Source: Pseudomonadota bacterium
GTDB lineage: Bacteria; Pseudomonadota; Gammaproteobacteria; Steroidobacterales; Steroidobacteraceae
Assembly (NCBI GenBank): GCA_018241505.1
Contig: JAFEDS010000028.1
Span: 38,664 to 102,663 of the forward strand
DNA: 64,000 nt
Reading direction: 5' to 3'
Both the position numbers and the translations under genes were made by a program. Of the stretch, positions 1 to 64,000 are shown in pieces; position 1 is the first letter of the stretch; each line of letters begins with the position of its first letter. The notes under the pieces are model-generated. The model saw nothing but the letters and a program-made list of their open reading frames with translations, was not told the origin of the DNA and searched no databases.

Positions 1-425
1 TCGCCGCCAACTACACGGATTGGCGTCAGTTCCTGTTGGCGGAAGTCGATGCCACTATCGCCGATCTCCACCAGAGCTGTCCGCGGCTCGAAACCTGCGC
101 CTGGGGCGCGCACAACCCCGTGCATATCCAGCATTCGCTGTCGAAGGCGCTGCCGTTTCTGTCCGGACTGCTGGACATGCCGAAACTGGAGCTTCCGGGC
201 GACCATGACATGCCGCGCGTCCAGGACGGCCCCGTGGGCGCCTCGGAACGATTTGCCGTGTCGCCGGGGCACGAGGATCAGGGATATATTCACATCCCGG
301 GAGGGCAGAGCGGCCATCCGCTATCGCCTTACTACCGGGCTGGATTCATGGACTGGGCGCAGGGCATACCCAGCCCGTTTTTGCCGGGAGCCTCACAACA
401 CCGACTGACTCTTCAGTCTGAATGA
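1..425 (+). CDS. Penicillin acylase family protein, C-terminal part (5' end outside window)
   Basis: Only the last ~140 codons are present; the frame is open from the first base, so the start lies upstream. The visible part carries features of the C-terminal end of the beta chain of penicillin/acyl-homoserine-lactone acylases (Ntn-hydrolase family): an HNPVH-like stretch, a G-D-HDMPRVQ block, a G-x-S-ERFAVSPG block and a final GGQSGHPLSPYY motif, a tail commonly seen in this family. The catalytic serine at the beta-chain N-terminus is not in the window. Such enzymes are periplasmic and cleave amide-linked acyl groups from beta-lactams or acyl-homoserine lactones; the substrate here cannot be told. 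Family assignment is fairly sure. Confidence 0.8.
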   Translation, partial: AANYTDWRQFLLAEVDATIADLHQSCPRLETCAWGAHNPVHIQHSLSKALPFLSGLLDMPKLELPGDHDMPRVQDGPVGASERFAVSPGHEDQGYIHIPGGQSGHPLSPYYRAGFMDWAQGIPSPFLPGASQHRLTLQSE

Positions 426-443
426 CCCTGCGGGGAATCGCAC

Positions 444-1292
444 ATGACCGAACGCTTTGCCGGCACCGATCGCTACATCGCCACTGACGATCTCATGATG
501 GCGGTCAACGCCGCGGTCACTCTCGGCCGGCCGTTGCTCATCAAGGGGGAGCCGGGCACGGGTAAGACGCAGTTGGCGCAGGAGATCGCCCGTGCGCTGG
601 GCAAGCCGATGTTTGAGTGGCACGTGAAGTCGACCAGCAAGGCCCAACAGGGTCTGTACGAATATGACGCGGTCTCGCGCCTGCGCGATTCGCAACTGGG
701 CGACGCCCGGGTGCACGACATTGCCAATTACATCCTGAAAGGAAGCTTGTGGCAGGCCTTCGAATCCGAAGTGCAGCCGGTGTTGCTGATTGACGAGATC
801 GACAAGGCCGACATCGAGTTTCCCAACGACCTGCTGCGCGAGCTGGATCGAATGGAGTTCTATGTCTATGAGACGCGCCAGCTCGTGAAGGCGCGGAATC
901 GTCCGATCATTGTCATCACCAGCAATAATGAGAAGGAGCTGCCGGATGCGTTTCTGCGCCGCTGTTTCTTCCACTACATCCGCTTTCCCGATGAAGCGAC
1001 GATGGGGCGGATCGTGGAGGTTCACTACCCGGGTTTGAAAAAGGAACTGCTGGCGCAGGCGCTGGCGGCATTCTTCCAGGTGCGCGACACGCCGGGCCTG
1101 AAAAAGAAACCCTCCACTTCGGAGTTGCTCGACTGGATCAAGCTGCTCGTGGCGGAGGACATCGATCCGGCGGTGTTGCGTTCGCAGGATGCGAAGAAGA
1201 CCCTGCCGATCCTGCACGGTGCGCTGCTGAAGAACGAACAGGATGTCCACTTGTTCGAGCAGCTCGTGTTTCTCAACAGGCGCGTCCGGTAG
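444..1292 (+). CDS. MoxR-family AAA+ ATPase (CoxD-like)
   Basis: A 282-residue MoxR-type ATPase. Walker A (GEPGTGKT) is at about residues 35-42, Walker B (VLLIDEI) at about 113-119, and a sensor-1 TSNNEKELPDAFLRRC stretch follows. MoxR ATPases work with VWA-domain partners as metal-cofactor or protein-complex maturation chaperones; CoxD/CoxE of the CO dehydrogenase system is the named parallel. The partner gene starts 15 bp downstream on the same strand, so a two-gene unit is likely. No molybdenum hydroxylase or other obvious client lies in view, so the client is unknown. The ATG start follows the acylase stop by 18 bp. Confidence 0.88.
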   Translation: MTERFAGTDRYIATDDLMMAVNAAVTLGRPLLIKGEPGTGKTQLAQEIARALGKPMFEWHVKSTSKAQQGLYEYDAVSRLRDSQLGDARVHDIANYILKGSLWQAFESEVQPVLLIDEIDKADIEFPNDLLRELDRMEFYVYETRQLVKARNRPIIVITSNNEKELPDAFLRRCFFHYIRFPDEATMGRIVEVHYPGLKKELLAQALAAFFQVRDTPGLKKKPSTSELLDWIKLLVAEDIDPAVLRSQDAKKTLPILHGALLKNEQDVHLFEQLVFLNRRVR

Positions 1293-1307
1293 GGCGCGAA
1301 ACGCGCC

Positions 1308-2555
1308 GTGCTCGTCAAATTCTTCTTTGAGCTGCGCAAGGGTGGGGTTCCCGTGACCCTCACCGAATTCCTCACCTTGCTCGAAGGCCTGCGTGCCGGG
1401 GTCGCGTGGGCTTCGGCCCAGGAATTCTACTATCTGGCGCGCACGACTCTCGTCAAAGATGAACGACACTACGATCGTTTCGATCGGGTGTTTGCGGAAA
1501 TCTTCAATGGCGCGGAGAAGCTGTTTGAAGAGATTGTGGCCAATGTGCCGGCCGAGTGGCTGCAGGCGCTGGCGGCCCGCAATCTGAGCGAAGAAGAAAA
1601 AAAGAAGCTCGAGGCACTGGGCGGTTGGGAAAAATTGCTCGAAACATTGCGGCAACGCCTGGCGGAGCAGAAAGAACGCCACCAAGGCGGTAACAAATGG
1701 ATCGGGACGCAGGGAACCTCGCCCTTCGGTGCCTACGGTTACAACCCTGAAGGCATCCGGATCGGTCAGCCCGGATCGCGCCAGCGGCGCGCGGTCAAAG
1801 TGTGGGACCAACGCGAATATCGCAACTTTGACGACACGGTTGAGCTTGGAACGCGCAACATGAAGATGGCGTTGCGCAAGCTGCGCAAATTCGCCCGCGA
1901 GGGAGCGCAGGATCAGCTCGACCTGGATGGCACCATCGATGCAACCGCCCGTAACGCCGGGCTGTTGGACCTGAAGCTGGTGGCCGAGCGCCGCAACGCG
2001 GTCAAGGTGCTGTTGTTCCTGGATGTCGGTGGCTCGATGGACGATCACATCCGCGTGTGCGAAGAGTTGTTTTCAGCCGCCCGCAGCGAGTTCAAGCACC
2101 TCGAGTATTTCTACTTCCACAACTTTCTCTACGAGAGTGTCTGGAAGGACAACCGGCGGCGCTTTGCGCAGGTCACTCCGGTGGCGCAGATTTTGCGCAC
2201 CTACGGACACGACTATCGTGTGATATTCGTAGGCGATGCCACCATGAGCCCTTACGAGATCACGCAGCCCGGCGGCAGTGTCGAGCACTGGAACAAGGAG
2301 GCGGGCGCTGTCTGGATGGGGCGCATGACCGCGACTTATCCGCGGCTGGTATGGTTGAATCCGGAAAAGCGGGATCGTTGGGAATACACAGCGTCGGTGC
2401 GCATTACACGGGAGCTGGTGGACGACCGGATGTTTCCGGTGACCATCCAGGGACTGGACGACGCTATCGGCGCACTCCGCCGCCCGCTGGGGGGTACGAG
2501 AACTGGGCCTGGGTCACAGGGAGGGGAACTGAATCCGGGCCATAATGCCAGCTAA
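1308..2555 (+). CDS. VWA domain-containing protein, CoxE-like
   Basis: A 415-residue partner of the upstream MoxR ATPase. The N-terminal half is helical and charged, with a lysine/glutamate-rich run near residues 95-125. The C-terminal half is a von Willebrand A fold with a MIDAS-type D-V-G-G-S motif at about 239-243, the DxGxS form typical of CoxE proteins. The start is GTG, 15 bp after the ATPase stop. The last ~25 residues are rich in G, P and R, look unlike the VWA core and run almost to the patatin start; a read-through tail or late frameshift is possible but not shown. Role inferred: adaptor bringing a client complex to the ATPase. Confidence 0.85.
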   Translation: MLVKFFFELRKGGVPVTLTEFLTLLEGLRAGVAWASAQEFYYLARTTLVKDERHYDRFDRVFAEIFNGAEKLFEEIVANVPAEWLQALAARNLSEEEKKKLEALGGWEKLLETLRQRLAEQKERHQGGNKWIGTQGTSPFGAYGYNPEGIRIGQPGSRQRRAVKVWDQREYRNFDDTVELGTRNMKMALRKLRKFAREGAQDQLDLDGTIDATARNAGLLDLKLVAERRNAVKVLLFLDVGGSMDDHIRVCEELFSAARSEFKHLEYFYFHNFLYESVWKDNRRRFAQVTPVAQILRTYGHDYRVIFVGDATMSPYEITQPGGSVEHWNKEAGAVWMGRMTATYPRLVWLNPEKRDRWEYTASVRITRELVDDRMFPVTIQGLDDAIGALRRPLGGTRTGPGSQGGELNPGHNAS

Positions 2556-2558
2556 CTC

Positions 2559-3767
2559 ATGACGGAAGGTGCCTTCCAATCTCACCGCTCCAGCGGTCGT
2601 CCGACGGTAGGACTGGTTCTCACCGGGGGCGGCTCCCGCGCCGCATACCAGGTGGGGGCGCTGCTGGCGCTCTCCGAGTTGTGGCCACGCTCGCGTAACC
2701 CTTTCCAGGTCATTGTCGGCACCTCCGCCGGAGCCATGGCTGCCGCGGTTCTCGCAGCGGAAGCGCATCAGTGGCGCCGCGCAGTACAGGGTCTCGAGCG
2801 GGTTTGGGCCAACTTTCGCTCGGAGCAAATTTTCCACGTAGATCCCGTACATATGTTGCGTGCGGGCATGCATTGGGTGCTCGCGTTGGCATCGGGGGGT
2901 CTGGTGCTGACACCTCCGAAGTCCATGCTGGACAATTCGCCGCTGCGGCATTTGCTGGGCGTTCACATCGATTTCTCGGGAATCCGGCGCAGTCTTTCGC
3001 GGGGCCACCTGCGCGCTGTTGCGCTGTGCTCGACGAGTTATGTGACGGGGCATTCTGTTGCCTTTTATGATGGTATCGAGGCGTGCACCGAGTGGTCGCG
3101 GGTGCAGAGGGTCGGGCGTCGAACCGAGTTGACGGTGGATCACCTGATGTCGAGTGCCGCGATCCCGCTGTTGTTTCCGCCGATGCGGCTCGGCGATGAG
3201 TATTTTGGCGACGGCGCGATGCGCCAGCTCAATCCCTTGAGCCCGGCGATTCACCTCGGAGCCGATCGGGTGTTGATTATCGGTGTACGCGCCCGGCAGT
3301 CGGCCGGTGTGCCGGTCACGCGGACGCAGCCCATGATGCCCAGCCCGGGAGAAATTTTCGGATATATGCTGGATACGCTGTTCACGGACCAGATTTACGG
3401 TGACCTGGAGCAGCTCGACAAGATCAATGAGCTCGTGAAGCAGGCTCCGGAAGCCGCCGGCGGTTCACGGCACGTGGAAACGTTGATGCTCGCGCCGAGC
3501 GTTGATCCGCGGGAGATTGCGAGCCGGCACGGCCACGAGTTGCCGAAGGGGCTGCGCGCCCTGCTTCGAGTCATCGGCGGACGCGACGCGTCAGGATTTC
3601 AGTTGGCGAGCTACCTGACGTTTGAGTCGGGATATACGCGGGAGTTGATTGAGTTGGGATATCGCGATGCCATGGAGGCGCGCGACGCGCTCGATGCGTT
3701 CATGAGCGGGGAGAAGACGCCGCAGGTGGTGGCTACGTCGCCTGGGGTTGTGGCGCAGGCGACGTGA
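2559..3767 (+). CDS. Patatin-like phospholipase
   Basis: A 402-residue patatin-fold acyl hydrolase. The oxyanion loop GGGSR is at about residues 23-27, the nucleophile elbow G-T-S-A-G has its serine near 56, and the catalytic aspartate is in an F-G-D-G-A motif near 218; all parts of the Ser-Asp dyad are present. No signal peptide is visible, so it is probably cytoplasmic or injected or associated with the inner membrane. It starts 3 bp after the VWA gene and may be co-transcribed with it. The C-terminal ~20 residues are low-complexity (V, A, T, P). The gene converges on the DUF799 lipoprotein gene across 58 bp that contain a small 5-bp-stem hairpin at 3808-3825. Substrate unknown. Confidence 0.9.
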   Translation: MTEGAFQSHRSSGRPTVGLVLTGGGSRAAYQVGALLALSELWPRSRNPFQVIVGTSAGAMAAAVLAAEAHQWRRAVQGLERVWANFRSEQIFHVDPVHMLRAGMHWVLALASGGLVLTPPKSMLDNSPLRHLLGVHIDFSGIRRSLSRGHLRAVALCSTSYVTGHSVAFYDGIEACTEWSRVQRVGRRTELTVDHLMSSAAIPLLFPPMRLGDEYFGDGAMRQLNPLSPAIHLGADRVLIIGVRARQSAGVPVTRTQPMMPSPGEIFGYMLDTLFTDQIYGDLEQLDKINELVKQAPEAAGGSRHVETLMLAPSVDPREIASRHGHELPKGLRALLRVIGGRDASGFQLASYLTFESGYTRELIELGYRDAMEARDALDAFMSGEKTPQVVATSPGVVAQAT

Positions 3768-3825
3768 GGGTGGTGGTGTGGGCCGCGGTGCGGTTGGGCG
3801 GCCGGTGGCGCTTCGGGCGGAGCGC

Positions 3826-4470
3826 TCAGTGCGACTTTTCGTACTTGTCGCTGTAGGGGCCGTAGGGCAGGCCTGTTTGCTCAGGGTAGAACAGGTTGGC
3901 ATTCGCGAGCCGGCTGACCTGGTGGGCCTTGTCGCCATGTTTGTTCAACGCCTGGGTGACTGCGGCGGCAACCAGGTCAACCAGCAGGCTTCCTGAGCCG
4001 CTGGAGCTCTGCTGAGCCACACCATGGCCTTCCCATAGCAAGGTTCCGGTGCGCGTATCCACGAGTTTCGCGTTGACCTCCACGGTAACCACGCTGCTCA
4101 GGACTTTGTATTGCGCCCCATATTGTTTGAGGTCGAGAAACATCACGGCGTCGGCACCGGTGACTTCCGCGAACTTGGCCAACGGCGCCTGTTGCATTTC
4201 GGCGGCGCCTGGCAGGCCGTTTGCCTTCATGAACTGGTCAACAACGGCTACCGGGAAAACGTAGTAGCCACGTTCGGCGACAGGCCGCGTGACCGTCGTC
4301 AGGTAACCGTACGTACCTTCAATCGCCGTACTCTCATTCAGCGGCGGCAACACCAGGATGGAGCGCGGCGGGTGCGCCCTGAAGTTGCTGTAGTCGTAGG
4401 GTTTCACGGTCTGACAACCCGCGAGAATGACCACAGTCATCAGTGTTGCGAAACGGGTAAAGACGTTCAT
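3826..4470 (-). CDS. DUF799 / GNA1162-family lipoprotein
   Basis: A 214-residue protein with a lipoprotein signal peptide and lipobox L-A-G-C (Cys19), followed by the PPRSILVLPP block that I associate with the DUF799/GNA1162 family. GNA1162 is a neisserial surface-antigen candidate with a fold resembling TolB N-terminal and CsgG-like domains. It is the last gene of a three-gene lipoprotein operon; its ATG overlaps the stop of the DUF4810 gene by 4 bp, so translation is coupled. The residue after Cys19 is Gln, which does not suggest inner-membrane retention, so an outer-membrane location is likely (inference). The molecular role of the trio is not established here. Confidence 0.85.
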   Translation of the reverse strand: MNVFTRFATLMTVVILAGCQTVKPYDYSNFRAHPPRSILVLPPLNESTAIEGTYGYLTTVTRPVAERGYYVFPVAVVDQFMKANGLPGAAEMQQAPLAKFAEVTGADAVMFLDLKQYGAQYKVLSSVVTVEVNAKLVDTRTGTLLWEGHGVAQQSSSGSGSLLVDLVAAAVTQALNKHGDKAHQVSRLANANLFYPEQTGLPYGPYSDKYEKSH

Positions 4471-4814
4471 GGGTGTTTCACGTTGGCGAGCAGTCGATCC
4501 ACAAACACGGCCGACTCCGGAAACTCCGCCTTCTCGGTCATGAGCTCCTGCCGGGCCTGGTCACCTTTGCCGACCTGGTAGTACAGGTAGCCCAGATGGG
4601 CGTGCCAGCCGGGCGGCATGCGCTTGTTCTGTGAACGCGCGGTCTGGTAATCCTTCTCCAGCAGCTCGACCTGCTTTTCAGCGGGTACGTCGTCGTGAGC
4701 GAGGTACGAGGCATAAACCACTTCCTCGTAGCTGCCCCACTCGTACCGCGACTGCTGTGTCGCACAGCCGGACAGCGCGAGAACCGCACCGGCCAACAGA
4801 ACGCCCCGGATCAT
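4467..4814 (-). CDS. DUF4810 lipoprotein
   Basis: A small lipoprotein of 115 residues from the chosen ATG. The lipobox is L-S-G-C (Cys17), and the body is helical with TPR-like spacing (Y-E-E-V-V-Y, G-Y-L-Y-Y-Q-V-G-K, R-Q-E-L). I chose the ATG at 4814 because it overlaps the upstream CsgG-family stop as ATGA; an upstream TTG at 4835 would add seven residues without improving the signal peptide. It lies between the CsgG-family and DUF799 genes and is coupled to both by 4 bp overlaps. The family occurs mainly in this triplet; a structural role in an outer-membrane complex is inferred. Confidence 0.85.
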   Translation of the reverse strand: MIRGVLLAGAVLALSGCATQQSRYEWGSYEEVVYASYLAHDDVPAEKQVELLEKDYQTARSQNKRMPPGWHAHLGYLYYQVGKGDQARQELMTEKAEFPESAVFVDRLLANVKHP

Positions 4815-5503
4815 CGTGATGCGTGCGGTGACCAACTTCCGTTCTCCATTCCCTGGACCAGGTTATCGACCGCCTCGCGAATGGCGAGGTCCAGGACCTT
4901 GCCATTCAGCGTCGAGTCGTAGCTCGCCGTGCCGCCGAAGCCGAGCACCTCGCGGTTGTTCAAGGCGTACTCACCAGCGCCGGAAGCGCTATAGACGACC
5001 TGCGAGGTCAGCACATTGACGACGTTCAAAGTGACTTTGGAGTAGGCAGCCTGCTTCTTGCCTTCGCCCAGGATGCCGAACAACTGGGCATCACCGGTTT
5101 CCTTGCGGCCGAATTCGACCACGTCGCCGGTAATGGTGAAGTCGGCTCCCTGTAAAGTTTGTTGCTTGCCGCTGAGCTTGGCTTCGCGCGCGTTCTCCTC
5201 CATGTTCTCGCGCTCCAGCACATTGAACCGGCCGGTTTCCTGGAGGTGTCCGACGAGGATGGTCTTCGCCTGGCCGCCCAATCGATCAACACCGTCGGAA
5301 AACAGTCCGCGCAGGTAGGTGGAGCGATTGTCGAACTTCCCCACGGCGATGGCGCTTCGGGCGCCGCGGTAGGGGACAGTCGATGAGGCTGTATGTTCAA
5401 CCTGAACAGCCTGATGCGACTCGGTGGCGCAGCCTGCTACGACGGAGAGCAGGGTCAGTGCGCAAAAGATACGGGCCTTGGGATGTGCCGTTGGTTCCCT
5501 CAT
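4811..5503 (-). CDS. CsgG/HfaB-family outer-membrane lipoprotein
   Basis: About 230 residues with a signal peptide and lipobox V-A-G-C near residue 25, then a CsgG-like domain (AIAVGKFDNRS and a FNVLERENM block typical of the family). CsgG forms the curli secretion pore and HfaB helps holdfast attachment. No curli subunit (csgA/B) or csgEF lies nearby, so this is the stand-alone form that travels with DUF4810 and DUF799. It is the first gene of the trio. ATG at 5503 is preferred over the adjacent GTG at 5506. About 96 bp separate it from the divergent ABC transporter operon; I could not fix a promoter there with confidence. Confidence 0.85.
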   Translation of the reverse strand: MREPTAHPKARIFCALTLLSVVAGCATESHQAVQVEHTASSTVPYRGARSAIAVGKFDNRSTYLRGLFSDGVDRLGGQAKTILVGHLQETGRFNVLERENMEENAREAKLSGKQQTLQGADFTITGDVVEFGRKETGDAQLFGILGEGKKQAAYSKVTLNVVNVLTSQVVYSASGAGEYALNNREVLGFGGTASYDSTLNGKVLDLAIREAVDNLVQGMENGSWSPHASR

Positions 5504-5599
5504 CACAGCGCGGTTGCCTCATGCGGTTGGTGCACTGGCGCGGACACTACCTGAGCAGTTGGGGTGATTCAATGAGCCACATCACGATATGCTCCTCAG

Positions 5600-6826
5600 G
5601 TGACTCAAATACGCATAGAAGGCCTGACCAAACTGTATGGCGACACGCGCGCGCTGAACGGGATAGACCTCGAAATCCGCGGCGGCGAGCTGTTCTTTCT
5701 GTTGGGCCCAAGTGGTTGCGGCAAGAGCACTTTACTGCGGACCATTGCCGGGTTGCAGACAGCCACGGCCGGGCGAATCCTGTTCGATGGCCGTGATGTT
5801 ACAGCCGTGGAGACACAAAAGCGTAATGCGGTCATGTGTTTTCAGGGCTACGCCCTGTGGCCCCACATGACGGTGCGCGAAAACATCCGGTTTGGCCTGT
5901 CGGTACGGGAGGCGGCGCGAGGGGTACAACTCACCCAGGTGGACAAGGCTCTCGATATTGTGCAGATGCGAGACCTCGCCGATCGCAAACCGCAGGAACT
6001 ATCAGGTGGTCAGCAGCAGCGGGTGGCGCTGGCACGGGCACTCGCGGTTGAGCCTGCTTGCCTGCTGCTCGATGAGCCACTGAGCAACCTGGATACGCAC
6101 CTGCGCCAGGAGTTGCGGCGAGAGATCCAGCGAATTTGCCGCCAGGCGGAAATTACGACCATTTATGTCACGCACGACCAGAAGGAGGCGCTGAGCACGG
6201 CCAACCGCATCGCGGTCATGAAGGACGGCGGGGTGGTGCAGGTTGGTACGCCCCAGGAGCTGTATAGCGCTCCTGTGAATGCGTTCGTGGCGGAGTTCAT
6301 GGGGGAGACCAACCTGATAGAGGGCGTCGTGACGGCCGCTGGCGATGGGTTGGTTCGCGTGGCTACCGGAGTGGGGGAGATTGTTGCTGCGGTGGCGCCA
6401 GAGGACGGGCGTGCCGTTGCCGGGGCACCGATGATGGGGCGTGCCGTTGGTGCGCGGTCGTTAGGTGCGACGCAGGTCGGTACGCGGGTGATGCTCAGCG
6501 TTCGGCCGGAGTTGATTCGCATCGCGCCGGCCGGTGGGGACGATGCGGGGCGGGAGCTTGTGGCACGGCCTGGGGGCGATGCCGCCAGCGTTGGTGCTGT
6601 GTCGCGTGTTGGTGTCACCGCGGGGGCGGCAGTAGCTCGTCACGCTTCCTTGAACCGTCTCACTGGGGCGATTGTGGAGAGCACCTTCTTTGGCCAATCC
6701 AGCGAGCACCTCGTTGCCGTTGGCAGCGGACGCCTGACCGTGGTGTCGGCGCCACCGCAATCCGGAATTACCGGTGCCGTTGCGCTGGAGCTCGCTCCTG
6801 CCGACGTGGTGGTGTTGGAGCGATGA
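5600..6826 (+). CDS. ABC transporter ATP-binding protein (Fe3+/polyamine importer type)
   Basis: A 408-residue importer ATPase with Walker A GPSGCGKST at about 36-44, signature LSGGQQQR at about 134-141, Walker B CLLLDEP near 153-159 and a C-terminal TOBE region. It resembles FbpC/PotA/CysA subunits, which are usually 350-370 residues. The extra length sits in the TOBE part as G/A/V/R-rich low-complexity sequence, including a repeated GRAV (DNA GGGCGTGCCGTTG at about 6407 and 6437). It starts with GTG, and the 3' end overlaps the binding-protein gene as ATGA. The substrate is not determinable from sequence; ferric iron, polyamine, thiamine or phosphonate are the family options. Confidence 0.88.
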   Translation: MTQIRIEGLTKLYGDTRALNGIDLEIRGGELFFLLGPSGCGKSTLLRTIAGLQTATAGRILFDGRDVTAVETQKRNAVMCFQGYALWPHMTVRENIRFGLSVREAARGVQLTQVDKALDIVQMRDLADRKPQELSGGQQQRVALARALAVEPACLLLDEPLSNLDTHLRQELRREIQRICRQAEITTIYVTHDQKEALSTANRIAVMKDGGVVQVGTPQELYSAPVNAFVAEFMGETNLIEGVVTAAGDGLVRVATGVGEIVAAVAPEDGRAVAGAPMMGRAVGARSLGATQVGTRVMLSVRPELIRIAPAGGDDAGRELVARPGGDAASVGAVSRVGVTAGAAVARHASLNRLTGAIVESTFFGQSSEHLVAVGSGRLTVVSAPPQSGITGAVALELAPADVVVLER

Positions 6827-8388
6827 AAGCCTGGAGCACCCGGATTCTTCTGGTGCTCGTCGTCCTCGTGCTGATGTTGCCTTTTTTCTTCCGCGCCCTG
6901 TTGGTCACACAGCCGCGAGTGGCGGTTCAATCGGGGCCGACGGACCAACTCGTCATCATGACACCGAATCTGGAGGCCGTCCGGCGCAAATTCGAGCGGG
7001 GATTTTCTGCATGGTACGCGGGCAAGTACCACCGCGGTGTGAGTATCGAGTACCTCAGCTTCGGTGGCGGCGAGATCGTGAAATTCTTTCAGGCCAGTGA
7101 AGCGGCTCACGAGAAATCGGGGACGTACAACGTCGATCTCGTCTGGGGCGGCAGCGATTCTCTTTTCAGTGATGCCCTCGGGGGCAAATACCTCGAAACG
7201 ACTTCACTGGAGCCTGGGGTGTTGGAGGCGGCGTTTCCTACGCCGGACATCGGTGGCGTGCCTCTGTATGACACCTCACCCGGTGGTCCCCGTTGGTTCG
7301 GAGCAGCCCTCTCGAGCTTTGGCATAATGTACAACCGCGATGTGCTCGCGTATCTGCACCTTCCCGAACCGAAGACTTGGGCGGATCTTGCCGACCCGCG
7401 CTACAGCGGCTGGCTCGAGCTGGCGGACCCAACCCGCTCTGCGTCTGCGAAAGCGGCTCTGCAGGTAATTGTCGAACGGGAGATTGAAACGGCCACCGAG
7501 CAGCATCGACCGCAGGAGGAAGCGTGGGCACGTGGTATGGGGTTGATACGGCAGATCGCGGCGAACGCACGGGGATTTACGCAGGCGGCGAATGAGCTGC
7601 CGAGCGCGGTCGGTAGTGGAGATGTGGCCGCGGCGATGTCCATTGATTTTTATGCGCGGTCGCAGATTGCGGCGATTGGGTGCGAGGCGCGGCCGGGGGT
7701 GGCGATTGAGTTGTCGAGGGCGACGGTTGGGCGGACCGGTGCGACGCTCGAGCGGCCGGGCGCCTGTGTTGAGCGCGTCGGTTATGTGGAGCCGCAGGGC
7801 GCCACCATGGTTACGCCAGAGCCGATCGGCGTTGCAAAAGGCGCACAACATGCGGAAGTAGCGAAACGCTTTATTGAGTTTGTGCTGAGCGAGACGGGGC
7901 AGCGTTTGTGGATCACCAGGCCGGGGCGGGGTGAGACGCCGGAAATGGCGTTGCAACGTTTGCCGGTCGTGCGTTCCGTGTATGACAACCCAGTCAACTT
8001 TACGGAGTTCACCAACCCATTTACGACCGCCGGCGGTTTCAACACGAAGCCGAGCCGGCGGGCCGCCTTCGGATTGATGGGTGAGCTGATTGCGCTGTGT
8101 TGCATCGATTTGCTGCCCGATTTGCGCACAACCCGCCGGGCGATTGTCGAGTCGCCGCGTGCCGCGCAGTTGGATACCCAGCTCGGGACGTTTCCGGTGA
8201 GTCAGGCAGCATCTCAGGCCGGGGTGGAGGTCCACCGGCAGATGTTGAAAGGGAAGCCGGAGGACTGGCTGGCGCTGCAGCGTCAGTGGCGGGATCAGTT
8301 CAGGGCGGAGTATCGAGAGTTGCGGCGTGCCGCGGCGGTTGCGGGTCCGCGGGAGGCAGCGTCGGGGCGCGCGCTGGTGGCGCGGTGA
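6823..8388 (+). CDS. ABC transporter extracellular solute-binding protein
   Basis: 521 residues, with an N-terminal hydrophobic segment (about residues 8-28) serving as signal or anchor and a type-2 periplasmic binding fold of the FbpA/AfuA class (VWGGSDSLF near the N-lobe, Y-N-R-D-V-L, K-T-W-A-D-L). It is longer than typical FbpA (~340). Part of the excess is an R/G/E-rich insert at about residues 286-325, before the conserved GATMVTPEPIGV stretch; another part is a ~100-residue helical C-terminal tail. Translation is coupled at both ends (ATGA upstream, GTGA downstream). Encoding the ATPase first, then binding protein, then permease is a less common order. Confidence 0.85.
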   Translation: MKAWSTRILLVLVVLVLMLPFFFRALLVTQPRVAVQSGPTDQLVIMTPNLEAVRRKFERGFSAWYAGKYHRGVSIEYLSFGGGEIVKFFQASEAAHEKSGTYNVDLVWGGSDSLFSDALGGKYLETTSLEPGVLEAAFPTPDIGGVPLYDTSPGGPRWFGAALSSFGIMYNRDVLAYLHLPEPKTWADLADPRYSGWLELADPTRSASAKAALQVIVEREIETATEQHRPQEEAWARGMGLIRQIAANARGFTQAANELPSAVGSGDVAAAMSIDFYARSQIAAIGCEARPGVAIELSRATVGRTGATLERPGACVERVGYVEPQGATMVTPEPIGVAKGAQHAEVAKRFIEFVLSETGQRLWITRPGRGETPEMALQRLPVVRSVYDNPVNFTEFTNPFTTAGGFNTKPSRRAAFGLMGELIALCCIDLLPDLRTTRRAIVESPRAAQLDTQLGTFPVSQAASQAGVEVHRQMLKGKPEDWLALQRQWRDQFRAEYRELRRAAAVAGPREAASGRALVAR

Positions 8389-10127
8389 GCAGTGGCGCAC
8401 GCTACATCGCCTTCGCGGCCGTCCTGCTGCTGTTCAGCCTTTTCCTGCTGTGGCCCGTTTGGACGGTCATCAGCACGGGCCTCGGGCTTTCAACCCCGGG
8501 TGTGAAGCTCGCCTCGGTGGGCGCCTATCTCACCGCTGTCTTCCAGGACCAGCAGTTTCGCATGGGCGCTATCAACAGCGCCGTGATCGCTGCGCTCGTG
8601 ACCGCGTGTTGTGTTGCGATTGCCGTGCCGCTCGCGCTCCTGAATCGGCGATTTGAGTTTCCCGGCAAGAAGCTGTTCGCCTCCTTGCTGCTCGTGCCCC
8701 TCGTCCTGCCGCCTTTTGTCGGGGCTATCGGTATCCGGTTCATGTTCGGTGCCCAGGGCGCGCTGACGGCCCTGTGCCAACACCTGGGCCTCGTGCCGCA
8801 AGGGGCGCCGCTCAATTTCCTTGCCAACCACTCATTCGGCGCGGTGGTGGTCAGCGAAGCATTCAGTCTGTACCCCGTCCTGTTTGTGAACGTGGTAACG
8901 GCGCTGTCATTCGTGGACCCGTCACTCGAGCAGGCGGCGGCCAATCTGGGCGCATCCGCGGGGCGCGTGTTTCGTTCAGTGACCTTACCGCTGATGCTGC
9001 CGGGCGTCTTCGCGGGCGCTTCCATTGTGTTCATCTGGAGCTTCTCCGAGCTGGGTACCCCGTTGATGTTCGACTTCTACGATGTCACGCCGGTGCAGGT
9101 TTATTTTCGGATCACGGAAATTTCCAACAATCCGCTGCCCTACGCGCTGTTGATTGTGACCATGCTTGGCTGCTGCATCGTGTATGCACTGGGAAAAGTG
9201 GCTATGGGCTGGCGCAGTCAGATCGGCTGGACCAAGACGCCAGCGGCGCTGGGCAGCATTCAACTGCGCGGTGCCGGCGCGGCGTGGGTGGCGATACCGT
9301 TCGTCATTGTGATTCTGCTGGCCCTTCTGCCGCACGTTGGCGTGATTCTGACGAGCGTCGCGCAGACCGGTCAGTGGTATCAAAGTGTTCTGCCACGTGT
9401 GTTCACAACTGACCATTACCAGCATGCGTTGACGCATGAGCTGGCGCTGCCTTCCATCCGTAACAGCCTCGTCTTCTCGGGGCTGAGTGTGGTGCTCGAT
9501 ATTGCGCTCGGCCTGGGATTGGCGATTCTGATCGTGCGTTCCAAACTGCCGTTCGCGCTGCGTGCAATGCTCGACAGTCTGTCGATGATGCCGCTGGCGG
9601 TTCCCGGGCTGGTGCTGGCATTCGGCTATCTTGCGGTCAGCTTGCAGATCAAGGCGTGGTTTCCCGACTGGAAGTGGCTGCTGAGTGTGATAGATGTGCA
9701 GAAGAATCCGACCCTCCTGCTGGTAATGGCTTACACCATCCGGCGCTTGCCTTACGTGGTCCGGAGCACGGTGGCGGGTCTGGAGCAGACGCCCGAGGAG
9801 CTGGAGCTGGCGGCACGGAATATGGGGGCCACGCGCTCGCAGGTGCTGCTGCGGATTACAACTCCGTTGTTGGGTGCAAATCTGGTTGCCGGTGCCTTGA
9901 TGGTATTTGCGTTCACCATGCTGGAGGTGAGCGATTCACTGATCCTGGTGCAGAAGCAATCCTACTGGCCGATCACACGAGCAATATTGGAGCTGTTTCA
10001 GCGGCTGGGAGACGGGCCATATATCGCAAGCGCACTGGGTGCCTGGGCCATGCTGCTGCTGACTCTCATACTCGTTTTGGTGAATTCGCTGTTGGGCAAG
10101 CGCGTGGGCGCGCTTTTTAGAATTTAA
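8385..10127 (+). CDS. ABC transporter permease, fused two-domain (FbpB/AfuB type)
   Basis: About 580 residues with two binding-protein-dependent transport domains in one chain (roughly 60-290 and 350-575) and about 12 hydrophobic segments. EAA-loop-like sequences occur as LEQAAANLGA in the first half and LELAARNMGA in the second. The GTG at 8385 overlaps the binding-protein stop as GTGA and directly precedes the first membrane segment; the reading frame stays open further upstream, but that part lies inside the binding-protein gene and is not permease-like. The fused dimer is characteristic of Fe3+/thiamine/sulfate-type importers. The stop overlaps the convergent rapZ stop by 4 bp. Confidence 0.9.
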   Translation: MSSGARYIAFAAVLLLFSLFLLWPVWTVISTGLGLSTPGVKLASVGAYLTAVFQDQQFRMGAINSAVIAALVTACCVAIAVPLALLNRRFEFPGKKLFASLLLVPLVLPPFVGAIGIRFMFGAQGALTALCQHLGLVPQGAPLNFLANHSFGAVVVSEAFSLYPVLFVNVVTALSFVDPSLEQAAANLGASAGRVFRSVTLPLMLPGVFAGASIVFIWSFSELGTPLMFDFYDVTPVQVYFRITEISNNPLPYALLIVTMLGCCIVYALGKVAMGWRSQIGWTKTPAALGSIQLRGAGAAWVAIPFVIVILLALLPHVGVILTSVAQTGQWYQSVLPRVFTTDHYQHALTHELALPSIRNSLVFSGLSVVLDIALGLGLAILIVRSKLPFALRAMLDSLSMMPLAVPGLVLAFGYLAVSLQIKAWFPDWKWLLSVIDVQKNPTLLLVMAYTIRRLPYVVRSTVAGLEQTPEELELAARNMGATRSQVLLRITTPLLGANLVAGALMVFAFTMLEVSDSLILVQKQSYWPITRAILELFQRLGDGPYIASALGAWAMLLLTLILVLVNSLLGKRVGALFRI

Positions 10128-11008
10128 GCAAGGCGCAGGCGTTGGGGTGCGGCGTGCAGCGAGCTGTGGCGCGCCGAGACATTTGGATAGCGGGCGGCGA
10201 AAATCTCCGCGAGCCGATCCACGATATAAACCGAACGATGCTGGCCGCCGGTGCAGCCCACCGCCACGGTCAGGTAGCCGCGGTTGCTGGCCTGGTACTC
10301 AGGAATCCGTGCCGTCATGAATTGCGCTATGTCGGCAATCAGGGTTCCGACAGTCGTCTGGGCTTCGAGGAAGTGAATGACTTCCGGATCGCGCCCCGTC
10401 AGATTGCGCAGCGAGGGTTCCCAGTAGGGATTGGGCAGGGAGCGTGCGTCAAACACGAAGTCCGCATCGCCCGGAATGCCATGTTTGAAGCCAAAGGATT
10501 CGAACGTGATGGACAGCCGGCCGACACTGCGCTGTTCCACACGCTCGTGGATGATATCGCGCAGGGCGTGTACGCCCATCTTCGAAGTGTCGATGACCAG
10601 GTCGGCTGCATAGACTATGGGCTCCAGCAGTTGCCGCTCCAGCGCCATGGCCTCGCGAAGGTCGACATTGTGACCGCTCATCGGGTGCTTGCGGCGCGTT
10701 TCGGCAAAGCGGCGCAGGAGCTCCTCGTCACTGGTCACGAGAAAGATGACCTCGCACTGGATGCCGCTTCGCCGCAGCTCGTCTATGAGCTGCGGTACCG
10801 TCGCAATCTCGGCCGCCGTGTTGCGCGCGTCGAGGCCGATGGCGGTGCGCTCGTAGGTCGGCTCCGGGCTGCGCACCGTGTAGGAAATAAACGGCTTCAG
10901 CAATGCCGCCGGGATGTTGTCAATGCAATAAAAGCCGAGGTCCTCGAGCATGTGCAATGCCACGCTTTTCCCGGAACCCGACAAACCGCTGAGGATGATG
11001 ATGCGCAC
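10124..11008 (-). CDS. rapZ: RNase adapter protein RapZ
   Basis: 294 residues with P-loop G-L-S-G-S-G-K-S at 8-15, the C-I-D-N-I-P-A-A-L-L stretch, and the C-terminal GCTGGQHRSV signature of the RapZ/YvcJ family. In enterobacteria RapZ binds GlmZ sRNA and RNase E and so tunes glucosamine-6-phosphate synthase and envelope precursor supply. It lies downstream of hpf in the rpoN cluster. The usual neighbours ptsN and npr are absent on either side. The gene ends by overlapping the convergent permease stop by 4 bp. A GC-rich hairpin at 11142-11166 separates it from hpf, so separate transcription is possible. Confidence 0.95.
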   Translation of the reverse strand: MRIIILSGLSGSGKSVALHMLEDLGFYCIDNIPAALLKPFISYTVRSPEPTYERTAIGLDARNTAAEIATVPQLIDELRRSGIQCEVIFLVTSDEELLRRFAETRRKHPMSGHNVDLREAMALERQLLEPIVYAADLVIDTSKMGVHALRDIIHERVEQRSVGRLSITFESFGFKHGIPGDADFVFDARSLPNPYWEPSLRNLTGRDPEVIHFLEAQTTVGTLIADIAQFMTARIPEYQASNRGYLTVAVGCTGGQHRSVYIVDRLAEIFAARYPNVSARHSSLHAAPQRLRLA

Positions 11009-11141
11009 GGGCGCAAGTTAGCGCCAGCAGCCGGGCGGCTGCAAGCGCCGGTTTGGCCAATATGCGTTACGGGCCTGTGACCGTCCGAACCGTGACAAAA
11101 CGGTTGAACATATCGGGCCGGCCGGGGCCCCGTGACCGAGT

Positions 11142-11166
11142 CCGGCGCGGTCCAAAACCGCGCCGG
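11142..11166. terminator. Perfect 10-bp hairpin between hpf and rapZ
   Basis: Arms CCGGCGCGGT and ACCGCGCCGG are exact inverse complements around a 5-nt CCAAA loop. It starts 10 bp beyond the hpf stop. There is no T-tract on either strand, so it may be an mRNA 3' stabiliser or attenuator rather than a textbook intrinsic terminator. Confidence 0.5.
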
Positions 11167-11176
11167 CAGGGGAAGC

Positions 11177-11509
11177 TTACAATGATGCGATGTTGCGGGC
11201 GGAGCGCTGGGCTTCGCTGGCGTGGTGGTCGCGTTTCTTTTCTTTGTGCTTTTTAACGCAGCGGTCGAGCTTGTCGGTGAGAACGTCGATGGCGGCGTAC
11301 ATGTTTTCTTCCGAGGCGTCTGCGTGAATGGAATTGCCGCTCACGTGCAGAGTTGCTTCGGCCGTCTGTCGCAGCTTCTCTACCGTCAGCACGCAGTGAA
11401 CGTCGATGACCTGATCGAAGTGCCTTGCGATACGATCGATTTTCTTCTCCACATATCCGCGTAGTGCCGCAGTGACCTCGATATTGTGGCCGGTGACGTT
11501 GAGCTGCAT
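11177..11509 (-). CDS. hpf: Ribosome hibernation promoting factor (short form)
   Basis: 110 residues beginning MQLNVTGHNIEV, the standard N-terminus of HPF/YfiA proteins, with a basic C-terminal stretch (K-K-H-K-E-K-K-R). HPF binds the 30S subunit in stationary phase and promotes 100S dimers or inactive ribosomes; the short form lacks the C-terminal dimerisation domain of long HPF. I chose the internal ATG at 11509 because AAGGAG precedes it by about 7 nt and family alignments start there; the upstream GTG/TTG extension is not family-like. It lies 28 bp downstream of rpoN, the usual order, and is probably co-transcribed with it. Confidence 0.95.
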   Translation of the reverse strand: MQLNVTGHNIEVTAALRGYVEKKIDRIARHFDQVIDVHCVLTVEKLRQTAEATLHVSGNSIHADASEENMYAAIDVLTDKLDRCVKKHKEKKRDHHASEAQRSARNIASL

Positions 11510-11537
11510 AGCCGTCTCCTTTGAGTTGTTCACTCTC

Positions 11538-13022
11538 TTACATTTGCCTCAATCCCGCTCGTCGACGCTCATTCGAGGGGGCAATGCCCATCGCCTCGCG
11601 ATACTTGGCCACTGTTCGGCGTGCGACCGGGATACCCTCCCCGGACAACAACTCCGCAATGCGACCGTCGCTCAAAGGCGTCTCGGCGTCTTCTTCTTTG
11701 ACCAACTTCTTGATTTTGGCGCGAATGGCGGTGGAGGACGTGCCGGAGCCATCCGCCCCTTCGACCTGGCTGGAGAAAAAATAGCGCAGCTCGAAAACGC
11801 CGCGCGGTGTATGCATGTACTTGCCGGAAGTCACGCGTGAGATGGTGGACTCGTGCATGCCGACGGCTTCGGCAATGTCCTTCAGGATCATTGGCCGCAT
11901 ATGCTCATCGCCGTGCTCGAGGAAAGCCTGCTGGCGCTCGACAATGGAGCGCGCGACCTTGATGAGCGTTTCGTGGCGGATTTCCAGGCTCTTCAGCAGC
12001 CAGCGCGCTTCCTGGAGTTGGGCGCGCATGGTGGCGTGACTGGCATTGCGGCCAATCAGGCTCGCGTAGCTGTTGTTCAGGCGGACGCGGGGCAGGGTGG
12101 CGGAGTTGATTTCCACCGACCAACCGTGATCGGTCCGGCGTACAAACACGTCGGGAACCACGTACTCCGCGGAGCCGGTGCTGACTGTGGCGCCCGGGCG
12201 CGGATGGCACGAGCGCACCAGCGCCAGGGCATTCGCGATCTCTTCCTCGGTCGCGCGCAGCTCACGGCGCAGGAGCGACAACTCGCGCTCGGCAACGAGC
12301 TCGAGATGATGGCGTGCAATTTCAATCGCAGTGTTGAATCCGGGTGTCGCAGGGTCGAGCTGGCGCAACTGCAGCTCGATGCACTCGCCCACCGAGCGCG
12401 CACCGACGCCTGGAGGATCCAGCGCCTGCACGCCGCCGACCAACACGGACTCCACCTCGGCGGCATCGCATTCGATTTCCGGACGCAGGGTGTTGGCAAT
12501 CTCGTCGAGCGGCTCGGTCAGGTAACCGTCGTCGCTGATGGCATCGACGATCGCGCGGGCGATGGCGAATTCACGCGGTTCGAGCTTCGCCAGCTCGAGC
12601 TGCCACAACAGGTGGTCCTGCAGTGACTGGCCGGCGGCGTCCGCGAACTCCTGCTGGCGCTCATCGTCATCGTTGTTCCACGGCGTCTCGGAGGATCCAA
12701 CGCTCTGCTCGCCCCAGCCCTCGTCAACAACCTCGACGGTGCTCTCTTCCCGGCTGCGCTCCGGGACCTCAGGTTGCTCGCGAACCCGATCGAGCTCGTG
12801 CTGCTGATCGGCGGCCAGCGGCGTTTCGCTGTCGGTGGCCTCGAATGTCCCGGTACCCTCGGCATCCTCCGTGGGCTCGAGCATCACATTTGTTTCGAGC
12901 AGCTCGCGAATGTGAGCTTGCAATTCGAGCGCCGGGAGCTGCAAGAGCCGGATTGCCTGCTGCAGCTGCGGGGTCATGGTCAGTTGCTGACCCAACTTGA
13001 GCTGCAGAGAAGGTTTCAGCAT
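11538..13022 (-). CDS. rpoN: RNA polymerase sigma-54 factor
   Basis: 494 residues in the usual order: N-terminal Q/L-rich activator-interacting domain (QLTMTPQLQQAIRLLQL near residues 12-28), an acidic linker (about 50-130), the core-binding domain, a helix-turn-helix region, and the RpoN box ARRTVAKYRE near residue 470, which reads the -24 element. All landmarks are intact. The gene lies between lptB and hpf as in many gammaproteobacteria. A 92-bp gap to lptB contains a short run of AT-rich sequence that could hold its own promoter, not resolved. Confidence 0.97.
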   Translation of the reverse strand: MLKPSLQLKLGQQLTMTPQLQQAIRLLQLPALELQAHIRELLETNVMLEPTEDAEGTGTFEATDSETPLAADQQHELDRVREQPEVPERSREESTVEVVDEGWGEQSVGSSETPWNNDDDERQQEFADAAGQSLQDHLLWQLELAKLEPREFAIARAIVDAISDDGYLTEPLDEIANTLRPEIECDAAEVESVLVGGVQALDPPGVGARSVGECIELQLRQLDPATPGFNTAIEIARHHLELVAERELSLLRRELRATEEEIANALALVRSCHPRPGATVSTGSAEYVVPDVFVRRTDHGWSVEINSATLPRVRLNNSYASLIGRNASHATMRAQLQEARWLLKSLEIRHETLIKVARSIVERQQAFLEHGDEHMRPMILKDIAEAVGMHESTISRVTSGKYMHTPRGVFELRYFFSSQVEGADGSGTSSTAIRAKIKKLVKEEDAETPLSDGRIAELLSGEGIPVARRTVAKYREAMGIAPSNERRRAGLRQM

Positions 13023-13114
13023 GGCGACACGAACGGCAGGATGGGCATTCCAATTGTAAGTAATTGAAAGATTTGACTTTATCCTCGTACCCCGCGGGGC
13101 GGGGCCGGCGCGGG

Positions 13115-13840
13115 TCAGAGGCGAAACGACTGACCCAAGTACACCTCACGCACTTGGGGGTTGGCAAGGATTTCTTCCGCAGTTCCGGCCGCGATGGCGG
13201 TGCCCTGATTGACAATGTAGGCGCGGTTGCAGACGCCCAGCGTCTCGCGCACGTTGTGGTCGGTAATCAGCACACCGATGTCCCGGCTGGTCAGCTCCCG
13301 AATGATGCGCTGAATGTCCAGGACGGAGAGGGGGTCGACTCCGGCAAAAGGCTCGTCGAGCAGCATGAAACGGGGCTCCGCGGCCAATGCGCGGGCAATT
13401 TCCACACGCCGCCGTTCACCGCCGGAAAGTGACAGTCCCATGCTGCGCCGGACGTGTCCGATTCGTAGCTCTTCAAGCAGCTCTTCCAGACGTTGTTCCC
13501 GGGCTGCACGATCGAGGTCATCGCGCGTCTCGAGGATGGCCATGACGTTGTGTTCGACCGACAGTTTGCGGAATACCGAAGCCTCCTGCGGCAGGTAGCC
13601 GAGTCCCAGCCGCGCACGCCGGTGCATGGGCAGGCTGGTCAGTTCGGTATCTCCGAGGTGTATGCGTCCGGCATCGCACGGAACGAGCCCCACGATCATG
13701 TAGAACGCGGTTGTCTTACCGGCACCGTTGGGACCGAGCAGTCCCACGACTTCGCCGTTGGCGACTTCAATGGACAAATCGCGGACGACTTGCCGCGACC
13801 TGTAGCTCTTGGCAAGGCCGATGGCTCTGAGGGCGGTCAT
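13115..13840 (-). CDS. lptB: LPS export ABC transporter ATP-binding protein LptB
   Basis: 241 residues with Walker [10 protein letters not shown] at 36-44, signature L-S-G-G-E-R-R-R, and Walker B F-M-L-L-D-E-P-F followed by AGVDPLSV. LptB is the ATPase of LptB2FG, which extracts lipopolysaccharide from the inner membrane and pushes it along the LptC-LptA bridge. The start overlaps the lptA stop by 4 bp, so it is coupled within kdsD-kdsC-lptC-lptA-lptB. Length and motifs are normal. Confidence 0.97.
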
Positions 13841-14538
13841 GGTTTCTTGTCGGTATCCGTGCCACCGGAATTCGGGTTGATCTGGAAGTGCACCTGGCCC
13901 TTACCTTCGGGGTCCGCCGTGGCCTGCACATGCTGCGCCCGGATGTCATAAACCAGCTCGGGCGCACTCACCGAGTTGTGACCATCCCAGACCCAGGCGT
14001 CGTCCGAGCCGGAGTGGGCCGCGCCAGGAGCGATCTCCGCTCCGACCAACCTCACCGTTCCATCCGCCACGTTGTAGACGATTTCGTGCGCGCGGCCGCG
14101 GGCGGTCGCATCTATGTCGGTGCGCTTCTGCTCGAATTCGGCCGGATTGCCCGTGGCGGTGGCCTTGGCAATGTACTTGTTCTTGAACTCTACAACGGCG
14201 AGATCCGACTTGAGACTGCCGTGCTGCTCACCGGTGATCCTGACATTGCCCTCGAACGTCCAGCGGCTGTTGTCGAAGTTGTCGAGGCCGGTCGCGTGCG
14301 CGTGGTCAGCCTGGACTTTCGTGTCGCCCTGGGTGATGACCACATCCTGGAAAACTACCGTGTCGCCTTTGTAGTCGACCTTCGACGATGTGACATCGAT
14401 GGGCAGTTTGCGCGCGTCCTTGGAGGGAGCGGGAATCGAGCCCTTGTTGACTGCTGCGATGTGCGTCACGGCCAGCGCGCTGTTGAGCACCAACAGCGCG
14501 GGGGTGAGCAGGGCGATTCGTTGCAGCATTCGCATCAT
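13837..14538 (-). CDS. lptA: LPS transport periplasmic protein LptA
   Basis: 233 residues with a cleavable signal peptide (hydrophobic core about residues 6-24), then an OstA/LptA beta-jellyroll region ([19 protein letters not shown], a G-x-V-x-I-T-Q-G strand pattern). LptA forms the periplasmic filament carrying LPS between LptC and LptD. I chose the ATG at 14538, one base after the lptC stop; an earlier in-frame codon at 14559 lies inside lptC. The C-terminal tail (about 20 residues) is hydrophilic, rich in N, S, G, T, D and K, and slightly longer than in E. coli. Confidence 0.92.
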
Positions 14539-14539
14539 G

Positions 14540-15100
14540 TTATGGAGTAAACGTGCCACGCACGTTGGATTCGAGCACCAGGTGGTGTTCTTTCAGTGTG
14601 GCTACCAGTCCTTTCGATTTGAGCAGTCGTCCGGTTGTCGTCACCGTCACGGGTTCCGCCGTCGTGATGATGTCGTCGTGGGTGTCCACTGAAACCTTTT
14701 CCGTTGCGAGGTCGGCCATCTGGGATGATCCCGGGAGCAGTCCGTTCACATGGACGTTGCCGCTCAAGTCAACCTTGCCCGTCTCCGTGGTGAGCTCCCC
14801 CCGATCGGCCCGGCCCTTCCAGAGTTGGCCCTCATTGTCCCGGAACGACATCTGTACTTGCTCAAACTCCACGCCGTCTCCTGGGTGTTGACGAATCACG
14901 TCGGCATTTAGTGTGTAGACCGGCAATCCGTCGGCCCCGGTTTCCACGAGCGTTGCGTTACGTGCCGAGTAGCCGAGGTCCGCGCTCCCGGCGTCCAATG
15001 TCGTAGTCGTGGCGGTTGTCTCGCGCTGCTCTCCTCCGAGCCAGAACGAGCCTACTATGATTCCAATGATCAGCAGGGCGGCGAGAATCCGGAAAATCAT
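14540..15100 (-). CDS. lptC: LPS export system protein LptC
   Basis: 186 residues with one N-terminal membrane anchor (about 2-22) and a periplasmic jellyroll like that of LptA. LptC docks on LptFG and hands LPS to LptA. ATG 15100 overlaps the kdsC stop as ATGA and places the anchor directly at the N-terminus, so it is preferred to the upstream codon at 15130. Position between kdsC and lptA is the conserved order. LptC is weakly conserved in sequence, so context contributes strongly to the call. Confidence 0.9.
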   Translation of the reverse strand: MIFRILAALLIIGIIVGSFWLGGEQRETTATTTTLDAGSADLGYSARNATLVETGADGLPVYTLNADVIRQHPGDGVEFEQVQMSFRDNEGQLWKGRADRGELTTETGKVDLSGNVHVNGLLPGSSQMADLATEKVSVDTHDDIITTAEPVTVTTTGRLLKSKGLVATLKEHHLVLESNVRGTFTP

Positions 15101-15621
15101 CGTTTGCGCGCATCCAACAAATAGTCGCAAACCTCGCGTACCGCCCCTTGGCCACCCGGTAGCGAAGTCACCACGTGCGCTGCCTCGATCGCCTCCGCGT
15201 GAGCATCCGCAACTGCAAAAGCGAGCTTCACGGCCCTCATCAGGGGTACGTCTACTATATCGTCACCTACACACGCGCTTTCGGTCAGGTCGACCTGCAA
15301 CTTCTTGCGCACTTTCTCGAAAGCGGCCACCTTGTCCTCAGCTCCTTGGACGACGTGTTTTACACCGAGTTCGCGGCACCGCGCGGAAACAATTCTGGAG
15401 CTGCGCCCGGAGATGACCGCGACATGGATTCCGGCCCGATCCAGGTGCTTGATCCCCAGACCGTCTCGCACATGAAACACTTTCAGTGCTTCACCACGGG
15501 GGCCGTAGTACAGCCGCCCATCCGTCAGGGTCCCATCAACGTCGAGTACCAGCAGCCGAATTGCGGCGGCAGCCTTCCGAGTTGTCGTTGTTAAACCGGG
15601 GCGTTTGGTCAACTTAGACAA
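15097..15621 (-). CDS. kdsC: 3-deoxy-D-manno-octulosonate 8-phosphate phosphatase KdsC
   Basis: A 174-residue HAD-superfamily phosphatase of the C0 (capless) type. The nucleophile motif L-D-V-D-G-T-L-T-D-G lies near residues 26-35, motif II in V-I-S-G-R-S-S, a lysine near K117, and motif IV G-D-D-I-V-D-V-P. KdsC removes the 8-phosphate of Kdo-8-P, feeding Kdo into the lipid A inner core. It overlaps kdsD by 8 bp and lptC by 4 bp. Confidence 0.95.
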   Translation of the reverse strand: MSKLTKRPGLTTTTRKAAAAIRLLVLDVDGTLTDGRLYYGPRGEALKVFHVRDGLGIKHLDRAGIHVAVISGRSSRIVSARCRELGVKHVVQGAEDKVAAFEKVRKKLQVDLTESACVGDDIVDVPLMRAVKLAFAVADAHAEAIEAAHVVTSLPGGQGAVREVCDYLLDARKR

Positions 15622-16618
15622 CGCCCGCGCGGAACAAGTCGTGCACGTTCAGAGCGCCGATTAGGCGGCCGTCCGCATCCGCAACTGGAAGTGCCGTGAT
15701 GCGATGCGTTTCCATGAGATGCACGGCCTCTGCAGCCAGAGCCCGCGGTCCTATGGTTTTGCCGTTGGGCGTCATTACCGCTTTCATGGGAGTGCTATGA
15801 ACATCAATGTGCTTGTCCAGCGCCCGCCTCAAATCGCCGTCTGTAAAGACGCCCAAGATGTTGTCGGCAGAGTCCACGACGACTGTCATGCCCAGCCCCT
15901 TGCGCGACATTTCGACCAGGCCCGCGCCGAGAAGCGCATCCGCAGAGATGCGGGGCAGGGCGTCCCCAGTCCTCATGACGTCTTCGACGTGGAGCAATAG
16001 TTGTCGTCCGAGCGATCCGCCCGGGTGCGACATCGCAAAATCCTGCTCGGTGAAACCACGGGCTTCCAGTACCGAAACGGCAAGTGCATCACCCATTGCG
16101 AGAGTGGCGGTGGTGCTGGCAGTTGGAGCGAGATTCAGCGGACAGGCCTCCCCTGGAACACTCACGTCGATGGCGACGGACGCGGCGCGGCCGAGCGTTG
16201 AGTCGACCCTGCCGACGAGCACAATCAACGGCACTGCCAGGCGCTTCAGGTGCGGAAGCAGAAGCACGAGCTCAGGTGTCTCGCCGGAATTGGAAATTGC
16301 GACCACCACATCGGTTCGCGTGATCATGCCCAAGTCGCCGTGGCCCGCCTCGGCCGGGTGAAGGAAGAAGGCCGGGGTGCCGGTACTGGCAAAGGTCGCC
16401 GCGATTTTGCGCGCAATATGGCCCGACTTACCCATACCCGTAACGACGACGCGGCCTTCGCACCCCAGGCAGATGCGGCAGGCGGTGGCAAAACCGGCGT
16501 CCAGACGCGGCGCGAGCGCCGCGACCGCCTGGGCCTCTATCTCGAGGGCTCTGCGGCCATACGCCAGCAACTGGGAATCTTCGGGAGATAATGTCGAAAT
16601 GGCGACCGGGGACTGCAT
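15614..16618 (-). CDS. kdsD: D-arabinose 5-phosphate isomerase KdsD
   Basis: 334 residues. An N-terminal SIS sugar-isomerase domain (GMGKSGHIARKIAATFASTG near residues 61-80; H-P-A-E-A-x-H-G-D-L-G; TSTTATLAMGDALAV-like stretch) is followed by two CBS domains (about 205-330). KdsD converts ribulose-5-phosphate to arabinose-5-phosphate, the first step to Kdo. It heads the kds-lpt operon. A perfect TATAAT sits only about 10 bp upstream of this ATG, which would leave almost no 5' leader; a downstream start is not supported because the first residues already fit the family. Confidence 0.96.
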   Translation of the reverse strand: MQSPVAISTLSPEDSQLLAYGRRALEIEAQAVAALAPRLDAGFATACRICLGCEGRVVVTGMGKSGHIARKIAATFASTGTPAFFLHPAEAGHGDLGMITRTDVVVAISNSGETPELVLLLPHLKRLAVPLIVLVGRVDSTLGRAASVAIDVSVPGEACPLNLAPTASTTATLAMGDALAVSVLEARGFTEQDFAMSHPGGSLGRQLLLHVEDVMRTGDALPRISADALLGAGLVEMSRKGLGMTVVVDSADNILGVFTDGDLRRALDKHIDVHSTPMKAVMTPNGKTIGPRALAAEAVHLMETHRITALPVADADGRLIGALNVHDLFRAGVV

Positions 16619-16627
16619 AGCCTGCGG

Positions 16628-16633
16628 ATTATA
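16628..16633 (-). promoter_or_regulatory. Candidate -10 (TATAAT) for the kdsD-lpt operon
   Basis: A perfect TATAAT reads on the minus strand, 10 bp from the kdsD ATG. No good -35 is found at 16-18 bp. If used, transcription would begin about 3 nt before the start codon. Confidence 0.4.
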
Positions 16634-16679
16634 GCCTCGGGCATGTAAACTCGTTCACGGCCTGCGGCCGAACTTTCAA

Positions 16680-16723
16680 CGGGGTCGATGCGACCCCGAC
16701 CATTTAGCGGCGCCAAGGCGCCG
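16680..16723. repeat. Paired palindromes upstream of ibaG (copy A)
   Basis: Two adjacent palindromes: CGGGGTCG-atg-CGACCCCG at 16680-16698 and CGGCGCC-aa-GGCGCCG at 16708-16723, nine bases apart. The same architecture with a shared TCAACGGGGTC core recurs at about 29585-29632. It resembles a REP-type intergenic element but only two copies are visible. Confidence 0.5.
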
Positions 16724-16735
16724 TCAAGAGAAGAC

Positions 16736-18227
<1,492 letters not shown>

Positions 18228-18350
18228 CCTATCGGCGCAGCCCGGGTTCTAGCTCCTTTGGACTAGGGCGGGCGCTTCGTCGGACAAATGTGACTGCAGA
18301 TTGACACGTGCCGCGCGTAGTATGGCCAGCTCAAATTGCTGGAGTGATGT

Positions 18351-19364
18351 ATGCGCATCGGCATGGTTGGACTGGGGCGTATGGGCGCAAACATGGTGCG
18401 CCGCCTTTTGCGGGGCGGCCACGAAGTTGTCGCCTTCGATAATTCCGCGCAGGCCGTCAAGGCACTGGCCGAGGAGGGCGCCAAGGGCGCGAACACCCTC
18501 GCCGATCTCGTCAACGGGCTGAGCTCACCGCGAGTGGTGTGGATCATGGTGCCGGCCAGTGTCGTCGATCCGGTGATTGCGCAACTGCGCCCCCTGTTGA
18601 AACAGGGCGATGTCATCATCGATGGCGGTAATTCCAACTACCACGATGACATCCGCCGTGCCGAGGAGCTGCAGTCCGCCGGCATCCACTATGTTGATGT
18701 TGGTACGAGCGGCGGCGTGCTCGGCTTGGAGCAGGGCTTCAGCCTGATGATCGGCGGGGAGAAGGCGGTCGTGGCCGCGATCGAGCCGATTTTTGCCAGC
18801 CTGTCGCCCGGCGGGAAGATGCCGGAGAAGAAAGGCTCCAGCGCGCCGGCCGATGGCCAGGCGGGGATGGGCTATCTGCACTGCGGTCCCGTCGGCGCCG
18901 GTCATTTCGTCAAGATGGTCCACAACGGCATCGAGTACGGAATCATGGCCGCCTACGCGGAGGGGCTCAACATTCTGAAACATGCGGACGCGGGCCTGCA
19001 GACCCGCGAGGCGGACGCCGAAACGGCGCCGCTCGCCAATCCGAAATTCTTTCAATACAACCTGGACATTGCGGCAATCTCCGAAGTGTGGCGTCACGGC
19101 AGCATCATTTCATCCCGGTTGCTCGACCTGACGGCCGCGGCGTTGGCGAAAAGCCCGAAGTTGGAAGAGTTCGGCGGGCGGGTCTCCGATTCGGGCGAAG
19201 GACGCTGGACGGTGCAAGCCGCGATTGACATCGGTGTCCCGGCCAACGTGCTGACTGCGGCGCTGTATTCGCGCTTCGAGTCGCGCGGCCGCGCCGAGTA
19301 CGCCGACAAGCTGTTGTCGGCCATGCGACTCGGGTTCGGCGGGCACCACGAAAAGAAGGAGTGA
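18351..19364 (+). CDS. gnd: 6-phosphogluconate dehydrogenase, decarboxylating (short form)
   Basis: 337 residues with dinucleotide-binding G-L-G-R-M-G-A-N-M at 7-15, the substrate loop D-V-G-T-S-G-G-V near 117-124, and the catalytic [10 protein letters not shown] block. It is much shorter than E. coli Gnd (468) and belongs to the GndA/YqeC-like short class, which in characterised members often prefers NAD+ (family knowledge, not shown here). It oxidises 6-phosphogluconate to ribulose-5-phosphate, CO2 and a reduced cofactor. zwf follows by 1 bp, so the two form an oxidative pentose-phosphate pair; no pgl lies in view. Confidence 0.93.
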
Positions 19365-19365
19365 C

Positions 19366-20799
19366 ATGCAGCGCAGCGATTCCGATGCCCTGGTGATTTT
19401 TGGCGCCACCGGCGATTTGTGTTTCAAGAAGATCTTTCCGGCCCTGTACAACCTGGTGCGGCGCGGGCATCTGTCGATTCCGGTGATCGGCGTTGCGCGC
19501 GCCGGCTGGAATGTTGAAAAGCTGGCCGATCACGTGCGTGACAGCGTGCACACGGCGGTCAAGAAGACCGATGAGGCGGTTCTGTCGAAGCTGACGGCGC
19601 TGTTGAAGTACGTCGACGGTGATTACACGAAACCGGCCACGTACGAGTCGCTGAAGAAGGCGCTCGGGGATGCGCGGCGGCCGCTCAACTACCTGGCGAT
19701 TCCACCCAGCGTGTTTCCTCCGGTCATCGGTTGTCTGGAGAGGGCGATGCCGGTCAAAGATACCCGGGTCGTGGTTGAAAAGCCGTTCGGGCGCGATCTG
19801 CCTTCGGCGCAGAAGTTGAATGCCACGCTGCTGGCGTCGTTTCCGGAGTCCAATATCTTCCGGATCGATCACTACCTGGGCAAGGAGCCGGTGCAGAACC
19901 TGTTGTATTTCCGCTTTGCGAACTCGTTCCTGGAGCCGGTCTGGAATCGCAACTTCGTGAACAGCGTGCAGATCACGATGGCGGAAAAATTCGGGGTTGC
20001 GGGCCGTGGCAAGTTTTACGAAGAAGTCGGTGCAATCCGCGACGTCGTACAGAACCATCTGCTGGAAGTTGTCTCGCTGCTGGCGATGGAGCCGCCGTTG
20101 AGCGCTACCGGCGAAGCGTTGCGCGATGAGAAGGTGAAAGTCCTGAAAGCCATCCGGCCGTTGTCGCCTGCGGATGTGGTGCGCGGTCAGTTCGCGGGTT
20201 ATCGGCAGGAAGACGGTGTCGCTAAGGACTCGCATGTCGAGACGTTTGCGGCGCTGCGCCTGCGGATCGATTCGTGGCGCTGGAGCGGCGTTCCGTTCTA
20301 TGTGCGCGCCGGGAAATCGCTGCCGGTCACTGCGACCGAAGTGGTCGTGGAAATGCGACGCCCGCCGGCGCGCGTATTTGGCGATGCGAGTCCCGAGCAG
20401 CCCAACTACCTGCGCTTCCGTTTGAGTCCTGACACCGCGATCGCGTTGGGAGCCCACGCGAAGAAGCCCGGGCCGGCCATGCAGGGACGGGATGTGGAGT
20501 TGTTTGTCGACCAGCGCGATCCGGATGAAGCGGAAGCGTACGAGCGTTTGATCGGCGCCGCGTTGATTGGTGACACGACGCTGTTTGCACGGCAGGATGA
20601 AGTGGAAGCTGCCTGGGCGGTGGTCGATCCGGTCCTGAGTGTTGATTCAGTGCCGTTTGAGTACACGCCGGGGACGTGGGGACCGAAGGAATCGGACGCT
20701 GTGATCAAGGGCGATTGCAGTTGGCACAACCCGGGGGCGGATGCGCATAGTTGGACGAGGTCCTGTGGGCCCATCAATCTGAGTAAGTTTGCACCTTGA
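19366..20799 (+). CDS. zwf: Glucose-6-phosphate 1-dehydrogenase
   Basis: 477 residues with nucleotide-binding G-A-T-G-D-L near 13-18 and the substrate-site signature R-I-D-H-Y-L-G-K-E near 166-174, whose His-Asp and Lys residues are all present. It makes 6-phosphoglucono-lactone and NADPH. The residues after the GATGDL motif read C-F-K-K instead of the common A-K-R-K; the change is conservative at the last Lys. It is the second gene of a gnd-zwf unit and ends at a convergent terminator hairpin shared with the DegS-type gene. Confidence 0.96.
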
Positions 20800-20806
20800 T
20801 CTCATC

Positions 20807-20826
20807 GGCGCGGCCAGTGCCGCGCC
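20807..20826. terminator. Convergent hairpin between zwf and the DegS-type protease gene
   Basis: GGCGCGGC and GCCGCGCC arms flank a 4-nt CAGT loop. It lies immediately after zwf and reaches the last base of the opposite gene. On the plus strand a short T-rich stretch follows. It would serve both convergent units. Confidence 0.6.
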
Positions 20827-21953
20827 TAGTTATTTCGAGGCCGCTCGCTGACTTGTGCGTGGACGTCGAATTCCTTGCCGGCGCGGATGCCGTGAATCGC
20901 AATTTTCGCGCCCGGCTTGTGAGTTGCAATCTGGCCCAGGGTGTCCTGCGCGCCGCGCACGGCGACCGAGTCAATGGCCAGGATGAGATCGCCCGGTTGC
21001 AATCCGGCCTGCTGCGCCGGGCTGCCCACATACAGGTTGGCAATCAGGACACCGCCCTGCGACAGACCGTACTGAGCGGCCTGCTCGTTCGAAACATCTT
21101 CGGGCACTATCCCGATCCAGCCGCGAATGACGCGCCCGTTGGCAATGATGTCGCTCAACACGCCGCGCACCATGTTGACAGGTATGGCGAATCCGATGCC
21201 CTCGACGCCCAGGTTCTTGGCAACAATCGCCGTGTTGATTCCAACCAGCGCGCCGCTCGAATCAATGAGCGCGCCACCGGAGTTGCCGAAATTGATGGGG
21301 GCATCGGTTTGAATGAAATCCTCGAGTGCCGCGATGCCCAACTGTTGGCGGCTGGTGGCGCTCACGATGCCGTGGGTCACGGTCTGTGACAGCCCGACCG
21401 GATTGCCGATGGCGAGCACGACATCCCCCACCTTGAGTTGATCCGACCGGCCCAGCACCGCGATGGGCAGGGGCGTCAGGTCGATTTTGAGCACCGCCAG
21501 ATCGGTGTCGGGATCGCGGCCCACGATGTGGGCATCGGCCACCCGACCGTCCGCGAGTTGCACCCGCACCGAGTCGGCATTCGCAATGACGTGGTGGTTG
21601 GTCACGATGTGCCCAGCGTCATCGACGATGACGCCCGAACCCAGGCTGCGCTCGATCCTCTGCCGATACCGCGGCAGGAACCCCCCGAACAACTCGCCCA
21701 GGGACGAGGGCGCAACCCGCTCGGTGACCAGACGCGCGGTGTAGACATTTACCACCGCGGGAGCGGCCCGCTGAACGGCGGCGGAGTAAGTGACCCGGGC
21801 AGGGGCCGGCTCGGCCGGCCGCGGACCGGCGAGTATGGTTGAGGGCGTGACTGGCGTGTCGCGACGAATCAGGTCCGGGCGCACCATCACCGCCAGGAAG
21901 GCGAGGGCCAGGCCGCCGACTACCGATCCCGCCAGAAAAATGAGTCCCCGCAT
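20826..21953 (-). CDS. DegS/AlgW-type periplasmic serine protease
   Basis: 375 residues: an N-terminal membrane anchor (about 3-24), a trypsin-like protease domain and a single PDZ domain (about 270-365). The catalytic triad is visible as T-N-H-H-V (His), D-P-D-T-D-L-A-V (Asp) and G-N-S-G-G-A-L (Ser). One PDZ plus an uncleaved anchor fits DegS/AlgW, the site-1 protease that senses unfolded outer-membrane proteins and starts RseA/MucA cleavage, rather than two-PDZ DegP/Q. No rpoE or rseA is nearby. The gene is divergent from petABC. Confidence 0.88.
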   Translation of the reverse strand: MRGLIFLAGSVVGGLALAFLAVMVRPDLIRRDTPVTPSTILAGPRPAEPAPARVTYSAAVQRAAPAVVNVYTARLVTERVAPSSLGELFGGFLPRYRQRIERSLGSGVIVDDAGHIVTNHHVIANADSVRVQLADGRVADAHIVGRDPDTDLAVLKIDLTPLPIAVLGRSDQLKVGDVVLAIGNPVGLSQTVTHGIVSATSRQQLGIAALEDFIQTDAPINFGNSGGALIDSSGALVGINTAIVAKNLGVEGIGFAIPVNMVRGVLSDIIANGRVIRGWIGIVPEDVSNEQAAQYGLSQGGVLIANLYVGSPAQQAGLQPGDLILAIDSVAVRGAQDTLGQIATHKPGAKIAIHGIRAGKEFDVHAQVSERPRNN

Positions 21954-22013
21954 CCCGATCTTCCTTTAATGCGGCGGACCCGCCGCTCGCGCAAATGGCC
22001 TGTTTCGTTTGTG

Positions 22014-22019
22014 TATAAT
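22014..22019 (+). promoter_or_regulatory. Candidate -10 element for petABC
   Basis: A perfect TATAAT in the context TTTGTGTATAATG sits 99 bp before the petA start. The -35 region is poor. A very similar TGTGTACAATG precedes the small unknown gene at 57679. Confidence 0.5.
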
Positions 22020-22117
22020 GCGCCGCCCCCCGCAAGCCGGAAACTGCACGCGTCCTTACCCGAGTATGCGCGCCGAACGACGCGCGGAAGATTGGGCTGC
22101 AAGCGGGAGAACGGTTA

Positions 22118-22738
22118 ATGGCGGAAAACGTTGTCGTCGGTGACGACGGGGTCGATCAGAGTCGACGTAAGTTTCTAACCACGGCTACGGTTGCCACCGG
22201 CGCGGTGGGCGCTGCATTCGCCGCAGTGCCATTTATAGCTTCCTGGGCACCGTCGGAGCGGGCCAAAGCCGCCGGCGCGCCGGTCGAGCTGGACGTCTCC
22301 AAGGTCGATCCCGGCCAGATGGCGATAGTCACCTGGCGCCGGAGCCCCATTTACGTCGTCCGCCGCACGCCCGAGATGGTCGGTCAACTCAAAGGTCACG
22401 ACGATCGTCTGAAGGACAAGGACTCGGCCGAATCCGATCAGCCGGATTACGCCAAGAACGAATACCGCGCGCGGCTGCCTGAGGTTCTGGTCCTGATCGG
22501 CACCTGCACCCACCTGGGTTGCCTGCCGAAGCAGCGCTTCGAGGCGCATAGTGCCGAGATGGGCGCCGACTGGCCGGGCGGCTTTTTCTGCCCCTGCCAT
22601 GGCTCGCGATTCGACCTCGCGGGGCGCGTATTCAACGGTTCGCCGGCGTCCCTCAACCTGCGCATTCCGCCGTATTCATTTCCGTCGCCGCTCAAGCTCG
22701 TTGTGGGTGTCGATGAGACCCACAAAGGAGCCGCATAA
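22118..22738 (+). CDS. petA: Ubiquinol-cytochrome c reductase Rieske iron-sulfur subunit
   Basis: 206 residues. A twin-arginine signal-anchor (S-R-R-K-F-L near residues 11-16) precedes a hydrophobic stretch. The [2Fe-2S] ligand boxes C-T-H-L-G-C and C-P-C-H-G-S are both complete, with a conserved Pro loop later. The subunit takes an electron from ubiquinol at the Qo site and swings to cytochrome c1. petA, petB and petC follow with 1 and 11 bp overlaps. The leader is ~90 nt if the TATAAT at 22014 is used. Confidence 0.97.
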   Translation: MAENVVVGDDGVDQSRRKFLTTATVATGAVGAAFAAVPFIASWAPSERAKAAGAPVELDVSKVDPGQMAIVTWRRSPIYVVRRTPEMVGQLKGHDDRLKDKDSAESDQPDYAKNEYRARLPEVLVLIGTCTHLGCLPKQRFEAHSAEMGADWPGGFFCPCHGSRFDLAGRVFNGSPASLNLRIPPYSFPSPLKLVVGVDETHKGAA

Positions 22739-23988
22739 TGGCTGCAGTGCAAGGCGCCAAGCCTGAGAGAAAGGGGTTCCTGGGCTGGCTCAACAAGCGG
22801 CTGCCGGTGGATGAGTTCATTTCCAGCCAGCTCACCGGTTACTACGCCCCGAAGAATTTCAATATCTGGTACTTCTTCGGCTCGCTGGCGCTGGTCGTGC
22901 TCGTGTTGCAGCTCGCCACGGGCATCTTCCTCACCATGTTCTACAAGCCGGGCGAGCTGACCTCGTTCGACTCCGTCGAATACATCATGCGGGAGATCAA
23001 CTACGGTTGGCTCATTCGCTACCTGCATTCGACCGGTGCATCGGCGTTCTTCATCGTCGTGTACCTGCACATGTTCCGGGCGTTCCTGTATGGCTCGTAC
23101 CGCGCGCCTCGGGAACTGCTGTGGATCCTGGGAATGCTTGTGTATCTCGCGTTGATGGCCGAGGCCTTCATGGGCTACGTCCTGCCGTGGGGCAACATGT
23201 CGTTCTGGGGCGCGCAGGTGATCGTCAACCTGTTCAGCACGATTCCAGCCATCGGTCCGCCGCTGGTCGAGTGGATTCGCGGTGACTACGGCATTGCTGA
23301 CGCGACGCTGAATCGCTTCTTCTCCCTCCACGTCGTGGCCGTGCCCCTGGCGCTGCTGCTGCTCGTTATGTTGCATCTCGTCGCCTTGCGGCAGACGGGA
23401 TCCAACAACCCGGACGGCATCGAGATCAAGAAGAACCTCGGACCCGATGGCCACCCGATCGACGGGATCCCGTTCCATCCGTACTACACGGTGAAGGATG
23501 TGGTGGGCGTTGGTGTGTTCTTTGTTCTGTTCACCATCGTTGTGTTCTTCGTTCCGACCTTCGGCGGGTTGTTCCTGGAAGGTCCCAACTTCGAACCGGC
23601 GAATCCAATGTCCACACCTGAGCACATTGCCCCGGTTTGGTACTTCACGCCGTACTACGCGATCCTGCGTGCCGTTCCGAACCAGCGCATGGGCGCATTG
23701 CTCATGGGCCTTGCCGTGTTCGCGTTTTTCCTGATGCCCTGGTTGGATCAGTGCAAGGTGAAGTCGATACGCTACAAGCCGTTTATTTCGAAGCTGGCCC
23801 TGGCGATCTTCGCGGTGTCATTTGTGTGCCTCGGCTACCTCGGACTGCAGCCGGCCGAGGGCCTGTACGTGGCGCTCGCGCGGATCTTCACGGTGCTGTA
23901 CTTCGCATTCTTCGCGCTGATGCCCTTCTACTCGCGAATGGGCACGCCAAAGCCTGAGCCAAAGAGGGTGACCTACCATGCGCATTAA
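22738..23988 (+). CDS. petB: Ubiquinol-cytochrome c reductase cytochrome b
   Basis: 416 residues with eight or more hydrophobic segments and the four haem histidines in the R-Y-L-H-S-T...Y-L-H-M-F-R-A and S-L-H-V-V...M-L-H-L-V pairs. The Qo-site motif reads P-V-W-Y (in A-P-V-W-Y-F-T-P) rather than the common P-E-W-Y; this variant is known from beta- and gammaproteobacteria. The start codon overlaps the petA stop (TAATG). It is the bc1 core subunit passing electrons between Qo, two b haems and Qi. Confidence 0.97.
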   Translation: MAAVQGAKPERKGFLGWLNKRLPVDEFISSQLTGYYAPKNFNIWYFFGSLALVVLVLQLATGIFLTMFYKPGELTSFDSVEYIMREINYGWLIRYLHSTGASAFFIVVYLHMFRAFLYGSYRAPRELLWILGMLVYLALMAEAFMGYVLPWGNMSFWGAQVIVNLFSTIPAIGPPLVEWIRGDYGIADATLNRFFSLHVVAVPLALLLLVMLHLVALRQTGSNNPDGIEIKKNLGPDGHPIDGIPFHPYYTVKDVVGVGVFFVLFTIVVFFVPTFGGLFLEGPNFEPANPMSTPEHIAPVWYFTPYYAILRAVPNQRMGALLMGLAVFAFFLMPWLDQCKVKSIRYKPFISKLALAIFAVSFVCLGYLGLQPAEGLYVALARIFTVLYFAFFALMPFYSRMGTPKPEPKRVTYHAH

Positions 23989-24781
23989 TTCGATGCGCGC
24001 GCTGAAAGTGTTGTTGTGCGGGACGTTGCTGCTGACGTCCGGGGCGCTGTACGCCGCTGAGGCGGACGCCGGTGCCGAGGGTGCCACCCAGACGAACTGG
24101 AAGGCCTGGCACGCTGACCTGGACATCGCGAATCGCGACCAGTTGCAGCGCGGTGCCCGCAACTTCGTAAACTATTGTTTGGGTTGTCACTCGCTCAAGT
24201 ACATGCGGTATTCCCGCATGGGCCAGGACCTGGCGATTCCACCCGACCTGCTGAACAAGTACCTGGTTCAGCCGGGTGACAAGGACACAAATTACATAAC
24301 GACGTCCATGCCCGCCGCGGACGCGGAGACCTGGTTCGGCAAGACTCCGCCGGACCTCTCGTTGATGGCACGGGCTCGGGGCACCGACTACCTGTATCGG
24401 TTCCTGAAGACGTTCTACGTCGATCCCACCCGCCAGACGGGCGCGAACAACTTGCAGTTGCCGTCAACGGCCATGCCGCATGTGCTTTCCGAGCTCGAGG
24501 GCCTGAAAAAGCCGATCTACAAGAGCGTGGAAAGCAAGAACGAGGAAGGCAAGACCACGACCGAGCAGGTTTTCGATCATTTTGAGCAGGTGGCACCAGG
24601 CCGGATGAATGCCGAAGAGTACGATGGCTTCGTGCGTGATACCGTGGCCTTCCTCAGCTACGTAGGTGAGCCGGCGCAGATTCAGCGTCACAGCCTGGGA
24701 ATCTGGGTCGTGCTGTTCCTGCTGGTATTCACCTGGCTGGCGTGGCTACTGAAGAAAGAATACTGGAAGGATGTCCACTGA
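23978..24781 (+). CDS. petC: Ubiquinol-cytochrome c reductase cytochrome c1
   Basis: 267 residues with a Sec signal peptide ending after L-Y-A-A, one haem c site C-L-G-C-H near residues 67-71 followed by S-L-K-Y-M-R-Y, and a C-terminal membrane anchor (about 238-258) ending in basic residues. The axial Met is probably in the T-A-M-P-H stretch. It overlaps petB by 11 bp. It accepts electrons from the Rieske protein and passes them to soluble or membrane cytochrome c. Confidence 0.96.
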   Translation: MRINSMRALKVLLCGTLLLTSGALYAAEADAGAEGATQTNWKAWHADLDIANRDQLQRGARNFVNYCLGCHSLKYMRYSRMGQDLAIPPDLLNKYLVQPGDKDTNYITTSMPAADAETWFGKTPPDLSLMARARGTDYLYRFLKTFYVDPTRQTGANNLQLPSTAMPHVLSELEGLKKPIYKSVESKNEEGKTTTEQVFDHFEQVAPGRMNAEEYDGFVRDTVAFLSYVGEPAQIQRHSLGIWVVLFLLVFTWLAWLLKKEYWKDVH

Positions 24782-24826
24782 CGATCGGCCACGAGACGGC
24801 CATCGGATAGGCCCTGGAGCGGAAGT

Positions 24827-25450
24827 TTGTCGAGCAGACGATCCATCATGACGCTCTTTTCCGCTCCTAATGACCCGTGGAGTCATAGGACGCGGATCGT
24901 GCTGGCCGAAAAAGGCATCAGCATCGATATTGTGAGCGTTGAGCCGGGCAAGCTGCCGGAAGACTTGCTCGACCTCAATCCGTACCACAGCGTGCCGACG
25001 CTGGTGGATCGGGATCTCGTGCTTTATGACTCGCGCGTGATCATTGAGTACCTGGATGAGCGGTTTCCGCACCCGCCGCTCATGCCGGTCGATCCGGTGA
25101 CCCGGGCGCAATTCCGCCTGGCTCTGTATCGCATCGAGCGCGACTGGTATGCGCTGATTCAACAGATCGAGCAGGACCCCGACAAGAAGAACACGGTGAA
25201 ATTGAAGAAGATCCTGCGCGACACGGTGTTGCAGAGCACCGAGTTGTTCAAGGTGAAGCCGTACTTCCTGTCGGATGAATTTTCACTCGTGGATGCGACG
25301 ATTGCCCCGGTGTTGTGGCGCCTGCCGTACTACGAGATCGACCTGCCGCCGCAGGCGCAGCCGATCATCAAGTACGCCAGCCTGATTTTCTCGCGACCCG
25401 CCTTTCGCGAAAGCCTGTCCGATGCGGAACAGGAAATGCGATTGATCTGA
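24827..25450 (+). CDS. sspA: Stringent starvation protein A
   Basis: 207 residues with a glutathione-S-transferase fold lacking catalytic function: D-P-W-S-H-R-T-R-I-V-L-A-E-K-G near the N-terminus, H-S-V-P-T-L-V-D-R-D, then YLDERFPHPPLMP, which is nearly invariant in SspA. SspA binds RNA polymerase and sigma70 and alters transcription in stress. I chose the TTG at 24827 over the ATG at 24848 because the seven extra residues (ending S-R-R-S-I) align with the K-R-S-V preceding M-T-L-F-S in E. coli SspA; both are possible. sspB follows by 1 bp. Confidence 0.94.
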   Translation: MSSRRSIMTLFSAPNDPWSHRTRIVLAEKGISIDIVSVEPGKLPEDLLDLNPYHSVPTLVDRDLVLYDSRVIIEYLDERFPHPPLMPVDPVTRAQFRLALYRIERDWYALIQQIEQDPDKKNTVKLKKILRDTVLQSTELFKVKPYFLSDEFSLVDATIAPVLWRLPYYEIDLPPQAQPIIKYASLIFSRPAFRESLSDAEQEMRLI

Positions 25451-25451
25451 T

Positions 25452-25892
25452 ATGGCTCTTCCGCCCCCTCCCCCCAAGCGCCCCTATTTGCTGAGAGCGA
25501 TGCACCAGTGGATGTCCGATAGTGGACATACACCGCACGTCATCGTCGATGCCGAACGTGCCGGAGCCGATGTTCCCAAGGCATACGTCAAGGAAGGCAA
25601 GATCGTACTCAACCTCAGTCCCAGTGCGACCCAACGTTTGAAGCTGGGCAACGATGAAATTGAGTTTGATGCGCGATTCGCGGGTGTTGTACACCACGTG
25701 CGTTTCCCGGTTGCCGCGGTGATGGGGATTTATGCGCGCGAGACGGGCGAGGGCATGGTGTTCTCCGAGTCCGACCTCGGCCCCGAGCCGCCTAAGGGAC
25801 CCACTTCCGCGGAGGAGGGTGGGGGCGCCGGCCCCGGCAATAAAGAAGGCGGGGGCAGCAAGCCGCGGCCGCAGTTGAAGGTGGTCAAGTAA
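25452..25892 (+). CDS. sspB: ClpXP protease specificity-enhancing factor SspB
   Basis: 146 residues: an N-terminal SspB substrate-binding domain (H-V-I-V-D-A near 30-35, I-V-L-N-L-S-P-S-A, F-D-A-R-F-x-G), a flexible G/P/E-rich linker, and a C-terminal ClpX-binding tail R-P-x-L-K-V-V-K matching the XB motif. SspB tethers ssrA-tagged substrates to ClpXP. Its last 8 bp overlap the convergent yraN stop region. The sspAB pair downstream of petABC is a common gammaproteobacterial order. Confidence 0.95.
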   Translation: MALPPPPPKRPYLLRAMHQWMSDSGHTPHVIVDAERAGADVPKAYVKEGKIVLNLSPSATQRLKLGNDEIEFDARFAGVVHHVRFPVAAVMGIYARETGEGMVFSESDLGPEPPKGPTSAEEGGGAGPGNKEGGGSKPRPQLKVVK

Positions 25893-26229
25893 ACGCGTGT
25901 TTGATCCAGTCGATGCCGGTGGGCGTGATTGCCACCACATCGAAGCGAACTCGCATTTGCCCCAGGTCCGGTCGCTGCTGCAATAGTTGAGCCGCCGCAC
26001 GCTGAAGTTTCACCTGCTTCCGAAAGTCCACACTGGCGGCTGCGCCACCGAAACGGTTCGACGTGCGCTTGCGCACCTCCACGATGATGAGCGTGTCCCG
26101 CTCGCGCGCGACGACATCTAACTCACCGAGGCGGCGTCGAAAGTTGCGGGCGATTATCTCGACGCCTTGCGCTTCGAGGTAGGCGACGGCAGCGTCCTCT
26201 GCCGCGCGGCCGATCTGCTGACGATCCAT
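25885..26229 (-). CDS. yraN: YraN / UPF0102 family endonuclease-like protein
   Basis: 114 residues with the UPF0102 core: E-D-A-A-V-A-Y-L near the N-terminus, A-R-N-F-R, G-E-L-D-V-V-A-R (Asp/Glu pair), and I-V-E-V-R-K-R, the PD-(D/E)xK-like metal site. The family may act in DNA processing, but its function is not settled. It follows lpoA after 78 bp, as in E. coli lpoA-yraN; the diaA and dolP genes that follow there are missing. Confidence 0.93.
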   Translation of the reverse strand: MDRQQIGRAAEDAAVAYLEAQGVEIIARNFRRRLGELDVVARERDTLIIVEVRKRTSNRFGGAAASVDFRKQVKLQRAAAQLLQQRPDLGQMRVRFDVVAITPTGIDWIKHAFT

Positions 26230-26307
26230 AAACGTGTCCTTGTCATTGGCCGTGCCATCGGCCGCTCGTTGGGCGGCAGGCGATTGCCGCGTCCCGGCGG
26301 CTCCCCA

Positions 26308-28191
26308 TCATTTTGCCGCCGTTGTCACCGCTCCCGCGGCGGGCAGCATCTTGATTTCCCCATTGTGGATCTGGGCCCAGCCGAGATCGCGATGCACCCG
26401 GCGGTCGGGGTCGAGAGTCAGGCGGCCTGTGAGTCCATCGACCTGGATGTTGGTTGCGCCGCTGTGCAGGGCGGCGGCCAGCCGATAGGCATCGAATCCG
26501 AAGGCGAAGTAACGGTTGCGGCGTGGGCCGCCGCCGTTGGGGTAGGCGGTTTGCAGCGCGTTACGGACTGCATCGGCGAGATCGCTGCCCAACATCCAGG
26601 GCATGTCCGGGAACATCAGGCCTTCGAGATCTTGGTTGTTGTGTGGGTCCGGCTCGAAGGCATCGGATGTTGCATACGTGGGTATGCTGCCGGCGAAGTG
26701 GAAGCGAAGCTGAGGGCGCAACAGGCGCTCGATGTTCGCCTGCGCGGGCGCGAAAATGAACTCGATGTCTTCACGACGGCGGGGTTCGAATTGCAGCTTG
26801 GTACCGAGAATGGACTCCAGCCGGCGATGCCGTGCGGTGCTCTCGCTTATGCGCAACACCGTCGTCAGCGAGTCCGAATAGTCGGTCAGCGCGGTATCGA
26901 GCGCGGTGGCCGCATAAATACCGCCGCCGCCGGCCTCCAGCTCCTGTTTGAATGCGGCCAGAACTCGAGTACCCCAGTCGCCGGAAGGAACGATGGCCAG
27001 TCCATTCTTGTGGCCGTCCGCAAGGATTCGACGGGCGGCGAGGCGTGCTTCATCTTCTGGTGACAGCGCGTACTGAAAGAAGGCGGTCGGCGTTGGTTGA
27101 CTCGCAGGCAGAAAGTTGAGAGCGAGAATAGGCGGCCGGCGCGTGACCAGCCCCGCGGCAGCCACCACTTCGTCCCGAGTCAGTGGCCCCACGATGATGT
27201 CGGCGCCTTCCTGTGTTGCGCGCGAAATGCTTTCAGCGATGCCCGTCTCGCCCGTGTCATACACGTTGATCGGTGTGCGTTGCGCTTCCGGTGCTTGGTA
27301 GTACGCGGTCATGAAGCCGTCGCGAATGGTGGTCGCGATCGCTCCGTTGCGTCCGGAGATCGGCAATAACAGTGCGATGTGCGCTCCGTTGCCGGCAACA
27401 ATCGTGGGTTGCTGCTGTTGTTGATGCTGACTCAACAGCTCGCTACGCACTATGTCGCTGGCAGGATGGTTGGGGTAGCGCGAGCGCCAGGCGTCAACAT
27501 CTGCGATCGAGGCGTTTGGGCTGCGAGCGGCCGCAGCCGCGATGGGGCCTAACTCCAGCCAGCCGCGGGTCGTGGCGTCTTTGGTTGAGCGGGGGTCGAT
27601 GCGTATGTTGTGTTCGCTTGCATCGCGCAGCAAGGTGAGCAAATTGACACGGCTCTGGCGTAAGTCCTGTGTGGTCGGCAGCCAGTGCTCCAGCGACGAC
27701 TGTGCGGCGACTCCGTCGTTTACGCGGCCGCTGGCGAATGCAGCCTGTTGGCGCAGGCGCCAATAATGCAGCGCTTCAGGTGCAGTTCGGGGCTCCGGTA
27801 GCGTACTGATCCGTTGCCAGGCCTGTTGGCCCTGGCCGCGCGCCAGCGCCAGATCGACTTCCAACAGCGGCTTTTCAGTGGCCTGCTGTGCCGTGAGCGA
27901 CCCTTGTTCGATCTCATTGAGCAGGCGCGCCGCGTCCTCGGGCCGATGGGCGGCGAGGTAGGCACGGCCCGCGCGGAACAGATATTCGTTACGGTCCGAA
28001 CCGCTGTTCTGGCCGGCGAGCGCCTCATACATGCGGGCGGCGCCCAATTGATCGCCCGAACGCGCGAGCGCATCGGCGTTATCCAGTGATGGGGGCGCTT
28101 CCGCGCGGGGGCTGAGGCTCGGACAGCCGGTCAGGGCCCATCCGGCGGCGGCCACCACCACGAGACGAACGATCCATCGCGTTAACTGCAT
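26308..28191 (-). CDS. lpoA: Penicillin-binding protein activator LpoA
   Basis: 627 residues with a lipoprotein signal (L-T-G-C, Cys23), an N-terminal TPR-like helical domain (about 35-250) and a C-terminal periplasmic-binding-protein-like domain (about 275-620; H-I-A-L-L-L-P-I-S-G-R-N is its first strand). LpoA is an outer-membrane lipoprotein that reaches through the sacculus to activate PBP1A. It is divergent from rsmI, the conserved arrangement. Confidence 0.93.
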   Translation of the reverse strand: MQLTRWIVRLVVVAAAGWALTGCPSLSPRAEAPPSLDNADALARSGDQLGAARMYEALAGQNSGSDRNEYLFRAGRAYLAAHRPEDAARLLNEIEQGSLTAQQATEKPLLEVDLALARGQGQQAWQRISTLPEPRTAPEALHYWRLRQQAAFASGRVNDGVAAQSSLEHWLPTTQDLRQSRVNLLTLLRDASEHNIRIDPRSTKDATTRGWLELGPIAAAAARSPNASIADVDAWRSRYPNHPASDIVRSELLSQHQQQQQPTIVAGNGAHIALLLPISGRNGAIATTIRDGFMTAYYQAPEAQRTPINVYDTGETGIAESISRATQEGADIIVGPLTRDEVVAAAGLVTRRPPILALNFLPASQPTPTAFFQYALSPEDEARLAARRILADGHKNGLAIVPSGDWGTRVLAAFKQELEAGGGGIYAATALDTALTDYSDSLTTVLRISESTARHRRLESILGTKLQFEPRRREDIEFIFAPAQANIERLLRPQLRFHFAGSIPTYATSDAFEPDPHNNQDLEGLMFPDMPWMLGSDLADAVRNALQTAYPNGGGPRRNRYFAFGFDAYRLAAALHSGATNIQVDGLTGRLTLDPDRRVHRDLGWAQIHNGEIKMLPAAGAVTTAAK

Positions 28192-28278
28192 TTGTCGAAG
28201 GGCCTTTGGTCGGGCAGGCAGGACCTGAGATTATAGTGGCTGGCTGCCATTGGCGCGCAGAAGTCACGGGAGAAAAGG

Positions 28279-29124
28279 TTGGTCAAGGGTCCGGGCCGTC
28301 TACAAGTTGTCGCGACACCGATTGGCAACCTGAACGATTTGAGTACGCGGGCACACCAGGCGCTTGGCGAAGCGGATCTGATTGCTGCCGAGGACACACG
28401 TCATACGCTGGGATTGCTACAGGCAATCGGCGTTTCAAAGCCCATGGTGTCGCTGCACGCCTATAACGAGGGGCAGCGCGTGCCCGACCTGCTGGCGCGT
28501 CTCAGCGCGGGTGAGGTCGTAGCATTGGTTAGCGATGCAGGGACACCGCTACTGTCAGACCCCGGATTTGAGCTGGTGAGCGCCGCCGCAAGCGCCGGAT
28601 TTGAGGTTCGCGTCATTCCCGGACCTTCGGCGATCACTGCCGCGCTTGCGGTAGCGGGTCTGCCTACCAGCCGCTTCTGTTTTGAAGGCTTTCTGCCGAG
28701 CCGTTCGCGTGAGCGGCGTAACGAGTTGGCGCGGTTGGCCCGTGAAACCAGGACGTTGGTTTTTTTCGAAGCGCCGCATCGGATCGCGGAAACGCTCGCT
28801 GATATGGTGAGTGAGTTTGGTGGCCAGCGACGTGCGGTTGTTGCACGCGAGCTGACGAAGGCGCACGAGACAATTTATCGCGGGAGTCTGATTGAGTTGG
28901 TTGGCTTGTCGGCCAATGACGCTAATTTCCAGCGTGGCGAGATAACCTTGGTTGTCAGTGGCGCTGAGGAGGTTGCCAGCGCTGTTGATACGAAGATGTT
29001 GAAACGTGCGGTGGAGTTGCTGGCGAAGGAATTGCCGCCTGGCAGGGCTGCGTCAATTGCTGCGCAATTGACGGGTGCATCGCGCAGCGAAGCGTATGCG
29101 CTGATACAGAAGGCGGAGGACTGA
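28279..29124 (+). CDS. rsmI: 16S rRNA (cytidine(1402)-2'-O)-methyltransferase RsmI
   Basis: 281 residues of the tetrapyrrole-methylase-like RsmI family: V-A-T-P-I-G-N-L-N-D near residues 10-19, A-E-D-T-R-H-T, S-D-A-G-T-P-L-L-S-D-P-G, and P-G-P-S-A-I. It methylates the ribose of C1402 in the decoding centre. The start appears to be TTG at 28279; no ATG or GTG gives the family N-terminus. It is followed by the RNase P RNA gene 41 bp after its stop. Confidence 0.95.
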   Translation: MVKGPGRLQVVATPIGNLNDLSTRAHQALGEADLIAAEDTRHTLGLLQAIGVSKPMVSLHAYNEGQRVPDLLARLSAGEVVALVSDAGTPLLSDPGFELVSAAASAGFEVRVIPGPSAITAALAVAGLPTSRFCFEGFLPSRSRERRNELARLARETRTLVFFEAPHRIAETLADMVSEFGGQRRAVVARELTKAHETIYRGSLIELVGLSANDANFQRGEITLVVSGAEEVASAVDTKMLKRAVELLAKELPPGRAASIAAQLTGASRSEAYALIQKAED

Positions 29125-29149
29125 TTGCGCGTGCAGCCCAGGCTCCGCA

Positions 29150-29158
29150 TGTTAAAAT
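29150..29158 (+). promoter_or_regulatory. Extended -10 promoter for rnpB
   Basis: TGTTAAAAT (TGn plus TAAAAT) lies 7-8 bp upstream of the predicted 5' end of RNase P RNA, the right distance for the start site. No clear -35 at 17 bp, as expected for an extended -10 promoter. Confidence 0.6.
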
Positions 29159-29165
29159 CTTGCTG

Positions 29166-29563
<398 letters not shown>

Positions 29564-29584
29564 GCCACGCGCTGCGCGCGGGGC

Positions 29585-29632
29585 TCAACGGGGTCCAGGG
29601 GACCCCGTAGGAGTGGCGGCGCGGGAGCGCCG
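29585..29632. repeat. Paired palindromes after rnpB (copy B)
   Basis: ACGGGGTCC-agg-GGACCCCGT at 29588-29608 and CGGCGC-ggga-GCGCCG at 29617-29632, eight bases apart. It shares TCAACGGGGTC and the two-palindrome layout with the element upstream of ibaG. It may also act as the rnpB 3' hairpin. Confidence 0.5.
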
Positions 29633-29749
29633 GGAAGAGGGGGCTTCGTTTCGCGCGGGTGGGAGGGCCTCGTTCGGCGCCTAAGCGGCCATTCCCCCAC
29701 CTCAACCCACCCTTTTCTTAACATAATCTAGGCTATATTTGACATATAT

Positions 29750-29894
29750 AGGCCTCTCGCACCGAAGCGGTGCAATATCCAGCCGACTTTGGGCTCAACC
29801 ACTGTATAAGCAGTGGGCCTCAACCCCCTGATTGCAAAGACGAATGACTGACACCTACTGGGTGCAAGCTCTGCAATGCACCGATAAGTCTTTG
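29750..29894 (+). other. Possible structured RNA or leader element
   Basis: Several inverse-complementary pairs nest in order: AGGCC (29750) with GGCCT (29816-29820) enclosing GCACCG-aag-CGGTGC (29759-29773), AGCC/GGCT (29781-29795) and CCACTG/CAGTGG (29799-29816); then CAAAGAC (29835-29841) with GTCTTTG (29888-29894) enclosing GGTGCA/TGCACC (29861-29882). It does not fit a tRNA. I recognise no Rfam family. Orientation and expression are unknown. Confidence 0.35.
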
Positions 29895-29923
29895 TGACTG
29901 CGATGAATTTCTCACTTTTCCAA

Positions 29924-29952
29924 TTGACATGGGCGGCTTGCGATTTCATAGT
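29924..29952 (+). promoter_or_regulatory. Candidate sigma70-type promoter of mraZ (dcw cluster)
   Basis: A perfect -35 TTGACA at 29924-29929, a 17-bp spacer, and -10 CATAGT (4 of 6) at 29947-29952. Predicted start near 29959, about 47 nt before mraZ. The MraZ-type repeats begin at the last base of the -10. Confidence 0.65.
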
Positions 29953-29985
29953 GGGGGCCGGTGGGAGATTGTGGGGGGGAATGGG
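29952..29985 (+). promoter_or_regulatory. MraZ operator: TGGGN repeats
   Basis: TGGGG at 29952, TGGGA at 29962 and TGGGG at 29972 are spaced exactly 10 bp apart (five-base spacers), and a fourth, TGGGC, follows at 29981 after four bases. In E. coli, MraZ represses its own promoter through TGGGN repeats with 5-nt spacers between the -10 and the gene, the same position as here. Confidence 0.75.
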
Positions 29986-30005
29986 CGAGTCCCTCTTCTC
30001 GGATC

Positions 30006-30449
30006 ATGTTTCGCGGTGCAACAAAGGTGACCTTGGACGACAAGGGCCGGATGGTCATGCCTACCCGTTATCGGGAGCAGATCGCCGAGCTCGCTCAAGG
30101 CCATTTGGTGGTCACCGTCGACCGTGATCAGTGTCTCCTGGTTTATCCGTTGCCCGAGTGGGAACAGACCGAACGCAAGTTGATGAGCCTGCCCAGCCTG
30201 AACCCTCAGGCCCGGCGGCTGCAGCGGCTCATGGTGGGCTATGCGACGGATCTGGAGATCGATGGGCACGGGCGGATTTCATTGCCGCCTGAGTTGCGCG
30301 AGTTCGCGAAGCTCGAGCGGTACGGGATGTTGATCGGGCAGGGCAATCGGTTCGAGCTGTGGGACGAAGGCCGTTGGCGCGACCAGTGGCTGATGAGTGA
30401 GGCGGCGGCGGGCGATCTGTCCAACGGTCTCGATTCGCTCAAGCTGTAA
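30006..30449 (+). CDS. mraZ: Transcriptional regulator MraZ
   Basis: 147 residues beginning MFRGATKVTLDDKGR, the normal family start, with two AbrB/SpoVT-like half-domains, each with a D-x-x-G-R-x-x-x-P motif (DDKGRMVMP near 11-19; D-G-H-G-R-I-S-L-P near 82-90). MraZ oligomerises and represses the dcw promoter. The ATG at 30006 is preferred to the GTG at 29961, which lies in the operator. The Shine-Dalgarno is weak. 115 bp separate it from rsmH. Confidence 0.96.
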   Translation: MFRGATKVTLDDKGRMVMPTRYREQIAELAQGHLVVTVDRDQCLLVYPLPEWEQTERKLMSLPSLNPQARRLQRLMVGYATDLEIDGHGRISLPPELREFAKLERYGMLIGQGNRFELWDEGRWRDQWLMSEAAAGDLSNGLDSLKL

Positions 30450-30564
30450 GGCGCAGCGATGGGCGGTGAGTTGACGATTTCAGGGGTTGTTCGCCCGGGC
30501 GGGCGGGCGTCGGGTAAGAACGCGGGACCTTGCGAAGGGGGGCGGTCCGGATACCGCTTTCGTC

Positions 30565-31491
30565 GTGAATGAGCACATTCCAGTGCTCGTTGCAGAGGCG
30601 CTCGCGGGTTTGGCCCTCGAAGCGGGCGGTTACTATGTCGATGCGACGTTTGGGCGCGGCGGTCATACGGCACAAATCCTCCAGGCCATGGGTAGGGAAG
30701 GTCGCGTGCTCGCGATCGACCGGGACCCGCAGGCCATCGCGGCCGGTCGTCAGCGCTTTGCCGACGAAGTGCGGCTTACGCTCATCCATGCGCCGTTTGC
30801 CGATCTCGCCACGCTCGTGCCGACTAACTCGCACGGTCAACCTTGTCGCGGCGTGCTCTTCGACCTCGGTGTTTCATCCCCGCAGCTCGACGACGCGAGC
30901 CGGGGCTTCAGCTTCCGCGCCGATGGTCCGCTCGACATGCGCATGGACCCGACACGCGGCGAGCCGGTCGCAGCCTGGCTCGCTAGGGCGGGCGTCGACG
31001 AGATTCGCGAAGTGATTGCAACACTCGGTGAAGAACGCTTCGCGGCACGTGTTGCCCGCGCGATTGTCGAGGGGCGCCAGGAAAGTCCCATAGTGGGCAC
31101 GAGTCAGCTCGCGGCGATTGTTGCCAAGGCAGTGCGAACGCGCGAGCCCGGCAAACATCCTGCGACGCGCACGTTTCAGGCGCTGCGCATGTTCATCAAC
31201 GATGAGCTCGGGCAGTTGGAGAAAGGTCTCGCTGCCGCGTTGGAGTTTCTGGCTCCCGGCGGGCGACTGGCGGTCATCAGCTTCCATTCCCTGGAGGACC
31301 GGGTCGTCAAACGCTTCATGAAGCAACAGACGGAGATTGATCCCGCGTTGCGGGATCTGCCCGTGTTGCCGGTGGGCGCGGAGCCGCGGCTGAAGCTCGT
31401 CGGCCGCAAGAGTCGGGCCGTGGCGAAGGAAGTCGACAGCAATCCGCGCGCCCGCAGCGCGCTGTTGCGGGTCGCCGAGAAAATCAAATGA
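30565..31491 (+). CDS. rsmH: 16S rRNA (cytosine(1402)-N(4))-methyltransferase RsmH
   Basis: About 308 residues with the SAM-binding block YYVDATFGRGGHT near 24-36, A-I-D-R-D-P-Q-A, and F-D-L-G-V-S-S-P-Q-L-D. It methylates N4 of C1402, the same nucleotide that RsmI modifies on its ribose; both genes are in this window. The GTG at 30565 (V-N-E-H-I-P-V-L) gives the family start and length; an in-frame TTG at 30487 would add 26 unrelated residues. No strong Shine-Dalgarno precedes either. It overlaps ftsL by 4 bp. Confidence 0.94.
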   Translation: MNEHIPVLVAEALAGLALEAGGYYVDATFGRGGHTAQILQAMGREGRVLAIDRDPQAIAAGRQRFADEVRLTLIHAPFADLATLVPTNSHGQPCRGVLFDLGVSSPQLDDASRGFSFRADGPLDMRMDPTRGEPVAAWLARAGVDEIREVIATLGEERFAARVARAIVEGRQESPIVGTSQLAAIVAKAVRTREPGKHPATRTFQALRMFINDELGQLEKGLAAALEFLAPGGRLAVISFHSLEDRVVKRFMKQQTEIDPALRDLPVLPVGAEPRLKLVGRKSRAVAKEVDSNPRARSALLRVAEKIK

Positions 31492-31769
31492 GCTTCAGCC
31501 ACCGAATCCTGTGGATCGCGCTACCCGCCTTGTGGGCTGCGGCGCTCGCCTCCGCCGCAGGCGCGATCTATCTGAAGCATCGTTCGCGCGAAATGTTTGT
31601 GGAGCTCGAAAGGTTGGACAACCGCCGGGACAACCTCGACATCGAGTGGGGCCAGTTGCAGCTCGAGCAGAGTGCCTGGTCCAACAACGCGTTCGTTGAA
31701 CGCGTGGCGAACGCGAAGCTCCATATGGCAATGCCGCCACCGAAAGAGATCGAGATCATCACCCCGTGA
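31488..31769 (+). CDS. ftsL: Cell division protein FtsL
   Basis: 93 residues: a short N-terminal tail, one membrane segment (about 7-26), then a coiled-coil-prone helix (E-L-E-R-L-D-N-R-R-D-N-L-D). Size, topology and position between rsmH and ftsI identify it; the sequence itself is weakly conserved. FtsL forms the FtsQLB complex that activates septal synthesis by FtsWI. Both ends overlap neighbours as ATGA/GTGA. Confidence 0.93.
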   Translation: MSFSHRILWIALPALWAAALASAAGAIYLKHRSREMFVELERLDNRRDNLDIEWGQLQLEQSAWSNNAFVERVANAKLHMAMPPPKEIEIITP

Positions 31770-33544
31770 CTTCTCGGTTCTCCAAATTCAAATCCAGATC
31801 CAAGGGACGCGCCACTTCCGCCCCTGCGTCCTTTCGTTGGCGCGCCTATTTGTTGATGGGCTTCGTTGCCTGCGGCGCCTGTGGGTTGATCTATCGTGCT
31901 GTCAGCCTGCAGCTCGTGGATCACACCTTCCTGGCAAAGGAGGGTGACGCACGCGTTTCGCGTGTCGCCACCATCGCGGCACACCGCGGAACTATCACCG
32001 ACCGATACGGCGAACCCCTCGCCGTCAGCACCCCTGTTGACTCCATCTGGGTCAATCCGAAAGAGCTCGCCCTCGCCACGGACCAGATACCGCGCCTCGC
32101 CAGCGCGTTGAAGCAGGATCGCCAGGAGCTCGAACGCCGGATTGCCAGCAACCTCGATCGTTCATTTCTCTATCTCGCGCGCGGCCGCCAGCCCAGTGAA
32201 GCGGAGCAGATCAAGGCGCTCGGAATTCCGGGCGTCTACCTGTCTCGCGAATACCGCCGCTACTACCCCTCCGGTGAAGTTGCCGGGCACATTCTCGGAT
32301 TCACGAACGTCGATGACGCGGGCCAGGAAGGTCTCGAGCTCGCGTTTGATCACTGGCTGGCGGGCGAAGATGGCGCGAAGCGCGTCATTCAGGATCGCTA
32401 CGGTCGCATTGTGCAGGACGTGGAGAGCATCCGCCCGGTGCGCCCTGGCCGCGACCTGGTGTTGTCGATCGACCTGCGCATTCAATACCTGGCTTACAGA
32501 GAGCTGAAGGCGGCCATCCGGGAGCAGCGGGCGCGTGCTGGATCGGTCGTGGTGATTGATGTTGTCACCGGCGAGGTGCTCGCCATGGTGAATCAGCCCT
32601 CGTTCAACCCGAATGATCGTGAGCAGATCCTGCCTGCGACGTATCGCAATCGTGCAGCGACCGACATTTTTGAGCCCGGCTCCTCAATGAAGCCGTTCTT
32701 TGTGGCCGCGGGTATAGCGTCGGGCAAATATGACGATCACAGCATCATTGACACGTCTCCAGGCTACTTCAAGGTCGGCAGTTGGCCCGTCGAGGATGAG
32801 CACAACAACGGGCCGATCAACATTGCCACCGTGCTGGCCCGAAGCTCCAACGTCGGAATGGCGCGACTTGCATTGAGCCTGGAGCCCAAACAGATCTGGA
32901 ATACGCTGACCGGTTTCGGCTTCGGCCAGGTGACGACGAGTGGATATCCCGGTGAGTCGGCCGGGCTGCTGGCGAACTATTCGCAGTGGCGTCCGATTGG
33001 CATTGCGACCATGTCGCACGGCTATGGGATTTCGGTGACACCGCTGCAGTTGGCTCACGCGTACGCCACTCTCGGTTCGTTTGGATTGTCGCGGCCCGTT
33101 TCTTTTCTGCGTGTCGACTCGCCGCCGGGCGGACAACGTGTGATGGCGCCGCCTGCCGCCAAGGAACTGATCGGAATGCTCGAGTCCGTGGTTGTCGCGG
33201 AGGGAGCTACCGGCAGGCGCGCCGCCATTCCGGGTTATCGCGTGTCGGGGAAGACGGGCACCGCGTGGAAGGCATTCGCGGGTGGTTACTCGACAGACAA
33301 GTTCATGGGTGTGTTTGGTGGAGTTGCGCCGGCGACGGAGCCCCGGCTTGCGGCCATTGTCGTGATTGACGAGCCGAGCGCAGGACTGCATCGCGGTGGC
33401 GATGTTGCTGCGCCGGTGTTTTCGGCGGTAGTGGGTGGAGCGTTGCGGTTGCTGGCGGTTGCGCCCGATCGGCCGATCAACGCGCCGGATGATGTGGTGC
33501 CCGCGCCGACGAGGGCGGGCGTGCGAACGGCGGCGCTGCAATGA
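31766..33544 (+). CDS. ftsI: Peptidoglycan transpeptidase FtsI (PBP3)
   Basis: 592 residues: cytoplasmic basic tail, a membrane anchor (about 29-49), a PBP dimerisation/pedestal domain, and a class B transpeptidase domain with S-x-x-K in G-S-S-M-K-P (catalytic Ser near 308), S-S-N in A-R-S-S-N-V and K-T-G in G-K-T-G-T-A. It cross-links septal peptidoglycan together with FtsW. Start GTG, overlapping ftsL by 4 bp; its stop overlaps murE. Confidence 0.96.
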   Translation: MTSRFSKFKSRSKGRATSAPASFRWRAYLLMGFVACGACGLIYRAVSLQLVDHTFLAKEGDARVSRVATIAAHRGTITDRYGEPLAVSTPVDSIWVNPKELALATDQIPRLASALKQDRQELERRIASNLDRSFLYLARGRQPSEAEQIKALGIPGVYLSREYRRYYPSGEVAGHILGFTNVDDAGQEGLELAFDHWLAGEDGAKRVIQDRYGRIVQDVESIRPVRPGRDLVLSIDLRIQYLAYRELKAAIREQRARAGSVVVIDVVTGEVLAMVNQPSFNPNDREQILPATYRNRAATDIFEPGSSMKPFFVAAGIASGKYDDHSIIDTSPGYFKVGSWPVEDEHNNGPINIATVLARSSNVGMARLALSLEPKQIWNTLTGFGFGQVTTSGYPGESAGLLANYSQWRPIGIATMSHGYGISVTPLQLAHAYATLGSFGLSRPVSFLRVDSPPGGQRVMAPPAAKELIGMLESVVVAEGATGRRAAIPGYRVSGKTGTAWKAFAGGYSTDKFMGVFGGVAPATEPRLAAIVVIDEPSAGLHRGGDVAAPVFSAVVGGALRLLAVAPDRPINAPDDVVPAPTRAGVRTAALQ

Positions 33545-35178
33545 CGGCCAACATGCATAAGCGGTTGCGTGCGCCAGCGAGCGCCGAGGGCGGCGGGGGT
33601 GGCAATGGCCCCGCGGCAGCGATGCGCGCGCCACTTACCCCGCGGCGCCTCGCCGACATAACTGCCGGGCTGGCCGCAGTGCCTAGCGAATTAACCGTGC
33701 GCGATATCACGCTCGACAGCCGAGAGGCCACGCCCGGTGCGCTTTTCCTCGCCCTCAGCGGCCGCACCCATCACGGCTTGAAGTTCGCGCAACAGGCGAT
33801 TGACCGCGGCGCCAGTGCGGTGCTGTATGAGGACGCAGCCGGTCAGGCCGTCCCTCATTTCGGTTCCGATATCTTCGTGGCGGCTGTTCCACAGTTGAGC
33901 CAACACGTGGGGACTATCGCTGATCGCTTCTTCGGTGAGCCATCCGCGGCGGTCACCGTTGTGGGTATCACAGGAACCAACGGCAAAACCACCTGCGCCT
34001 GGTTGCTTGCCCAGGCTCTGCATCATTGCGGTCGCCCGGCCGCTTACATGGGGACCCTGGGTTTCGGGGTGCCCCCCTCGGTGACGGCAACTGAACATAC
34101 GACTTCGGACGCAGTCACCGTACATCGGCATCTTGCAGCGCTACGAAATCTCGGCGCGGAATGCGTCTGCATGGAAGTCTCGTCTCACGCCATCGACCAA
34201 AGCCGGGTGGGCGCCGTCCGCTTCAACACTGCCGCGTTTACCAATCTCACCCGCGACCACCTCGACTACCACGGGACCATGGAAGCCTACGGCAACGCCA
34301 AGGCCCGCCTGTTCCAATGGCCCACGCTCACCAACCGTGTCATCAACGCCGATGACGCATTCGGCGCGAAGCTCGCAGGTCTTCCATCTTCCTCACGCCT
34401 CGTTCTGACTTCACGGACGTCGATTGTCCCCGCCGGTGTCGATCAGGTGCGCGCGATCCGCTCCACCCCCCAAGCCGCTGGCCTTGCCATCGACGTCGAG
34501 TCGAGTTGGGGCAACATCCAGCTCAATGTGCCGCTGATTGGTAAATTCAATGTCGACAACGTGCTCACGGTGCTCGCCGTGTTGCTCGCCTGGGATCTTC
34601 CACTGCCCCAGGCGGCTGCAGCCATTGAAAAGTGCCGTGCGCCGAGCGGTCGAATGGAGTTGTTCGGCGGCACCGCCACGTCGCCCCTGGCGATCGTCGA
34701 TTACTCGCATACCCCTGACGCTCTTGCGAAAGCTCTGCAGGCGGCGCGCCCCCACTGCCGTGGTCAACTTCGTGTTGTATTCGGATGTGGTGGTGACCGC
34801 GATGCAGGCAAGCGCCCGCTCATGGGGCGGATTGCCGCGGAACTTGCCGATGATGTCATCGTTACTGACGACAATCCGCGCACCGAGGACCCGGGGCGGA
34901 TAGTTGCTGACATTCTGGCCGGAATGCCAGGCCGGACCACGCTGGTTGAGCATGACCGCAAGCGCGCCATCCAGACCGCGCTGCGTCGTTCGTCGCCTGG
35001 CGATGTGGTGGTGGTCGCGGGCAAGGGGCACGAGGATTATCAGATTTACGGGACAGCGAAGCGGCCGTTCAGCGACCAGGCGGTCGTGAGCGCCGAGTTG
35101 GCGGCGGCGGGGCAACCGGGCGGTGGGCCACTGGGCGCAGGCCCAAAGGCGCCTGGGTCCCGGGGGTCCAACTCATGA
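33541..35178 (+). CDS. murE: UDP-MurNAc-L-Ala-D-Glu:meso-DAP ligase MurE
   Basis: 545 residues with ATP-binding G-I-T-G-T-N-G-K-T near 141-149, T-T-S-D, N-L-T-R-D-H-L-D-Y-H, and the D-N-P-R motif that marks meso-diaminopimelate-adding enzymes. It adds the third stem-peptide residue in the cytoplasm. It has an N-terminal extension of about 30 residues with a G/A run and a ~25-residue G/P/A-rich tail, both without known role, making it longer than E. coli MurE (495). Confidence 0.96.
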   Translation: MTANMHKRLRAPASAEGGGGGNGPAAAMRAPLTPRRLADITAGLAAVPSELTVRDITLDSREATPGALFLALSGRTHHGLKFAQQAIDRGASAVLYEDAAGQAVPHFGSDIFVAAVPQLSQHVGTIADRFFGEPSAAVTVVGITGTNGKTTCAWLLAQALHHCGRPAAYMGTLGFGVPPSVTATEHTTSDAVTVHRHLAALRNLGAECVCMEVSSHAIDQSRVGAVRFNTAAFTNLTRDHLDYHGTMEAYGNAKARLFQWPTLTNRVINADDAFGAKLAGLPSSSRLVLTSRTSIVPAGVDQVRAIRSTPQAAGLAIDVESSWGNIQLNVPLIGKFNVDNVLTVLAVLLAWDLPLPQAAAAIEKCRAPSGRMELFGGTATSPLAIVDYSHTPDALAKALQAARPHCRGQLRVVFGCGGDRDAGKRPLMGRIAAELADDVIVTDDNPRTEDPGRIVADILAGMPGRTTLVEHDRKRAIQTALRRSSPGDVVVVAGKGHEDYQIYGTAKRPFSDQAVVSAELAAAGQPGGGPLGAGPKAPGSRGSNS

Positions 35179-36545
35179 AGCGCACGCTCGCTGATTTCGC
35201 CAAGGCGTGTGGCGGCAAGCTGCACGGCGTCGATCGTGAGTACAACGCCGTCTCGAGCGATACACGAACGTTGGCTGGCGGCGATTTCTTCATTGCTCTG
35301 CGCGGTCCGCGCTACAACGCCAATGAGTTCGTTGTGCAAGCGTCCAGCGCCGGAGCGGCCGGGGCGCTAGTCGATACGCTGCAACCCGTCGCGATCCCAC
35401 AGGTCGTGGTGCCTGACACGCAGATTGCGTTGGAAAAGGCAGGTCACGCCTGGCGCACCCAATTTTCGATTCCCGTGGTGGGTGTCGCCGGCAGCAACGG
35501 CAAAACCACGGCCAAGGAAATGACCGCGGCGATTCTGGGCGCAGCGGGTGAATGCCTGGCAACCCGAGGCAATCTCAACAACCACATCGGCGTGCCCCTG
35601 ACCCTGTTCCGCATCGAGTCCAAACATCGATTCGCGGTGGTTGAAATGGGCGCGAACGCCGCTGGCGAAGTCGCGCATCTGGTTGAGATCGGGCGTCCTA
35701 CCGTCGGTCTCATTACCAACGCCGGTGCGGAGCACCTCGAAGGATTCGGCAGCATTGAAGGCGTCGCCCGCGCCGAAGGTGAGATGGTCGCCGGCCTGAA
35801 ACCCGACGCCACCGCTGTCATCAATGCCGATGATCAGTTCGCCGACCTGTGGCGCGCTTCAACCCCCGCGCGCGTTGTGACATTCGGTGTACAGAAAGCT
35901 GCGGACTTCACGGCCACCGACCTGAAGACGAGCGTGGGACCGGACGGGTTTCTGACTCGATTCAACCTCACCAGCCCCCTGGGAGAGGTGGCGATCGAAT
36001 TGCGGATGGGCGGTCGTCACAACGTTGCGAATGCATTGGCCGCTGCTGCTGCCGCGACTGCGGCTGGAGCAAAGCTCGAGCACGTAGCCCAAGGGCTCGG
36101 CGCGGTACGCGCAGTAGCCGGCCGTCTCCAGTTCAAGATGACCGCCACGGGCGCGTGGCTGATCGATGACTCCTACAACGCCAATCCGAGCTCAATGGAA
36201 GCGGGCATCGAGGTCCTCGCCGGGCTCGACGGCCGCAAGTGGCTGGTCATGGGGGACATGGCCGAGCTCGGTGATTTCGCCGCAAGCTCACACTCTCAAA
36301 TCGGCGTGTTCGCCCGCGAGCACGGCATTGAACGCCTTTTCGCTGTCGGTCAGCTTGCGGCTTTGGCGGTGGAGAGCTTCGGTCGGGGCGGTCAATGGTT
36401 TTCGGAGAGCACGGCGCTGGCGGATGCCCTGAAGGGCGCGCCGGCGGATGTGCGGATGTTGATCAAAGGCTCGCGTGTCAACAGGTTGGAGCGTGTGGTC
36501 GATGCACTGGTCGCACCGTCAACGACTCAGGCAGGAAAAAGATAA
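35175..36545 (+). CDS. murF: UDP-MurNAc-tripeptide:D-Ala-D-Ala ligase MurF
   Basis: 456 residues with ATP-binding V-A-G-S-N-G-K-T-T near 108-116, N-N-H-I-G-V-P-L-T, E-M-G-A-N-A-A-G-E, and I-D-D-S-Y-N-A-N-P-S-S-M. It adds D-Ala-D-Ala to complete the UDP-MurNAc-pentapeptide. ATG overlaps the murE stop by 4 bp and mraY starts on the base after its stop. Confidence 0.96.
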   Translation: MKRTLADFAKACGGKLHGVDREYNAVSSDTRTLAGGDFFIALRGPRYNANEFVVQASSAGAAGALVDTLQPVAIPQVVVPDTQIALEKAGHAWRTQFSIPVVGVAGSNGKTTAKEMTAAILGAAGECLATRGNLNNHIGVPLTLFRIESKHRFAVVEMGANAAGEVAHLVEIGRPTVGLITNAGAEHLEGFGSIEGVARAEGEMVAGLKPDATAVINADDQFADLWRASTPARVVTFGVQKAADFTATDLKTSVGPDGFLTRFNLTSPLGEVAIELRMGGRHNVANALAAAAAATAAGAKLEHVAQGLGAVRAVAGRLQFKMTATGAWLIDDSYNANPSSMEAGIEVLAGLDGRKWLVMGDMAELGDFAASSHSQIGVFAREHGIERLFAVGQLAALAVESFGRGGQWFSESTALADALKGAPADVRMLIKGSRVNRLERVVDALVAPSTTQAGKR

Positions 36546-37631
36546 GTGCTCTATTGGATTACACAGCACCTGGTTGGCTGGCGCTCGGGCTTCAACGTCT
36601 TTTCGTACCTGACGTTGCGCGCCATTCTGGCCACGGTTTCGGCGCTCGCCATTTCATTGATTGTCGGACCGGGGTTGATTGCTCGCTTGACCAAGCATCA
36701 AGTGGGGCAGGTTGTTCGCGACGACGGTCCGCAAACCCATCTGGTCAAGGCCGGAACCCCGACGATGGGTGGCACGCTCATTCTGGTGACCACGCTCGTC
36801 AGCACGCTTCTGTGGGCCGAGCTCAGCAACCGCCTGGTCTGGACGGTGTTGGGAGTGACGTTCGCCTTCGGTCTCATCGGTTTCTACGACGACTACCTGA
36901 AGCTGGTGGTCCGTAACCCGAAGGGACTGGTTGCGAAGTGGAAATACTTCTGGCAATCGGTGGCGGGACTCGCGACCGCGTTTACTCTTTATTACACCGC
37001 GAGCGGCCCGGCCGAGACCACTCTGTTCCTGCCCTTCTTCAAGAGCTTCGCGGAGCCGCTGTCCGAGGTCGGTTACATCGCGCTCGCCTACTTCATGATT
37101 GTCGGCATGAGCAATGCCGTGAATCTCACGGACGGCCTGGATGGCCTGGCGATCATGCCGGCCACGCTCGTGATCGCGGCGCTGGGCATCTTTGCGTACG
37201 CAACCGGCAATGCCGTGTTTGCCAACTACCTGCAGATTCCGGAAGTCCGCGGCGCGGGTGAGCTCATTATCTTCTGTGGCGCACTGGCCGGAGCGGGTCT
37301 CGGTTTCCTGTGGTTCAACTCGTATCCCGCCCAGGTCTTCATGGGCGATGTGGGTGCGCTGGCGATCGGCGCCTCCATCGGCGTGATTGCGGTGATTGTC
37401 CGTCAGGAAGTAGTCACGTTGGTCATGGGTGGCGTGTTCGTGCTCGAAACCGCGTCCGTCATCCTCCAGGTCGGCTCCTTCAAGCTGCGTGGCAAGCGCA
37501 TCTTCAAGATGGCGCCCATTCACCACCACTTCGAGCTCAAAGGCTGGGCCGAGCCGAAGGTGATTGTCCGCTTCTGGATTATTTCCCTGATCCTGGTCCT
37601 GTTTGGGCTCGCGACCCTGAAAATCCGATGA
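36546..37631 (+). CDS. mraY: Phospho-N-acetylmuramoyl-pentapeptide transferase MraY
   Basis: 361 residues, about ten membrane segments, with the signature G-T-P-T-M-G-G near 74-80, G-F-Y-D-D-Y-L-K (catalytic Asp pair) near 115-122, [10 protein letters not shown] near 192-201, and M-A-P-I-H-H-H-F-E near 323-331. It transfers phospho-MurNAc-pentapeptide to undecaprenyl phosphate (lipid I). Start GTG directly after the murF stop. Confidence 0.97.
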
Positions 37632-38986
37632 GCACCACGGCAACCAAACCTTCTTCCGCAGTCATTGTCGGCCTGGGCCGGACGGGGCTGTCGTGCGCGC
37701 GCTATTTGCACGCCCTCGGGTGGAAGATTGCCGTGACCGACACCCGCGCCCAGCCGCCCGAGCTGCCAGCCCTGCGCCAGTTGGATTCCCGCATTCCGGT
37801 CAGCACCGGCGGCCTCGATGTGAAGTTGCTCGATGATGCGTTGTGCGTGGTGGCGTCGCCGGGGGTTGCCCTCAACGTGCCGTTTTTTGCGGAGGCGCGC
37901 CGGCGGGGCCTGGAAATCGTAAGTGACATCGAGTTGTTCGCCCGCGCGGTCGATGCACCTGTGGTCGGTATCACAGGCACCAACGGCAAGAGCACCGTGA
38001 CCACCCTGGTTGGCCGGATGGCTGCCCGCGCCGGTATGAAGGTCCGCGTGGGTGGAAACCTGGGCGAGCCCGCGTTGGATCTGCTCACCAGCGCACGGGC
38101 CGACGCCGAGCGAACCGAGTTGTACGTGCTGGAGCTGTCGAGCTTCCAACTCGAGGCGACCCACTCCCTGGATCTGAAGACCGCCACGGTTCTGAATGTC
38201 ACGGCGGATCACCTCGATCGATATGCAACGATCGCCGACTATGCCGCCGCCAAGGCTCGGATCTTTGCCCGTTGCGATGTTGCGGTCATCAACCTGGACG
38301 ATCCGCTCGTCGTGGCCATGCCCCTGCCCGGGCAGCGCACGGTCGGCTTTTCCCTGCGTGCCACGATTGGAGCGGACTACGCGGTTTCGGCCCGGGATGG
38401 TGATTGGTGGCTGATGCGACGCGACGAGCCGCTCATGGCCGTGTCGCAAATGAAAGTCAAGGGATTGCACAACGCCGCCAATGCACTGGCATCACTTGCG
38501 CTCGGCGAAGCGTTGGGTTTCCCGATGCGGGCCATGCTCGCGGAGCTGGGCGAATTCACCGGCCTCGCCCATCGGTCGCAATGGGTCGCCGACGTCAACG
38601 GCGTCACCTATATAAATGACTCCAAGGGCACCAACGTGGGTGCGACGATCGCTGCAGTCAGCGGAATGAGCGGCCCGTTGATCATGATCGCCGGCGGCGA
38701 CGGCAAGAACCAGGACTTCACACCGCTCGCCGAAGTGTTCCGGGGCAAGGTGCGTCACACGGTGCTGATTGGGCGTGACGCGGATGCTGTAGAGCGTGCT
38801 TTAAAAGGAGTCAGCACTACCGAGCGGGCGGCGTCCCTGGAAGAAGCGGTCAAGGCGGCGGCTCGTGCCGCAAAGCCCGGCGACACGGTGTTGTTGTCGC
38901 CCGCTTGCGCCAGTCTCGACATGTTCCGTGATTACACCCATCGCGGCGCCGTGTTTGCCCAGGCTGTGAAGGAGCTCGCCGCATGA
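37628..38986 (+). CDS. murD: UDP-MurNAc-L-Ala:D-Glu ligase MurD
   Basis: 452 residues from the ATG that overlaps the mraY stop. N-terminal Rossmann start V-I-V-G-L-G-R-T-G near 13-21, ATP loop [10 protein letters not shown] near 115-124, [18 protein letters not shown] and N-D-S-K-G-T-N. It adds D-Glu to UDP-MurNAc-L-Ala. The frame stays open upstream to 37310, but that part lies inside mraY and is not MurD-like. Confidence 0.97.
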
Positions 38987-40215
38987 GCAGCTCAGCCGCC
39001 GGCTCGTCCATGTCATACGCCCGGTCAGGAAGAAGCGGCGGAATGATCCACATCGATTCGGTGACTGTCGCCATTGTGCTGGCGATCGCCTTGCTCGGCC
39101 TCGTGATGGTGACCTCGGCGTCTGTATCCATTGCCAGCAAGGACACCGGCGAAACGTTTTTCTACCTCGAGCGCCAGTTGGTCCTGATGTTGATTGGCGG
39201 GGCGTTTGCGGTGCTGCTGTTCTGTATTCCGACACGTTTGCTGGAAAAGGTGTCAGTGCCGCTGCTCGTTGTGGCAGTCGCTATGCTCATGCTCGTTTTT
39301 GTGCCCGGTCTCGGCCACACTGTAAATGGCAGCCGGCGCTGGCTGCAGTTGGCGGGGCTCAATTTCCAGGCGTCCGAGTTGGCACGCGTTCTGGTCATCA
39401 TCTACCTGGCCAGCTATGCGGTGCGTCGTGAGGAAGAGCTGCGGATGACCTTCGGCGGTCTCGCTAAACCGCTGGGCCTGCTGGTGTTCGTGGGCGCCTT
39501 GTTGCTGGCCGAACCGGATCTCGGGGCGGGCACGGTGTTGTTTGCCACCGGCTTCGGAATGTTGTTCCTGGCTGGGGCGCGCCTGCGCTACGTCGTCATG
39601 ATGACCGTCGCCGCCGGCGCCGGATTTGCAGTGCTGGCCATGTCATCCGGCTACCGCATGCGGCGCCTCACCACCTTTTTGAACCCCTGGGCGGATCCGT
39701 ACAACAGCGGTTTCCAGTTGACCCAGTCGCTGATTGCCATCGGCCGCGGCCAGTGGTTTGGCGTGGGGCTGGGCGAGAGCGTGCAGAAGCTGTTCTATCT
39801 GCCCGAGGCCCATACCGATTTCTTGTTCGCCGTCCTAGCTGAGGAACTCGGTTTGGCGGGCGTCGTTGTGACGCTCGCCCTTTTCCTCGCCCTGGTCTGG
39901 CGGAGTTTCTACATCGCCCGACTCGCATCCGATGCGGGTCTCAAGTTCCAGGCGTACCTCGCGTCCGCGTTTGGGCTGTGGGTCGGCATCCAGGCGCTCA
40001 TTAATATGGGAGTCAACATGGGGGTGCTGCCCACGAAGGGGCTGACGCTGCCGTTCATGAGCTACGGACGGTCGAGCCTCATTGTTTCGCTGGCGTGGGT
40101 CGGATTGTTGTTGCGCGTTTATCACGAAGCGATGCTGGAGACGCGTGGCTCGGCAACTGTTCGCAGACGCACCGGCGCGAAGCAGGGCGATCTGCTGATC
40201 GAGGACGGAGAATGA
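38983..40215 (+). CDS. ftsW: Septal peptidoglycan polymerase FtsW
   Basis: 410 residues, ten predicted membrane segments of the SEDS family (N-G-S-R-R-W-L near 110-116, A-E-P-D-L-G-A-G near 167-174, F-L-F-A-V-L-A-E-E-L-G near 275-285, P-F-M-S-Y-G-R-S-S near 358-366). SEDS members normally carry P-F-x-S-Y-G-G-S-S; the second Gly is Arg here. FtsW polymerises glycan at the septum with FtsI. Overlaps murD and murG by 4 bp each. Confidence 0.95.
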   Translation: MSSSAAGSSMSYARSGRSGGMIHIDSVTVAIVLAIALLGLVMVTSASVSIASKDTGETFFYLERQLVLMLIGGAFAVLLFCIPTRLLEKVSVPLLVVAVAMLMLVFVPGLGHTVNGSRRWLQLAGLNFQASELARVLVIIYLASYAVRREEELRMTFGGLAKPLGLLVFVGALLLAEPDLGAGTVLFATGFGMLFLAGARLRYVVMMTVAAGAGFAVLAMSSGYRMRRLTTFLNPWADPYNSGFQLTQSLIAIGRGQWFGVGLGESVQKLFYLPEAHTDFLFAVLAEELGLAGVVVTLALFLALVWRSFYIARLASDAGLKFQAYLASAFGLWVGIQALINMGVNMGVLPTKGLTLPFMSYGRSSLIVSLAWVGLLLRVYHEAMLETRGSATVRRRTGAKQGDLLIEDGE

Positions 40216-41321
40216 GCTCCGTGCACTCACGTCCCATCCTGATCATGGCCGGTGGCACCGGCGGTCACGTGTTTCCGGCATTGGCACTGGCGCGACTGCT
40301 GCGCGCGCGGTCGTATGAAGTGGTCTGGCTCGGGACTCAACGCGGTCTCGAGGCTCGGGTCGTTCCCGCCGAGCGCATTCAAATTGAGTGGCTGTCGGTA
40401 GGTGGTCTGCGCGGCAAGGGTGTGACGACACTCCTGGCGGCGCCGTTCCGTTTGGCTTTGGCGTTGAGTCAGGCTCTGCGTGTCATGTGGCGGCATCGGC
40501 CCCTGGTGGTGGTGGGTCTCGGTGGATTTGTGACAGGTCCGGGTGGCGTGGCCGCCTGGCTCACCCGCCGGCCGCTGTTGATTCACGAGCAGAATGCAAT
40601 CGCGGGTTTCACCAACCGCTGCCTGTCGCATCTCGCCCGCGAAGTGCTCGTAGCGTTTCCGGGCAGCTTCGGCGCCGGCGTGAAGGCGCGAGTGATCGGC
40701 AACCCGGTTCGTCAGGACATTAGTGCAATCGATCCGCCAGCCGTGCGCTTCGCCGATCGCACGGGTGCGATCCGGGTGCTCGTCATCGGTGGGAGCCTGG
40801 GCGCCACGCGTTTGAATGCAGTTGTGCCTCGGGCCCTGGCTCGTCTGAAGCAACTCGCGCAGATGCCCGCAATCGACGTTCGGCACCAGGCGGGTGAGCG
40901 TTGGATCGATGCCGGCCGCCAGAGTTATGCCAGCGCGGGTGTCCGCGCCGATGTGCGTCCCTTTATTGAAGACATGGCCGAGGCGTACGCCTGGGCTGAC
41001 CTCGTCATCTGCCGCTCCGGGGCTCTGACTGTCTCAGAGCTGGCGGCGGCGGGAGTTGGAGCGGTCCTGGTGCCGTTTCCTGCCGCGGTCGACGATCACC
41101 AGACCCATAACGCGCAGTACCTCGTCAAAGAGGGCGCTGCCGTGTTGATCGCCGATCGCGATCTCACCGCGGAACGCCTGGCGGATGAACTGCAAAGTCT
41201 GTGCGCCGGGCGCAGCAAGCTGCTGGCGATGGCTGAGCGGGCGCGGCAGTTGGCGACGCCTCAGGCCGCGGAAGATCTGGCAAAGTCGTGCCTCGAGATG
41301 GCCGCCAAGGAGGCTGCATGA
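40212..41321 (+). CDS. murG: UDP-GlcNAc:lipid I GlcNAc transferase MurG
   Basis: 369 residues with the GT28 G-loops [12 protein letters not shown] near 13-24 and I-G-G-S-L-G-A-T near 195-202, H-E-Q-N-A near 129-133, and the donor-site [10 protein letters not shown] region near 272. It makes lipid II on the inner face of the membrane. The ATG at 40212 overlaps the ftsW stop; the open frame further upstream lies inside ftsW. Confidence 0.96.
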
Positions 41322-42811
41322 TCGAGGAACGACGTGCACAGGACCGGCGCGTGAATTTGGAGAGGCCCCACGTCGAGCGGCGCGCCACGCCGGATCGGCG
41401 CGATCGCATGCGCCGGATCAACACGATCCACTTTGTAGGCATCGGCGGCAGCGGCATGGGCGGCATTGCCGAGGTGCTCATCAACCTGGGCTACGCCGTT
41501 CAGGGATCTGACGTCAAAGAGAACGCGGTCACCCAACACCTTGCGCGCATCGGTGCCCGGATCTCTATCGGTCACGTTGCGGAAAATATCGCCGGAGCTG
41601 ACGTCGTGGTCGTCTCGAGCGCCATCGCGAGCGGCAATCCCGAAGTCGATGCCGCTGTCGCGCAACGGATTCCGGTCGTCGCGCGCGCCGAGATGCTCGG
41701 CGAGTTGATGCGCTTCCGATATTCCATCGCTGTCGGCGGCACGCACGGCAAGACGACGACCACGAGTCTCGTTGCGAGCATCCTCGCCGAGGGTGGCGAG
41801 GATCCAACTTTTGTCATTGGTGGGCGCCTCAAGAGCGCCGGAACCAACGCGCGGCTGGGCGCGGGCCGCTATCTCGTGGCCGAAGCTGACGAGAGCGATG
41901 CATCTTTCACACATCTGCAGCCGCTTATTGCTATTGTTACCAACATTGACAATGACCACCTGGTCACGCACGGCGGTAACTTCGAGTTGCTCAAACAGAG
42001 CTTCGTAGATTTCCTGCACAACCTCCCGTTCTATGGCCTGGCGGTGTTGTGCCTGGACGATGCCCATGTCCGCAGCATCGTCCAGTCGGTCGGTCGTCCC
42101 ATCGTGTCCTATGGCTTGAGCTCGGAAGATGCGGACGTGCGGGCAGTGAACATCAGTCGCAATGGACTACAGACGAATTTCGATGTCGTGCGCACGTCCG
42201 GCGTGCCGCTCAACGTGACAGTCAATCTTCCCGGCACTCACAACGTGCTCAATTCGCTGGCCGCTATTGTCGTGGCCAGTGAGATCGGCATCGCGGACGC
42301 GGCCATTCAGCGCGCGCTGGCGAATTTCCAGGGAATCGACCGCCGGCTGCAGCACATTGCCGATGTGGAGACCGCCGCCGGCCATGTCACCATCATCGAT
42401 GACTATGGCCATCATCCGACCGAAGTGGCCGCCACGCTCGAAGCATTGCGGCAGGGCTATCCAGGCCGGCGCATCGTGCTCGCGTTCCAGCCGCATCGCT
42501 ACACGCGTACGCACGACCTGATCGACGATTTCAGCAAGGCGCTGTCCAAGGCGGATGCGCTGTTGGTGACGGAGGTCTACGCTGCCGGCGAGGCTCCGAT
42601 TCCGGGCGCGGATGGCCGGGCTATCTGCCGCGCCGTTCGCGGCCGCGGCAATGTCGAGCCGATATTCGTAGACAAGGTGGAGGCGCTCGCCGAATCGCTC
42701 GTGGATGTGATCCGCGATGGCGATGTGATTGTGACCATGGGCGCCGGTCACATCAGCGCCATGTCTCACGAGTTGCCGGAGCGGCTGGCCGCGAAAGAGG
42801 GAGCCGCGTGA
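41318..42811 (+). CDS. murC: UDP-N-acetylmuramate:L-alanine ligase MurC
   Basis: 497 residues with [15 protein letters not shown] near 37-51, ATP loop V-G-G-T-H-G-K-T-T near 137-145, E-A-D-E-S-D near 189-194, and D-D-Y-G-H-H-P near 361-367. It adds L-Ala to UDP-MurNAc. The first ~33 residues form an arginine-rich extension with repeated E-R-R/D-R-R units, longer than and unlike the E. coli N-terminus. ATG overlaps the murG stop by 4 bp. Confidence 0.95.
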
Positions 42812-43698
42812 CTGTGAGCATCGCCCCCGAATTCGCGACGCGCGTCAAACGCAACGAGCCCATGAGCCGGCACACGTCCTGGCACGTGGGGGGCCCCGCG
42901 GAAGTGTTCTTCAATCCGCGCGACCGCTCCGATCTCGCTGCCTTTCTCAAGACGCTGCCGCCCGATGTGCCCGTTCATTGGATCGGACTCGGCAGCAACC
43001 TGTTGGTCCGTGACGGCGGCATCCAGGGCGTCGTCATCAGCACCATTGGGACGTTGGATCGACTGGAACGGCTGAGTCAGACGTCGGTGTACTGCGAGGC
43101 CGGCGTTGCCTGCGCACGATTGTCGAAGCAGTGCGTGAAGTGGGGACTCGGCCCGGCTGAGTTTTTTGCCGGTATTCCCGGGACGTTGGGCGGGGCACTC
43201 GCCATGAACGCAGGCGCCTTCGGCGGCGAAACCTGGGCCCAGGTGATTGACGTCCTGACTATGGACCGCCAGGGCCGGGAGCAGCGCCGAACCGCGAACG
43301 AATACCAGGTGGGATACCGGACTGTGACAGGTCCGATGCAGGACGAGTGGTTTATTGGTGCGCGCCTGAAGTTTGAGCACAAGCCGGGCATCAACGAGGC
43401 CAAGGTGCGCGAGTTGCTGGAAAAGCGCAAGGCAACTCAACCGATCGGCGAGTGGAGCTGCGGCTCTGTGTTCACCAATCCTCCGGGCGACCACGCCGCC
43501 CGGCTCGTTGAGGCATCGGGCTTGAAAGGCTACCGGGTCGGAGATGCGTCGGTTTCCGAGAAGCACGCGAATTTCATCATCAATCACGGGAATGCCACTT
43601 CCGATGACCTGGAGCAGTTGATCAACCACGTCCGGGCGACGGTGGAGCGCGATCACGGCATCCGGTTGGTCCCCGAGTTCCGGGTATTGGGGAACTGA
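42808..43698 (+). CDS. murB: UDP-N-acetylenolpyruvoylglucosamine reductase MurB (short type)
   Basis: 296 residues with an FAD-linked oxidase fold: [10 protein letters not shown] near 19-28, G-L-G-S-N-L-L-V near 55-62, G-I-P-G-T-L-G-G-A near 122-130, G-Y-R-T near 168, and G-S-V-F-T-N-P near 217-223. The length fits the shorter type II enzymes rather than the 342-residue E. coli form. It reduces the enolpyruvyl group to lactyl using NADPH. GTG start overlaps murC; the stop overlaps ddlB by 1 bp. Confidence 0.95.
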
Positions 43699-44672
43699 TG
43701 CGCCTGAAGACCGACAACGCCGCCCTGCACAGAGCCACCGATGCGAAGGAATTCGGCCGCGTCGCTGTGTTGCTGGGTGGGGATTCGACTGAGCGGGACA
43801 TTTCTCTGCTCAGTGGCAATGCGGTGCTGGCTGCATTGAAGCGCCGGGGCGTAGACGCTCACGCGTTCGACCCGCGCGAGACTTCGCTGCCGAAGGTAGT
43901 TGAGTTCGATCGTGTCTGGATTGCGTTGCACGGTCCGGGCGGCGAAGACGGGACGCTTCAAGGCGCCCTCGAGTATCTCGGCGTGCCCTACACCGGCAGC
44001 GGGGTGATGGGCTCGGCGATCGGCATGGACAAGTTGCGCACCAAGCGCCTGGCTCATGCGATTGGCGTCGCGACAGCCGACTACGTGGTGTTGCGTGGCC
44101 CGCAGGATCTGGAGCTCGCCATCGAGCGGCTCGGCATTCCCATGATTGTGAAGCCCGCGACCCAGGGGTCGAGCGTGGGTATGTCGAAGGTTGAAAAGGC
44201 CGCGGACCTGCCGGCAGCCTACGAGGCGGCGGCGAAGATCGAAGCGTCGGCCGGAATGGATGAAGTATTTGCCGAGCCCTGGATTACTGGAAAGGAATAC
44301 ACCGTCGCGGTGTTGCAGGGGCAGGCCCTGCCGTCAATCCGGATCGAAACACCGAAGAAGTTCTACGACTACGAGGCCAAGTACTTCCGCGACGACACGA
44401 AGTATTTCTGCCCCTCGGGCCTCTCGGGTCCGGCCGAGCAGCACCTGGCCAACCTCGCTCTTGCAGCCTTCGATGCCGTGGGCGCGAGTGGCTGGGGCCG
44501 GGCGGATTTCATGATGGACACGACCGGGCGGCCGCTGCTGCTCGAAGTCAACACGATACCGGGGATGACCGATCACAGCCTCGTGCCGATGGCGGCGCGG
44601 GCTACGGGCATCGATTTCGACGAGCTCGTCTGGCGCGTGCTCGAAACCAGCTTCAGTCGCGTGAGGACCTGA
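43698..44672 (+). CDS. ddlB: D-alanine--D-alanine ligase
   Basis: 324 residues of ATP-grasp fold: V-A-V-L-L-G-G-D-S-T-E-R-D-I-S-L near 17-32, H-G-P-G-G-E-D-G near 78-85 (H-G-x-x-G-E-D-G), K-P-A-T-Q-G-S-S-V-G, and E-V-N-T-I-P-G-M-T near 284-292. It supplies D-Ala-D-Ala for MurF. DdlB is used because it sits in the dcw cluster, the location of ddlB in E. coli; the enzyme class itself is certain. Confidence 0.95.
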   Translation: MRLKTDNAALHRATDAKEFGRVAVLLGGDSTERDISLLSGNAVLAALKRRGVDAHAFDPRETSLPKVVEFDRVWIALHGPGGEDGTLQGALEYLGVPYTGSGVMGSAIGMDKLRTKRLAHAIGVATADYVVLRGPQDLELAIERLGIPMIVKPATQGSSVGMSKVEKAADLPAAYEAAAKIEASAGMDEVFAEPWITGKEYTVAVLQGQALPSIRIETPKKFYDYEAKYFRDDTKYFCPSGLSGPAEQHLANLALAAFDAVGASGWGRADFMMDTTGRPLLLEVNTIPGMTDHSLVPMAARATGIDFDELVWRVLETSFSRVRT

Positions 44673-44683
44673 GGGCGAAACCC

Positions 44684-45472
44684 ATGTTGGGCCGACGGAA
44701 GAAAAACAGTCGCAAGCAGGCGGAAAGCCGCTGGAGACTGCCTGACATCAACTGGCGGACGCTGGGGATGTCCCTGGGCAGTGTCGTGGCTGTGTGCGCG
44801 CTGGCCGCGGCTGTCACCTGGACGCTGGATCAACCCATCCAGTCGGTGTCCGTGTCCGGCCGATTCCAGCGCGTGGCCCCGGTCGATGTGGAGCGAGTGG
44901 TGAAGCAGCAGGTGCGCGGCTCGGGCCTGTTGAGTGTGAATCTCGATGCGGTGCGAAAAGCGATCCACACCTTGCCCTGGGTCGACGCTGTCAGTGTGCA
45001 GCGCGAATGGCCCCGGGGCCTGCATGTTCTCGTGATCGAGCAGGTAGCGGCCGCCCGCTGGGGCGAAACGGGTCTGCTCAACACGCGCGGCGAGTTGTTT
45101 TCGAAGGACGAGCGGCACATGCCGCCGGAGCTCGCCGAGCTCTCCGGTCCCGAAGGCAAGGAATCGCTGGTGGCGCAGCGGTATCTGACGGCCCAGGGCC
45201 GGCTGATCCAGGCGGGTTTGCGATTGACCGCCATGCGCCTGGATGCCCGCGGAGCCTGGGAGTTCGATTTATCCAACGGCGTCACCGTCCGCCTGGGACG
45301 GCGCCAGATTGATGAACGCTTTGACAAATTCATTAACGCAGCTCTGAAGCTCGTCACTCAAAGAGGCGGCGATATCTCCTATGTCGACATGCGCTACACG
45401 AACGGGTTTGCAATTGGATGGCGAGGCGGAGCGACACACACTTCTAAAGAAGACGGTGGCCGGAATGCTTAA
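44684..45472 (+). CDS. ftsQ: Cell division protein FtsQ
   Basis: 262 residues: basic cytoplasmic tail (RRKKNSRKQ), one membrane segment (about 26-47), a POTRA domain starting I-Q-S-V-S-V-S-G-R-F near 50-60, and a beta domain (L-P-W-V-D-A-V-S-V-Q-R-E-W-P near 98-111). FtsQ recruits FtsL and FtsB to the divisome. It begins 11 bp after ddlB, and its 3' end overlaps ftsA by 8 bp. Confidence 0.95.
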   Translation: MLGRRKKNSRKQAESRWRLPDINWRTLGMSLGSVVAVCALAAAVTWTLDQPIQSVSVSGRFQRVAPVDVERVVKQQVRGSGLLSVNLDAVRKAIHTLPWVDAVSVQREWPRGLHVLVIEQVAAARWGETGLLNTRGELFSKDERHMPPELAELSGPEGKESLVAQRYLTAQGRLIQAGLRLTAMRLDARGAWEFDLSNGVTVRLGRRQIDERFDKFINAALKLVTQRGGDISYVDMRYTNGFAIGWRGGATHTSKEDGGRNA

Positions 45473-46700
45473 GCGCTCCGAACGTAATCTGATAGTCGGC
45501 CTCGACATCGGCACCTCCAAGGTCGTGGCCCTGGTGGGTGAAGTAGGCCTCGACGGCTCGATTGAGGTGCTGGGCATCGGCTCGCAGCCCTCGCGCGGCC
45601 TGAAAAAAGGTGTCGTCGTCAACATCGAGTCGACCGTGCAGTCCATTCAGCGTGCGGTCGAGGAAGCCGAGCTGATGGCCGGGTGTGAGATTCACTCGGT
45701 GTTCGCCGGAATCGCCGGCAGTCACGTGCGCAGCCTCAACTCGCACGGTGTGGTTGCGATCCGGGACAAGGAAGTGACGCACGGCGATGTCGAACACGTG
45801 ATCGATGCCGCGAAAGCGGTCGCGATTCCCGCGGACCAGAAGATCCTCCACGTACTGCCACAGGAATTCATTGTCGATGGGCAGGAGGGTATCCGCGATC
45901 CGATCGGCATGTCCGGAGTGCGGCTGGAAGCGAAGGTCCACATTGTGACCGGCGCGGACAGTGCCGCTCAGAACATTGAGAAGTGCATCCAGCGCTGCGG
46001 GCTGGAAGTGGACGATGTGGTGCTGGAGCAGCTCGCGTCGAGCTTCGCTGTGCTGACAGAGGATGAAAAGGAGCTGGGAGTCTGCCTCGTTGATATCGGC
46101 GGTGGCACGACCGACCTGGCGGTGTTTGCCAATGGCGCGATCCGGCATACGGCTGTGATTCCGATCGCGGGCGACCAGGTGACCAATGACATCGCGGTGT
46201 CGATGCGGACGCCGACCCAGTATGCGGAGGATATAAAGATCCGCTACGCCTGCGCCTTGTCCCAACTCGCAAATCCGGATGAAAGCATCGAGGTACCGAG
46301 CGTCGGTGACCGCCCGGCGCGGCGGCTCGCACGCCAGACTCTCGCGGAGATCGTGGAGCCGCGTTACGAGGAGCTGTTCGGGCTGGTGCGCGAGGAGTTG
46401 CGGCGCAGCGGCTTCGAGGAAGTGATTGCCGCGGGCATCGTCCTCACGGGTGGCAGCGCCAAGATGGAAGGCGCCATCGAGCTTGCCGAAGAGGTCTTTC
46501 ACGTTCCCGTCCGCCTGGGCCTGCCGCAATCGGTGCGCGGCCTGTCGGAAGTGGTTCGTAATCCCATTTTCTCAACGGGCGTGGGGCTGCTGCTCTACGC
46601 CAGAGATAACGTCATGCCCGCGCGCCGCGGGCGATCCCTGGGTGGCAATGCAAAGTCGGTGTTGGACCGGATGCGTTCCTGGTTCCAGGGTAACTTTTGA
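45465..46700 (+). CDS. ftsA: Cell division protein FtsA
   Basis: 411 residues with an actin-like fold: L-D-I-G-T-S-K-V near 14-21, the 1C-domain region H-S-V-F-A-G-I-A-G near 82-90, D-I-G-G-G-T-T-D-L near 211-219, G-I-V-L-T-G-G-S-A near 324-332, and a C-terminal amphipathic membrane-targeting helix (M-R-S-W-F-Q-G-N-F). It anchors FtsZ filaments to the membrane. The ATG at 45465 fits the family; the open frame upstream lies in ftsQ. Confidence 0.97.
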   Translation: MLKRSERNLIVGLDIGTSKVVALVGEVGLDGSIEVLGIGSQPSRGLKKGVVVNIESTVQSIQRAVEEAELMAGCEIHSVFAGIAGSHVRSLNSHGVVAIRDKEVTHGDVEHVIDAAKAVAIPADQKILHVLPQEFIVDGQEGIRDPIGMSGVRLEAKVHIVTGADSAAQNIEKCIQRCGLEVDDVVLEQLASSFAVLTEDEKELGVCLVDIGGGTTDLAVFANGAIRHTAVIPIAGDQVTNDIAVSMRTPTQYAEDIKIRYACALSQLANPDESIEVPSVGDRPARRLARQTLAEIVEPRYEELFGLVREELRRSGFEEVIAAGIVLTGGSAKMEGAIELAEEVFHVPVRLGLPQSVRGLSEVVRNPIFSTGVGLLLYARDNVMPARRGRSLGGNAKSVLDRMRSWFQGNF

Positions 46701-46808
46701 AGCTGACAGTTGATGTGAAACAGGCAGACGAAGAGGCGAAAAAAGAGCGAGGGTTCACCCGAAGGGATGGACTCAACCAATCAATGCAGGTCGAGAGGAG
46801 CGCGCAAT

Positions 46809-48032
46809 ATGTTTGAACTGATGGACGCATACAGCCAAAGCGCCGTCATCAAAGTGATCGGTGTCGGCGGCGGTGGCGGGAACGCCGTGGCGCACATGGT
46901 CACGAGTGGAATCGATGGAGTGGAGTTCATGTGCATCAACACCGACTCGCAGGCTCTGAAGCATGCGAAGGTGAAGACGGCACTGCAGATCGGCTGCAAT
47001 ATCACCAAGGGACTCGGCGCCGGCGCCGACCCGGAAGTGGGCCGCCAGGCCGCCATGGAAGACCGTGACCGCATCGTCGAGCTGGTCGAAGGCTGCGACA
47101 TGTTGTTCATTACCTGCGGCATGGGTGGAGGCACCGGAACGGGTGCCGCTCCCGTCGTGGCCCAGGTCGCCAAGGAGCTCGGCATCCTGACGGTTGCCGT
47201 GGTCACCAAACCGTTCGAAATGGAAGGCAACAAGCGCGGCTTTGTCGCCGATCACGGCATTGCCGAGTTGGGCAAGTACTGCGACTCGTTGATCACCATC
47301 CCGAACCAGAAGCTGTTGACCGTGCTCGGTCCGCAGACCACGTTGCTGGATGCCTTCAAGTCGGCAAACCAGGTGCTGCAAGGCGCCGTGCAAGGTATCG
47401 CCGAGCTGATCACGCGGCCCGGCCTGATCAACGTTGACTTCGCGGACGTGCGCACCGTGATGGCCGAGACAGGCATGGCCATGATGGGCTCGGGAACCGC
47501 AAGTGGCGAAGGAAGGGCGCGGGAAGCCGCGGAAATGGCGGTTTCGTCACCTCTTTTGGAGGATATCAACCTGGCGGGAGCGCATGGCATTCTGGTCAAT
47601 GTCACGGCAGGCATGGACCTGTCGATTGGCGAGTTCCAGGAGGTCGGTCAGATCGTCAAGCAGTTCGCGTCCGAGGACGCGACGGTGGTGGTCGGAACCG
47701 TCATCGATCCCGAGCTGTCGAACGTCGTTCGGGTCACGGTGGTTGCCACCGGCCTGGGCCGTCCGGCGGCCGCGCGGCCGATGCCAACCCAGCACCGCGA
47801 GACGGCTCCCGCCGCGATTGCGCGCGATCCGTTGCATCGCGATCCGCTGACCTCACGGGGTGCACCGGCAATGAGCGTGGTGCGCCGGGGGCCGTTGTCC
47901 AATAGCGACTACGCAGCCCTGGATAAGCCCACGGTTCAGCGCCAGCGGGCGGTGGGTGATGGCTTGCGACCGGAGGCCGAGGCTGAGGATTTGCTGGATA
48001 TTCCGGCATTTTTGCGGCGGCAGGCTGACTGA
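46809..48032 (+). CDS. ftsZ: Cell division GTPase FtsZ
   Basis: 407 residues with the GTP loop G-G-G-T-G-T-G near 107-113, N-T-D-x-Q near 44-48, and the C-terminal FtsA/ZipA-binding peptide D-L-L-D-I-P-A-F-L-R-R-Q near 393-404. The ATG at 46809 is preceded by a good GAGAGGAG ribosome-binding site. 108 bp separate it from ftsA. A stable hairpin lies 36 bp past the stop. Confidence 0.98.
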   Translation: MFELMDAYSQSAVIKVIGVGGGGGNAVAHMVTSGIDGVEFMCINTDSQALKHAKVKTALQIGCNITKGLGAGADPEVGRQAAMEDRDRIVELVEGCDMLFITCGMGGGTGTGAAPVVAQVAKELGILTVAVVTKPFEMEGNKRGFVADHGIAELGKYCDSLITIPNQKLLTVLGPQTTLLDAFKSANQVLQGAVQGIAELITRPGLINVDFADVRTVMAETGMAMMGSGTASGEGRAREAAEMAVSSPLLEDINLAGAHGILVNVTAGMDLSIGEFQEVGQIVKQFASEDATVVVGTVIDPELSNVVRVTVVATGLGRPAAARPMPTQHRETAPAAIARDPLHRDPLTSRGAPAMSVVRRGPLSNSDYAALDKPTVQRQRAVGDGLRPEAEAEDLLDIPAFLRRQAD

Positions 48033-48068
48033 TGTAAGCCATCGACTCGCCTCGAGCGTTAGATTTCT

Positions 48069-48096
48069 ACGCCCCCGAAGTGATTGGCGGGGGTGT
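48069..48096 (+). terminator. Hairpin after ftsZ
   Basis: ACGCCCCCG pairs with CGGGGGTGT (nine pairs, one G-T) around a 10-nt loop. No T-run follows. It may end or stabilise the ftsZ transcript. Confidence 0.5.
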
Positions 48097-48160
48097 GGAA
48101 ATGAGCTGGACACATTGGTGTCGCTTTTTCGCCTGTGATACGGTAACGCGCTCTTTTTAC

Positions 48161-48206
48161 GCCTTGGGGACAGTGCTGTATGCCTGCAGCACTGTGCCCC
48201 CCAGGC
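48161..48206 (+). promoter_or_regulatory. Long hairpin in the lpxC leader
   Basis: GGGG + ACAGTGCTG (48166-48178) pairs with CAGCACTGT + G + CCCC (48187-48200) with a single-base bulge and loop TATGCCTG; flanking GCCT (48161) and AGGC (48203-48206) can extend it. About 17 pairs in total, ending 50 nt before the lpxC ATG. Confidence 0.6.
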
Positions 48207-48256
48207 AACAGTCCGCGGCAGCCCGCGGTCAACAGATCAAGGTCAGTCGGTCAAGC

Positions 48257-49180
48257 ATGGTCGGACAACGGACGCTCAAGAACTCTATTCGTGCCACTGG
48301 TGTGGGGCTGCACACAGGCAAGAAGGTTCTCATGACCCTGCGCCCCGGCCTTCCGGATTCCGGAATCATCTTCCGGCGCACGGATCTGCCGGAACTGATC
48401 GACATTCGCGCCCACGCGGAGAATGTCGGCGACACCATGTTGGGAACGACACTCGGCAAGGGTGAAGCCCGGGTCTCGACTGTGGAGCATCTCCTGTCGG
48501 CTTTCGCGGGTCTCGGCATCGACAACGCGGTCGTGGAGCTGAGTGCGCCGGAAGTGCCGATCATGGACGGCAGCGCCGGACCCTTCGTCTTTCTTCTGCA
48601 GTCGGCGGGAATCGAGGAACAGCGCCGGCCGAAGCGCTTCATTCGCGTGAAGAAGCGCCTGCGGGTGGAGGAAGGCGGCAAGTGGGCGCAGTTCGACCCC
48701 TTCGACGGCTTCAAGGTCAATTTCGAGATCGAATTCAACCACCCCATTTTCAAGCGTCGCGCCCAGAAGGCGTCGATGGATTTCTCCACGACCTCCTTTC
48801 TCAAGGAAGTCAGCCGGGCCCGCACCTTCGGCTTCATGCGCGACCTGGAAACGATGCGCTCGCACAACCTGGCGCTCGGCGGCAATCTCGACAATGCCAT
48901 TGTGCTGGATGATTTCCGCGTGTTGAACGAAGACGGCCTGCGTTACGAGGACGAGTTCGTGAAGCACAAGATTCTCGATGCCATCGGGGATCTGTACCTG
49001 CTGGGGCACAGCCTCATTGGCGAGTTCAGCGGCCACAAGTCCGGACACGCGCTCAACAACAAGTTGTTGCGCACGCTCCTGGCGGATCAGTCGACGTTCG
49101 AAGAAGTGTCCTTCGAGACCTACGCGGAAGCGCCGATTTCGTATATCGAAGCCCCCGCTCTGCCGGGATCATCGGGCTGA
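48257..49180 (+). CDS. lpxC: UDP-3-O-acyl-N-acetylglucosamine deacetylase LpxC
   Basis: 307 residues beginning [11 protein letters not shown]. Zinc and catalytic motifs are T-V-E-H-L-L-S-A near 75-82, P-I-M-D-G-S near 103-108, H-K-I-L-D-A-I-G-D near 236-244 and S-G-H-K-S-G-H near 260-266. LpxC commits UDP-GlcNAc derivatives to lipid A. The open frame upstream to 48080 runs through the leader hairpin and has no LpxC character, so the ATG at 48257 is chosen. The stop codon is overlapped by the probable start of the downstream methyltransferase. Confidence 0.97.
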
Positions 49181-50406
49181 GGGCCCAACCTCCTTTACGT
49201 CAGCGCTCGGAGCTGACGTTCAAACAGAATCGCCAACACGGCCGCCACGGGTGGCTGCGTCTCACGCCTGCCTATTCCGTCCGCCTGGTCGAGCAGATCC
49301 TGGCTGACAGTGGGGCGGAAGCCGATGTGGTGTTCGATCCGTTTTCCGGGACCGGCACCACCGCTCTATGCGCCGCCTACCGCGGCAAAACCGGCGTGGC
49401 CACTGACATCAATCCGTTTCTGATCTGGCTTGCGAATGCCAAGGCTCGTTCGTACGACGCGGCGGCCATTGCCTCGTTTGAAAATGCCGCACAACTCGCC
49501 GCGGCAGCAGTGGCGGACGAGTCGGGGCCTCTGGCTGCGCGACCCACGCTCAGCAATATTGAGCGTTGGTGGCGGCCTTCGGCGCTGACATTCTTGTTGC
49601 GGCTGAAGGCAGCAGTCGATGCCCATGAGAGCGGCGATGCGACTCTGCTGAGAGTCGCGTTCTGCCGCACGCTGATGAAGTTGTCCAACGCGGCATTCAA
49701 TCATCAGTCGATGTCTTTTCGTGCGCCCGTGGACGCGGGCGAGGCATCGCATGGCATGGTCGAGCAGTTTCTGGCGGACGTGGCGCATGTAGCGGTGGCC
49801 GCCGCGGACAATCCGTTGGGGGCTACGGAGTACAATCTCTCCAACGCCCGTGACGGCGCCGCAGGGCTGGCGAAGTGGCACAACCGGGTCGACCTGTTGA
49901 TCACCTCACCGCCGTATCCCAACCGCATGTCCTATATCCGCGAGTTGCGGCCGTACATGTACTGGTTGCGATTCCTGTCGACGGGCCGCGAAGCCGGCGA
50001 GCTCGACTGGGATGCGATCGGGGGGACCTGGGGAATCGCGACCAGCCGGTTGGCCGACTGGGTTCCCCAGCCGGGATTCCTCCCCGAGGGCATGCCGGAG
50101 ACCCTGCAAAAGATACGCGCGGCTCACGCGAAAAATGGAATCCTGCTGGCCAACTACATTCACCGTTACTTCGAGGACATGCTGTGTCATCTCGGCGCGA
50201 TGTTGCCGTTGCTGAAGGGCGGCGCGAGCGTGCACTACATTGTGGGCAACTCGATTTTCTACGGCCACATGGTGCCCGTGGAGGATTACCTGGCACGGCA
50301 GATGGCGGCGGTTGGACTGTGTGACATCCAATGTGAACCGATTCGCAAGCGCAACTCGAAGAAAGGGCTGGTAGAGTTCCGGGTTTCGGCACGCAGGGCG
50401 GTATGA
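49177..50406 (+). CDS. DNA methyltransferase (SPPY-type, N4-cytosine/N6-adenine class), probable CTG start
   Basis: About 409 residues if read from the CTG at 49177. The SAM motif I ([10 protein letters not shown]) begins near residue 53 and the catalytic motif IV T-S-P-P-Y near 243-247; SPPY is usual in N4-cytosine methylases. The first standard start codon in frame is GTG 49327, four residues before motif I, but the preceding ~50 codons ([16 protein letters not shown]) look coding and conserved-like. No ATG, GTG or TTG occurs in this frame from 48961 to 49326. CTG 49177 overlaps the lpxC stop as CTGA; ATC codons at 49168 and 49171 are other options. No restriction endonuclease lies nearby. 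Target site unknown. Confidence 0.72.
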
Positions 50407-50407
50407 G

Positions 50408-50776
50408 TCACGCTTTGGGCATGACGCGCACGCTCACTTGTTGAATTGTGGGCTGTGCTTGTTTGATTGCGGGCTCGAGGTCCTGCATAACGTACCGCAG
50501 GCGGGCCGACCAGGCGGCCGATTCTGCGAATATAACCAGTGTGTCATCGCGCTCCACCACGCCGGAGAGCCGCGGTGTCAGCTCGGAGGGTAGATGTTGC
50601 GCGAGCCACTGTTTCCAGAAGGCCTGACGGGCGGCCTGATCCGAGACACGCGTCAAAGTCGGGGTCGAACGGCTCAGCACGGCTTTGACAGAATCCGGCC
50701 GGCGGAACGGTTTTGAGACGCTGGTCGCCGAAATGCGATTACCGCCGCGCTTGTTTCGGTGAAGCTTATTGGGCAT
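50408..50776 (-). CDS. DciA-like DUF721 protein
   Basis: 122 residues from the ATG at 50776: a basic N-terminal stretch (N-K-L-H-R-N-K-R-G-G-N-R), a linker, then a DUF721 domain (W-L-A-Q-H-L-P-S-E-L, D-D-T-L-V-I-F-A-E-S-A-A-W-S-A-R-L-R-Y). DciA loads the replicative helicase in bacteria that lack DnaC/DnaI; DUF721 genes between lpxC and secA are common in gammaproteobacteria. Codons upstream of 50776 would run into the divergent riboswitch region and are not family-like. Converges on the methyltransferase with a 1-bp gap. Confidence 0.85.
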   Translation of the reverse strand: MPNKLHRNKRGGNRISATSVSKPFRRPDSVKAVLSRSTPTLTRVSDQAARQAFWKQWLAQHLPSELTPRLSGVVERDDTLVIFAESAAWSARLRYVMQDLEPAIKQAQPTIQQVSVRVMPKA

Positions 50777-50779
50777 ATT
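50751..50779 (+). promoter_or_regulatory. Weak candidate promoter for the riboswitch transcript
   Basis: TTGTTT at 50751-50756, 17-bp spacer, CATATT at 50774-50779. The predicted start near 50786 would begin just before the riboswitch core. Both hexamers are imperfect. Confidence 0.35.
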
Positions 50780-50792
50780 GAAATTGCTGTTT

Positions 50793-50868
50793 TTGGGCAA
50801 ACCCGCCGAAAGGCGGGGACGCAAAGCCACCGGTCTAAAGCGAGGAGCTATGACAGCGGGGTTGCCAG
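50793..50868 (+). ncRNA. Cyclic di-GMP-I riboswitch (GEMM-I)
   Basis: Matches the GEMM-I core in order: GGGCAAACC at 50795, a GAAA tetraloop hairpin (CCGCCGAAAGGCGGGG), GGGACGCAAAGCC near 50816-50827, the receptor arm with CTAAA, GCTATGACAGC near 50847-50857, and closing GGGTTGCC ending at 50866. GGCAA at 50796-50800 pairs with TTGCC at 50862-50866 to close the aptamer. It lies 150 nt before the M23 peptidase ATG on the same strand. The expression platform is not clear; a GGGCG/CGCCC hairpin follows at 50909-50923 and a GCAAAA/TTTTGC pairing near 50953-50990. Binding senses the second messenger tied to biofilm and motility control. Confidence 0.93.
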
Positions 50869-51016
50869 CAAGGTGCAAGCTGTTTATATCGTTGATTGAA
50901 CGAGAACAGGGCGCTGAACGCCCGGGCTACCGCCGTGCGCTGGTTCATCTGGCAAAAAGCCGGCTCCTGCCCATGCAGACGGGGTTTTGCACGAGTCGAC
51001 ATCCGGAGCGCGCGGA

Positions 51017-51964
51017 ATGAATGTGATTTTCTTTTCAAAGCGAGAAGGGCTGGCGCGCCAGCTCAATCTTGCGCACCCGGTGACCCTCGGCATCGTGGCC
51101 GTGCTGGTGCTGGGGATACTCGGCACAGCGTTCGCGCTGGGCATGCAACTCGGCCAGGGCAGCAGCGGCCGCCTCGCCAGCGGTGAGTCTGCGCACTGGA
51201 TGCAGATTCTCACCGAGCAGAAACACCAGATTGCCGAGCTGAAAGAACGCATGAACGAGCGCGTGGATGCCATGGCCATGCGCATGGGTGAAGTGAATGC
51301 CCACGTGATCCGCCTCGATGCCCTGGGCAAACGGCTCACGGAAATGGCCGACATCGACAGCCATGAATTTGACTTCGACAGCGCCCCGGCGAGCGGCGGC
51401 CCCGAGTCCGATGGCGCGGGTGTCACGGCCCAGATTCCCGACATTTCCATGAAATTGAATGACCTCGAGCAGAAGGTGGCCCTGCGGGACTCGCAGTTGA
51501 ACGCCCTCGAGAATGTCATCATCGACCGCGACCTGAAGAAGCAGATTCATCCGGAAGGCCGGCCGGTCAAGTCAGGTTTCATTTCCTCCTACTTCGGGGA
51601 GCGGGAAGATCCGTTTTCCGGGGAAGAGGCCTATCACAAGGGTGTGGATTTCGCGGGGACGGCCGGGGCCAATGTGGTGGCTGTCGCGGCGGGTGTTGTG
51701 ACTTGGGCGGGTAACCGCACGGGCTACGGCAACCTTGTGGAAATCAACCACGGTGATGGCTATGTGACCCGCTATGCCCACAACCAGCGGACGCTGGTGA
51801 CGGTGGGACAGACGGTCAAGCGGGGTGACCCGATTGCCCTGATGGGCTCGACCGGGCGGTCCACGGGACCGCACGTGCATTTTGAGGTGGTCCGCAATGG
51901 CCGGCAGGTTGACCCGCTGACCTTCGTGGGGCGCCAGCAAGTGGCGGTTGCCGCCAAGCACTGA
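51017..51964 (+). CDS. M23 (LytM) family murein peptidase, membrane-anchored
   Basis: 315 residues: a short cytoplasmic head, one membrane segment (about 20-43), a coiled-coil-like region (about 62-105 and 145-175), and a C-terminal LytM domain with zinc motif H-K-G-V-D (about 224-228) and H-V-H-F (about 301-304). Both metal motifs are intact, so it should be an active endopeptidase rather than an EnvC/NlpD-type activator with lost ligands. ATG 51017 has GGAG nearby and puts the anchor at the right distance. The leader carries a cyclic-di-GMP riboswitch. secA follows after 284 bp. Confidence 0.92.
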   Translation: MNVIFFSKREGLARQLNLAHPVTLGIVAVLVLGILGTAFALGMQLGQGSSGRLASGESAHWMQILTEQKHQIAELKERMNERVDAMAMRMGEVNAHVIRLDALGKRLTEMADIDSHEFDFDSAPASGGPESDGAGVTAQIPDISMKLNDLEQKVALRDSQLNALENVIIDRDLKKQIHPEGRPVKSGFISSYFGEREDPFSGEEAYHKGVDFAGTAGANVVAVAAGVVTWAGNRTGYGNLVEINHGDGYVTRYAHNQRTLVTVGQTVKRGDPIALMGSTGRSTGPHVHFEVVRNGRQVDPLTFVGRQQVAVAAKH

Positions 51965-52020
51965 CCTTATTCCGCCGCCAGAGGGTGCGCCGGCCGCGGG
52001 CGCCGCGACCGCCTGGAGCG

Positions 52021-52066
52021 GGAACGGGGCCCAGGCGCCGCCTGAGCCGCCTGGAGCGGCCGTTCC
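52021..52066 (+). promoter_or_regulatory. Two-part hairpin between the M23 gene and secA
   Basis: GGAACGG (52021-52027) pairs with CCGTTCC (52060-52066), and inside it CCAGGCG (52031-52037) pairs with CGCCTGG (52048-52054). A 13-bp direct repeat CCGCCTGGAGCGG (52009 and 52047) overlaps it. Could end the M23 transcript or belong to the secA leader. Confidence 0.5.
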
Positions 52067-52139
52067 TGCCAGGGGCGGGCTACCCGGCGGGGTCGCCGGT
52101 AGCGCCTTGAAAACCTCCCGATAAGAACCAATTGGGCGT

Positions 52140-52172
52140 AAAGGCCGTCTATTTTGTAAGATAGGCGGCTTT
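52140..52172 (+). promoter_or_regulatory. Hairpin upstream of secA
   Basis: AAAGgCCGTCTAT pairs with ATAGGCGGCTTT (twelve pairs, one bulge, one G-T) around an 8-nt loop, 77 nt before the secA start. No secM-like open frame was found in the interval. Confidence 0.5.
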
Positions 52173-52248
52173 CAAAACGCCCCGTAAACTCGCCGGCCGC
52201 CCCCAAGGGCTTGGCGAACCAAGCATTTTTCCGATCCAGGACGACAAG

Positions 52249-55056
52249 TTGCTGAACCTACTCACCCGCGTTTTCGGCAGCCGGAACGATCGGCTGGTTC
52301 GAGGCTACGGCCGGTACATTCGTGCGGCCGCCGGTCTCGAGTCGACCATCCAGGCTTTGAGCGACGAGGCTCTGCGCGCCAAAACCGACGAATTCCGTAA
52401 ACGCCTCAAGGAGGGTGCCAAGCTAGACGACTTGCTGCCTGAGGCATTTGCCGTAGTGCGTGAGGCCGGCCGGCGCACGCTCAACATGCGCCACTTCGAC
52501 GTGCAATTGATCGGCGGCGCCGTTCTCCACGAGGGGAAGATCGCCGAGATGCGCACCGGCGAAGGTAAGACGCTGATGGCCACGCTGGGTGCGTACTTGA
52601 ACGCTCTCCCAGGCGAAGGTGTTCACATCGTCACGGTCAACGAGTATCTGGCACAGCGTGACGCGGATTGGATGAGTCCGCTCTACAACTTCCTCGGTCT
52701 CACTGTTGGCGTCATCAAGAACGCGCAAACCCCGGTGGAGAAGCGCCAGGCGTACGGCTGCGATATCACGTTCGGCACCAACAACGAATTCGGTTTCGAC
52801 TATCTCCGCGACAACCTGGCTTTCCGACTGGACGACAAGGTACAGCGTGGATTGGCGTACGCGATCGTGGACGAAGTCGACTCGATCCTGATCGACGAAG
52901 CGCGGACCCCGCTGATCATCTCCGGGCCCGCGGAAGAGAGCACTGAGCTCTATCTGCGGATCAATGCGTTGGTCCCGCGCCTCACGCGGCAGATGCAGGA
53001 AGATGGGCCTGGCGACTTCACTGTCGAAGAGAAGCAGAAGCAGGTTCACATCACTGAAGCGGGTCACGAGCACGTCGAACAGTTGATGATTGAGCTGGCC
53101 CTGCTGCGTGAAGGCGAGAGTCTTTACGATCCGGCCAACATCCGGTTGATGCATCACCTGAACGCTGCACTCCGTGCGCATGCGCTCTACAAGCGCGATG
53201 TCGAGTACATCGTCCGCGGTGGTGAGGTCATTATTGTTGACGAGTTCACGGGCCGTACGATGCAGGGGCGTCGTTGGTCTGACGGCCTGCACCAGGCGGT
53301 CGAAGCGAAAGAAGGGGTCCGGGTACGGGAGGAGAACCAGACGGTTGCCTCCATCACGTTCCAGAACTACTTCCGATTGTACAAAAAGCTGGCCGGCATG
53401 ACCGGTACCGCGGATACGGAAGCGCCCGAGTTCCTGCAGATCTATGGCCTCGAGGTCGTCGTCATCCCGACGCATCGCCCCATGATTCGCAAGGACCAAT
53501 CGGACTTCGTGTATCTCACGCAGGACGACAAGTTCAAAGCCATCATTGAAGACATCCGCGATTGTGTCGAGCGCGAGCAGCCGGTGCTGGTCGGCACGAC
53601 GTCGATCGAAACGTCCGAATTTCTCGCCGGCCTGCTGCAGAAGGAAAAGATTCCGCACCAGGTGTTGAACGCCAAGCAGCACGAGCGTGAGGCGCACATT
53701 GTCGCCGAGGCCGGCCGTCCGGGCGCGGTGACGATCGCGACCAACATGGCGGGTCGCGGTACTGACATTGTCCTGGGTGGAAACTACCAGGCCGAGATGA
53801 CTGCACTCGGCGCGGTCGACGACGTGACCCGCGAGCGGCTGAAGGGTGACTGGCAGGCGCGCCACGACAAAGTGCTGGCCGCCGGCGGTCTGCACATCAT
53901 CGGTACCGAGCGCCACGAGTCCCGCCGTATCGACAACCAGCTTCGCGGCCGTTCGGGCCGCCAGGGCGACCCGGGCTCGAGCCGCTTCTATCTGTCGATG
54001 GAAGACAACCTCATGCGCATCTTCGGCGATCCGCAGCGAACCAAGCGGTTGCTGCAGATGGCCGGCATGAAGGCAGGAGAGGTCATTGAGAGCGGCATGC
54101 TCACGCGCCAGATCGAGAAGGCGCAGCGGAAAGTCGAGTCACACAACTTCGACATCCGCAAACAGTTGCTGCTGTTCGACGACGTTGCGAACGATCAGCG
54201 TAAGGTCGTGTATCAACAGCGTACCGAGATCATGGGTACGGACGATCTGTCCGCGGCCATTCACGGCATCATGGACGAGGCCGTCGGCACGCTGCTCGAT
54301 CAGTACATGCCGAAGAACGTGTCGCCCTCTGACTGGGATCTGGCAGGTATGTCCGAGGCTCTCGCCAAGGACTTCAATGCCCGCGTCGACGTGAAGGGGA
54401 TGGTAGAAGCCGATCCGAACCTGGAAGAGGCCACTATTCGTGCGCGGCTGGTGGGTGCGGTTCGTGAGGCGTACGACGCCAAGGTTGCACGTGTCGGTAC
54501 CGCGGAAGGCGGCGAGCCGATCATGCGGCACGTCGAAAAGGACGTGATGCTGCGGATGTTGGACCAACATTGGCGCGAGCATTTGGGAGCCATGGATTAC
54601 CTGCGGCAGGGAATTCACCTTCGCGGCTATGCCCAGAAAGACTATCGGTTCGAATACAAGCGCGAGGCCTTCGAGCTTTTTGCCGCGATGCTCGACCGCG
54701 TGAAGTTTGAGACCGTGACAGTGCTCGCCAAGATTGAGGTCCGCACTCAGGACGAGATTGATCGTGAGGAAGAGGAACGGCGCATCCGGCTGATGCGGGC
54801 ATTGCAGGCTCAGCATGCCGAGGCTCAGTCGGTCCTGTCGGCCGATACCGCTGTTGAGGCGCCTCCTCCCGGTGCGCCATTCAATCCCGCCGCAGCGGCT
54901 GCCGCTGGAGCGATTCCCATGAGCTCGTCGCACGAAGGCGAGAGCGCGGGCACGTTCGTTCGCAGCGAGCGCAAAGTCGGACGCAATGAGCCCTGTCCGT
55001 GCGGGTCAGGCAAGAAGTTCAAAAACTGCCACGGGGCCCTGTCTGGCATCGGTTAG
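52249..55056 (+). CDS. secA: Preprotein translocase ATPase SecA
   Basis: 935 residues with Walker A M-R-T-G-E-G-K-T near 102-109, [14 protein letters not shown] near 206-219, D-E-A-D-like helicase core, and a C-terminal zinc tail [13 protein letters not shown] near 916-928. SecA drives secretory proteins through SecYEG. The start is TTG at 52249, because [15 protein letters not shown] aligns with the E. coli N-terminus and no ATG is available. The leader holds two hairpins and no SecM. Confidence 0.97.
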
Positions 55057-55097
55057 CGCCGAGGCTGACGCATCGGCTAACACCGGGGCTGACCCCG
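55052..55097 (+). terminator. Adjacent hairpins at the end of secA
   Basis: GTTAGC (55052-55057, containing the secA stop) pairs with GCTAAC (55076-55081), with CGA/TCG inside; a second CGGGG-CTGA-CCCCG hairpin is at 55084-55097. No T-run. May mark the 3' end of secA mRNA or tune mutT translation. Confidence 0.4.
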
Positions 55098-55117
55098 TGG
55101 GTGGTCAGCACATTGGC

Positions 55118-55525
55118 GTGAAGGCGGTTGGCATCAAACCGGTCATCTGCGTTGTGGCGGGGGCGCTGTTCGATCGGGATGGAAGGGTGCTCATTGCTGA
55201 GCGGCCGGCGGGCAAGCACATGGCTGGGCGGTGGGAATTCCCGGGTGGCAAGGTGGCGGCTGGTGAGACCGAGGCGGCGGCTCTTGTTCGGGAGCTGCGC
55301 GAGGAGCTTGGTGTGACCGTTACGGCTTCCCGTCCTTTCATGCGGCTGTCGCATGAGTATGAGGACCGGGTCGTTGAGCTGTCGTTGTGGTTGGTCGATA
55401 CTTTCATCGGCGTGCCGGCGGGGCTCGATTCGCAGCGTTTGAAGTGGGTCGTGCCGCACGCACTGGGGTGCGAAGACATTTTGGAGGCGGATGCTCCGTT
55501 TGTGGCGGCGCTTCAGAAGCGATAG
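55118..55525 (+). CDS. mutT: 8-oxo-dGTP diphosphatase MutT
   Basis: About 135 residues with the complete Nudix box G-x5-E-x7-R-E-L-x-E-E-L-G (from G-G-K-V-A-A-G-E-T-E to R-E-E-L-G) and W-E-F-P-G-G just before it. MutT hydrolyses 8-oxo-dGTP to prevent A:T to C:G mutations. GTG 55118 gives normal length and I-K-P-V-I-C-V-V-A-G-A-L as first strand; GTG 55097 in the hairpin is the alternative. secA-mutT is the E. coli order. Confidence 0.9.
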   Translation: MKAVGIKPVICVVAGALFDRDGRVLIAERPAGKHMAGRWEFPGGKVAAGETEAAALVRELREELGVTVTASRPFMRLSHEYEDRVVELSLWLVDTFIGVPAGLDSQRLKWVVPHALGCEDILEADAPFVAALQKR

Positions 55526-55582
55526 ACGCTTTTAGCGCAGTCAGTCACACGAGCGGACGATTCAGGTGGTTATGCTGAGGTA

Positions 55583-57550
55583 ATGCCGCGCCTCGCACTG
55601 GATGTCGCCGTTTGGTATTGCCTTCCCGTGGCGTTCGGCTTGCTGTACGCCCGAGCCGGTTCCGGCAATGACGTGGGGGCGTTGCTGCACCTTCCGGTGG
55701 TCGCGGTCCCATTGGTTGCGATCCTGCTGGCGCGATTGATCATCGCGCGATCTGTGACTCACAGCACGCTGTCGCGATTCATCTCCACGGTGCTCGTGGC
55801 CGCTGTACTTCTGTTGACGCTGCTCTACTACACGCTCGTCCTGGTTGGTCTGTCTTCCTGGGGTGCGGTTGTTTCGTTGGCCGCGATTCCCGCGTGCTTG
55901 AGGCAGGCAGCGGAAATGGCACAAGTCCTCGGCATCCCGCTCTATGCGTTGATCGCGGTTCTTGCGCTCATTTGCGCCGGGGGCTTCGGGATCACATGGA
56001 AGTACCTGAAGCGCTTCGATTGGACGGCTGAAGTGGCGCCCCGCCTGAGCGGGCGTACGTGGATGTTGGCTTCGGCCGCGGGCCTCCTGGGACTGCTGGC
56101 CGCGGGGGCTCTCATGGCCTCGGGCTTCGGGGGCAATGAACGGGAGCCGCTCAGCCTGACGCTCTTCCCTGAGGCCAGCAATGTCGTGCATCTGGAAGGT
56201 CATGCGATTGATCGTGCGAAATCCAGTGAGCAGGATCGCCTCGAGGACCTGGCGCGCCGGGCGCAACTGCCGGCACTCCCCCGGCGAAAGCAGATGATCG
56301 AGGTCAATCAGCAGCAAGTCGACTTCGAGGGGCATGTGATCAATCTGAAGGACGCCGGCGCCCAGGATCGCAACGACGCTGTCGCCCGCAATGGCTATTC
56401 GGTGGCGAGCGCTGGAGAGCGGCCCAATCTGATCCTGATCGTGGTCGATGCCCTGCGGCCCGATCACATGGGGATTTATGGGTACGGCCGCGATACCACT
56501 CCCCGGCTGAACGCCCTGTCCCGCAGCCGGGAGGTCAGGGTCATCCGGGGTGTGCACGCCTCCTGCGGCGATACGGTTTGCGGATTGTTGAGTCTGATGA
56601 GCTCGAAGTTTCCGCGCAATTTCTCATTGCATCCCATCACGCTGCACGAGGTTTTGCGGCGCAGCGGCTATCGGCTGCACCTGATCCTGACCGGCGATTA
56701 TTCCTACTTCTACAGCTTGCGCAGCTTTTACGGCCAGGTCGATGACTACTACGATGGCAACCAGGCCAAGGGTTATTTCCTGAACGACGACCAGCAGTCG
56801 TTGGATCGCCTCGCGCAAATGGGATCGTTTGACGGTAAACCGGCGATGTTCCAGTTTCACCTGATGTCATCGCACATCACACGCCCACCTGCGAAAACGC
56901 CCGGCCCGTTCCAACCTGCCGCGAGTTACGTCATTCACCGCGGTGAGGACACCGGTTCGGTGTCGAGTCCGGACCCGGCCGCCACCAACTTCTACGACAA
57001 TGGGGTTGCGCACACCGATGCGGTGATCGCCGATCTGCTGGCGACGCTCGAGAGCAAGGGCTTCCTGAAAAACGCCCTGGTAGTTGTCACCGCAGACCAT
57101 GGTGAGTCGCTCGGCGAGCACGGCTTGTTCATACACGCGAACAGCGTACGGGAGGAATTGTTACGGGTTCCCCTCCTGTTGATTGCATACGGCTATCAAC
57201 CGAAACCGCTGCAACTGCGTGCCATCACTGCTCAGGTCGATATTGCCCCGACGATCCTGACGGAGCTGGGGCTGCCCAGGCCGGCCACCTGGGTCGGTCA
57301 TCCGCTGCAGGAACCGGCCGGCGGCCAGATAGTTTCGTTCGAAGAGCACGGATTGTCGGGAGTCATTGATGACCGCGATCCGCGGAAAATCTGGAAGTAC
57401 TGGCTCGATTCGCGCACCGGTGCCGAACATGTCTTCGAGCTGGGTGGCGACCCGGCCGAGAATCACGATGTGGTCGGCGAGGTGCCGCCGGCACTGAAAA
57501 CCGAATGGCGAGCTCGCTCCGGCGGCGACGGGACTGTGGCGGCCCGCTGA
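55583..57550 (+). CDS. Membrane-anchored sulfatase / phosphoethanolamine transferase superfamily protein
   Basis: 655 residues: about five hydrophobic segments (residues 5-185), a helical linker (about 195-275), then an alkaline-phosphatase-superfamily domain with V-V-D-A-L-R-P-D-H-M-G near 288-298, S-C-G-D-T-V-C-G near 330-337, and T-A-D-H-G-E-S-L-G-E-H near 500-510. Metal-binding Asp and His residues are present. The canonical sulfatase C/S-x-P-x-R signature is absent; the S-C-G-x-T region resembles the nucleophile loop of EptA-type phosphoethanolamine transferases with one residue inserted. Possible lipid A or envelope modifying enzyme (inference). Preceded by 57 bp after mutT. Confidence 0.72.
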   Translation: MPRLALDVAVWYCLPVAFGLLYARAGSGNDVGALLHLPVVAVPLVAILLARLIIARSVTHSTLSRFISTVLVAAVLLLTLLYYTLVLVGLSSWGAVVSLAAIPACLRQAAEMAQVLGIPLYALIAVLALICAGGFGITWKYLKRFDWTAEVAPRLSGRTWMLASAAGLLGLLAAGALMASGFGGNEREPLSLTLFPEASNVVHLEGHAIDRAKSSEQDRLEDLARRAQLPALPRRKQMIEVNQQQVDFEGHVINLKDAGAQDRNDAVARNGYSVASAGERPNLILIVVDALRPDHMGIYGYGRDTTPRLNALSRSREVRVIRGVHASCGDTVCGLLSLMSSKFPRNFSLHPITLHEVLRRSGYRLHLILTGDYSYFYSLRSFYGQVDDYYDGNQAKGYFLNDDQQSLDRLAQMGSFDGKPAMFQFHLMSSHITRPPAKTPGPFQPAASYVIHRGEDTGSVSSPDPAATNFYDNGVAHTDAVIADLLATLESKGFLKNALVVVTADHGESLGEHGLFIHANSVREELLRVPLLLIAYGYQPKPLQLRAITAQVDIAPTILTELGLPRPATWVGHPLQEPAGGQIVSFEEHGLSGVIDDRDPRKIWKYWLDSRTGAEHVFELGGDPAENHDVVGEVPPALKTEWRARSGGDGTVAAR

Positions 57551-57678
57551 CGGCCTGCGGGCCCCCTGGCGGAGCCTCTGGCGCGACTGCGGAAGGGGCA
57601 GTTCAGGTCTTGATTTCCGGCCACCTGTGTACAATGTAACGACGTAAATACAGGCTATTCACCGGACCCCAGACAGCC

Positions 57679-58059
57679 ATGGCAGCCCAGAACGATCTCC
57701 CAGACGTCAAAATCGACCCGACGACTCTTTACCGCGAAGAGGTCTTCACGGACCGCCGCGCCGGCACCATACGTAAGTTGTCGCCGGTGACCGTATCCGG
57801 TGCTGACGACAATACGCGCCACGTACTCTTTTCGGGCCAGACGCAGCTTCTGACGCCCGCTGGCGTGCTTCCGTTGGCTTTTGAGCTCGAGGTCGACACC
57901 CTTGAAGCGGCGGTTGAGAAATTTCCGGAAGGGGTGAAGAACGCTCTCGAGCAGGCGATTGACGAAGCCCGTGAGATGCGCCGCGAGCAGGCGTCACGCA
58001 TTGTCGTCCCCGAAGTGGGCGGCGGCGCGGCGGGTGGTGGGAAAATCAAGTTCCCTTGA
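57679..58059 (+). CDS. Conserved hypothetical cytoplasmic protein
   Basis: 126 residues, no signal peptide or membrane segment. The N-terminal half reads L-Y-R-E-E-V-F-T-D-R-R-A-G-T-I-R-K-L-S-P-V (charged, beta-prone), the middle S-G-Q-T-Q-L-L-T-P-A-G-V-L-P-L-A-F-E-L-E, then a helix E-A-A-V-E-K-F-P-E and a G-rich end closing with G-K-I-K-F-P. I have seen similar unnamed proteins in gammaproteobacteria but know no function. A TGTGTACAAT element, like the petABC -10, lies about 47 bp upstream of the ATG. Confidence 0.8.
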   Translation: MAAQNDLPDVKIDPTTLYREEVFTDRRAGTIRKLSPVTVSGADDNTRHVLFSGQTQLLTPAGVLPLAFELEVDTLEAAVEKFPEGVKNALEQAIDEAREMRREQASRIVVPEVGGGAAGGGKIKFP

Positions 58060-58081
58060 GGTTACATGCTCACGGCGCGGC

Positions 58082-60382
58082 TCAGTGACGCTCGTCGTCA
58101 CCGGCTGCCTCCGGTCCGATTGTCCGATCGAAAAAACGCTTGATTGTCATGTAGCCGTGCCGGCCCATGTCGGCATGGCGCAGTAGCCCGTGCTTTCCGC
58201 CCGGGTACGTCATCACCTCAAACGGCTGGTTCAAGTCCTGCAGCTTCTTGAACAGCTTCGTGCTGTGGGCAAACAGCACGTTGTCGTCCGCCATTCCGTG
58301 CATGATCAACAGTGACCCTTTCAGGTCTTCGGCGTAGTGAAGGACGCTGCTCTTGTCATATCCGGCGGGGTTTGATTCAGGCGTCCCCATGAACCGCTCG
58401 GTGTAGTGCGTGTCATAGAGCCTCCAGTCTGTCACTGGCGCCCCGGCCACACCGGCGGCAAACACATCGGGCGCCTGCATCATGCACATGAGCGCCATGT
58501 AACCGCCGTAACTCCAACCGAACACTCCAATGCGCGCGGGATCCACATATGGCAGAGACCGGAGAAACTTGACGCCCGTCACCTGGTCCTCGACTTCTAC
58601 CGAACCCATGTGGTGATACAGCGCCGTTTCAAACTTGACGCCGCGTGACCCACTGCCGCGATTGTCGAGCGTGAACACGATGTAGCCACTCTGAGCCAGC
58701 AACTGCCGGAAAAACCCTTCATTGCCACGCGGATAACCACCCCAGGCTTTCCTCACTCGCTGGTTGGTTGGCCCCCCATAGACATCGACGATGACGGGAT
58801 AGCGCCGACCCGGTTCGAGATTGCGTGGCTCGATGATCTGGTAGTGCAGGGTCTGCCCGTCCTTTGCGGACAGAGTGCCGAATCGGGTCGGGAGGTGATC
58901 CGCCAGGTACGGCGCGTACGGATGATCAGGCCCGATCTTGTTAGGGACGAGGTCCGCAAGGGCCTGGCCGGTTGCCGCTCTCAGTGTCAGGGATGGCGGG
59001 CGGTCGGGGGTTGAAAACGTGTCGAGGAACAGGTGTGCGTCCCCCGACATCGCGATTCCGTGCCAGCCTGAATCCGTTGTGATCTTTTGCATCGGCGCGG
59101 CGGGGTCGGTCAGCGACACACTGTAAAGATGACGCTCCAGGGGGGACTCGGCGTTGGCGATGAAATAGACCAGTCCGCGCGCTTCGTCGACGCCACGGAG
59201 GCCGTGCGAGTCATTGTCGCCTGTGACCATCCAATCGCCCTGCGTCAGCGGGCGGATGAGCTTACCGTCCCAGTCGTAAAGATACAGGTGTTGGTAGCCG
59301 CTGCGGCTCGATGCCCAGATGAGCTGGTGTGCCTTCGCCAGAAAGGTGAGGTTGTCGCTGAGATCGATCCACTTGTCGCTGTGCTCACTCAACAGCTCCC
59401 TGGTTGCACCTGATGCCGCGTCCGCGCGCAGCAGTGCCAGCGTCTTCTGATCGCGCGACTCGCGTTGCACGGCGAGCCCGCTGCTGTCCGGAAACCAGTT
59501 GACACGCGCAAGATAGATGTCTGTGTTGGACCCGAGGTCCACGCGGGTGGGTGTACCGCCGATGTCGGCCACAAACAACTGCACGATCGCGTTCGGCATG
59601 CCGGCGGCCGGATATCGCTGTTTGACCACCTGGCTGCGATCCGCGTAAATCTCGAATCGCTCCACTTCAGGAACGGGCGACTCATCGACGCGGGTAAAGG
59701 CAATCCGCTTCTCATCGGGCGACCACCAGTACCCGGTGCTGCGGCTCATTTCCTCCTGCGCAATGAACTCGGCCGTGCCGAAGCTGATCACCCCGCCACC
59801 GTCACGGGTGATCGGAACTTCCTTTCCGCCGGCCAGGTCGTAGACCACCAGGTTCTGGTCCCGGATGAAGCTCACATAACGGCCCAGCGGCGAGAACTTC
59901 GCGTCGGTCTCATAACTGTCCGTGTGCGTCAGGCGCCGTACGGCCTTGTCGGGTTTGGCGCGCAGATCGTAGAGGTACAGATCGCCACCCAACGGCACGA
60001 GCAGGTAACGGGAGTCCGGCGAGAGCTGATATTCAACGATGCCCGACAGCGAGGAGGTTCGCTGGCGCTCGCGTCTTTGCTCTTCTTCAGACGACAGTGC
60101 GTGCTCTTCGGGAACGAGCTTGGATGCGTCAACGAGCAGATGGTGATGACGCTGCGCGATGTCGTAGGCCCAAAGGTCCATGCGGTCCTTGTTGCGCTCC
60201 GAGCCCTTGAGATAGGCGACGAAACGCCCGTCAGGGGAGATCTGGGGTGAGCGCAGGCTGGGGCCGGAGAGGTCCGGCGCCGCAAACAAGCGCTCGATCG
60301 TCAGTTTTTCCGCGTGTGCGCGCGTCATAGCGAAGGCCGTCAGTACGAGAAGGAGGCAGCGTGAAGCCAGTCGTGTGTGCAT
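58082..60382 (-). CDS. S9B dipeptidyl peptidase IV-type serine peptidase
   Basis: 766 residues: a Sec signal peptide (cleavage after A-H-A near 24), an eight-bladed beta-propeller, and an alpha/beta hydrolase domain. Nucleophile loop G-W-S-Y-G-G-Y near 605-611; the E-E motif A-Q-E-E-M-S-R-S near 216-223 that anchors the substrate amino terminus in DPP4; Asp in A-D-D-N-V; His in G-G-K-H-G. It should remove X-Pro dipeptides in the periplasm. Divergent from the prolyl oligopeptidase gene with 48 bp between start codons. Confidence 0.93.
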   Translation of the reverse strand: MHTRLASRCLLLVLTAFAMTRAHAEKLTIERLFAAPDLSGPSLRSPQISPDGRFVAYLKGSERNKDRMDLWAYDIAQRHHHLLVDASKLVPEEHALSSEEEQRRERQRTSSLSGIVEYQLSPDSRYLLVPLGGDLYLYDLRAKPDKAVRRLTHTDSYETDAKFSPLGRYVSFIRDQNLVVYDLAGGKEVPITRDGGGVISFGTAEFIAQEEMSRSTGYWWSPDEKRIAFTRVDESPVPEVERFEIYADRSQVVKQRYPAAGMPNAIVQLFVADIGGTPTRVDLGSNTDIYLARVNWFPDSSGLAVQRESRDQKTLALLRADAASGATRELLSEHSDKWIDLSDNLTFLAKAHQLIWASSRSGYQHLYLYDWDGKLIRPLTQGDWMVTGDNDSHGLRGVDEARGLVYFIANAESPLERHLYSVSLTDPAAPMQKITTDSGWHGIAMSGDAHLFLDTFSTPDRPPSLTLRAATGQALADLVPNKIGPDHPYAPYLADHLPTRFGTLSAKDGQTLHYQIIEPRNLEPGRRYPVIVDVYGGPTNQRVRKAWGGYPRGNEGFFRQLLAQSGYIVFTLDNRGSGSRGVKFETALYHHMGSVEVEDQVTGVKFLRSLPYVDPARIGVFGWSYGGYMALMCMMQAPDVFAAGVAGAPVTDWRLYDTHYTERFMGTPESNPAGYDKSSVLHYAEDLKGSLLIMHGMADDNVLFAHSTKLFKKLQDLNQPFEVMTYPGGKHGLLRHADMGRHGYMTIKRFFDRTIGPEAAGDDERH

Positions 60383-60430
60383 GCCGATTTGTTAGACTTT
60401 CAGCCTCAGTGGCCGGTCTCGAGTTTAGGC

Positions 60431-62665
60431 ATGAAGAAGCTGAAGCGCCATGGTGGGCTGATTCTGTCGTGTGCCTTAGTGGCGCTGGCAGCCGGATGTC
60501 ACGGTATCACCGTCCAGGGAGCGCGCCCTATGCCTGGTAATGGCCCCAACGGCAGCGACGTGCGTTCGAGCAGCCAGATTGCGGTTGGTCTGCCGCCGGT
60601 GCCGGCAGCGCCCTTGGTTTACCCGATCACCATGCGCCTGAACGTGAAGGACAGCTACCACAATACGGTGGTTGAAGATCCGTACCGGTGGCTGGAGGAT
60701 CTGGATTCCGAAGCAACACGGAAATGGGTCGCGAATGAAAACCAGATCTCCAAGCCGCGGCTCGAGTCCATTCCGCACCGGGCCTGGTTGAAAACGCGGC
60801 TGACGGCTCTGTGGAACTATGAGCGCTTTGGAGTGCCGATCCGGCGCGGCCCCCACTACTTCTTCCTGCACAACGACGGCAAACAGAATCAGAACGTCCT
60901 GTTTGTGTCAGACAGCGTGGCAGCGCCGGGGCGCGTGTTGTTCGATCCGAACACCGTACGTGACGATGCGACAGTCGCGCTCGCCGATTTCACTCCGAAC
61001 GAGCAAGGCACGGTGGTCGCGTATGCGCTCTCGGATGGCGGAACGGATTGGCAGGTCTGGAAGTTCCGGCGAGTGTCCGACGGACAGGATCTGACCGACA
61101 CCCTGCGCTTCACGAAGTTCTGGGGCGTTTCCTGGGCGCGCGACGGCTCCGGTGTCTACTACGATCGCTATCCGGTGTTGCCGGATGGCAAAGGCAATGG
61201 GGCCGCGCGCCCTGCGGTGTTTTTCCATCGGCTGGGCGACTCGCAGGACCAGGACAAGCTCATCTACGAGGTAACGGATCATCCAACACGGATCCCCGTG
61301 GGACGGGTGTCGGATGATGGCCGCTACCTGGTGATCACGCAGTTTGACGGGTACGAAAAGAACTCGGTCAGCGTTCTCGACCTGCGCAAGCCCGGGGCGA
61401 GCGCGAAGCCGCTGTTCTACGCCTGGGATGCCCTGTATGACTTCATTGGCTCGCAGGCCGACAGGCTGTATTTCCTCACGACCAAGGGTGCGCCACAGCG
61501 GCGGATCATTGTTGTGGATCCGCAGAAGCCCGCGGCAACTTTGTGGCCGACCGTGGTGCCTGAGCGCAACACCGCGCTCGACTCCGCCGAGCTCGTGGGT
61601 GGCAAGCTCATCACAAAGTACGTCCAGGACGCCCACAGCGTGGTGCGGATCTATGACTCGGAGGGCAAACCCCTCGGTGAAGTGACATTGCCGGGCCTGG
61701 GCCAGGTCAATGGCTTTAGTGGTGAACCCGGGGATTCCGAGACCTTCTATTCGTATACCGATTACCTGACTCCGGTACAGGTTTTCCACTACGACATCGG
61801 AACCAACACCTCGACATTGTGGCGCAAGCCCACGATCGACGCCTCGACCGATCAGTACGTCACCGAGCAGGTTTTCTACACCAGCAAGGACGGCACGCGC
61901 GTTCCGATGTTCATTACGCACCGTCGCGACATGGTGAAAAACGGCGACAACGCGGTCCTGTTGTATGGCTATGGTGGTTTCAGTGTCTCCTTGACGCCGA
62001 TGTTTCGGGCCTCGGTGCTGGCATGGCTTGAAATGGGTGGGGTGTATGCGGAGGCCAACCTGCGTGGCGGCGGTGAGTATGGTGAGAGTTGGCACAAGGC
62101 CGGTACGCTCGCCAACAAACAGAATGTCTTCAATGATTTCATTGCCGCGGCCGAGTATCTGATCAAGGAGCGTTATACCCGCAGTGCCCGCCTGGGTATC
62201 CATGGCCGCAGCAATGGGGGGTTGCTGATCGGGGCTGCGTTGACACAACGGCCGGAACTGTTCGGGGTGGCGCTGCCCTCCGTCGGCGTGCTGGACATGC
62301 TGCGCTATCACACCGCGAGCGCCAATGCGCGTCAGTGGTCATCGGATTATGGATTGAGCGAAGACGCGGAGCAGTTCAAGGCGCTGTATGCGTATTCGCC
62401 CTACCATAACGTGAAGAAGGCAACTTGTTACCCGCCGACACTGGTAACTACTGCCGACCACGACGATCGGGTAGTGCCATGGCACAGCTTCAAGTTCACA
62501 GCAGCTCTGCAGGCCGCACAGGCCTGTCCGAATCCCATTCTCATCAGAGTGGAGACGCGCGCCGGCCACGGGGCGGGCAAGCCCGTCTGGATGCAGATCG
62601 AGGACTTCGCGGATCAATGGGCATTTGCGGCCCAGGCGCTGCATATTCCGGTGCCGGCGATGTGA
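60431..62665 (+). CDS. Prolyl oligopeptidase (S9A) with lipoprotein signal
   Basis: 744 residues from ATG 60431. A lipobox L-A-A-G-C (Cys25 or near) follows a hydrophobic stretch, so the enzyme is probably a lipoprotein. Family N-terminus Y-R-W-L-E-D-L-D near 97-104, then the beta-propeller and the catalytic domain: G-R-S-N-G-G (Ser near 597; the common motif is G-G-S-N-G-G), Asp in D-H-D-D-R-V-V-P, His in A-G-H-G-A-G-K-P. It cleaves short proline-containing peptides. Two S9 peptidases of different type share the promoter region. Confidence 0.92.
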   Translation: MKKLKRHGGLILSCALVALAAGCHGITVQGARPMPGNGPNGSDVRSSSQIAVGLPPVPAAPLVYPITMRLNVKDSYHNTVVEDPYRWLEDLDSEATRKWVANENQISKPRLESIPHRAWLKTRLTALWNYERFGVPIRRGPHYFFLHNDGKQNQNVLFVSDSVAAPGRVLFDPNTVRDDATVALADFTPNEQGTVVAYALSDGGTDWQVWKFRRVSDGQDLTDTLRFTKFWGVSWARDGSGVYYDRYPVLPDGKGNGAARPAVFFHRLGDSQDQDKLIYEVTDHPTRIPVGRVSDDGRYLVITQFDGYEKNSVSVLDLRKPGASAKPLFYAWDALYDFIGSQADRLYFLTTKGAPQRRIIVVDPQKPAATLWPTVVPERNTALDSAELVGGKLITKYVQDAHSVVRIYDSEGKPLGEVTLPGLGQVNGFSGEPGDSETFYSYTDYLTPVQVFHYDIGTNTSTLWRKPTIDASTDQYVTEQVFYTSKDGTRVPMFITHRRDMVKNGDNAVLLYGYGGFSVSLTPMFRASVLAWLEMGGVYAEANLRGGGEYGESWHKAGTLANKQNVFNDFIAAAEYLIKERYTRSARLGIHGRSNGGLLIGAALTQRPELFGVALPSVGVLDMLRYHTASANARQWSSDYGLSEDAEQFKALYAYSPYHNVKKATCYPPTLVTTADHDDRVVPWHSFKFTAALQAAQACPNPILIRVETRAGHGAGKPVWMQIEDFADQWAFAAQALHIPVPAM

Positions 62666-62678
62666 GCGGAAGCTCCCG

Positions 62679-63437
62679 GTGAAGTTCCGACTGAAGGCGT
62701 TTGGCTTTCACGTGCTGGCGAGCGTCTGCGTGCTCGGACTGTTACTGACGATCCTCTATTTCGGCTGGTATCAGTGGCCGGGTTGGTATTTGACCGGAAT
62801 GTGGCACATCACGGCGATTCTCGGTGGTGTCGATGTAACGCTGGGCCCCCTGATCACTCTGCTCATTGCCAATCCGAAGAAACCGAGTCGGGAGCTGGCG
62901 CGCGACATAGGAATGATCGCGACGGTGCAGTTGGTGGCGCTCGCGTATGGCGCATTCACGTTGTGGCATGGCCGACCGTTGTACTACGCCTACTCCGGGG
63001 ACCGGGTCGAAACCATTCAGGCCAGTCAACTATTGCCGCAGGAAGTCGAGCTGGCGCGACAGCAGAACGCTCAGTTCGCGCCACATTGGTACAGCCGTCC
63101 GCGCTGGGTCTGGGCGCCCATGCCGAAGGCCCCCGCCTTGCAGCAGCAGATCATCGCGGCGCGCCACTCGGAACGGGGCGGTGATGTAACACAGATGCCG
63201 CGCTTCTATAATTCTTGGCAGGTGGGATTGCCGGCGTTGCGCAAGCAACTCAAGCAAATCGACCAGTTCTACATTTTTTCCCGCATCGACAAGGATGTGC
63301 TCAAACAGCGGATGCGGGCGCAGGGTTTGCCGGTCGATCGGCCCAATACCCTGTTTCTGAGCGGCAGCGGCAAGCCGTTGCTGTTGGTATTTGACGAGCG
63401 GACGCTGCGCCTGGAGGCGATCCTCCGCTGCAACTAG
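62679..63437 (+). CDS. TfpZ-like type IV pilin accessory protein
   Basis: 252 residues from GTG 62679 ([11 protein letters not shown]). Three hydrophobic segments at about 9-31, 38-65 and 85-105, with the order W-Y-L...[13 protein letters not shown], are followed by a large soluble C-terminal part. This layout matches the TfpZ/TfpX family found with type IV pilin genes. It starts 13 bp after the prolyl oligopeptidase gene; no pilin gene is in view, but zapD-yacG commonly lies near pilB-pilC-pilD, which may sit beyond the right edge. Its stop overlaps the convergent yacG stop. Confidence 0.75.
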
Positions 63438-63625
63438 CGGGCGCCGGGCTCGTCGTCCTGGCCCGGTTCTTCAGGGACATTCTCGCCGGGAATGGTGTGC
63501 TTTTCGGTCAGCCACGCGCCCAGATCAATCAGCTTGCAGCGCTCGCTGCAGAAGGGTCGGAACTGTGATTGCGCCCATTCGATCTCGCGTTTACACGTCG
63601 GACATTTGATGAGCATCGGGCTCAT
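63434..63625 (-). CDS. yacG: DNA gyrase inhibitor YacG
   Basis: 63 residues with a four-cysteine zinc site: C-P-T-C near 8-11 and C-S-E-R-C near 25-29, the [14 protein letters not shown] core, then an acidic, disordered tail. YacG binds GyrB and blocks gyrase activity in E. coli. The ATG at 63625 overlaps the zapD stop by 1 bp (TGATG); ATG 63616 is an alternative. zapD-yacG is the E. coli order. Confidence 0.94.
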
Positions 63626-64000
63626 CAGCCGCAACAGCTCAGAATGAAGGGCACATCCTGTGTCGTTTGTGTGGGGCGTGACGTGAGACCTTTCCACTCC
63701 AGGAACCGGACGCTGCAGCGGTAGTGACTGCCGCTGATCTCCGGGTACATCCCGATGCTCATGGGCAGTGAGATTCGCAGAAGCTGGTATGGCGTGTCAC
63801 GATCGAACGTGATGTGAAACAGCCCGGCCGTTGCCTTTTCCTCGCGCGTACGCCCGTTCTGACGGGTGAGCCACAGCAGCTCCGCAATCGCATCGCATAG
63901 CGGCCGCAACATCCCGAGCCACTGGTTGAACGTACGGCTTCGCGGCTCGTCGGACTGAGCGAGCCAATAGTAATAATCCGGCAGGTCGAACTCGCAGGTG
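63625..64000 (-). CDS. zapD: Cell division protein ZapD, C-terminal part (5' end outside window)
   Basis: About 124 codons remain; the frame is open to the right edge. The first visible residues ([12 protein letters not shown]) match the ZapD segment E-F-D-L-P, followed by a helical region ([16 protein letters not shown]) and a beta-rich end. ZapD crosslinks FtsZ protofilaments. With yacG it would belong to a coaE-zapD-yacG group continuing upstream. Confidence 0.9.

Follow-up and report, generated by a model that had tools for sequence, protein, structure and literature searches.

A c-di-GMP-I aptamer and an adjoining leader open reading frame upstream of an M23 murein peptidase gene beside secA

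We found that the leader of an M23 (LytM) murein peptidase gene next to secA carries a c-di-GMP-I (GEMM-I) aptamer, which is conserved among relatives, is preceded by a sigma70-like promoter pattern and is joined to the peptidase gene by a leader open reading frame (ORF) that starts within the aptamer or immediately after it. The locus lies in the window, by which we mean the whole stretch of 64,000 nucleotides that was analysed. A cmscan search of the window with Rfam 15 matched positions 50786-50869 of the plus strand to RF01051 over the full length of the model (positions 1-87 of 87) with 78.2 bits, against a gathering score of 35, and an E value of 1.1e-13. The initial annotation had recognised a GEMM-I core upstream of the peptidase gene from its motifs and named a covariance search as the check; the motifs are present, and the significant match confirms the core. 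The region given for the aptamer was also right, except that its true 5′ end lies 7 nt earlier than proposed, and its upstream position stands, the distance from aptamer end to the ATG at 51017 being 147 nt instead of 150. The leader ORF, the promoter pattern and the divergent dciA are additions to that annotation. The features of the locus are:

50408..50776, minus strand: dciA (Dna[CI] antecedent), divergent; PF05258 at 23.8 bits, just below the cut-off of 24
50751..50756, plus strand: -35-like hexamer TTGTTT, 17 nt before the -10-like hexamer
50774..50779, plus strand: -10-like hexamer CATATT, its first three bases being the dciA start codon on the other strand
50786..50869, plus strand: c-di-GMP-I (GEMM-I) aptamer; Rfam 78.2 bits, covariation in 63 orthologues
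50842..50847, plus strand: P3-loop GAGGAG, Shine-Dalgarno-like; its GAGG precedes the AUG at 50850 by 4 nt
50850..51020, plus strand: leader ORF of 56 codons and a stop; AUG on the 3′ side of P3 within the aptamer, TGA overlapping the M23 ATG
51005..51008, plus strand: Shine-Dalgarno-like GGAG of the M23 gene itself, read from the sequence
51017..51964, plus strand: M23/LytM murein peptidase, 315 aa; PF01551 at 123 bits, residues 206-300
52209..52224, plus strand: weak terminator-like hairpin before secA, among 3 such sites in 50400-52300 where 2.0 are expected
52249..55056, plus strand: secA; PF07517, PF21090, PF07516 and PF01043

The binding pocket of the window aptamer has G20 (G at 50796), A47 (A at 50823) and C92 (C at 50865), in the GEMM-I numbering of PMC3764141 and PMC11218506; statements on published work, here and below, refer to the portions of the papers that were available. 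G11, A38 and C81 of Bc1 are equated with G20, A47 and C92 in PMC11218506, PMC3764141 lists G20, C22, A23 and A25, and column 11 of the Rfam model is G20 of Vc2. We infer that the element is a class I c-di-GMP riboswitch of the M23 leader, through which c-di-GMP would directly set the level of a wall hydrolase, as had been suggested. The aligned aptamer has both a GAAA loop and a CUAA/UAUG arm, which we take to be the GAAA tetraloop receptor motif.

The peptidase gene was annotated as intact and near secA, in agreement with its PF01551 match and with the position of secA from 52249. Its product has HxxxD and HxH motifs, with both His residues kept, and, by eye, a hydrophobic N-terminal stretch. 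An HxGxD-type motif is present in 118 of 124 M23 orthologues; the HxH motif starts with Asn instead of His in 34 of the 124, and some orthologues may thus be weak enzymes or activators. Scores for the MepM, ShyA, NlpD, EnvC and DipM equivalogs were all below the NCBIfam cut-offs, the best being 117.1 bits for MepM versus 341. The gene order is lpxC, a DNA-methylase-like gene, dciA on the minus strand, M23 and secA, a small correction to the proposed placement in an lpxC-secA region. The methylase-like gene occupies 49327-50406 and has Pfam scores just below the cut-offs; many relatives have dciA in this position too. Of the three terminator-like sites that 50400-52300 contains, where chance alone gives 2.0, two lie between M23 and secA.

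To define a promoter we used TTGNNN, a spacer of 15-19 nt and a hexamer with A at position 2 and T at position 6, whose end lies 10-22 nt upstream of the aptamer core. This sigma70-like pattern was present in 50 of 56 loci, versus 265 of 10813 control positions (2.5%); nine of 65 loci had been dropped from the count, one for a short contig and eight for want of the anchor core motif. The spacer was 17 or 18 nt in all 50, and the -10 hexamer was CATATT in 34 and CATAGT in 8. The first base of the aptamer model corresponds to a start 7 nt after the -10 hexamer, and since the pattern ends just before the aptamer, the M23 message should begin with it. In 27/27 loci whose dciA was readable from its first residue, the start of the gene coincides with CATANT, and in 25 of them 6-11 nt separate the dciA start codon from the aptamer. 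Conservation of the -10 hexamer could partly reflect this start codon; that of the -35 hexamer, at a fixed distance, is not so explained. The promoter pattern is retained in 31 of 32 loci without an intact aptamer (32 examined of 57). If dciA has a 5′ leader, that RNA would run antisense to the aptamer.

A search of 148 genomes for the M23 protein gave a match in 142, and the loci of close matches were searched with a model built from 36 aptamers. Of 124 loci on the M23 tree, 63 carry an intact aptamer, 6 carry remnants (weak model hits at L078, L096 and L098; by eye at L080, L082 and L086), 51 are without, and 4 have a contig that ends too early. All 63 intact aptamers are on the M23 strand, and they are spread over ten families: f1 (34 loci), f2 (5/5), f3 (1/1), f4 (3/4), f6 (1/4), f7 (5/5), f8 (1/1), f10 (5/5), f11 (4/4) and f15 (4/5). 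The aptamer was absent from the loci fetched of f5, f9, f14 and f16 and from the single locus of f12, a family of five genomes. A survey of relatives had been proposed at the outset, and its outcome, 63 carriers among 124 loci of the window's order, indicates that the M23-linked aptamer is old in that order. A quick tree needs 14 or more changes to explain its presence and absence, so it has probably been lost often. Within the window's own genus, 23 loci have the aptamer, 3 have remnants and 21 have none. Ten genomes of this genus have a single c-di-GMP-I match (L037-L045, L047), which precedes a protein of ~470 aa; eight of these have an M23 locus without aptamer, and a close M23 match was not found in the other two (G004, G010). 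At an own-genus locus without aptamer, L050, M23 appears by eye to gain an in-frame N-terminal extension over the place of the leader ORF, and longer M23 open frames were also met in other aptamer-less loci of the genus.

Over the 63 aptamers, pairing is kept in 93.7% of cells, and 92 cells are double-changed, versus 32.1 in shuffles, none of 500 shuffles being as high; because the alignment followed the model, it is biased towards the structure, and kinship can inflate such counts. Sliding the partners by 1-3 columns gave 6-22 double-changed cells, and these controls share the same kinship.

An association extending beyond the window's order was considered and rejected: 23 of 80 named loci carry the aptamer, and none of these is titled as Gilvimarinus, Teredinibacter, Marinobacter, Thioalkalivibrio or Nevskia. 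Three carriers are titled as other groups, L205 as Rhodospirillales, L223 as Chromatiales and L232 as Deltaproteobacteria; the titles are an unsure guide, because the spacer of L205 is identical to one from the window's order.

In the window, the leader ORF and the M23 gene share the sequence AUGA at 51017-51020, where the leader TGA occupies 51018-51020. The receptor arm of GEMM-I holds UAUG for reasons of its own, so that an AUG at this place is not necessarily a start codon, and the case is carried by ORF statistics. In the near group, made up of 23 own-genus loci and 2 of neighbouring genera, the ORF from the aptamer AUG stops between -36 and +26 of the M23 start in 25/25 loci, versus 10.2 with shuffled spacers, where the limits (-36 to +30) were set after the stops were seen and the counts ignore kinship. 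The stop is at +1 in 13 of the 25, and the remaining 12 are spread over -36 to +26. The shuffles keep the dinucleotides of the spacer and the M23 start. For the more distant loci we required a start codon, ATG or GTG, between -2 and +6 of the aptamer end and a stop between -12 and +8; 27 of 36 have such an ORF (shuffles, 1.7) and nine fail this strict test. Overall, a stop at -12 to +8 is found in 43 of 61 loci, 9.5 being expected (L078, L098, L115 and L119 were left out of 65), and in 51 of 63 a frame other than that of M23 stays open from the aptamer end and stops no more than 12 nt from the M23 start. Among 17 further loci from another collection, left after 6 of 23 were dropped for a spacer identical to one already used, 15 have an ORF that starts between -21 and +6 and stops between -12 and +8, versus 2.4 expected; one of the two that fail, L201, is probably the same as L115. 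By the near-group count and a loose test, the leader ORF occurs in nine of the ten aptamer families (f1, f2, f3, f4, f6, f7, f10, f11 and f15); the loose test did not find it in the single f8 locus.

As a control we took 30 aptamers that precede the ~470 aa protein, 28 of which have the same AUG, with the gene start chosen by rule. The ORF stops at -36 to +30 of that start in 11/28, near the shuffle rate of the near group (10.2/25), which does not support a leader ORF as something that these aptamers have in general. In the P3 loop, 21 of the 25 near-group aptamers have the 9-mer GCGAGGAGC, against 0 of 28 controls; the controls have 19 different 9-mers at this place and GAGG in 6. The same place and strand in ten families, the adjacent promoter pattern, the covariation and the joining leader ORF together bear out the assignment of the aptamer to the M23 gene.

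These patterns suggest how the signal could switch the M23 enzyme on or off. In the mechanism that we consider probable, transcription would start from the sigma70-like promoter immediately before the aptamer, which would form the 5′ end of the message. In the window's genus, ribosomes would then start the leader ORF at the AUG on the 3′ side of P3, behind the GAGG of the P3 loop; in other families they would start at the aptamer end, ~7-12 nt after a conserved GGGG. Since the leader ORF ends at or near the M23 start, often in AUGA, finishing ribosomes could reinitiate on M23, and we infer translational coupling of the two. Binding of c-di-GMP would fold and dock P3, hide the AUG, and lower translation of both the leader ORF and M23. 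The column that holds the G of this AUG pairs with C in P3 in 63/63 aptamers, and its A and U presumably sit in the receptor of the GAAA loop; ligand-driven docking should thus hide the start codon. Folding does not settle the direction, because enforcing the aptamer opens GAGGAG more (0.83 versus 0.48) while AUG opens less (0.58 versus 0.71), and we hold OFF at high c-di-GMP to be only somewhat likelier than ON.

Reinitiation at AUGA has been measured before, at the B12 riboswitch of Mycobacterium tuberculosis ppe2, which shares with the window an out-of-frame leader ORF (uPPE2) and an AUGA stop/start overlap, and in which expression was reported to depend on uPPE2 translation, mainly by termination-reinitiation (PMC11260477). 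The stop of the window's leader ORF likewise lies at the start codon of the gene presumed to be regulated. The two differ in ligand and aptamer, ppe2 belongs to Actinobacteria, and in the window's genus the start codon is inside P3 of the aptamer. The available text of the same paper also describes metE, where a translated ORF within the aptamer lowers MetE.

The leader ORF might instead act by shielding the spacer, with ligand-blocked translation exposing it to Rho and causing a stop before M23, the overlap with the M23 start being secondary. The plus strand of the spacer shows no intrinsic terminator, the leader ORF is open across the spacer, and selection on the peptide is not clear (139, 117 and 145 changes at codon positions 1, 2 and 3 in eight small groups), all of which suits termination by Rho. 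The weak codon-position signal also agrees better with a role in coupling than with a function of the peptide itself. Such shielding needs no stop at the M23 start, yet this is where the stop falls in the 43 of 61 loci counted above, and we regard a Rho-dependent switch as unlikely. For ppe2, an involvement of Rho was considered and, according to the available text of PMC11260477, did not explain the effect.

We give still less credit to a switch in which c-di-GMP simply alters access to the Shine-Dalgarno sequence of M23, with the leader ORF a by-product of GC-richness and of an ATGAAY start. The M23 gene does have its own GGAG, a point against coupling, and ATGAAY, found in most M23 genes, always offers TGA at +1. 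However, such ORFs are much rarer in shuffles that preserve both the dinucleotides and the M23 start, the aptamers before the other gene show no excess of them (11/28), and no conserved anti-Shine-Dalgarno was seen by eye in the spacer alignment, which makes such a switch quite improbable. A candidate anti-Shine-Dalgarno, GGCUCC, in the window spacer was rejected because it is not kept, by eye, in L057 and L058. Folding of the leader and of the spacer is unremarkable in stability (z -0.71 and 0.51). A hairpin after the aptamer, AACAGGGCG-N-CGCCC, is conserved in the own-genus alignment and may matter within the genus; as a separate element it was rejected, since by eye it is not in the spacers of other families and its phase to M23 varies.

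The ligand base varies among orthologues. Position 20 of the 63 aptamers is G in 51, including the window, A in 11 and C in 1. The A20 forms (L062, L066, L067, L070, L071, L083, L105-L108 and L112) come from the own genus (6) and from family f10 (5), require at least five changes on the quick tree, and retain the leader ORF in 11/11. Their 11 genomes have 63 aptamer matches, 11 at M23 and 52 elsewhere; position 20 was read in 24 of these 52, always as G, with a motif that missed L258 and L267. That the lineage's aptamer responds to 3′,3′-cGAMP or to both ligands is very improbable for the window, whose own aptamer has G20, even though 11 of 63 M23 aptamers are G20A and one G20C while the 24 others read keep G, G20A GEMM-I RNAs have been modelled and used as binders of 3′,3′-cGAMP (PMC6274999, PMC11352751), and mutation of G20 cost Vc2 30,000-fold in c-di-GMP binding (PMC4744006). 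G20A could also be a first step of aptamer decay.

A fuller picture would combine a leader start codon in the tetraloop-receptor arm, a Shine-Dalgarno sequence in the P3 loop, docking and ribosome competing for the same bases, termination-reinitiation leading to M23, and a G20A change, taken in two lineages by this aptamer and by none of the others read in the same genomes, that could shift the ligand towards 3′,3′-cGAMP; as a whole we put this forward tentatively, as having rather less than an even chance.

The window aptamer resembles Vc1 and Vc2 of Vibrio cholerae and Bc1 of Bacillus thuringiensis in fold, pocket bases and place in a 5′ leader (PMC4744006, PMC11218506). Unlike these, the window has a leader ORF in or just behind the aptamer, and the target is an M23 peptidase beside secA. 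Bc1, in the available descriptions, has two intrinsic terminators, whereas the plus strand of the window spacer has none. For Vc1, the available part of PMC4744006 reports that neither a terminator nor an anti-Shine-Dalgarno is apparent and calls the mechanism unclear; for GEMM-I riboswitches that lack terminators, a start codon in the aptamer with a coupled leader ORF would offer a concrete, easily tested mechanism. If true, it would also connect c-di-GMP directly, at the RNA level, to the cleavage of peptidoglycan, at a locus that neighbours lpxC, dciA and secA, and the natural series of G20, A20, decayed and absent aptamers, with the promoter kept, would put the retuning and loss of a riboswitch on view.

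Other links between c-di-GMP and M23 proteins have been described. In Erwinia amylovora, c-di-GMP raises transcripts of EagA, a MepM-like M23 endopeptidase; eagA is reported to be under transcriptional control in a znuA-eagA operon that also responds to Zur, and, unlike the window gene, it encodes a LysM-M23 protein in another neighbourhood (PMC7705223). In Sinorhizobium, the c-di-GMP phosphodiesterase RgsP is tied to the membrane-anchored M23 protein RgsM by a protein-protein link and not by an RNA leader such as that of the window (PMC6107284, available text). We found no report of a c-di-GMP riboswitch wired to an M23 peptidase beside secA in the literature covered, from which subscription papers are mostly absent.

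The genome that contains the window is 93.9% complete and 5.67% contaminated. The window also holds a bacterial class A RNase P RNA (29167-29566, 297 bits). The genome has 56 GGDEF matches and six more c-di-GMP-I matches above the cut-off. One of the six aptamers, L001, precedes a protein of at least 469 aa without a Pfam or NCBIfam match. In many genomes of the own genus, a c-di-GMP-I aptamer is followed by a protein of ~470 aa (L001:1-1407 on the minus strand, L037-L045, L047-L049); the two members scanned had no Pfam or NCBIfam match. Four of the six aptamers precede short proteins (L002, L005, L006, L007), with Ig-like and fibronectin-type domains at L002 and L005 and a fibronectin-type match below the cut-off at L006, and another, L004, precedes pilM.
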